In this document: piece after piece, positions 1 through 34,418 of the stretch
Position numbering within the stretch: position 1 is the first letter of the stretch
Layout: each line of letters begins with the position of its first letter
Origin: Planctomycetaceae bacterium
GTDB lineage: Bacteria; Planctomycetota; Planctomycetia; Pirellulales; Thermoguttaceae
DNA length: 34,418 bases
Direction: 5' to 3'
NCBI GenBank assembly: GCA_003561895.1
Contig: PWXP01000478.1
Coordinates: forward strand, 1 to 34,418
The notes under the pieces: model-generated
Databases searched by the model: none
The model's input: the letters and a program-made list of their open reading frames with translations, nothing else
What the model was told of the DNA's origin: nothing
Program-made: the position numbers and the translations under genes

Positions 1-239
1 GCAACTGCACCGACTACCAGGCCCGGCGGCTGGGCATCCGCTATCGGGTGAAAGGCGAGAAGGGCACCCGCCTGGCCCACACGCTCAACGGCACGGCCAT
101 CGCCATCAGCCGCGGGCTGATTGCCCTGCTGGAAAACCACCAGCAGGCCGACGGCAGCTTCGTCGTACCCGAGGCGTTACGCGGCTGGATGGGGAAAGAC
201 CGCCTGGCCCGGATTATTCATGACGATGTAGGGTGGTGA
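1..239 (+). CDS. serS: Seryl-tRNA synthetase, C-terminal fragment (5' end outside window)
   Basis: Frame 3 reads [64 protein letters not shown], a typical SerRS C-terminus. The last residues ([10 protein letters not shown]) lie inside a repeat element. Confidence 0.93.
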
Positions 240-383
240 CAAGCAAGCCAAGACTCTGGTGGGACTTCGGTCGCTCAGACGGGCTCGCTTCCGGCGCACG
301 GCGTGCAAAACAGCGGGGCGTGGCTTGCGCAGTCCCACCAAGAACTTGCGCGACCTCGTCCCACCCTACATGAATAATCCGGG
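208..383. mobile_element. MITE/REP-like repeat element, copy 1, with imperfect terminal inverted repeats
   Basis: Left end CCCGGATTATTCATGacgatgTAGGGTGG is an inverted match to right end CCACCCTACATGAATAATCCGGG (361-383). Positions 219-383 match 29842-30006 without gaps (165 bp, about 88% identity by hand count). Confidence 0.85.
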
Positions 384-441
384 CTGGCGCCCCCCTGACC
401 CCAAGCGCGCGCTCAGAAATAAGTTGGCCAATTGCAATGTA

Positions 442-491
442 GTAGGCACTCGCCGTGTGCCGAAATTCGCGAACGGCACACGGCGAGTGCC
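442..491. repeat. REP-like hairpin with GTAG head
   Basis: Perfect 18-bp inverted repeat GGCACTCGCCGTGTGCCG (445-462) / CGGCACACGGCGAGTGCC (474-491), 11-nt loop; GTAG at 442-445. Confidence 0.8.
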
Positions 492-618
492 GGCGTGCGT
501 CGGCGAGGGAGGTGGCCGACGCGTCCCATGGCGGGCGAAATGGTATGGCTTGGGTGGGTGCTTCGGGGTGCTCTGGCAGCCGGATTCGCCCCCCTCTACA
601 TGGCACCGGCCGTTCAGG

Positions 619-1035
619 TTACTCCCCGAAGACGGTGACGACGACGGTGCGGTGTCGGCCGCGGACGTCGCACTCGATGTGGAACACCTGCTGCCAGGTG
701 CCGAGGATCAGTTCCCCCTTCGCGATGGGCACCGAAAGCGACGGCCCCATGAGCGTGGCCTGGAGGTGCGAGTGGCCGTTGCCGTCGTGCCAGGCCTGTT
801 CGTGGCCGTAGTTGCGGCTGGGTGGCATGAGGCGGTCGAGCATTTCGGGCACGTCGCGGCAGAGGCCGGGCTCGAACTCGACCACGCTCACGGCGGCCGT
901 ACTGCCGACGGCGAATACCTGGGCCGCACCCGTCTGAATGCTCGACCGTCGAACCACTTCGGCCACGCGCGCGGTCAAGTCGGTCATTCGGCCGTGGCCG
1001 GGGGTTTCAAACGTCCATTGCTCCTGATGCACCAT
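619..1035 (-). CDS. YjbQ/UPF0047 family protein
   Basis: 138 aa; contains NYGHEQAWHDGNGHSHLQATLMGPSLSVPIAKGELILGTWQQVFHIECD, a characteristic family signature. Confidence 0.92.
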   Translation of the reverse strand: MVHQEQWTFETPGHGRMTDLTARVAEVVRRSSIQTGAAQVFAVGSTAAVSVVEFEPGLCRDVPEMLDRLMPPSRNYGHEQAWHDGNGHSHLQATLMGPSLSVPIAKGELILGTWQQVFHIECDVRGRHRTVVVTVFGE

Positions 1036-1065
1036 GGCGATAATTCAAGCGTTAGGGTAATGTTT

Positions 1066-1266
1066 TCAGGGAGAGTTTCCCATGTGTTCGTTGCGCACGA
1101 GCACACACGCGTGCAGCCGCCGGTGGTAGGTTTCCACGGTCCGCTTGAGCCACTCCAGACGCTTCCGGCGTTCCAATTCGTCCCCGGCAATGGGGGTTCG
1201 TTCGTTCCCGCAGGAAATAACGTGGTACAACGCTCCCGGGAACCCGATTCTCAAAGGTCTTGCCAT
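1066..1266 (-). pseudogene. Truncated REP-associated tyrosine transposase (RAYT; IS200-like Y1 family), N-terminal fragment
   Basis: MARPLRIGFPGALYHVISCGNERTPIAGDELERRKRLEWLKRTVETYHRRLHACVLVRNEHMGNSP*. RAYT-like N-terminus that stops where the HxH region and catalytic domain should continue. Confidence 0.8.
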
Positions 1267-1312
1267 GCCGCAACGATACCTCAAACGGCGCGCCCGGTCA
1301 AGCACAAAGGAC

Positions 1313-1337
1313 GTAGCCGTTCACAGGGGACGGTCCC
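1313..1337 (+). repeat. REP-like repeat GTAGCCGTTCACAGGGGACGGTCCC
   Basis: GTAG head plus GGGAC/GTCCC palindrome. Related to sequences at 24652-24723 and 29060-29084. Confidence 0.6.
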
Positions 1338-1646
1338 AATTTTATCGGCATAAAGCTGCATCCCAATTGTGGTTACCCGCCAACCCCGCTGTCAATCAAC
1401 CTCTCCATCTGAGTTTTTGCGCGGCGGGGTTTCCAGGCCGCGCGGGGTCAGAAAGCTTCGTATCGGGTTTTGTATAACGCCTCCGCCGCCTTGTTATTCT
1501 ACCCGGCACCCTACGCAAGAAGGGCATTTCTATAGCACACGAAGGGGCGTATAGCGCCTTGCATCGGCTGTTGGGACGGCGTAGAATGGGCAGTGTGCGA
1601 GCTTCTTGAGAAGATTCGTGCGGTTGTTCGCGCCGATCGTTTCATC

Positions 1647-1697
1647 GTCTGTTGGCATGCCGAGTCTGTTGGCATGCCGAGTCTGTTGGCATGCCGA
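1647..1697 (+). repeat. Tandem repeat, 3 x 17 bp (GTCTGTTGGCATGCCGA)
   Basis: Three identical contiguous units at 1647-1663, 1664-1680 and 1681-1697. Confidence 0.95.
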
Positions 1698-1753
1698 TGA
1701 GCGGTGCGAGGAACGTCAAGTGGCTTTTTGGCAACTGGTCGCAGGACTAGAAA

Positions 1754-1897
1754 ATGCTCGATTGGAACGGGAACGGCCGCATAGCGACCCCCCATCCCTC
1801 GGTGGTGGTTCGAGAAGACTTGGTCGATGGCACGGAGGTCGAAGCGGTTTGGGCGTGGCTGCCGGAAAGCGAGATTGCCAAATACTTTCGAGAGTGA
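1754..1897 (+). CDS. Small hypothetical ORF (47 aa)
   Basis: MLDWNGNGRIATPHPSVVVREDLVDGTEVEAVWAWLPESEIAKYFRE*; upstream of and co-directional with the next gene. Confidence 0.4.
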   Translation: MLDWNGNGRIATPHPSVVVREDLVDGTEVEAVWAWLPESEIAKYFRE

Positions 1898-1949
1898 CCA
1901 AGCGGGTTGGCAAGAGCCCACCCCAGTGCCCAGACGAGGAGGAATAACC

Positions 1950-2642
1950 GTGAGCACCCCCAAGCCGACGAAGACGATCGATGAGGTATTCGCTGAGTTC
2001 CTGGCGGACCAGGAGGCGAGGCTGAGCGAGAGGACCTTCCGGCAATACGAGAGCATCATCGACCTGTATGGTTCCTACCTGGAGAGCTACTGGCCCGACT
2101 GTGACGAGAATGAATACCGCCGAATCACGGGCGCCGGGGGCACCTATTGTGGCACCCTCGGCCCGGACGGGATCACGGGTGGGATTTCCGAGTTTCTTGG
2201 CTATTTCATGCCGCGCAAGGTGGCGGCCGGCAAGGACACCATGAGGGCGGCCGGCACGGTGACGAAGAAGCTCGTGAAGTGGCTGGCCGAGAAGAAGTAC
2301 GTCGAGGACACCGGGTCGCTTGAGATGGCCGAAGAACGGGCCGGCGAGGCCGCCCGCGACTTGCCCGCCGCCAGCGAGGTGGCCGATTGGCTGGAGGCCT
2401 ACATTGATGAGAATGTCCCGGCACGCTACTCCCGGCAGATTGAAGACCACTTCACCGTTAGCCGGATCGAACCGGGGAAGCTCTGGCTGGAGCCGCTCAT
2501 CTCCGGGGACCGCCAGATCGGTCCGGTCCCGGTGCCGCACGAAGTGAGCCAGCAATGCCGGGTGGGCTGGGACATTAGCGGGATCGTGGCGAAGACGGCC
2601 AAGGGGTGGCGCTTTTGGGAGGTCTGGAATGTCACGCCGTAG
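1950..2642 (+). CDS. Hypothetical protein with integrase SAM-like N-terminus
   Basis: GTG start preceded by GAGGAGGAATAACC. VSTPKPTKTIDEVFAEFLADQEARLSERTFRQYESIIDLYGSYLESYWP resembles the N-terminal core-binding region of tyrosine recombinases, but no catalytic domain follows. Confidence 0.6.
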   Translation: MSTPKPTKTIDEVFAEFLADQEARLSERTFRQYESIIDLYGSYLESYWPDCDENEYRRITGAGGTYCGTLGPDGITGGISEFLGYFMPRKVAAGKDTMRAAGTVTKKLVKWLAEKKYVEDTGSLEMAEERAGEAARDLPAASEVADWLEAYIDENVPARYSRQIEDHFTVSRIEPGKLWLEPLISGDRQIGPVPVPHEVSQQCRVGWDISGIVAKTAKGWRFWEVWNVTP

Positions 2643-2861
2643 CGCGAGCGGGAAGAAGTCCTTGTTCCACGGGCCAGATGTCGGCCGAGCCTTACCCGGC
2701 ACTGGAATTGATCCCGGTCTATGCCGTCGCCCGGCGATGGTGATGCCTGCATCCGATTCAGAAGCAGTCGCACATCGCCATGAGGTCGAGCATTCGGTCG
2801 GGTGCAAAGCCGCGCAGACCTTTTGCAGCATGCCGTGCTTTCAATCGCCCCGCTACCACAA

Positions 2862-2993
2862 GCCCGGATTATTCACAAACGGGCGGCGTTCGGCGCACGC
2901 TACGGTAGCGGAATTCGTACGAATTCCGGCCTAAGTCGTTGTGCACAAAGGGATTCTTACGAATTCCGCTACAGGCTCGTGAATAATCGGGGC
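2862..2993. mobile_element. 132-bp composite MITE/BIME-like element
   Basis: Termini GCCCGGATTATTCAC (2862-2876) and GTGAATAATCGGGGC (2979-2993) are inverted. Inside, GTAG plus the 20-bp palindrome CGGAATTCGTACGAATTCCG (2905-2928) faces GGATTCTTACGAATTCCGCTAC (2951-2972). Confidence 0.8.
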
Positions 2994-3210
2994 AAGGAAT
3001 GCCACGACGACGGAACATGACATACCGCAAGTGCCCTTCCTGACCATGCTTCTCCAGGTAACGGATCTCGGTCCACACGTCGTGCTTTGCGTCCAGGTTC
3101 TTGCGCTTTGCCCGCTCCTTCAACTCCCGCACCACCTCGTCAATGCGACTTCTCGATGCAAGGCCTTCGAGAGCACTTGGAAGAGGGATTCGAAAAGGTA
3201 ACGTCGGCAA
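2990..3210 (-). pseudogene. Possible hypothetical gene fragment whose C-terminus runs into the 132-bp element
   Basis: LEGLASRSRIDEVVRELKERAKRKNLDAKHDVWTEIRYLEKHGQEGHLRYVMFRRRGIPCP looks protein-like; downstream residues are element-encoded. Confidence 0.35.
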
Positions 3211-3310
3211 CCTGCCAAGGCGCCGTTGAAGACATGAGGCGCGAGGAAGATCGGTACTGGCGAGAGGACCTGGAGAATGAAGCGGACGAATTCAGTCCCA
3301 TTGGAGGGGC
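3162..3310 (+). pseudogene. Possible transposase C-terminal remnant
   Basis: Frame 3: LREHLEEGFEKVTSATCQGAVEDMRREEDRYWREDLENEADEF resembles C-terminal tails of DDE/IS630-like transposases; no upstream catalytic region. Confidence 0.25.
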
Positions 3311-3412
3311 AATTATTCTGAGGGGTACACATTCGTTGCTAGCAATGCCACCACTATTGCAAAGTCATTTGAGACGGGCTGTAGCTGCCGACGATGCGTG
3401 AATGGAAGTACT

Positions 3413-3521
3413 GAGAGGGAAAAAAGGGGAAGGGGAAAAATGGGAAGATATAATCTGCGATGGGTTGCCTACGGGAGATTGCTTTGAGAACCATTTCCCC
3501 CTTTCTCCCCTTTTCCCTCCT
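3413..3521. repeat. Imperfect inverted repeat with purine/pyrimidine-rich arms
   Basis: gagagggaaaaaaggggaaggggaaaaatgg (3413-3443) versus ccatttccccctttctccccttttccctcct (3491-3521). Confidence 0.6.
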
Positions 3522-3856
3522 GAGGCGAGCGATTCTGCCAGCATTTCGCAAGGTTATGATCGACGCCTCGCCCCCGAGGGCGACCGAGGCAATAATCGCC
3601 CAAGTTCTCGCAGCTTACCCAATCTTGTTGACTGTCACCTTTTCTCCGTCTTTTCTCCGTCCCGACGCGCCGCTCGCTTGGGCGTGCGTCTGCACAAGGT
3701 GCGCCGCCCCCCCTCCTGTGGGGGCAGTGAAACATGGATTGACATTCGTAGCGGTTTTGGAGTACAAGACGCCCGCTTTACCTCCGTTTTCAAGCCAACC
3801 CCCCGTTACCGCCCCCCTAGAGCCGTTCTGGCTCGACGCGGGCCGCCGGGGCCACC

Positions 3857-6337
3857 TTGTCGCGTGTCATGCCAGCAGTCGAAGCGATGGAACCGCTCCA
3901 GCAGGGGGCCGATGTGGCTCCCTGCCCTCGGGAAGCACCGGAAGACGTCGGTGCCGCGGCCCAAGCCCTGGCCTGGGCCGCGCAAAACCGCCTGCGCGCG
4001 GCACTGGCAGTCTCCGCCGCGACCCTTTCTATCGGAACCCTGGTTGCCTCGGGCGTTTGGGCTGTTGGGGCAATTCGCGCCGAACCCGAGGTCACACTGG
4101 CCGAGGTGTTCAAGGCGCTCGAAAGCGGCGTCTCCGCGCAAGCAAAGGAGGCCGCCAACACGTTGCGGAGCCAGGAGTCGGCCCGCCTGGACGACATTGC
4201 CGGCGCCGTCTACGTCCTCGGTGTAGCCACGGCGATGGAGGCCGCCGATGGCTGGCGCCGTGACAAGCCGCAGAAATATCTGTTGGCGGCGCGCTATCTC
4301 GAAGAGGCCCGCAGCCGCGGCTTTCCGCCCGGCCGGCGCGGGCGGGGATTGTACCTGCTCGGGAAGAGCCTGTACAAGGGGGGCCAAATTCCGGCCAGCC
4401 GTCCTCACCTGACCGCCGCCCTGGAGGCCGCCCCTTCGCATCGGCCCGCCATCCATCGCCTTCTGGCGGGCGCTTATCTTGGCGACAGCACGCCCGATTT
4501 ACCCAAGGCGCTGCACCACAACACGCTGTACCTGGAGGAACGCAACCTGACACCCGCTCAGCGGCACGAAGGGCTGATCGGGCGAGCCGAAATTCTGCTG
4601 GCGATGGCTAAGCCCGACGAATGCATGGCCGCGCTGGAACGGGTGCCGGCCGACTCGCCGCTTCGGGCGGAAGCGACCGTGCTCCGTGGTCGCGTGCAGA
4701 TGCACCAGGCGCGCGCGCTGAAAGAGCAGGATGCTCCCTCGCCGGAGCAGTTGGAGGCGGCGAGGCAGAAATACGAGCAGGCCATCAAGACCCTTCAGCT
4801 TGCCCAAGCACACGATACGCTCCGCAACCATGCCACGCGGAAGGCCATGTACCTGATTGGCGTGTGTTTCAAGGAGATCGGCGAGTATCGGGCGGCCCTG
4901 CAGCAGTTCACTCGCGCGCGGCAGTTGTTCGCCGACACTCCGGAGGCCGTGGCGGCGAGTATTGAGGAAGCCGAACTCGCCCGCAACTTGGGACGCCACG
5001 AGGAGGCGCTGGCCGGCTACCGGCGCGCCCTCGAGCCGCTGGCCGACCCCAAAACGTTCAGCAACCCGTGGGTGACCGTCCGCGAGTTGCGGCTTCGCAT
5101 GCTCGGGACGTACGAGTATTACGTGGAGACGCGAAACCTTTCCGTCGCTCTGGAGCTTGCCGAACTGTTCCACCCGCTCTTCCCCGAGGTGCGGGCGCTG
5201 GAGCTGAAGGCCGACGTGCACCGGGCGTGGGGCGAGGCCCTGCTGGCCGAGGCCGATCAGTCATCGCCGGCCCGGGCCGAGCCGCTGCGGCGGGAAGGGC
5301 GCCGGCATTTCCGCCAGTCGGGCCGCATTCACGCCCGGCTTGCCGAACTGCTGATCACCTCGCGGCGATATCCCGACCTGCTGTGGGAGAGCGGGCAGGA
5401 TTACATGCGCGGGCATAGTTTCACGGCGGCCATCGGCATGCTGAAGGAATACCTCAAGGACCAGGCGCGTCTCCGCCACCCGCAGGCCCTGGCGATGCTC
5501 GGCGAGGCGCACCTGGCGCTGGGCCGGGTGGACGACGCCCTGGCGGCGTTCGAGGAATGCGTCGATTTCCACCCGCGCGACGCGGCCGCCTACCGGGCGC
5601 GCCTGCTGGCCAGCCGCGCCTGGGGGGAGAAGGGCGAGCCGGAGCACGCGGAGGAACTGCTGCTGGAAAACCTTGCCGGCGAGTCCCTGACCCCGGCCAG
5701 CCGGCAGTGGCGCCAATCCCTGTTCGACCTCGGGGAGCTTCTGTACCAGGAGGGGCGTTACGAAGAGGCTGTCCGGCGCCTCGACGAGGCCGCGCGCCGG
5801 TATCCCGACGCCCCCCGGGCCCTGCCCAGCCGTTACCTGCTGGCCGAGTCGTACCGGCGTGCGGCCGAGGAAGGCCGGGAGCAGCTTTCGGAAAGCCCTG
5901 CCGGCTCGGAGGGCTCCGCATCGGACAAGGAAACCGCCCAGTGGTTCCAGAAGGCGCGGGACGAGTTTCTCGCCCTGCGCGACCTGCTGAGCGAGCGACA
6001 GCAGTCGCGCGACCTGACGGCAACCGAGCAGGCGATCCTCCGGAACGCCTGTTTTGCCATTGGCGACACCGAGTTTGCACTCGGCCGGTACGCCGAGGCC
6101 GTGGAAGCGTACTCGAACGCCACGAACCGTTACCAGAACGCGCCCGAGGTGCTCGACGCCTACGTGCAGATTGCCAACGCCTACCGGCGGCTGGGCGACG
6201 CCGCGCGGGCGCGCACCGCCCTGGAACAGGCGAAATCGGTGCTCAACCGGATGAAGCCCGACACCGCCTTGCACGGCCCGACGAATTTCGACCGGGCGCA
6301 GTGGGGCGAACTGCTGGAATTCCTTAGCGAACTGTAG
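3857..6337 (+). CDS. Large TPR-repeat protein with one predicted N-terminal transmembrane segment
   Basis: 826 aa with repeated TPR-like helices (ALAMLGEAHLALGRVDDALAAFEECVDFHP; SLFDLGELLYQEGRYEEAVRRLDEAARRYPDAP; IGDTEFALGRYAEAVEAYSNATNRYQNAP). Hydrophobic stretch ALAVSAATLSIGTLVASGVWAVGAI. Confidence 0.88.
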   Translation: MSRVMPAVEAMEPLQQGADVAPCPREAPEDVGAAAQALAWAAQNRLRAALAVSAATLSIGTLVASGVWAVGAIRAEPEVTLAEVFKALESGVSAQAKEAANTLRSQESARLDDIAGAVYVLGVATAMEAADGWRRDKPQKYLLAARYLEEARSRGFPPGRRGRGLYLLGKSLYKGGQIPASRPHLTAALEAAPSHRPAIHRLLAGAYLGDSTPDLPKALHHNTLYLEERNLTPAQRHEGLIGRAEILLAMAKPDECMAALERVPADSPLRAEATVLRGRVQMHQARALKEQDAPSPEQLEAARQKYEQAIKTLQLAQAHDTLRNHATRKAMYLIGVCFKEIGEYRAALQQFTRARQLFADTPEAVAASIEEAELARNLGRHEEALAGYRRALEPLADPKTFSNPWVTVRELRLRMLGTYEYYVETRNLSVALELAELFHPLFPEVRALELKADVHRAWGEALLAEADQSSPARAEPLRREGRRHFRQSGRIHARLAELLITSRRYPDLLWESGQDYMRGHSFTAAIGMLKEYLKDQARLRHPQALAMLGEAHLALGRVDDALAAFEECVDFHPRDAAAYRARLLASRAWGEKGEPEHAEELLLENLAGESLTPASRQWRQSLFDLGELLYQEGRYEEAVRRLDEAARRYPDAPRALPSRYLLAESYRRAAEEGREQLSESPAGSEGSASDKETAQWFQKARDEFLALRDLLSERQQSRDLTATEQAILRNACFAIGDTEFALGRYAEAVEAYSNATNRYQNAPEVLDAYVQIANAYRRLGDAARARTALEQAKSVLNRMKPDTALHGPTNFDRAQWGELLEFLSEL

Positions 6338-6346
6338 GGGCTTGCC

Positions 6347-6805
6347 ATGCCTTCTCTCGAAACCGACATCCTGTTCGACCTGATCTGCTCGAAACGCGCG
6401 TGCCTGGAGCAGCTCCGGGAGATGGGCCTGCGGCAGATGGAGTTGATCGAGTCGGGCCGGATGACCACCCTGCTGGACTTGTTGGCGCACAAGCAGCAGA
6501 CGCTCACGGAACTCCAGCAGATTGAGCGCGCGCTGGACCCGTTCCGCGGCCAGGCGCCGGAAGCCCGCCAATGGCGCAGCGAGGAGGCTCGCCGCCGGTG
6601 CGCCGACGCGCTGCACGCTTGCGAAACGTTGCTGGCCGAAATCGTCGACCGGGAGCGCCGCGGCGAGCGAGCCCTGGTTTCCCGTCGCGATGGGGCGGCC
6701 GCGCAGCTCCAACAGATGCACCGGGCGGGGGAGGCGCGGGCGTCGTATACCAGCCCGAATGCCGGCCCCGTCAGCCAACTCGACCTCTGTTCCGACGTCC
6801 CCTGA
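6347..6805 (+). CDS. FlgN-like flagellar export chaperone
   Basis: 152-aa helical protein ([56 protein letters not shown]) with FlgN-like character; flagellar gene context. Confidence 0.6.
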
Positions 6806-6816
6806 GGACCGACACC

Positions 6817-7674
6817 ATGGCATTGCTCAACGAGTATTCCGATCCTCCGCTGCCGGCGGCAAACGCCGAATTGGAGACTGTGCTGGCCGCGTGGCACCAG
6901 GCCACGGTACGGCTGGAGCGAACGCACGAGATGCTCCGCGCCGAGGTGCACCGGCTTACCAACGAACTGGAAGTGAAGAACCGCGAGCTGGCGCGGAAGA
7001 ACCGGCTGGCCGATTTGGGCCAAATGGCCTCGCACGTGGCCCACGAAGTCCGCAATCACCTGGTGCCGGTGACGTTGTACCTGAGCCTGTTGCGACGGCG
7101 CATCGGCGAGGACCGCGGCGCGGTCGACATTGCCGACAAGATCGCCGCCGCCTTCACCGCGCTCGACGCGGTGGTGCACGACCTGCTGCACTTCACCTCC
7201 GACCAGGAACCGCGGCGGTCGCGGTTCCCGCTCGGCCGCGTGGTCGAGGAGGTGTGCGCCTCGCTGGCGCCGCAACTGGGCGCGCAGTCGATCCGCGTCG
7301 TCCTGGACATGGGGGGGGAACCGCGGGTTTGGGCCGACGAGTCGATGGTCCGCCGCGGCGTGCTGAACCTCATGCTCAACGCCGTCGACGCCATGCCCGA
7401 CGGAGGCTCGCTGGTGGTCACCACGTCGGCGAGCGAGGCGGGGGTCGAACTGGAGATTGCCGATACCGGCCCGGGGCTTTCCGACGACGCCCGCCGCCGG
7501 GCGTTCGAGCCGTTTTTCAGCACGAAGTGTGGTGGGACGGGCCTGGGCCTGGCCATCGTGCACCGGATTGCCGAGGTGCACGGGGGTACCGTTTCGGCAA
7601 TGAACTGCCCGGAGGGCGGCGCCGCGGTCACCCTCCGGTTCTCCGACCCGATCGCCATGGAGGCAGCCGCATGA
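6817..7674 (+). CDS. Soluble sensor histidine kinase, FlrB/NtrB-like
   Basis: H-box [20 protein letters not shown]-box [15 protein letters not shown]-boxes DTGPGLS and [13 protein letters not shown]. No transmembrane segment. Internal ATG at 6817 preferred over the 6571 ORF start. Confidence 0.88.
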
Positions 7675-9086
7675 AGACCCCTCCGAATGGTCGTACTCCT
7701 CCCACCGAAACAACCGGCCGCGTGCTGGTGGTCGACGACCACGCCCCCGCCCGCGAGTCGATGGCCGTGGTCTTGCGCGAGGCGGGCCACGAGGTGACGT
7801 GCTGCTCCAGCGGCGCCGAGGCCCTCGCGAGCCTGGCCGAAACGGCCGTCGATTGCGTGGTGACCGACCTGCGGATGCCCGGCATGAGCGGGCTGGAGTT
7901 CATCGCCCAGATCGAGCAGCGGCGGTTGCCGGTCCAGGTGGTGATGGTCACTGCCCACGCGTCGGTGGCCTCAGCGGTCGAGGCGATGCGGCACGGCGCC
8001 TTCGACTATATCGAGAAGCCGTTCGACGTCGAGCAGCTCGAGCGGCTGGTGGGGCAGGCGATCCGCCATGGGCGGGTGTTTGCACCCGGCCGGCACGCGC
8101 GGCAGCCCGGCGCCGAGCCGCCGTTGATGGTGGGCGGCAGCCCCGCCATGCAGGCGCTGCGCGAGCGCATCGCCCGCGTGGCCCCCACGCCCGAAACCGT
8201 GCTCATCCTCGGGGAGAGCGGGACGGGCAAGGAACTGGTGGCCCGGGCCGTCCATGACGAAAGCCCGCGCGCCGCCGGCCCCCTGGTGAGCCTGAACTGC
8301 CCGGTCCTTTCCGCGCAGCTTATGGAAAGCGAGTTGTTCGGTCACGAGCGGGGCGCGTTCACCGGGGCCGAGGCCCCGCGCACCGGACGGTTCGAAATGG
8401 CCCATGGAGGAACCATCCTGCTGGACGAAGTGACTGAAATCGACCTGAATTTGCAGGCGAAGCTGCTTCGGGTGCTGCAAGAGCGGGCCTTTGAGCGGGT
8501 GGGCTCCAGCCGCACCCAGCACGTCGACGTCCGCGTGCTGGCCAGCACCAACCGCGCCCTGGACCGGGCGGTGCGCGAAGGCCGGTTCCGGGAGGACCTG
8601 TACTTCCGGCTGGCCGTCGTGCCCATTCACGTGCCGCCGCTGCGCGACCGCCGCGACGACATTCCCGCCCTGTGCGAGCACTTCTTCGCCCGCTGCGCCC
8701 AGCGTCTCGGCCGCGAACCCTGCGCGCTCGAACCGGCCGCGGTCGACCTGTTGACGCACCATCACTGGCCGGGAAACGTGCGCGAATTGGAGAACATCGC
8801 CACCCGGGCAAGCGTGCTCAACCAGGGCGGGCCGGTCACGGCCGATGAGCTGCGACGGTGGCTGATGGCCGACGCGGCGGGGGCGCCGAACCAAGACGGA
8901 AGCGACGTGCCGGTGGGCCTGAGCTTGCAGGAGATGGAACAGAAGCTGATCGAGGCCACGTTGCAGCACTTCGACGGCCACCGGCAGCGGACGGCCCGGG
9001 CGCTGGGTATCGGCGTGAGGACCCTTTCCGGCAAGCTCCGCCAATACGGCTACGCTCCCCGTGAGAAAGAAAAGGTGAGAGCGTGA
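7671..9086 (+). CDS. Sigma-54-dependent response regulator (receiver-AAA+-Fis HTH), FlrC/NtrC-like
   Basis: ATGA overlap with the kinase. Receiver [11 protein letters not shown]...[15 protein letters not shown]+ [13 protein letters not shown] and GAFTGA; C-terminal Fis-type [24 protein letters not shown]. Confidence 0.95.
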
Positions 9087-9194
9087 AGCATCGAAGCGGC
9101 ACTCGGCAGATTCTGCCGGAGGGAAACAGGCATTTTGTGCCGTTCGCAGCACCGGACCCCGGCTCTTCCCCGCCGCGCACCCGGCGTGCCGCAA

Positions 9195-9210
9195 CGGCAC
9201 GCGGGTTGCA
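9195..9210 (+). promoter_or_regulatory. Candidate sigma-54 (-24/-12) promoter upstream of flgB
   Basis: CGGCACGCGGGTTGCA: GG (9196-9197), exactly 10 nt, GC (9208-9209); close to TGGCACG-N4-TTGCW. flgB ATG lies about 46 nt downstream. Confidence 0.7.
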
Positions 9211-9255
9211 CGTGCGCCCCTCGGCCCGCAGAGGGCTGCCACCGCAGGGACCGCC

Positions 9256-9669
9256 ATGCTGAGTAACCTGTTTAGCGCGACTACGATCCCGGTCCTCGAG
9301 GAAGTTGCCAAGTTTTCCCAACTTCGGCACACGACCCTGGCGGGCAACATTGCCAACCTGGATACGCCCGGCTACCAGTTCCGCGACCTGTCGGTGGACG
9401 ATTTCCAGTCGCGGTTGCAGGAAGCAGTCGAGTTGCGCCGCCAGCCGCCGGACCCTTACCGCTCCGGCCGATACGCGAGGCACCGGGAGCCGTTGCAGGC
9501 CGCGCCGGCGGAGAAGCCGCACACCATCCTGTACCACGACAAGAGCAACGTGGAACTGGAACAGCAGGTGTCCGAGATGGTGAAGAACCACATGCAGCAC
9601 AACCTCGCCTTGACGGTGATGAACCAGCAGTTTCGATTATTGACCACGGCCATTTCCGGCCGTTTGTAA
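9256..9669 (+). CDS. flgB: Flagellar basal-body rod protein FlgB
   Basis: LRHTTLAGNIANLDTPGYQFRDLSVDDF motif; followed by flgC. Confidence 0.95.
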   Translation: MLSNLFSATTIPVLEEVAKFSQLRHTTLAGNIANLDTPGYQFRDLSVDDFQSRLQEAVELRRQPPDPYRSGRYARHREPLQAAPAEKPHTILYHDKSNVELEQQVSEMVKNHMQHNLALTVMNQQFRLLTTAISGRL

Positions 9670-9690
9670 GCAGGATCGAGGAGTCCATCC

Positions 9691-10110
9691 ATGTTTTCCG
9701 CGTTCGACATCAGTGCAAGCGGGCTGGCGGCTCAGCGGATTCGCATGAACGCGCAGTCGAGCAATATCGCCAACATATCGACCACGCACAACGAGCGCGG
9801 CGAGCCGGAACCGTACCGCCCGCGGTTCGTCGTGTTCCAGACCGACGAGGGCGTGGGGTCGCACGGGGCGTCGGGCGTTCGGGTGGCGTCGGTCGAGGTG
9901 GCCGACGTCGAGCCGATCTGGCGGTACGATCCGCATCATCCCGACGCGGCGACCGAAGGCCCCCACGCCGGCTACGTCGCCTACCCGAACGTCAACATGA
10001 TGACCGAGTTCACCGACGCCCTGGAGGCGGCCCGGGCGTACGAGGCCAACTTGGGCGTGATCGACATCACCAAAGACATGCAGAACCAGACGCTGCGAAT
10101 CCTGGCTTAA
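9691..10110 (+). CDS. flgC: Flagellar basal-body rod protein FlgC
   Basis: MFSAFDISASGLAAQRIRMNAQSSNIANIST...YPNVNMMTEFTDALEAARAYEANLGVIDITKDM. Confidence 0.96.
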   Translation: MFSAFDISASGLAAQRIRMNAQSSNIANISTTHNERGEPEPYRPRFVVFQTDEGVGSHGASGVRVASVEVADVEPIWRYDPHHPDAATEGPHAGYVAYPNVNMMTEFTDALEAARAYEANLGVIDITKDMQNQTLRILA

Positions 10111-10131
10111 CCCCTTTGCCGAGAGGCTGCC

Positions 10132-10434
10132 ATGAATCCGATTGGAGGCATTTCGCCGCTCCCACCGTCAGTTGCCGCGCCGCCGGGCGGTCCGGGAGCC
10201 GTCGCCGGCGGCGGCAAACCGTTCGAGCAGTTCCTGCTGGATTCGATCCACCAGGTCAACGCCATGCAGCAGGACGCCGACCGGGCCGTCGAAAGCCTGT
10301 TCACCGGCGGGGAGGCGAATCCGGCCGAAGTGCTCACTGCCGTACAGAAGGCCGACGTGGCCTTCCGCATGATGCTCCAGGTGCGCAACAAGATGGTGCA
10401 GGCGTTCGAAGAGATTCAGAACCTCCGGATTTGA
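10132..10434 (+). CDS. fliE: Flagellar hook-basal body complex protein FliE
   Basis: C-terminal EVLTAVQKADVAFRMMLQVRNKMVQAFEEIQNLRI. Confidence 0.94.
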   Translation: MNPIGGISPLPPSVAAPPGGPGAVAGGGKPFEQFLLDSIHQVNAMQQDADRAVESLFTGGEANPAEVLTAVQKADVAFRMMLQVRNKMVQAFEEIQNLRI

Positions 10435-10450
10435 TTGCTAGGGCCGTGCC

Positions 10451-12097
10451 ATGGATTTCCTGAACCAAGCCTTCGCCCAGGTTGCCGACCTGTTCCGGTC
10501 GATGTCGCCCGGCGCCCGCATTACGGCGGGACTGCTGCTGGCGGTGTTGGTGGCGAGTTTGGGATTACTGTTCACTTATCCGGGTTCCGGGCCGGACGTC
10601 GACCTGTTCAGCGGAACGTCCGTTTCGCCCTCCCAGGTGACCCAGATTCAAGCGGCATTTGCCAAGAGAGGGCTGAACACGTATGAGATCGAGGGCAGCC
10701 GGATTCGGGTTCCCCGCGGCCAGCGCGACGTATACCTGGCCGCCGTGGCGGAGGCGCGGGCGCTGCCCCCCGACTTCGAGTCGGCCTTCGACACCGCTCT
10801 GGAGGGCAGCAGCGTGTTCGCCTCGCGCGAGGAGCGGCAGATGCGGCTGAAGCTGGCCAAGCAGAAGACGCTCGGCCTGATCATCAGCCAGATGACCGGC
10901 ATCGAGAGCGCCTCGGTCATCTACGACGTCGAGGAAAACCGGCACGCCTTCAACCGGCAGCGCACCACGACGGCCACGGCGGCCGTGCGGCCCATGGGCA
11001 ATGAGCAGCTTGCCGAATCGCAGGTGGCATCGATCCGATCGCTGGTGGCGGGGTCCATTGCGGGTCTTCGGCCGAACCAAGTGACCGTAGCCGACCTAAA
11101 CGGTCCCACCTGGCACGCCAACCCGGAGGGAGGGGGGACCGCCGTCGAAGACCCCTATATCGCGCGCAAGCGAATGTACGAGCAGGAGTGGGAGGCGAAA
11201 ATACTCAACGCGCTTGCGTATGTGCCGGGCATCCGAGTGACGCCGAATGTGGAATTGGACCGCGAGCGAGAGCGGACGGAATTCATCCGAGAGCACCACC
11301 CCAAGACGACCATCATCGAGGAGCAGGAGCAGTTCAAGACGCGGGTTCGCGAGGGCACGGGGTCCGGCGGGCCGCCGGGCTACCGGGCTCAGCAGAACAC
11401 CCCCGCCGAGTTGACTCCCGCCCGCAGCGGCGGTACCCGCGAGGAAGAAGAAGATTCCACCCGGCAAATGCGGGCGCTGGCCTCGGGGGCCGAACAGCAG
11501 CGGGTGAGCGTGGGACTGACGCCGCAGCGGGTGAGCGTATCGGTGGCCATTCCCAGCGGTTACTTTGAAAAGATATGGGGCGAGCGGAACCAGACCGCCG
11601 GCGCGGCGGAAGGGCCCGAGGCGGCGCAGCTCGAGCAAATTCGCACCGAAGAGACCAGCCAGATCCGGCGGCTGGTGGCCAACCTGCTGCCGCCCACCGA
11701 AGGCGTGGAAGACCGCACCGAACTGGTCGAGATCATGACGTTCCAGGGATTTACCCCGGAGGAATTGCACGGTCCCACGTACAGCGAGCAAGCGCTCACC
11801 TGGCTCGCCCGGCACTGGAGCACCCTGGGCATGCTCCTGGTGGCGGCATTCAGCCTGGTGGTCCTGCGTTCGATGGTCCTCGCAGCGCCGACGGAGAAGC
11901 GGTCGCCGGAGTTGTTCCGTCCGGATGGCGCCGAGGCCCACGCCTCGGATCGGGAAGCGGCGGCGTCAGCGGCCAAGGAGATGGCGGGTTTTCATCGGGC
12001 GGGCCGTTCGTTACGCGACGAGCTTTCGGAAATGGTCCAGGAAGACCCCGGCGCCGCGGCCAATATCCTAAAATCGTGGATCGGCCAATCCGGCTAG
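10451..12097 (+). CDS. fliF: Flagellar MS-ring protein FliF
   Basis: 548 aa; EIEGSRIRVPRGQRDVYLAAVAEARALP, KTLGLIISQMTGIESASVIYDVEE, two transmembrane segments. Confidence 0.95.
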   Translation: MDFLNQAFAQVADLFRSMSPGARITAGLLLAVLVASLGLLFTYPGSGPDVDLFSGTSVSPSQVTQIQAAFAKRGLNTYEIEGSRIRVPRGQRDVYLAAVAEARALPPDFESAFDTALEGSSVFASREERQMRLKLAKQKTLGLIISQMTGIESASVIYDVEENRHAFNRQRTTTATAAVRPMGNEQLAESQVASIRSLVAGSIAGLRPNQVTVADLNGPTWHANPEGGGTAVEDPYIARKRMYEQEWEAKILNALAYVPGIRVTPNVELDRERERTEFIREHHPKTTIIEEQEQFKTRVREGTGSGGPPGYRAQQNTPAELTPARSGGTREEEEDSTRQMRALASGAEQQRVSVGLTPQRVSVSVAIPSGYFEKIWGERNQTAGAAEGPEAAQLEQIRTEETSQIRRLVANLLPPTEGVEDRTELVEIMTFQGFTPEELHGPTYSEQALTWLARHWSTLGMLLVAAFSLVVLRSMVLAAPTEKRSPELFRPDGAEAHASDREAAASAAKEMAGFHRAGRSLRDELSEMVQEDPGAAANILKSWIGQSG

Positions 12098-12169
12098 CCC
12101 CACTGGCCCGCCCACGGACATCCCCCACGGCGGCAACGCACGGTATCGACACGAACCTGAGGCAACCCC

Positions 12170-13177
12170 ATGAACGCAACGGACCCCGGAATTCGGAAGG
12201 CGGCAGTGTTTATCGCGGCGCTGGATTGCCCGGCAGCCGACGCGCTGCTCGACCGCTTGCCGGACGCGCAGGCGCGGCGCGTGCGTGACGCCGTGGTGGC
12301 GCTGCGCGAGGTCGGCGCGGGAGAGCAACGGCGCGTGCGCGACGAGTTCCTGCGCGAGCGGTCTGTGGCGCCCCCGGCGGACGCGGGCGGCATCGAGTTG
12401 GACGGCGGCCCGGCGGGCGCGGATGCCGGCACCCGATCGAACCCCGCGCGGGGTTGCGAAGCGGAGACAGACGGGAACAGGCCCCCGTTTGCGTTCCTTT
12501 CCGAGGCGGCCGGAGGCGACCTGGCCAAGGCCCTGCAGAGCGAACGCCCCCAGACCATCGCCCTGGTGTTGGCACACCTTCCGCCGCACCGGGCCAGCGA
12601 GGTTCTCGCCCGGCTCGACCCGGCGGGACAGGCCGAGGTGATTCGCCGGCTTGCCAACTTCGAGGAGGCTGATCCGGGCATCGTGCGCGAGGTCGAGCAG
12701 ACGCTCCAGAGCCGTGTGGCCCGGCAGTGGGGCATCCGGCCGAACCGCGTGGTCGGCATGAAGGCGGTACAGGAAATCCTCGAGGTCGGCGAACCCGGTC
12801 TCGGCCGTACGATCGCCGAGACGTTGGGGACCGGCGGTAAAGGCCGGCCCGAGCGGGCAGCGGAACCGGCCCTTCGGTTTGAGGAATTGCCGCGGCTCGA
12901 CTCGGGCAGCCTGGCCGGCCTGTTCCGCACCGCCGGAGGGCCGTTGGCCGCCACAGCGTTGCTGGGCGCTCCGGCGGCTCTGGTGCGGCGCGTGCTCGAC
13001 GGCCTCCCGCGCGAGCATTCGCGGTGGTTACGGCGGACACTCGATGAACCCGGCCCCGTCCGGTTGCGCGACGTCGAGGAGGCCCGGCGCCGTATCGCGC
13101 AGCTCGCGACGGAGCTTCAGCGGGAAGGGCGCCTTGAGGTCGGACCGGCGGAATCGCGCATGGCTTTGACCGGCTGA
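12170..13177 (+). CDS. fliG: Flagellar motor switch protein FliG (divergent C-terminus)
   Basis: LQSERPQTIALVLAHLPPHRASEVLARLDPAGQAEVIRRLANFEEADPGIVREVEQTL and GPVRLRDVEEARRRIAQL. Confidence 0.92.
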   Translation: MNATDPGIRKAAVFIAALDCPAADALLDRLPDAQARRVRDAVVALREVGAGEQRRVRDEFLRERSVAPPADAGGIELDGGPAGADAGTRSNPARGCEAETDGNRPPFAFLSEAAGGDLAKALQSERPQTIALVLAHLPPHRASEVLARLDPAGQAEVIRRLANFEEADPGIVREVEQTLQSRVARQWGIRPNRVVGMKAVQEILEVGEPGLGRTIAETLGTGGKGRPERAAEPALRFEELPRLDSGSLAGLFRTAGGPLAATALLGAPAALVRRVLDGLPREHSRWLRRTLDEPGPVRLRDVEEARRRIAQLATELQREGRLEVGPAESRMALTG

Positions 13178-13190
13178 GAAAGGAATCCCC

Positions 13191-13832
13191 ATGGCAAGCA
13201 TCATTCGAGCTACCGAGCAAAGCGACGCCACGCGGCATGTGCCCTTTAACTTCGAGGACATGACCGCCCGTGCGAACGAGTACCTCGACGGCATCCGCGG
13301 CGAGGCCCGGAAGATTGTTGGCCGGGCGCAGCAGGAGGCCGTGGCCGTCAAGCAGCAGGCGCAAGCCGAGGGCTACCGGGCGGGGCAACAGCAGGTGAGG
13401 GAGATTGTCCGCAACGAAATGGGCTCCGTCCTCCCGGCGCTTCGGCAAGCGGTGCAGGACGTGCAGCACGCCAAACAGGCATGGCTCGTACACTGGGAGG
13501 GTGCGGCCGTCCGGGTTGCCGCGGCGATTGCGAGCCGCATTGTGCGGCGCGAGGTTACCGACACGGCGGCGTTCGCCGCGGGGCAGTTGCGAGAGGCCCT
13601 CGAGCTGGCCGCCGGCGCCTCGCACCTGCGCATCCGGTTGAACCCGGACGACTACGCAGCTATGGACGGCCAGGCCGACGTGCTGGCGAAGGAACTGACC
13701 CCCCTGGCTACCGCCGAGGTGGTTCCCGACCCCGACATCACCTCCGGCGGCTGCCGCGTCGAGACCAGTTTCGGCGTGATCGACCAGCAGATCGAATCGC
13801 AGCTTGCCCGGCTCCAAGAGGAACTGACCTGA
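13191..13832 (+). CDS. fliH: Flagellar assembly protein FliH
   Basis: HrpE/YscL/FliH-like sequence between fliG and fliI; long helix followed by ALRQAVQDV...IASRIVRREV. Confidence 0.88.
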   Translation: MASIIRATEQSDATRHVPFNFEDMTARANEYLDGIRGEARKIVGRAQQEAVAVKQQAQAEGYRAGQQQVREIVRNEMGSVLPALRQAVQDVQHAKQAWLVHWEGAAVRVAAAIASRIVRREVTDTAAFAAGQLREALELAAGASHLRIRLNPDDYAAMDGQADVLAKELTPLATAEVVPDPDITSGGCRVETSFGVIDQQIESQLARLQEELT

Positions 13833-13845
13833 TCCGGCCTTACCC

Positions 13846-15171
13846 ATGCTCGACGTGACCGAACAACTCGAACGCGCCATGCCCACCGCGCTGAGCGGCA
13901 CGGTGGTGCGCACCGTGGGGACGACGGTCTCCGTCGCCGGGCTCCCGGCGCCGGTGGGCGCCGTCGTGGAGATTGAGCGGGCGCCCGGCGAATTGCTCGA
14001 CGCGGAAGTGATCGGCTTCAAGGACCACCTGACCCTGCTCTCGCCGTTCCGCGAGCCGGCCGGCGTGCGGCACGGCCACCGGGCGCGGCTGCGGCGGACC
14101 GCCCGGTGGCTTCGCGTGGGCGATGCCATGCTTGGCCGGGTGTTCGACGCCTCGGGGCAGGCGGTCGACGGCAAACCGCAGCCGGTGCTCCCGCACCGGG
14201 CGGCATTCCACGCGGCCCCGCCGCGTCCGTGCAGCCGGCCCCGCATCGGCACTCCCCTTTCCACCGGCGTACGTTCCATCGACGGCCTGCTCACCTGCGG
14301 CAAGGGACAGCGCATGGGCATCTTCTCCGGCTCCGGCGTGGGCAAGAGCGTTTTGCTGGGCATGATGTCGCGCTATACGGCCGCTGAGGTGATCGTTACC
14401 GCCTTGATCGGCGAACGCGGACGCGAGGTCAACGAGTTCATCGAACGCGACTTAGGGCCCAAGGGACTGGCCAAAAGCGTCGTCGTCGTCGCCGGCAGCG
14501 ACGAACCCGCCCTCGTTCGCGTGCAGGCCGCCGCCACGGCCACCGCGATCGCCGAGTTCTTCCGCGACCAGAGCAAGGACGTACTCCTGCTGATGGACTC
14601 GCTCACGCGCTTCGCCCTGGCCCAGCGCGAGATCGGCCTGGCCGCCGGCGAACCGCCCACCACGCGCGGGTACACCCCCTCCGTGTTCGCCTCGCTGCCG
14701 AAGCTTCTCGAGCGGGCCGGCCGCAGCCCGCGGGGAAGCATCACCGCCTTTTACACCGTGCTGGTCGAGGCCGACGACCCGAACGAGCCGGTCAGCGATG
14801 CGGTGCGCGGCCTGCTGGACGGCCACACGTGGCTCTCGCGCCGGCTGGCCGCGCAGGGGCACTATCCGGCGGTCGACGTGCTCAAGAGCCTCAGCCGTCT
14901 CATGCCGGAGGTGGCCGATGAGGAACACCGCGCGGCGGCCGTCGCGGTGCGGGAATTGCTCGCGGCGTATCGCGACCACGAAGACCTGATTTCCATCGGC
15001 GCCTACCGCCGCGGGAGCAACCCGCGGGTCGACGCCGCCACCGACCTGCTCGACGACATCCGCGGTTTCCTCCGGCAGCCGGTGGACCGGCCGGCCACCC
15101 TGGAGGAGGCGCGGGAGGGTCTGTTGCGCATTTGCCAAAAGAACCCACAGCAAAACACACAGCCGAAGTAA
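13846..15171 (+). CDS. fliI: Flagellum-specific ATPase FliI
   Basis: Walker A GSGVGKS; ALIGERGREVNEFIE; LLLMDSLTRFALAQREIGLAAGEPPTTRGYTPSVF. Confidence 0.97.
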   Translation: MLDVTEQLERAMPTALSGTVVRTVGTTVSVAGLPAPVGAVVEIERAPGELLDAEVIGFKDHLTLLSPFREPAGVRHGHRARLRRTARWLRVGDAMLGRVFDASGQAVDGKPQPVLPHRAAFHAAPPRPCSRPRIGTPLSTGVRSIDGLLTCGKGQRMGIFSGSGVGKSVLLGMMSRYTAAEVIVTALIGERGREVNEFIERDLGPKGLAKSVVVVAGSDEPALVRVQAAATATAIAEFFRDQSKDVLLLMDSLTRFALAQREIGLAAGEPPTTRGYTPSVFASLPKLLERAGRSPRGSITAFYTVLVEADDPNEPVSDAVRGLLDGHTWLSRRLAAQGHYPAVDVLKSLSRLMPEVADEEHRAAAVAVRELLAAYRDHEDLISIGAYRRGSNPRVDAATDLLDDIRGFLRQPVDRPATLEEAREGLLRICQKNPQQNTQPK

Positions 15172-15623
15172 TGGCCAAGTTCCGCTTCCGATTGGCGACC
15201 TTGCTGCGACTCGGCGAATCGGTGCGCGACGAGCGGCGCGCCCGGCTTGCCGAGGCGTACCGGGCCGATGAGCTGCTCGAACAGCACGAAGCCGCGCTGG
15301 CCGAGGAGTTGGCCTCGCTCCGCACCGCCTGCCGCAGCACCGTCATGCCCGGAAGCGTCAACCTCGACCGGATGGTCGAGACCCAGCGATACGAACTCGT
15401 GCTCCGCGCCCAACAGAAGCACTTCGCCCAGCAGCGGGAAGCGGTTGCCGGCGAAATCGAGCGCCGCCGCGAGGCCCTGATGGCCGCCAACCGGGAGGTG
15501 CGGGTGTTGGAGAAGCTGCGCGAGCGGCAGGAGCAGCGGCACCGGCACGAGGAGGCGCGGCGCGACCTCCGGCAGCTTGACGAAGCCACCGCCGCGCGGG
15601 CCGGCCGCGGGGAGGAGCAGTGA
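15171..15623 (+). CDS. fliJ: Flagellar FliJ-like protein
   Basis: MAKFRFRLATLLRLGESVRDERRARLAEAYRADELLEQ coiled coil; TAATG overlap with fliI. Confidence 0.85.
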   Translation: MAKFRFRLATLLRLGESVRDERRARLAEAYRADELLEQHEAALAEELASLRTACRSTVMPGSVNLDRMVETQRYELVLRAQQKHFAQQREAVAGEIERRREALMAANREVRVLEKLRERQEQRHRHEEARRDLRQLDEATAARAGRGEEQ

Positions 15624-16291
15624 TGCAGCGGTTCATCGGTGCTTCAGCCACGTTCGTCGCCTACTTCGCCGTGGCAACCCTGCTGGCGCAGGTCCTCCTG
15701 CTGGGAATCGCCACGTGGCGATGGGACCTTAGCCGGGACCGGCTGGTTCAGCTCCTGGCCTTGGCGCAGGGTGTCGACCTGTTCGCTATGCAAGAGACCG
15801 CCCTGGTCAAGGCCGAGGACGTGGTGACCGAGCAGGTTTCCTTCGACGAAATCCGGGCCACCAGGGCGCTGAAATACCGCAACCTGGAACGCCGGGAGCA
15901 AGCGCTGGCAAGCGCTCTGGCGCAGCTTCGCACCGAGCAGCACAACCTCGCCGAGGAGCAGCGGCGTTTGAAGGCGGCACGCGACACGCTCGAGGCCGAG
16001 TTGAACGAAATACGCGAAGGCGCGCTAGCCCGGGGAATGGAAGAGGTGCGGCGGATCCTCGAGAGCGTCCGGCCGGCGCAGGCGAAGGCACAATTGGTCG
16101 AGATGTTGAACAACGACGAACTCGACACCGTCGTCGTCCTGCTGGCCGAAATGGGGGACCAGCGGCGGTCGAGGATCGTCGGAGAATTTAAATCCCCCCC
16201 GGAGCAGGCGATGATTGCCGAGGTGCTCCAGCGGATTTTGGAGGGAATACCCGACGCGGACCTTGCCGACGCGGCCCAAGCGGACCTATAA
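15620..16291 (+). CDS. MotE-like / MgtE N-domain-like flagellar-associated membrane protein
   Basis: N-terminal transmembrane segment, coiled coil, then AKAQLVEMLNNDELDTVVVLLAEMGDQRRSRIVGEFKSPPEQAMIAEVLQRILEG, resembling the MotE/MgtE N domain. Confidence 0.7.
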   Translation: MMQRFIGASATFVAYFAVATLLAQVLLLGIATWRWDLSRDRLVQLLALAQGVDLFAMQETALVKAEDVVTEQVSFDEIRATRALKYRNLERREQALASALAQLRTEQHNLAEEQRRLKAARDTLEAELNEIREGALARGMEEVRRILESVRPAQAKAQLVEMLNNDELDTVVVLLAEMGDQRRSRIVGEFKSPPEQAMIAEVLQRILEGIPDADLADAAQADL

Positions 16292-16375
16292 GAGCCCCTC
16301 AGAAAACCCCGGTGTGTGGTCGGATTCCCTTCAGAAACCGCCCGATGGCGCCGGTTATGTTAGCCCCACTAAAGC

Positions 16376-17974
16376 ATGATTGAACCCAAGACCGATTTCG
16401 TCGCGGCGCTCATGCCGGTCGAGCCGCGGCCGTCGCCGCCCTCGATGGCGTTCGCACCGTACCTTGACCGGGCGTGGAGCTTTACCGCGACCACGGCGCC
16501 CGGGAGCATGATGGACGATGCGCACACATCGCGCAGCCGGGAGTCGGTTCCCGCGTCGCGCGACAGCCGCGAAGCCCCACACCCCGAGCGCCGTACGCAG
16601 GACCGCCGGCCGGACCGTTCGCCGCACGGCGTCGCGGAGGGGCATGGTTCACCACCGGCCGACCCGGCCGACCCGGCCGACCCGGCCGACCCGGCCGACC
16701 CGGCTGACCCGGCTGACCCGGCCGATCCGCCTGACCCGGCCGATCCGCCCCCGGCGCGAGAGGAGGACACCGACGACGACAACGCGAGGGATTCCACTGC
16801 CGAAGCCCACGGCGATCACCCACCGCAAAACGAGGAGAGCAACGCGGACCGCTACGAGGCGACGGACGCCGTTGACCACGTCGAGCGGGGCGACGACGCC
16901 GGAAAGCCGCGCCGCAGCTCCGGCGAGACGGCGACAGCTCCCGAGGACGCCGACGCCGGGGCCGCCGTCGATGGGGATGAAGCTGCTGCGGACGGCGGGA
17001 CGGCTTCCACGGCCAACCTGAAGGACGAATCCTCCGAATCGCGGTCGGAACCGGCGGACGGGGCGGACGGGACGGCATCACGTACGTCGGCGGGCAAGAA
17101 GGAGTCGGCCCCGGATGTCGACAATGGGCCCCCACCTGAAGATGCCTCAGACCACGAGGGGGGCGAGCAGGACGGCAGCGATCAGCCGAGGGGGGAGCCG
17201 ACCGAGCCGAATCTAGCACCGTCGCGACGGGCAAAGACGTCGAAGAGCCGGGAGGCCGCTTCTGCCCAACAGGCGCAAAGAGCCGGCCCGCGCACAACCG
17301 CCGAGGCCGCCGGCGCGGCGGCGGGCACCGGGCCGGCGGCTGCCACGACGGCGATGCCTCCCAGGCCCACGGCGGACGTCGCGCTGCCGGCGGTGGAAGC
17401 GAACAACCTGCCTGCCCCAACGGTGTCGGGCGAGCCGGCCCAAAGCGGGGCCGGCACCGAGCCCGGCGCCCGCACGCCCGCCGCACCGCCGGATCCAGCC
17501 GCAGCCTCGGAAGCCGACCCTTCCACCTCGGCGGACCGCGTGCGGTTTGTTCAGCGGGTGGCGCGGGCGTTTCAAGCGGTCGGCGACCGTGGTGGCACGG
17601 TGCGGCTGCGGCTGAGCCCACCCGAGTTGGGCTCGCTCCGTGTCGAAATCACCGTCCAGCGCGGCACCCTGAACGCCCGCCTGGAGGCCGAAACCGAAGC
17701 CGCCCGCCAACTGTTGCTCGACAACCTTCCGATGCTGCGCGACCGGCTGGCAGAACAGGACATCAAGGTCGAGCAGTTCCAGGTCGACATATCGGGCCGC
17801 CGGCAGGGCGACTTGACCGGCGGGTCCAACAACGGGCCGCATTCGGATCGGGCATCGACCGATGTCGGCCGGTCCCGGCCCGGCGGGGAGGACGGCGCCT
17901 CCGACGCCGATCCCGCCGGCCAGCCGCGCCCCCGCCGCTGGGGCGAGACAAGCCAGCTCGACCTGTTAATCTAA
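16376..17974 (+). CDS. fliK: Flagellar hook-length control protein FliK
   Basis: Long low-complexity linker, then Flg_hook domain GGTVRLRLSPPELGSLRVEITVQRGTLNARLEAETEAARQLLLDNLPMLRDRLAEQDIKVEQFQVDI. Confidence 0.9.
   Translation: MIEPKTDFVAALMPVEPRPSPPSMAFAPYLDRAWSFTATTAPGSMMDDAHTSRSRESVPASRDSREAPHPERRTQDRRPDRSPHGVAEGHGSPPADPADPADPADPADPADPADPADPPDPADPPPAREEDTDDDNARDSTAEAHGDHPPQNEESNADRYEATDAVDHVERGDDAGKPRRSSGETATAPEDADAGAAVDGDEAAADGGTASTANLKDESSESRSEPADGADGTASRTSAGKKESAPDVDNGPPPEDASDHEGGEQDGSDQPRGEPTEPNLAPSRRAKTSKSREAASAQQAQRAGPRTTAEAAGAAAGTGPAAATTAMPPRPTADVALPAVEANNLPAPTVSGEPAQSGAGTEPGARTPAAPPDPAAASEADPSTSADRVRFVQRVARAFQAVGDRGGTVRLRLSPPELGSLRVEITVQRGTLNARLEAETEAARQLLLDNLPMLRDRLAEQDIKVEQFQVDISGRRQGDLTGGSNNGPHSDRASTDVGRSRPGGEDGASDADPAGQPRPRRWGETSQLDLLI
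16661..16750 (+). repeat. In-frame 9-bp tandem repeat (gacccggcc; Ala-Asp-Pro repeats) within fliK
   Basis: About 10 contiguous 9-nt units, the first several identical. Confidence 0.92.
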
Positions 17975-18039
17975 GGACACCACCATTCCATGCAAGGCGA
18001 GTAGTTTCAAGGGCCGTACAAACACAAAGGAGCGAACCC

Positions 18040-18549
18040 GTGCAAACCAACCCACTCGGTATCAGCGGCCAGCAAGGCCAGCAGGCAAGCGTTGGCGAAG
18101 ACGCCTTTTCCAAGCTGCAAACGCAGGACTTCCTGAAACTCCTGGTAACCGAGTTGGCCAACCAGGACCCGTTGAATCCGATGGACAACGCCCAGATTCT
18201 CCAGCAAATCAGCCAGTTGCGCGAGATCCAGGCGACGGAAACCATGACGGCGACCCTGGAGTCGGTGCTGTTCGGTCAGAACTTCACCACGGCCAACTGG
18301 CTGATGGGCCGTAATATTGTCGGTCTTACCGACGAGGGCGAACGTGTTACCGGCGTGGTCGAACGGGTGACGCTCTCGGGCAAGGAGGTCCAGGCGCACG
18401 TGGGCGAGCACGTCATCAACCTGAGAAACATCGCCGAGGTCCTGCCGACCGACGGCGAGCCCCCGGAAGAAACCGAAGAGGTCGCCCAGGGCGTGACCAA
18501 CGCGGACGCCCTGGAAGCCATCTTCGACGAGTTGGCTGCGGAGCCATAA
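18040..18549 (+). CDS. flgD: Flagellar hook assembly protein FlgD (short form)
   Basis: LQTQDFLKLLVTELANQDPLNPMDNAQILQQISQLREIQATETM. GTG start. Confidence 0.95.
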   Translation: MQTNPLGISGQQGQQASVGEDAFSKLQTQDFLKLLVTELANQDPLNPMDNAQILQQISQLREIQATETMTATLESVLFGQNFTTANWLMGRNIVGLTDEGERVTGVVERVTLSGKEVQAHVGEHVINLRNIAEVLPTDGEPPEETEEVAQGVTNADALEAIFDELAAEP

Positions 18550-18573
18550 ATCGATGGAGCAAAAACTATGAAG

Positions 18574-18635
18574 CCCGTAGGATGGACATTCTTGTCCGTC
18601 GTTGCCCCGACGGACAAGAATGTCCATCCTACGGG
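18574..18635. repeat. Perfect 28-bp inverted repeat (REP/BIME-like hairpin) between flgD and flgE
   Basis: CCCGTAGGATGGACATTCTTGTCCGTCG (18574-18601) / exact reverse complement (18608-18635), 6-nt loop. Confidence 0.95.
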
Positions 18636-18713
18636 TAAACTCCGATTTACCGCGATTGCGGCGAGTATCACTTTCCAACCCAAGAATCGAACCATTATCA
18701 GGAGGGAATAATT

Positions 18714-21143
18714 ATGGGCTTAGCTTCCGCCATGAGCACGGCGTTGACCGGCCTGACCGCCTCGGAGACGACCATCGACGTGGTCGGCAACAACCTGGCC
18801 AACTCGAACACGGTGGGATTCAAGGCGTCGGACGCCTCGTTCGCCACCCAGTTCCTGCAGACCCAAAGCCTGGGCTCGGCGCCCACGGCCGGCAGCGGCG
18901 GCAATAATCCGCGGCAGATCGGACTCGGCACCATGGTGGCCGAAATCTCCCCCAGTTTCACGCAGGGCACCATCGAGATCAGCGCGAACCCGACCGACCT
19001 GGCCATCCAGGGCGACGGGTTCTTCATCGTCGAGGGCGCCCAGGGCGAGCATCTCTACAGCCGCAACGGCATTTTCAAACTCAACGCGCAGAGTGAACTG
19101 GTCACTATCACGGGCAATCGCCTGCTGGGCCACGGGGTCGATTCCGACTTCCAGGTGGAGGCTACCAGCCTGGAGCCGCTGACCATCCCCCTGGGCGCCG
19201 CGGCGGTAGCCCGGCCCACGGAAAACGTGCACTTGGAGGGAACCCTCTCACCCACCGGCGATTTGGGCGACACGGCCGAGGTTATTCAAACCGGGGTGCT
19301 CAGCGACACTAAATGGTCGTATCCGACCGAGGCGCCCACCGTGCAACGGGCCCTCCGGCCGGCAATCGACGACCTTCAGACCGATGTGGAGCCGGGCGGT
19401 GAAATCGGCGCAGGAACTTATTCTTACAAAATCGTCTACGCCGACGGGCCGACGGGGGCGAACCCCAGTACGGAAGGTGTGGCGTCGACGGCTGTCGAAG
19501 TGGCCGTCAATGACCCGAACAGCTCCGTCCAGATCAGCGGCTGGGAAATACCCGACGCCGGCTACAGCCACGTCCGCGTCTACCGCACGCCCGGCGACGA
19601 TCTTAGCGCGTATTACTTCGTCGGCGAAGCCGCCATGGACGCCGATTCGATCACCGACACGCTGTCCGACGATGATTTGAAGGAGCAGCCTCCACTCGAC
19701 CAGACCGATACGCTCAGCGGGGCGTACCAGTATTACGTCACCTTCTACAACGATGCGGCCAATCGGGAAAGCCGCCCCACGCCGGTGGCCGGTCCCATGA
19801 TCGTCAATGACGGGAGAATCCACCTCAACGACATCCCCGCAGGCGACGGCGACGAGTGGACCCACACCCGCATCTACCGCAACCCGGCAGACGACACCGG
19901 CTCTTTCCATCTGCTGACCGAGATCCCCGGCGTGGACGGGGGCAGCTACACCGATTCGATTCCGGATTCGGAAATCGAGCAGGAGCCGCAGATCGACTTT
20001 GACGGCCCGAAGATCGCGGCCAGCACGCTGGTGCTGGACATGGTGCGGCGCGACGGCTCGACCTATTCGCCCGTCTTCTCCGGCCCCGGGACCCTGCAGT
20101 TCGCCGGCCGGAAAGGAGAGCGCACGCTGGCGATGAAGGAATTCGAGATCACCGAAAGCACGACCGTGCTGGAGTTGTACGCCTTCATGGAGTCGGCCAT
20201 GGGCATCCAGTCGCCGCCCGGCCCGGACAGCTCGCGCCCTATTCCGCCTTCGGAGGGCACCTACGGGGGGGACGCCGGAGGCGAAGTCACCACCGATGGC
20301 CGCATCCGCATGCGCGGGAACAACGGGGCCGATAATGCCATCAGCATCGGACTGGCCGGCATGAAGCTGCTCAAGCCGGACGGCACCGAACAGAATGTCA
20401 ACATGCCGTTCACCTCGATTCAAGAAGCCAAGGGCGAGAGCGCCGTGGCCGATTTCATCGCCTACGACAGCTTGGGCATCCCCGTCGCCGTCCGGCTGAC
20501 CGCCGTCCTCGAAAACCACACCAGCACCGCCACCACGTACCGCTGGTTCGCCGACTCGCCCGACAACGACCCCGATACGGGCTCGGCGATCGCCGTCGGG
20601 ACTGGGCTGATTACCTTTGACGGCGAGGGGAACTTCACCACGGCCAGCGAAACCAAGGTTTCGATCGACCGCCGCAACGTGTCGTCCGCCTCGCCGCTGG
20701 AATTCGACCTGGACTTCAATCAACTTTCCGGGCTGGCCACCGACAACAGTACGCTGGCCGTTTCGCGCCAGGACGGTTCGGCGCCGGGCGTGTTGACCAG
20801 TTTTATCGTGGGCGAGGACGGCCGCATCCGCGGCGTGTTCAGCAACGGCATCACGCGCGACCTGGGCCAGATCATCCTCGCCCGCTTCGGCAACCCCGCC
20901 GGACTGGAGCAGAAGGGCCAGAATATGTTCGCCACCGGGGTCAACTCCGGCCTGGCGGTCGAAGGCCGGCCGAACGAGCAGGGCATCGGCTCGATCGTGG
21001 CCGGGGCTCAGGAGCTTTCCAATACCGACATCGGCGGGAACCTGATCGACCTGATCCTGGCCGCCACCACGTACCGCAGCAATACCCGTGTCATCACCAC
21101 GGCGCAGCAGATGTTCGACGAGTTGCTCGCCCTGCGGCGCTAG
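18714..21143 (+). CDS. flgE: Flagellar hook protein FlgE, enlarged by two inserted modules
   Basis: N-term MSTALTGLTASETTIDVVGNNLANSNTVGFKASDASF; C-term GAQELSNTDIGGNLIDLILAATTYRSNTRVITTAQQMFDELLALRR; GGAGGGAAT upstream. Confidence 0.95.
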   Translation: MGLASAMSTALTGLTASETTIDVVGNNLANSNTVGFKASDASFATQFLQTQSLGSAPTAGSGGNNPRQIGLGTMVAEISPSFTQGTIEISANPTDLAIQGDGFFIVEGAQGEHLYSRNGIFKLNAQSELVTITGNRLLGHGVDSDFQVEATSLEPLTIPLGAAAVARPTENVHLEGTLSPTGDLGDTAEVIQTGVLSDTKWSYPTEAPTVQRALRPAIDDLQTDVEPGGEIGAGTYSYKIVYADGPTGANPSTEGVASTAVEVAVNDPNSSVQISGWEIPDAGYSHVRVYRTPGDDLSAYYFVGEAAMDADSITDTLSDDDLKEQPPLDQTDTLSGAYQYYVTFYNDAANRESRPTPVAGPMIVNDGRIHLNDIPAGDGDEWTHTRIYRNPADDTGSFHLLTEIPGVDGGSYTDSIPDSEIEQEPQIDFDGPKIAASTLVLDMVRRDGSTYSPVFSGPGTLQFAGRKGERTLAMKEFEITESTTVLELYAFMESAMGIQSPPGPDSSRPIPPSEGTYGGDAGGEVTTDGRIRMRGNNGADNAISIGLAGMKLLKPDGTEQNVNMPFTSIQEAKGESAVADFIAYDSLGIPVAVRLTAVLENHTSTATTYRWFADSPDNDPDTGSAIAVGTGLITFDGEGNFTTASETKVSIDRRNVSSASPLEFDLDFNQLSGLATDNSTLAVSRQDGSAPGVLTSFIVGEDGRIRGVFSNGITRDLGQIILARFGNPAGLEQKGQNMFATGVNSGLAVEGRPNEQGIGSIVAGAQELSNTDIGGNLIDLILAATTYRSNTRVITTAQQMFDELLALRR

Positions 21144-21170
21144 CGCCGCCGAAAACTGATTTCCATAATC

Positions 21171-21297
21171 GTTGGAGTTCACGCTTTAGCGTGCGAGGCA
21201 AGCATGTGCGGTGTGCAGCACGCTAAAGCGTGAACTCCAACAAAGGCACGCTAAAGCGTGAACGCCAACAAAGGCACGCTAAAGCGTGAACGCCAAC
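21171..21297. repeat. Repeat array: 24-bp inverted repeat plus 28-bp tandem units between flgE and flbD
   Basis: GTTGGAGTTCACGCTTTAGCGTGC (21171-21194) inverted to 21218-21241. Tandem units CACGCTAAAGCGTGAAC(T/G)CCAACAAAGG at 21219-21246, 21247-21274 and partial 21275-21297. Confidence 0.95.
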
Positions 21298-21299
21298 CC

Positions 21300-21521
21300 A
21301 TGATCAAACTCACGCGTCTGGGCGGTGAGCCCTTCGTGCTCAACGCCGAATTGATCCGCTACGTCGAGGCGCGGCCCGACACCTACGTAACGCTCACTAC
21401 CGGTGAGCGTATCGTGGTGGTCGAGTCGATGGACGAGGTGATGCGCCGGGCGGTCCTTTACCAGCAGGCGAAGCACCTCATCCCGCCGCCGCGGCCGCCC
21501 CATCCCGAATCTGGAACGTAA
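21300..21521 (+). CDS. flbD: FlbD-family flagellar protein
   Basis: MIKLTRLGGEPFVLNAELIRYVEARPDTYVTLTTGERIVVVESMDEVMRRAVLYQ. Confidence 0.92.
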   Translation: MIKLTRLGGEPFVLNAELIRYVEARPDTYVTLTTGERIVVVESMDEVMRRAVLYQQAKHLIPPPRPPHPESGT

Positions 21522-21539
21522 ACGTTACCGCAACGAACC

Positions 21540-22313
21540 ATGGATATCGCCAGCATTATCGGACTCCTGCTCGGCACCTCCCTGCTGATCATCGCCATTG
21601 CCATTGCGCCGGGGGCCTCCTTCGGCGCCTTCATCGACTACCCATCCGTCATGGTGGTCATCGGCGGGTCGGTGGCCGCCATTATGATCTGCTTCCCGCT
21701 GAAGAGCGTGCTCAACACGGCGCGGGTCGTCAAGAATGTGTTCTTCAACCGGCAGGAGGAGTTTCGCGGGCTGATCGACCAGCTCGTCTCACTGGCCGAA
21801 ACCGCCCGGCGCGACGGGCTCCTGGCGCTCGAAGGCCGCATTGAAGAGCTGACCAACCCCTTCATTATCCTAGGCGTGCAAATGGCCGTCGACGGCACGC
21901 GGCCGGAGGTGATTGAAGACATCCTGCGCACCGAGTTGAGCGCCGTGGCCACCCGGCACCGCAACGGCAAAAGCGTGCTCGATCAGTTGGGCCGCTTCGC
22001 GCCGGCGTTCGGGATGATTGGAACGCTGATGGGGCTGATTATCATGCTGGGCAACATGGACGATCCGTCGGCCATCGGCCCCGGCATGGCCGTGGCGCTG
22101 ACCACGACCCTCTACGGCGCCATTACCGCCAACCTCATCGTGCTGCCCATGGCGGAAAAGCTCGGCCACATCAACAAGCACGAGATCGTGGTCATGGAAA
22201 TCATCGTGCGGGGGGTCATGAGCATTCAAGCAGGCGAGAACCCGCGGGTCATCGAGCAGAAGCTCGGCACTTTCATACCGCCGAAGAACCGCCCGACGGA
22301 CGAAGCCGCCTGA
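21540..22313 (+). CDS. motA: Flagellar motor stator protein MotA
   Basis: RRDGLLALEGRIEE, FAPAFGMIGTLMGLI, LTTTLYGAITANLIVLPMAEKL. Confidence 0.95.
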   Translation: MDIASIIGLLLGTSLLIIAIAIAPGASFGAFIDYPSVMVVIGGSVAAIMICFPLKSVLNTARVVKNVFFNRQEEFRGLIDQLVSLAETARRDGLLALEGRIEELTNPFIILGVQMAVDGTRPEVIEDILRTELSAVATRHRNGKSVLDQLGRFAPAFGMIGTLMGLIIMLGNMDDPSAIGPGMAVALTTTLYGAITANLIVLPMAEKLGHINKHEIVVMEIIVRGVMSIQAGENPRVIEQKLGTFIPPKNRPTDEAA

Positions 22314-22345
22314 CCGGTTCCCTTTGCAACCCGACGTAATCCAAT

Positions 22346-23125
22346 ATGGGATTTGATCCGGACGACGACGATCAGCCCGGCGGCGTAGCCGAATGGGTGG
22401 TCACCTTCGGGGACATGATGTCGCTGCTGCTGACGTTCTTCATCATGCTCGTGTCGATGAGCGAGATCCGGGAGGAAGAACGCTACCGGTTGATGGTGGA
22501 GGCCCTGCGCAAGCGGTTCGGTCATGAGACGAGCGTGGTGAGCATGATCCCCGGGCCCACCAGCCCCCGCAGCTCGCCGGTGGAAAAACTGGCGGCCATG
22601 GGCCGCGCGCGCCGCGTCGACACTATGCAAGGCGGCGACCGCGTGCGCGCCCCGGTCGGAGAGCATCCTCGCGTCCGAACCATTCGATCCGCCGACCAGC
22701 AAACGCTCGGCTGCGAAATCGTCTTCCCGGAAGGCCACTGGGAACTGAGCGAGGCGAATCGGCGGATCTTGCGGGCAGCCGCACAAGAGATTGGCGGCAA
22801 GCCGCAGAAGATTGAGGTTCGCGGGCACACCTCGGCGCGGCCACTGCCCGAGGACAGTCCGTTCCGCAACCATTGGGACCTCGCATACGCCCGGTGCGTT
22901 GCCACGATGGACTACCTGGTGACGCTGGGGATCGACCCGCGACGCCTCCGCATCTCCGTGGCCGCCGACACGGAACCGAAGCACATCGGTCCGGACCCCC
23001 TCCTGAGGAGGCAGAACCCCCGCGTCGAGGTATTTCTGCTCGACGAGTTAGTCGAGGACTTGGAAGGAACGGCCGACGAGCGCGAACAGCGTTTCTCGAT
23101 ACCGTCGCAGGTAGTGCCGGAATGA
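22346..23125 (+). CDS. motB: Flagellar motor stator protein MotB (OmpA domain)
   Basis: EWVVTFGDMMSLLLTFFIMLVSMSEI plug/transmembrane segment with the conserved Asp; C-terminal OmpA-like region with IEVRGHTSARPL. Confidence 0.93.
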   Translation: MGFDPDDDDQPGGVAEWVVTFGDMMSLLLTFFIMLVSMSEIREEERYRLMVEALRKRFGHETSVVSMIPGPTSPRSSPVEKLAAMGRARRVDTMQGGDRVRAPVGEHPRVRTIRSADQQTLGCEIVFPEGHWELSEANRRILRAAAQEIGGKPQKIEVRGHTSARPLPEDSPFRNHWDLAYARCVATMDYLVTLGIDPRRLRISVAADTEPKHIGPDPLLRRQNPRVEVFLLDELVEDLEGTADEREQRFSIPSQVVPE

Positions 23126-23141
23126 TAGGCTAAACTTGAAT

Positions 23142-23239
23142 GGTAACCGTTCCCCGGCCGGACGGGGACGGGTCCATGTTTCGGCCAACCGACGTTATTT
23201 TCAGGGAGAGACGATGGCCGAAAACATGGACCCCTCCCC
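23142..23239. repeat. Imperfect inverted repeat upstream of fliL
   Basis: cggggacgggtccatgtttcggcca (23163-23187) versus tggccgaaaacatggacccctcccc (23215-23239); preceded by GGTAACCGTTCCCC. Confidence 0.75.
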
Positions 23240-23282
23240 CCACCGGCCACGAAGCACGTCCGAGCCTTAACCCGCCAATGCC

Positions 23283-23858
23283 ATGGCTGAGCAGGGGTTT
23301 CAAATACACGACGCGTGGCCCGCGGAGGAATCGCACCCCTCACCTGGGGGCCATTTCGGCAAGATCAAGGCCGTGGTGTTCATCGCCGTGGTGATTGCCA
23401 TTGAGTGCGCGGTGGCGTATTTCTATATTCCGAGTTCCTCGGAGACAGCGGCCATCGCGGGCGCGACACTGGGGATCGACCCGGAGACGGGCGCCGTGAC
23501 CCCACAGGAGGGTGCCGAGCCAGCGGCCGAAACGGTGGATCAAGTCGAAGTTCCTTTGGGCGAGTTCAGCGTCACCGCGTTCCAGCCGGTTTCGAACACA
23601 ACGCTCCGAGTGGATTTCCAGCTCTACGGCACCATTGCTATGGGGGACGAAGCCCAGTTCTTCCGCCGAATGGAGGAAAACCGGCATCGCTTCCGAGAGC
23701 AGGTTATCGTTACTATACGCACTGCGGACATCACCGACTTGACGGAGGCCCAATTGGGACTGATCCGAAGAAGAGTGCTGGAGAGGAGTAATCGCGTGCT
23801 GGGGCAGCCGTTGCTGCGCGGCGTCATTTTCAGCGAATTTTCCTTTATTGAGCAGTAG
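23283..23858 (+). CDS. fliL: FliL-like flagellar basal body-associated protein
   Basis: Single N-terminal transmembrane segment KAVVFIAVVIAIECAVAYFYI; C-terminal RVLERSNRVLGQPLLRGVIFSEFSFIEQ. Confidence 0.85.
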   Translation: MAEQGFQIHDAWPAEESHPSPGGHFGKIKAVVFIAVVIAIECAVAYFYIPSSSETAAIAGATLGIDPETGAVTPQEGAEPAAETVDQVEVPLGEFSVTAFQPVSNTTLRVDFQLYGTIAMGDEAQFFRRMEENRHRFREQVIVTIRTADITDLTEAQLGLIRRRVLERSNRVLGQPLLRGVIFSEFSFIEQ

Positions 23859-23888
23859 CGCCGGCGATACCGGCAGGAATGGATTTCC

Positions 23889-24644
23889 ATGGCCGACGAT
23901 AAATTGATGGATCAAGACGAAATCGAACGACTGGTCAACCAAGCCAAGCCGGCAGGCAGTACGGCCGATTCGTCCAGCGATTCCCCCTCGCAGGGCGGGG
24001 GCGCCGCCCCGGCCGATCAGGCACTCGACCAAAGCGAAATCGAAGCGTTGTTGGGACAGGCGGGAAGCCCCCCCGACCCCGGAACGGCCCGGACAGAATC
24101 GCAAGCCGCCGGTTCCGGCAGGCCCACCGGACAAGAAAACATCGCGAAGCTGCCTAGCGGATCGGACCCGTCGCCCGGCGCGACCGGGCAGGCGCAGGAA
24201 CCGGCGCCGAGCCAGGAAGCCGCTCCCACGGCAACCGGTGCGGAGGACGTCGCTCGCGAAGATGTTGAATACCTGCTCAACCAGGCGGAGCGGGCGCTGC
24301 AGTCGATCGACTCGGCAACCGACCAGGACTTGCCGCAGGGAGTCGCCGCGTTTCGGCTCGAAGAGTTCCCCGGCGCACCCGCCTCCACCGAGGCCGCCAC
24401 CCTCGACCTGATCCGCGACGTTGAACTCGACCTGAAGATCGAACTCGGACGTACCCACATGTACCTCGAAGACGTATTGAAGCTTCGCAAAGGGGCGGTC
24501 GTGCCCCTCGACAAGCTGGCCGGCGACCCCGTAGACGTCTATGTCAATGAACGGCTGGTTGCCCGCGGCGAGGTCCTGGTGCTCAACGACAGCTTTTGCG
24601 TTCGAATTGCGGAACTTATCGCGGGAGTCGGGGCGGGCTCCTAG
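23889..24644 (+). CDS. fliN: FliN-type motor switch protein with three FliM-like N-terminal motifs
   Basis: C-terminal SpoA domain DVELDLKIELGRTHMYLEDVLKLRKGAVVPLDKLAGDPVDVYVNERLVARGEVLVLNDSFCVRIAEL. N-terminal LMDQDEIERLVNQA, ALDQSEIEALLGQA, VAREDVEYLLNQA. Confidence 0.93.
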   Translation: MADDKLMDQDEIERLVNQAKPAGSTADSSSDSPSQGGGAAPADQALDQSEIEALLGQAGSPPDPGTARTESQAAGSGRPTGQENIAKLPSGSDPSPGATGQAQEPAPSQEAAPTATGAEDVAREDVEYLLNQAERALQSIDSATDQDLPQGVAAFRLEEFPGAPASTEAATLDLIRDVELDLKIELGRTHMYLEDVLKLRKGAVVPLDKLAGDPVDVYVNERLVARGEVLVLNDSFCVRIAELIAGVGAGS

Positions 24645-24651
24645 AAAAAAC

Positions 24652-24723
24652 GTAACGGTTCATGGGCCGGCCGGGGACTTGTCCCCTTACCGGCCGCAGG
24701 GACAGTCCCCCGTGAACGGTTAC
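24652..24723. repeat. Inverted-repeat element between fliN and fliO
   Basis: gtaacggttcatgggccggccggggacttgtcccc ... gggacagtcccccgtgaacggttac. Confidence 0.8.
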
Positions 24724-24745
24724 AAAAACACTGAGGAGAGCAAGG

Positions 24746-25855
24746 ATGCCTCCACTACTGCGTATTCTGCTAGCGTGCTGCGCCGCCAATCTGGCTGGGA
24801 TCGCACGGGCTCATGAACGAGTTTCCTCCGAATATGCCGCCCCCCGGCCCCATTCCAGCCCGGCATTCGGGCAGCCGTCGCTGGCACAACACTACCTGGC
24901 GGCGCCATTGGGTGGGGCGTCGGCCGACAATCGGCCGAAGCCCGGCATGTCTGCGGAATCGTCGCACGAGGGCGGTGCGTCGGACCTCCTGAACCAAGGT
25001 GCCTCGGTGGCGGAACCCCAGCCGGAGCCTCGAACCGCCGCGCCCCGGGATCCCGCCATGCCGGCTGAAGAGGCGGGACGATGGGATGCGCCCGGGTTCG
25101 GAACGATGCCCCCATCTTCAAGCGATGCTTGGGAGGACAGAGAATCCGGCGTTGCCCCGGCGGCGTTCGAAGAGGAGCCGGCCGAGCCGCCGCAACTTTT
25201 CCCGGCGCCGGCGGTTCCTCTTCGGCCGGCGCCGGTTTCGCCCGATGCGCCGGAGCGCGAGACCTCGAAACCGCGCGGTGCTGCCGAATCGGTTTCGCCT
25301 GTGCGGCATTTCAGCGAAGAGGTTGCCGTGCCGGCGGCCGACGCGGCTGCATCGCCGGAAGAGCCGGCTGCATCGCCAAAGGAGCCGCCGGCCGGCGCCA
25401 TGCCGCTTCAGCAGCCGCGCGAGGCGATGCCACTTCAAGCGCCCGGAGCCCCCGGTTCGGAAGGCGGCCGGCGCCGAGCAGGCGGCTTGCCTTCGGTAGT
25501 GACGGTTGTGGGTGGACTGGCCGTGGTGTTGGGTATTTTCTTCATGGTGGCTTGGGGGATGCGCCGGGCCGCGCCGAAGGCGTTGACCACGCTGCCCAGC
25601 CAAGTGGTCGAGGTACTCGGCCGCGCTCCCCTGGCCGGGCGCCAGCAGGTCCACCTGCTGCGTTGTGGCAGTAAGCTCTTGCTTGTGTCGGTCACGCCCG
25701 ACGCGGCAGAGACGCTTACGGAAATCACCGACCGGGAAGAGGTGGACCGCCTGGCCGGCTTGTGCGAGCAGGTGCGGCCGCACAGTTCGTCGACGGCGTT
25801 TCGCCGCGTATTCCACCAGTTTGCTCGTGAAGGAGAGGGCGCCTATGAACATTAG
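24746..25855 (+). CDS. fliO: FliO-like protein with long low-complexity N-terminal region
   Basis: Transmembrane [24 protein letters not shown] followed by [41 protein letters not shown]; immediately upstream of fliP. Confidence 0.82.
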
Positions 25856-26753
25856 CGCATCGCCGGGGGGGCATGCCCGACCGGCCCCGGCGCTCCGCGA
25901 GCCGGCCCGCCCCGGTCCGGACGACGCACTGAAACGCTGGCAAACCAGCCGCGCAAGGAAGGGGTTTGCCTGGTTCGCCGTGGCGCTGGCGTGCCTGGCC
26001 GTTCTAGTGCCGGCCGCGGCGCAGGATGCCTCGAACGCGCCGATGAGCCTGGAGGTGCCCGGCGGGTTGGCCGGCGGCCCGGAGCAATGGACCAGCCCCG
26101 AAGGGCTGAGTTCGGCCCTTCAGGTCATGCTGCTGCTGACCGTGCTGAGCCTCGCCCCCGCCGTGCTGCTGATGACCACGTGTTTTGTGCGCATCGTGGT
26201 GGTGTTGGGTCTGCTGCGGCAGGCGATCGGCACGCAGCAGCTTCCCCCAAGCCAGGTCATCACCGCCCTGGCCCTGTTCATCACGCTGCTGATTATGACG
26301 CCCGTCTGGAAGCAAGTGTACGACGAGGCGATCATCCCATACACGAACCAGGATGTCGGGCTCGAGGAGGCGTGGCGCGCGGGCGTCGAGCCGGTGCGGC
26401 GGTTCATGAGCATGCAAATCGCCCGGACCGGCAACAGCGACGACGTCCACTTGTTCCTCCAATACATGCCCGACCAGCCCGCCCCGACCGACTACAACGA
26501 CGTGCCGCTCGAAGCCCTGCTGCCCGCGTTCATGCTGAGCGAGTTGAAAACGGCCTTCCTGATCGGGTTCCAGATCTATCTGCCGTTCGTCATCCTCGAC
26601 ATGGTCATCGCGGCCGTGATGGTGTCGATGGGCATGCTCATGCTCCCGCCGGTGATCATCTCCTTGCCGTTCAAGCTGCTGCTGTTTGTGCTGGTGGACG
26701 GATGGCACCTGGTGGTGGGCATGCTGATGGAGAGTTTCCAACCGTTCACCTAG
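25845..26753 (+). CDS. fliP: Flagellar export protein FliP
   Basis: [52 protein letters not shown]...[33 protein letters not shown] at 25845 overlaps the fliO stop. Confidence 0.97.
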
Positions 26754-26822
26754 CGAGGCCGCCCCCGCGGCGGCCGCCTCCCCGAACCGACCACAACCGC
26801 GCTCCTCCCCGGAACTTTTGCC

Positions 26823-27089
26823 ATGGACCCCCAAGACGCGATCGACCTGGGCCGCGAGGCCCTCCTGACGGCCCTGCTGGTCAGTTCGCCCGTGCTGCTG
26901 GCCGGCATGGTGGTCGGGTTGCTGATCGGGTTGCTGCAAGCACTGACCCAAATCCAGGAGCAGACCGTCGCCTTCGTGCCCAAGATCGTGGCCATGGTCG
27001 TGGCGTTGAGCCTCGCGCTGCCGTGGCTGATCGTACGCATGATCGAGTACTCCACCGACCTGATTACCCGGATCCCCACCCGATTCTGA
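26823..27089 (+). CDS. fliQ: Flagellar export protein FliQ
   Basis: 88 aa; LLAGMVVGLLIGLLQALTQIQEQTVAFVPKIVAMVVAL. Confidence 0.96.
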   Translation: MDPQDAIDLGREALLTALLVSSPVLLAGMVVGLLIGLLQALTQIQEQTVAFVPKIVAMVVALSLALPWLIVRMIEYSTDLITRIPTRF

Positions 27090-27140
27090 ACCGTCCGCGA
27101 GACCCCGCCTCGCCGGACCCGACCCTCCTCGAACGCCGTC

Positions 27141-27917
27141 ATGCATGGGCTGCCATGGCTGGATGCCGACAAGTTCCTTCTGTTCACCCTGGTTTTGACT
27201 CGGGTGAGCGGGCTGACCATGACCGCGCCCGTCTTCGGCGCGAAGGACGCTCCGGCTCGGGTGCGCGCGCTGTTGGCGCTGGCCATCGCCCTGCTCATTC
27301 TACCCACACAGTGGCACGTGCCGGTCGACGATCCGGGCACCACAGTCAACTACCTGGTGTTTCTCGCTGCTGAGCTTCTGATCGGCCTGTGCCTGGGCTT
27401 GGGAATGGTGATCCTGTTCGCCGGCTTGCAAATCGCCGGGGCATTGATCGGGCGTCTCGGCGGCCTCATGCTGGCCAACGTGTTCGATCCCACGATGGAC
27501 ACCGAGGTGCCCCTATTCTCCCGCCTGCTGTTCCTCACGGCGATGGCTGTGTTCGTGTGCATCGGCGGACACCGGATGCTCATGGCCGCGCTGCTCGACA
27601 CGTTCGCCGCCCTCCCGCCGGGCGGCGGCGCAGTGCCCCTCTCGGTGGCCGACGCGCTGGTGACCCTTGTGAGCCAGAGCTTCCTGCTGGGAATCCGCGC
27701 GGCCCTTCCCCTGGTGACCGCGCTGCTGCTGTCGACCTTGGTCTTGGGGCTGATCAGCCGGACGCTGCCGCAATTGAACATTCTCATGGTCGGGTTCGGC
27801 ATGAACGCCATGCTGTCGTTCGCCATTCTGGGAGTGACGCTCGGCGGGGCGGTTTGGGCGCTGCAGGATCAGATCGAACCCGCCCTGAACGTCGTGCTCA
27901 ACGCCCTCCACCCGTAG
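27141..27917 (+). CDS. fliR: Flagellar export protein FliR
   Basis: FTLVLTRVSGLTMTAPVFGAKDAPARVRALLALAIALLILP and LVTALLLSTLVLGLISRTLPQLNILMVGFGMN. Confidence 0.95.
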   Translation: MHGLPWLDADKFLLFTLVLTRVSGLTMTAPVFGAKDAPARVRALLALAIALLILPTQWHVPVDDPGTTVNYLVFLAAELLIGLCLGLGMVILFAGLQIAGALIGRLGGLMLANVFDPTMDTEVPLFSRLLFLTAMAVFVCIGGHRMLMAALLDTFAALPPGGGAVPLSVADALVTLVSQSFLLGIRAALPLVTALLLSTLVLGLISRTLPQLNILMVGFGMNAMLSFAILGVTLGGAVWALQDQIEPALNVVLNALHP

Positions 27918-27930
27918 ATCAAACCGCCCC

Positions 27931-29007
27931 ATGCCCGGCCCCGAAGGTGACAAGTCGCAGGAGCCCACCCCGCATCGGCGCCAGAAGGCGCGCGAAGAGG
28001 GCCAGGTGGCCAAGAGCCAGGACCTCGGCTCCGCAACGATCCTGCTGATCGGACTCCTGGTGCTCATGGCGCTGGGCGGGCGACTCATCGAGTTCCTCGG
28101 CGCCTTCACCACCCAGCAGCTCGGCGCGGTGCCGAACCTGAGCATCGACGCCGAGGGCGCGGTCAACGCCTTCCACGGGGTCGTGGCGCCGCTGAGCCGG
28201 CACCTGCTGCCCATCATGGGCGCCCTCCTGCTGGCCGCCGTGGCCGTCAACGTGTTTCAGGTCGGCTTCCTGTTCCTGCCCGCCAAACTGGCGCCCGACC
28301 TCACGCGGCTCGACCCGATCAAGGGGGTCGGGCGGCTGGTCTCGCTGCGGAACGTCGTCCGGCTTCTGTTCGGCATCTTCAAGATCGCGGTGATCGCCTC
28401 GGTGGCCTATGCCAGCCTGTACGGCGAGCGCGACGTGATCCTGGGGCTCACGGGGCGAACCGTTCCGCAGGCCGCCTACTACCTGGTGCACATCCTGCTG
28501 TGGACCTCGATCAAGATTGCCGTCGCGCTGCTCATCCTGGCGCTGCTGGACTTCGCGTTTCAGAAGTGGAAGCACGAGCAGGACCTCCGCATGACACCCC
28601 AGGAAGTGCGCGAGGAAATGAAGAACCTGGAGGGCAATCCGGTGGTGCTCGCCCGCCGCCGTCAGGTGCAGCGGGAACTGGCCAAGCAACGGCTCGAGGG
28701 CGCCGTCCCCAAGGCCGACGTAGTGGTGACCAACCCGACCGAACTCGCCGTGGCCATCCAATACGAGCCGGCCACGATGGCCGCGCCGGTGGTCGTCGCC
28801 AAGGGCGCGGGCGTGCTCGCGCGCCGCATTCGCCAACTCGCCCTGCAGCAGGGCATTCCTCTCGTCGAGCGCAAGCCGCTGGCCCGGGCGCTCTACCGCG
28901 AAGTCGACATCAACCAGCCCGTTCCGGAAGACAAATACGCCGCGGTTGCCGAGGTGCTGGCCTACGTGTACCAACTGAAGGGGAAGACGATCTCCGGAGC
29001 CGGGTAA
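27931..29007 (+). CDS. flhB: Flagellar export switch protein FlhB (NPTE variant)
   Basis: KSQEPTPHRRQKAREEGQVAKSQDLGSA N-terminus; VVVTNPTELAVAIQYEPATMAAPVVVAKGAGVLARRIRQLALQQGIPLVERKPLARALY. Confidence 0.95.
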   Translation: MPGPEGDKSQEPTPHRRQKAREEGQVAKSQDLGSATILLIGLLVLMALGGRLIEFLGAFTTQQLGAVPNLSIDAEGAVNAFHGVVAPLSRHLLPIMGALLLAAVAVNVFQVGFLFLPAKLAPDLTRLDPIKGVGRLVSLRNVVRLLFGIFKIAVIASVAYASLYGERDVILGLTGRTVPQAAYYLVHILLWTSIKIAVALLILALLDFAFQKWKHEQDLRMTPQEVREEMKNLEGNPVVLARRRQVQRELAKQRLEGAVPKADVVVTNPTELAVAIQYEPATMAAPVVVAKGAGVLARRIRQLALQQGIPLVERKPLARALYREVDINQPVPEDKYAAVAEVLAYVYQLKGKTISGAG

Positions 29008-29032
29008 CCCCAAGGATTCGTGGCGGTGGCGC

Positions 29033-29084
29033 GTGGTGACAAGCAAGCCACGGCCCTGGGTAACCGTTCACGGGGGATTGCCCC
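29033..29084. repeat. Junction of a fragment of the 165-bp element and a GTAACCGTTCAC-type REP
   Basis: gtggtgacaagcaagccacggccctggg (29033-29060) matches the left part of the 165-bp element; gtaaccgttcacgggggattgcccc (29060-29084) matches the 24652/1313 family. Confidence 0.6.
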
Positions 29085-29397
29085 ATTTTTTGGCGTCGGA
29101 GGGGGTATTGGTTTTGGATAACCGTTTTGAACGGCGAAAATGGCGTTTCTGACCCGAACGGCAGCCATGGCTCCGGGCCGGTACTGCATCTGCCGTGCCG
29201 TACACGGCGATGGTCGAAACGGCGGCCTACTGCCTGGAGCAATGCGGGCCGTCGCTGCCTGTTTGAGTCGGCTGAAACAACGCCGGAGGGCCTTGATTTT
29301 TGTTTCAGAAAAGCGTGCATTTATGAAATAACGGCTGCCCGGTGGGGGCCGTATTGCAGCGAGTTGAAATAAGCCCCGGAAATGGAGCGCAAGTAAT

Positions 29398-29854
29398 ATG
29401 CGTGCAGGACGTTACGTCAAACAGCCCGAGCACTACCGAGCGTTCATCCCCGCTCCCTTGCCGCCGGACCCGCCCATTCAGGTGGACTCCGAGTTGACCA
29501 AAGTCCTCTCCGACGCCGACCGGGCGCTGGGCAGGCTGGACGGCGTGGCCACCATGCTCCCCAGCCCCGACCTGTTCGTCGCCATGTACGTCCGGCTCCC
29601 AAATCGAGGGGACACAGAGCACACTGGAAGACGTGCTGGAATACGAAATCAACGCCGGCGGTGAGACTATCCCGAAGGACGTCGCAGAGGTCGTCAACTA
29701 CGTTCGTGCGATGAATCACGGGGTGGCGCGCCTCAGGGAATTTCCGCTGTCGTTACGGCTGATTCGCGAGATCCACGGCGTATTGCTCGAAGGATTGCGC
29801 GGCCAGGGATGGCTGAAGTTCTTCTTGCGGGGTGTCTATGACATGACGATGTAG
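29398..29854 (+). pseudogene. Fic-family protein pseudogene (frameshift plus internal deletion)
   Basis: Frame 1 GRYVKQPEHYRAFIPAPLPPDPPIQVDSELTKVLSDADRALGRLDGVATMLPSPDLFVAMYV, then a frame shift to SQIEGTQSTLEDVLEYE...GVARLREFPLSLRLIREIHGVLLEGLRG, joined directly to GWLKFFLRGVYD. HPFxxGNGR core absent. Confidence 0.85.
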
Positions 29855-30006
29855 GGTGGTGACAAGCAAGCCAAGACCCTGGTGGGACTTCGGTCGCTTG
29901 GCCGGGCGTGGTTCCAGCGCACGACGTGCAAACGGGCTAAGCGTGGCTTGCGCAGTCCTACCAAGGATTTACGCGACCTCGTCCCACCCTACGTGAATAA
30001 TCCGGG
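29842..30006. mobile_element. MITE/REP-like element, copy 2 (165 bp)
   Basis: Ungapped match to 219-383, about 20 substitutions by hand count; ends in CCCACCCTACGTGAATAATCCGGG. Confidence 0.88.
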
Positions 30007-30174
30007 CTCGACCATCTGGAAGGACCGTGCCGGGGTTATCGATTCAATCGTCAAGCAGGTCGAGGACCATAGCCTCGTCGTGTCGTATGACCCCGGTGGT
30101 ATTATCGAGAAGCCGTCGAGGAGTAGAGCCAAGGGACCAATGGCCAAGGACAAATAACCGGCTCGGCTGCAACG

Positions 30175-31383
30175 TCAGACGCCGTATCCGTATCGCTCAA
30201 AATAGCCCCCCCACCGCTGCGATATCTCCCGGCGAAGCTCCGGCCCGATTTCGTAGCGGTTGGTCTTGTACGCGCGCTGTTGGGCCACGAACGGTTCGAG
30301 CGCGGGCCGCGCGGCGGTAAAGTCGCCCAAGGCGAGGTCGCGATAAAGCCGTTCCATCTCGGCCAGGGGATCTGCCACTAAGTCCTCATAACGCACATCG
30401 GCCATCTGGCCCGCCGGTACGCAGGGGCGATCCCGCTCGAACGCCTCGTACATGCGGCAGAAGCTGTCGAACACCTGTTCCTGAAGACCCTCGAACCGCG
30501 CCACCTGCAGCCCATGATCGCGGTACAGGGCCGACCACAGGTTGATCGTGGACGGGAACAGAACGTACGGGTCGCGCACCATGTGGATGAAGCGGGCCCG
30601 CGGAAACAGGTCCAACAGCACGCGAAGCCGGGCCGTGTGCGGCGGCGACTTCAATACGATCTGCTTCGGGCTGCGAACCGTCAGGCACTTCAGGAACCAG
30701 AGGAACCGTTTCTTCCATTGGGCCCGCGCCGCCTCGGAAACCCCCCCCATATCGAGGTATTCCGCATCCTGGGGCCGGTTCGGGAACGCGATGGTCAGGT
30801 ACGGCGAACGCAGCCCGAGGTTGCACAACGCAAATTCGTCCTCCTGGGGCCGCTCCCACCCCGTGGCCACGTTGTCCATGGGGCGGGTGGCGGGCAACAG
30901 ATATCGAGCCCAAGGCTTGATGACCGGACCGGACGCCAGGAAATGATTGGGCGAGAATACGTCGTAGGTGTTCGGGTAGGTAAACTGGGGATCGCGGACC
31001 AGAAGCTCGTGCAGATAGGTCGTTCCGCTCCGCCAATGGCCGATGACGAACACCGGATCGTCGGCCAACGTGGTGTGGCGGATGGTTCGGCCGAACCGGG
31101 CCTGCTGAAGCAGCGAGAAAAAAACGTTGCACGGCGCAAACAGGCTGATCACGGCTGCCATGCCCCAACGGCTGGGAGAAATGGAAAACCGGTTCCGGGC
31201 CAGCAGCCTGAACCAGCCGGCGGCGTTCATGCCGTGCCAGAATCGAGGCGTCCAGGCGCGAAACTTCGAGCCGGTCTTCTGCGTATGCCGGACCGACTGG
31301 GCGGCCCCGGACTCTGACATGGCGCTTCCTATGTTTCGTATATTGCGCACAACCCCCAAAGCAAACTCCAGCATGACCGCCAT
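30175..31383 (-). CDS. Sulfotransferase family protein
   Basis: VFVIGHWRSGTTYLHELLVRDPQF (5'-PSB loop) and ARFIHMVRDPYVLFPST (3'-PB motif). Start may be internal. Confidence 0.9.
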   Translation of the reverse strand: MAVMLEFALGVVRNIRNIGSAMSESGAAQSVRHTQKTGSKFRAWTPRFWHGMNAAGWFRLLARNRFSISPSRWGMAAVISLFAPCNVFFSLLQQARFGRTIRHTTLADDPVFVIGHWRSGTTYLHELLVRDPQFTYPNTYDVFSPNHFLASGPVIKPWARYLLPATRPMDNVATGWERPQEDEFALCNLGLRSPYLTIAFPNRPQDAEYLDMGGVSEAARAQWKKRFLWFLKCLTVRSPKQIVLKSPPHTARLRVLLDLFPRARFIHMVRDPYVLFPSTINLWSALYRDHGLQVARFEGLQEQVFDSFCRMYEAFERDRPCVPAGQMADVRYEDLVADPLAEMERLYRDLALGDFTAARPALEPFVAQQRAYKTNRYEIGPELRREISQRWGGYFERYGYGV

Positions 31384-31560
31384 TCAGTCTAACAGATTGC
31401 GTCAGTACCCGCAAGTCCGACGCCGCATATCCCTAAAGCCCCCGCGCCACCCCATGGCCCCAGATTACCAACAACCCGCCAATTGCCGTCGCACCCCCGA
31501 TTTTCAGTTTTAATGGCCGGATTGCCGACTTTCTGAACCAATGCCGTTGACAGGAGGCGT

Positions 31561-31595
31561 AGCGTAGAATATAGTCGCCGCCGAAGTTCTACGCT
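31561..31595. repeat. Short inverted repeat upstream of the O-antigen-ligase-like gene
   Basis: AGCGTAGAA (31561-31569) / TTCTACGCT (31587-31595). Confidence 0.5.
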
Positions 31596-31693
31596 TTTCG
31601 GCACGGGCGGTGTGCCCGTCAATACGCCCACGAGCGGTCCGCGTCTGCTATGGCAGAAGCGCGGGTCTTGCCCGCCGAGTAGAGGAGAGCCCC

Positions 31694-32986
31694 TTGGCCC
31701 GACAATTCCTATCCATCGCACGCTGGAAAGACGTCAGCATGCACTCCAACCTGATGCTGGCGATGGGGGCGGCAGCCACGCTCGCAATACCGGGCGGATA
31801 CTGGCTCGGGAACCTGTTGTTGGGGGGTTGCGGGCTCTTGCGCTGGAAAGGGCTGAGGTTGTTGTTCGGCGATGCCGGCGACTTCCGTTGGTTCCTGTTT
31901 GCGTGCGTGGCTTTCGTAGCGGGCAACGGTGTGCTCCTGGCCTATCACGGGGAGCCCGCCAGCGCCTACGAATACCTGATTCCCTTCTTGATTACCCCCA
32001 TTTTGCTGAATGGTCTGCGGAGGCAAGCCGTCAGTCCACATTTCCTTTTTGCCGGCTTTGCTCTCGCTGCCTTGGCAGCCGGCCTCCTAGCCATTGAACA
32101 AGTGTTGGTTTCGGGTGACCATGGGCGGGCAATCGGCCACATCAAGCCAATTGCTTTTGGGAACCTGTCGATTGTGGCTGCAACCGTTTCGCTGATGGGA
32201 CTGACGTACCAACCCAAGAAATCTTCTTTCTCCTTGCGGATGCTTCTTGTCAGCGGCCTGTCGTTCGGTCTGGTTGCGTCTTTACTGAGCGGCAGCAAGG
32301 GAGGCTGGTTGGCCGTTCTCGTGGTAGGCCCCGTTTTGCTTTATCCGGTCTACCGGACGTTGGATAGAAGGACGGCCATCATTATTTCGCCGATGCTGGT
32401 AGCCGGTTTGGGTTTTGCCATGGCCGTTCCCCAAAGCCCCGTGCCGAACCGCCTGTATCAGGTAGTCAGTTTCATGTATGCGTCCGACGCGGAAGACCGG
32501 ATGAACGATGGTTCTTTGAGCCCCCGGCTGTCGATGTGGCGCTATGTGCTGGCGGATGGAGTGTGGCGCAGTCCCTTCATCGGTTCGTCGCGAGCCGCCC
32601 TTTTTGAACAGCAGAAAAAGGCGATAGAAGAAGGTTCTGCGCCGGGTCTAGAGCGTGCATGGAGCCATTTCCACAATGAGTTGTTGGACACACTGATCAC
32701 CAAAGGTTTGGCCGGAGCTGCTCTGCTGGCGTTGTTGTTCTTCTCGGCGTTCTGCTTCTTTATCAGGCGCGTACGCGACATTGCCCCCGGGCAAAGGGCG
32801 CTGGGCTGGCTGGGAGTGATTGTTTTGCTGGAGTTTGCGGTATTCTCGCTCACCGACATCCTGTTCCAAGTCAACGCGGTGCGCAGTGTATTCGTGTTTG
32901 TCATCGTCTCTCTTGCCTCGTTGATTCTTGCGGGAGAGCAAGGGTCTGCGGCTCCGGCCTCATCCGACAGCCAGGATGCCGCGTGA
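31694..32986 (+). CDS. O-antigen ligase/polymerase-like multi-spanning membrane protein
   Basis: Many hydrophobic segments, the SGSKGGWLAVLV region, and a WSHFHNELLDTLITKGLAG motif typical of Wzy/WaaL-like proteins. TTG start after AGAGGAGA is inferred; ATG at 31739 is the alternative. Confidence 0.8.
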   Translation: MARQFLSIARWKDVSMHSNLMLAMGAAATLAIPGGYWLGNLLLGGCGLLRWKGLRLLFGDAGDFRWFLFACVAFVAGNGVLLAYHGEPASAYEYLIPFLITPILLNGLRRQAVSPHFLFAGFALAALAAGLLAIEQVLVSGDHGRAIGHIKPIAFGNLSIVAATVSLMGLTYQPKKSSFSLRMLLVSGLSFGLVASLLSGSKGGWLAVLVVGPVLLYPVYRTLDRRTAIIISPMLVAGLGFAMAVPQSPVPNRLYQVVSFMYASDAEDRMNDGSLSPRLSMWRYVLADGVWRSPFIGSSRAALFEQQKKAIEEGSAPGLERAWSHFHNELLDTLITKGLAGAALLALLFFSAFCFFIRRVRDIAPGQRALGWLGVIVLLEFAVFSLTDILFQVNAVRSVFVFVIVSLASLILAGEQGSAAPASSDSQDAA

Positions 32987-32990
32987 GCGT

Positions 32991-33995
32991 TTACCGGGAG
33001 GCGTCCAATACCCGCCTGTAGAAATCCGCCGTCCTGGCGATCTGCCGGTGACGGTCAAATGCGCTGAGGTCGAAAGCACAACGATTCCGCATCGCAATGC
33101 CAACCTCCAGCCGTGCCTCGCGAAGGGCCGCCGCCAATGCTGGCGTGTCGCCGACCGGCACCAGTCGAGCAGGCTGTCCGCGCAACAGTTCCTGCGCCCC
33201 CTTGGTTTCGGTAGCGATAATGGCGCAGCCGGCCGCGGTGGCCTCGATCAGCACCAACGGAAACGTTTCCGCGTGCGAGGGCATGATAAACACGTCCAGG
33301 GCGGCCATCCATGCGGGCGCGTCGGGCCGGTCGCCCGCGAAATGGATTCGGTGGTCGGCCGCCGCTCGCGCCCTTGCTCGAGGCAAGTCCTTGCCTTTAC
33401 CCACAATTAGCAGCCGGACATCCTCCCCTTCAAGGGTCGCGAAGGCGTCGATCAGGTCGAAAACCCCTTTCGCTCGAAGCACACGGCCTACCGAGCCAAA
33501 CAAAACGTCTGACTGAGGAATACCAAACTCCTTGCGAATGGCTGTGGTGCAGACGGATGGTCCGCTGGCCCGCAGCCAGTTCCAAATCGTGACCGCAGGG
33601 CCAGGATAGCGGGACATTCCGTCGCTTTGATGGTCGGCCACCCGGATGACCCCATCCGAACGCATGTGGCTTCGTGCCTTGAACTCGCCGTGAATGGTCG
33701 AGACGACCGGGGTTCCGTGCTTAAGCCGGTTCGCCACGCGTGCTGCCAAGCTCTGGTGGGAATGGATGATGTCCGGCCGAAACGACCGAATGATGCGTGC
33801 CAGGCGATAATGGGTGAAACCACGCCGCACCTGCACTTGGGCGACCGCCCCCTTTGTGTAACGGTTCACAAAAGGGCCCAGCCGGTCCGCCACGAGCACT
33901 TCGTGCCCAAGGGATTTCAGGCCAAGCGCCAGGTCCGCGTGGTGAAAGGCCGAACCGCCCACCGTGCGGCACAAATTGACTTGCAAGATCCGCAT
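32991..33995 (-). CDS. Glycosyltransferase family 4 (GT-B) protein
   Basis: MRILQVNLCRTVGGSAFHHADLALGLKSLGHEV...DIIHSHQSLAARVAN...FGSVGRVLRAKGVFDLIDAFATL...DVFIMPSHAETFPLVLIEATAAGCAIIATETKGAQELL. Confidence 0.92.
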   Translation of the reverse strand: MRILQVNLCRTVGGSAFHHADLALGLKSLGHEVLVADRLGPFVNRYTKGAVAQVQVRRGFTHYRLARIIRSFRPDIIHSHQSLAARVANRLKHGTPVVSTIHGEFKARSHMRSDGVIRVADHQSDGMSRYPGPAVTIWNWLRASGPSVCTTAIRKEFGIPQSDVLFGSVGRVLRAKGVFDLIDAFATLEGEDVRLLIVGKGKDLPRARARAAADHRIHFAGDRPDAPAWMAALDVFIMPSHAETFPLVLIEATAAGCAIIATETKGAQELLRGQPARLVPVGDTPALAAALREARLEVGIAMRNRCAFDLSAFDRHRQIARTADFYRRVLDASR

Positions 33996-34418
33996 GCTCG
34001 CTCTCATCGAACGAAATGGCCAGAATGGGGGGGGCAGCCTCCATGCAGGTTGCATTCAGAACCGCCTTTTCGTTCCGCTCGACTGCCCCGAACTATTCAT
34101 CATCGGCGCAGTGCCTTTTGTCGATTGCACCCCAACCGGACACAGGAACCCCAAAGCCCAGAATAGCATAAGCCTTCAGATGCACAAAGTGCACTGCCCC
34201 CCCAAGACGAGCCGCATGAGTCGCGGCAGTCGAATGGACGCCAAAGCCGCACATGCGCGCACGGAGCCCCACCGTACCCCCCAGGAGACGGCTAGATATT
34301 GACCTTGTATCGCTTATCCCGGATTTCTATACTGCCGACGGTTTATCAGGTAGTGGCCGGTTCGAAGGAGCGGGTTGCCAAACCATAGGAATCCATGATG
34401 ACTCGTTCGGATACGGGC

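Follow-up and report, generated by a model that had tools for sequence, protein, structure and literature searches.

We analysed a stretch of 34,418 nucleotides (the window) from a bacterium of the Planctomycetaceae, order Pirellulales. It holds a flagellar cluster in which fliN sits before fliO-fliP and which also includes fliE, fliF, fliG, fliH, fliI, fliK, flgE, flbD, motA, motB and flhB. The features of fliN and its direct neighbours are as follows.

23283..23858, + strand: fliL-like gene directly upstream of fliN (open reading frame; fliL assigned from synteny only)
23889..24644, + strand: fliN, encoding 251 aa with an extended N-terminus (open reading frame; PF01052 and TIGR02480 over cut-off)
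23901..23948, + strand: distal motif 1, FliM-type putative docking peptide, residues 5-20, KLMDQDEIERLVNQAK (FliM-derived matrix score, predicted helix, pN/pS)
24015..24062, + strand: distal motif 2, FliM-type putative docking peptide, residues 43-58, DQALDQSEIEALLGQA (FliM-derived matrix score, predicted helix, pN/pS)
24120..24164, + strand: decayed distal motif, residues 78-92, RPTGQENIAKLPSGS (alignment with the intact RPLAQHEIEKLLNQA in sister genome L021/L263)
24249..24311, + strand: proximal helix, residues 121-141, VAREDVEYLLNQAERALQSID (predicted helix; below the FliM-motif score)
24345..24404, + strand: conserved spacer, residues 153-172, AAFRLEEFPGAPASTEAATL (profile match to PDB 8umd chain D)
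24408..24620, + strand: SpoA (FliMN_C) domain, FliN residues 174-244 (PF01052)
24746-25855: fliO (Pfam)
25665-26753: fliP (Pfam)

The fliN reading frame is real, as a preliminary description of this locus had it. Its product matched PF01052 with 82.3 bits in the Pfam search (cut-off 23.8) and the FliN model TIGR02480 with 98.8 bits in the NCBIfam search (cut-off 84.05). PF01052 was the sole Pfam domain in the protein; neither the FliM middle domain PF02154 nor a CheC-like phosphatase domain was detected with Pfam, and the FliY model NF005995 gave 102.3 bits, short of its cut-off of 218. Judged from its sequence, the 251-aa protein is an ordinary FliN by its SpoA domain, extended by a predicted disordered tail of roughly 110 residues with FliM-type short linear motifs. 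The product of the upstream fliL-like reading frame had no match in Pfam or NCBIfam, FliL models included. This reading frame ends at position 23858, and the 30-nt gap to fliN leaves no room there for fliM, which also agrees with the preliminary description. At 809 aa, the FlgE hook protein (18714-21143) elsewhere in the cluster is unusually long; a large insert separates its D1 and D2 domains. A receiver-domain-containing sigma-54 activator (6522-9086; PF00072, PF00158 and a Fis-type HTH) lies directly upstream of the basal-body genes and is likely a flagellar regulator.

To score the FliN tail we derived a matrix solely from the FliM N-termini of relatives. The best windows in shuffled tails set thresholds of 8.05 (99%) and 12.5 (99.9%). 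Motif 1 (LMDQDEIERLV) reached 9.4, over the 99% level, and motif 2 (ALDQSEIEALL) reached 14.7, over the 99.9% level. The proximal helix scored 5.2, under the lower threshold. It is without the LxQ cap, and it is retained in several relatives whose FliN lost the distal motifs. Since it is also longer than the distal helices and has a conserved AExALxSI tail, we regard it as a separate element, and probably a structural one of FliN. AlphaFold2 (53 sequences) placed helices at residues 9-19, 48-57 and 123-141, with low confidence in the linkers between them and a mean pLDDT of 88-89 for residues 121-140. No helix was predicted by AlphaFold2 at the decayed copy (residues 78-92). According to this model, each distal motif can form a short helix resembling the FliM N-terminus. 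The spacer between the proximal helix and SpoA could be aligned to the N-terminal part of Salmonella FliN (8umd chain D, the match beginning N-terminal to SpoA), which in the Salmonella C-ring wraps around neighbouring elements (PMC11302681).

Three FliM-like motifs had been proposed for this tail. The first two hold; the third (AREDVEYLLNQAERALQSI, 24249-24311, score 5.2) does not. Instead of a triplication, the tail has two distal motifs of good quality, a decayed copy at residues 78-92 that had been overlooked, and the separate proximal helix. Motifs 1 and 2 are the two functional-looking ones in the window FliN.

To see how the tail evolves we compared the window FliN with that of the two sister species. 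The pN/pS values were 0.15-0.26 for motif 1 and 0.09-0.23 for motif 2, against 0.60-0.70 for the linkers and 0.41-0.65 for the decayed copy; the SpoA domain had 0.04. Purifying selection acts on the two distal motifs, and the linkers drift. Loci from named genomes (Blastopirellula, Thermogutta, Botrimarina, Lacipirellula) place the multi-motif FliN family in Pirellulales, and the N-terminal motifs are spread across this order in varying copy number. We counted 166 distal motifs in 112 FliN tails by a regular expression checked against shuffles, where shuffling predicts 1.45. Such a surplus, together with purifying selection confined to the motifs, makes it very improbable that a disordered tail merely expanded by neutral gain of low-complexity sequence, even if the linkers are compositionally biased and variable in length as such an expansion would have them. 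Among the FliN that were scored, the number of distal motifs per protein lay between 0 and 4. The highest count seen was about five FliM-type motifs, in a relative's FliN of 334 aa (L340, 3001-4002). The detailed comparison covered FliN of Planctomycetota only, and a plasmid search returned only FliN matching across the C-terminal half.

The preliminary description had further suggested that fliM is missing from this genome. A genome search found fliM on another contig (C236), beside a proA-like gene; the gene is full-length and its N-terminal motif is intact. The host FliM has 350 aa, starts with MGGDVLSQTEVESLLSAM, and matched TIGR01397 with 295.8 bits (cut-off 219.6) and PF02154 with 221.9 bits, the single PF02154 match in the host genome. 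The assembly consists of 680 contigs (86% complete, 2.5% contamination). A binning artefact is nevertheless unlikely, because closely similar FliM proteins occur in the sister genomes of the genus and one-contig relatives hold both multi-motif FliN and FliM on a single chromosome (in G186, fliN at 1.10 Mb and fliM at 0.17 Mb). Among the 129 genomes of the order, 100 had strong SpoA matches and 97 had FliM, and FliM accompanies multi-motif FliN in nearly every such relative. Loss of FliM is thus rejected for the host and its relatives.

The host also encodes a third SpoA protein of about 301 aa (SpoA at residues 219-289; L003 847-1752 on contig C119), away from the flagellar cluster, in which a FliM or CheC domain was not detected. 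Three SpoA proteins were likewise found in most relatives with multi-motif FliN. Several other Pirellulales (G019, G022, G023, G037 and similar genomes) have very divergent FliM and FliN, with CheW and CheA absent, which suggests a second, degenerate or non-motility flagellar-type system.

In all 69 named loci that hold a fliL-like gene (69/80 named loci overall), this gene precedes fliN and fliM does not intervene. In 65 other planctomycete genomes where fliM and fliN could both be located, a FliM-type motif was present on FliN in 17/34 cases with fliM not adjacent to fliN and in 0/31 with fliM adjacent (Fisher p=1.4e-6, phylogeny ignored; weak motifs make up a few of the 17). Where the two genes adjoin, FliM proteins are also more divergent. 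For these reasons adjacency may be a marker of two ancient flagellar lineages and no sign of a causal link. The association between FliN motifs and the fliM gene, expected earlier as a co-occurrence with fliM loss, is real, but it concerns a fliM relocated to a place apart from fliN and not a lost one.

Next, we asked whether the motifs go along with chemotaxis. The host chemotaxis contig carries cheR, cheA, a cheC-like gene, cheD and, at the contig end, the first 23 codons of cheY; a complete cheY was not recovered. The cheC-like gene was called from its cluster position and a match to relatives, with no Pfam hit. In the 91 genomes of the order with a readable FliN, the mean number of distal motifs was 1.76 with CheA (n=66) and 0.80 without CheA (n=25), where the absence of CheA may be an assembly gap since many of the genomes are incomplete drafts. 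At least two distal motifs were present in 47/66 CheA-bearing genomes and in 5/25 CheA-less ones. The difference was significant with genera as units (p=0.0017) and in a genus-level within-family permutation (p=0.005), statistics that are blocked by family and genus and are not a full phylogenetic model. There were many exceptions. At least one distal motif occurred in 15/25 CheA-less genomes and none in 11/66 CheA-bearing genomes, two of which (L101 and L110) may be truncated, as their reading frame is short. Outside the order, the association of CheA with the motifs was not significant (10/17 vs 6/17, p=0.30). We tested CheA and CheW and rejected a simple correspondence of the motifs with chemotaxis. 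The motif on FliM was mostly kept regardless of CheA, including in most CheA-less genomes. A FliM-type motif can therefore do without CheA, and the motifs on FliN may bind something else too.

We consider the best explanation, with a probability of about 0.58, to be that the FliN tail supplements the site on FliM with auxiliary, multivalent docking sites whose most likely ligand is CheY-P. Once CheY-P has bound the FliM N-terminus and is thereby tethered, it goes on to contact a second site, of which FliN is a part in E. coli (PMC7355467; PMC11087270). The FliN tail would add the same kind of tether beside FliN's own ring surface and offer CheY-P extra docking sites around the C-ring. These sites would raise the local concentration of CheY-P and its effective affinity, while FliM, with its own single motif, would still relay the signal to FliG. 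With two motifs per FliN, a Salmonella-type C-ring (FliM1:FliN3 x 34, a stoichiometry borrowed from Salmonella) would hold 238 docking peptides instead of 34, about sevenfold more. Both CheY-P as the partner and avidity as the effect are what we infer from these patterns. Of the earlier proposal that FliN took over CheY docking in multivalent form, the switch with little or no FliM falls away; multivalent docking itself is indirectly supported by the order-wide conservation, the purifying selection on motifs only and the lower peptide number in CheA-less genomes.

The main rival takes the FliN motifs for helices of assembly or subunit contact that pack on neighbouring FliN or FliM, their likeness to the CheY peptide being secondary. 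T. maritima FliY reportedly dimerises by its N-terminal domain and does not prefer active CheY (PMC7355467), which means that N-termini of SpoA proteins are capable of other roles. The wrapping of the Salmonella FliN N-terminus round its C-ring neighbours and the persistence of the motif without CheA, in FliM and in many FliN, point the same way. A contact helix would not readily account for a copy number of 0 to about 5, a free linker length and fewer copies without CheA, nor for the specific LxQxEIExLL pattern common to FliN and FliM. We therefore judge contact helices to be a rather unlikely explanation of the distal motifs; for the proximal helix, a contact or assembly role is likely.

It is less probable still that the motifs attract some protein with a receiver domain that is not the chemotaxis CheY, for instance a stand-alone surface or cell-cycle regulator. 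The host genome has 33 receiver-domain matches, motifs persist in many CheA-less genomes, and one report describes a class of CheY-like motor regulators besides CheY (PMC5677366). The association with CheA points instead to chemotaxis, and no particular partner is indicated. Lastly, the replacement of FliM by FliN in a switch with little or no FliM could draw on the absence of fliM between the fliL-like gene and fliN, but it is refuted by the full-length, motif-bearing fliM elsewhere in the host genome. Most relatives that have a multi-motif FliN also have FliM, and in one-contig genomes the two genes share a chromosome.

How the binding of CheY-P becomes an ultrasensitive switch is a long-standing question. 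The studied models have one FliM peptide per C-ring subunit. Pirellulales FliN proteins, with 0 to about 5 extra FliM-type peptides and fewer of them without CheA, make up a natural series in which one could ask whether the number of docking sites sets switch sensitivity. If CheY-P docking on the FliN tail is taken further, planctomycete FliN would be a multivalent CheY-P antenna with hundreds of putative docking peptides per C-ring and a lineage-tuned copy number, which would set switch sensitivity apart from the FliM-FliG relay. We put this forward tentatively, at somewhat less than even odds. We found no description of a multi-motif FliN in the open-access literature searched, a search that subscription papers mostly fell outside, and a literature search using the motif letters gave no match.

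When compared with known systems, the window FliN resembles the FliN of E. coli/Salmonella and T. maritima in its SpoA domain, in its gene position before fliO-fliP and in passing the family cut-off, and its fold matches that of Salmonella and T. maritima FliN. Unlike Salmonella FliN (137 aa), which is not known to have an EIDALL-type peptide, it adds the disordered tail with repeated FliM-type motifs. The tail shares the LxQxEIExLL pattern, the predicted helix and the disordered tether with the CheY-docking peptide at the FliM N-terminus. Unlike in FliM, the peptide is placed on FliN and in several copies, and the PF02154 domain is encoded elsewhere. B. subtilis FliY is likewise a SpoA protein with an N-terminal motif, which there binds CheY (PMC8809382). 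The window FliN differs from FliY of B. subtilis, T. maritima and Helicobacter/Campylobacter in that no CheC/FliM-like middle domain was detected in it, and it has several motif copies and coexists with both FliM and a third SpoA protein.
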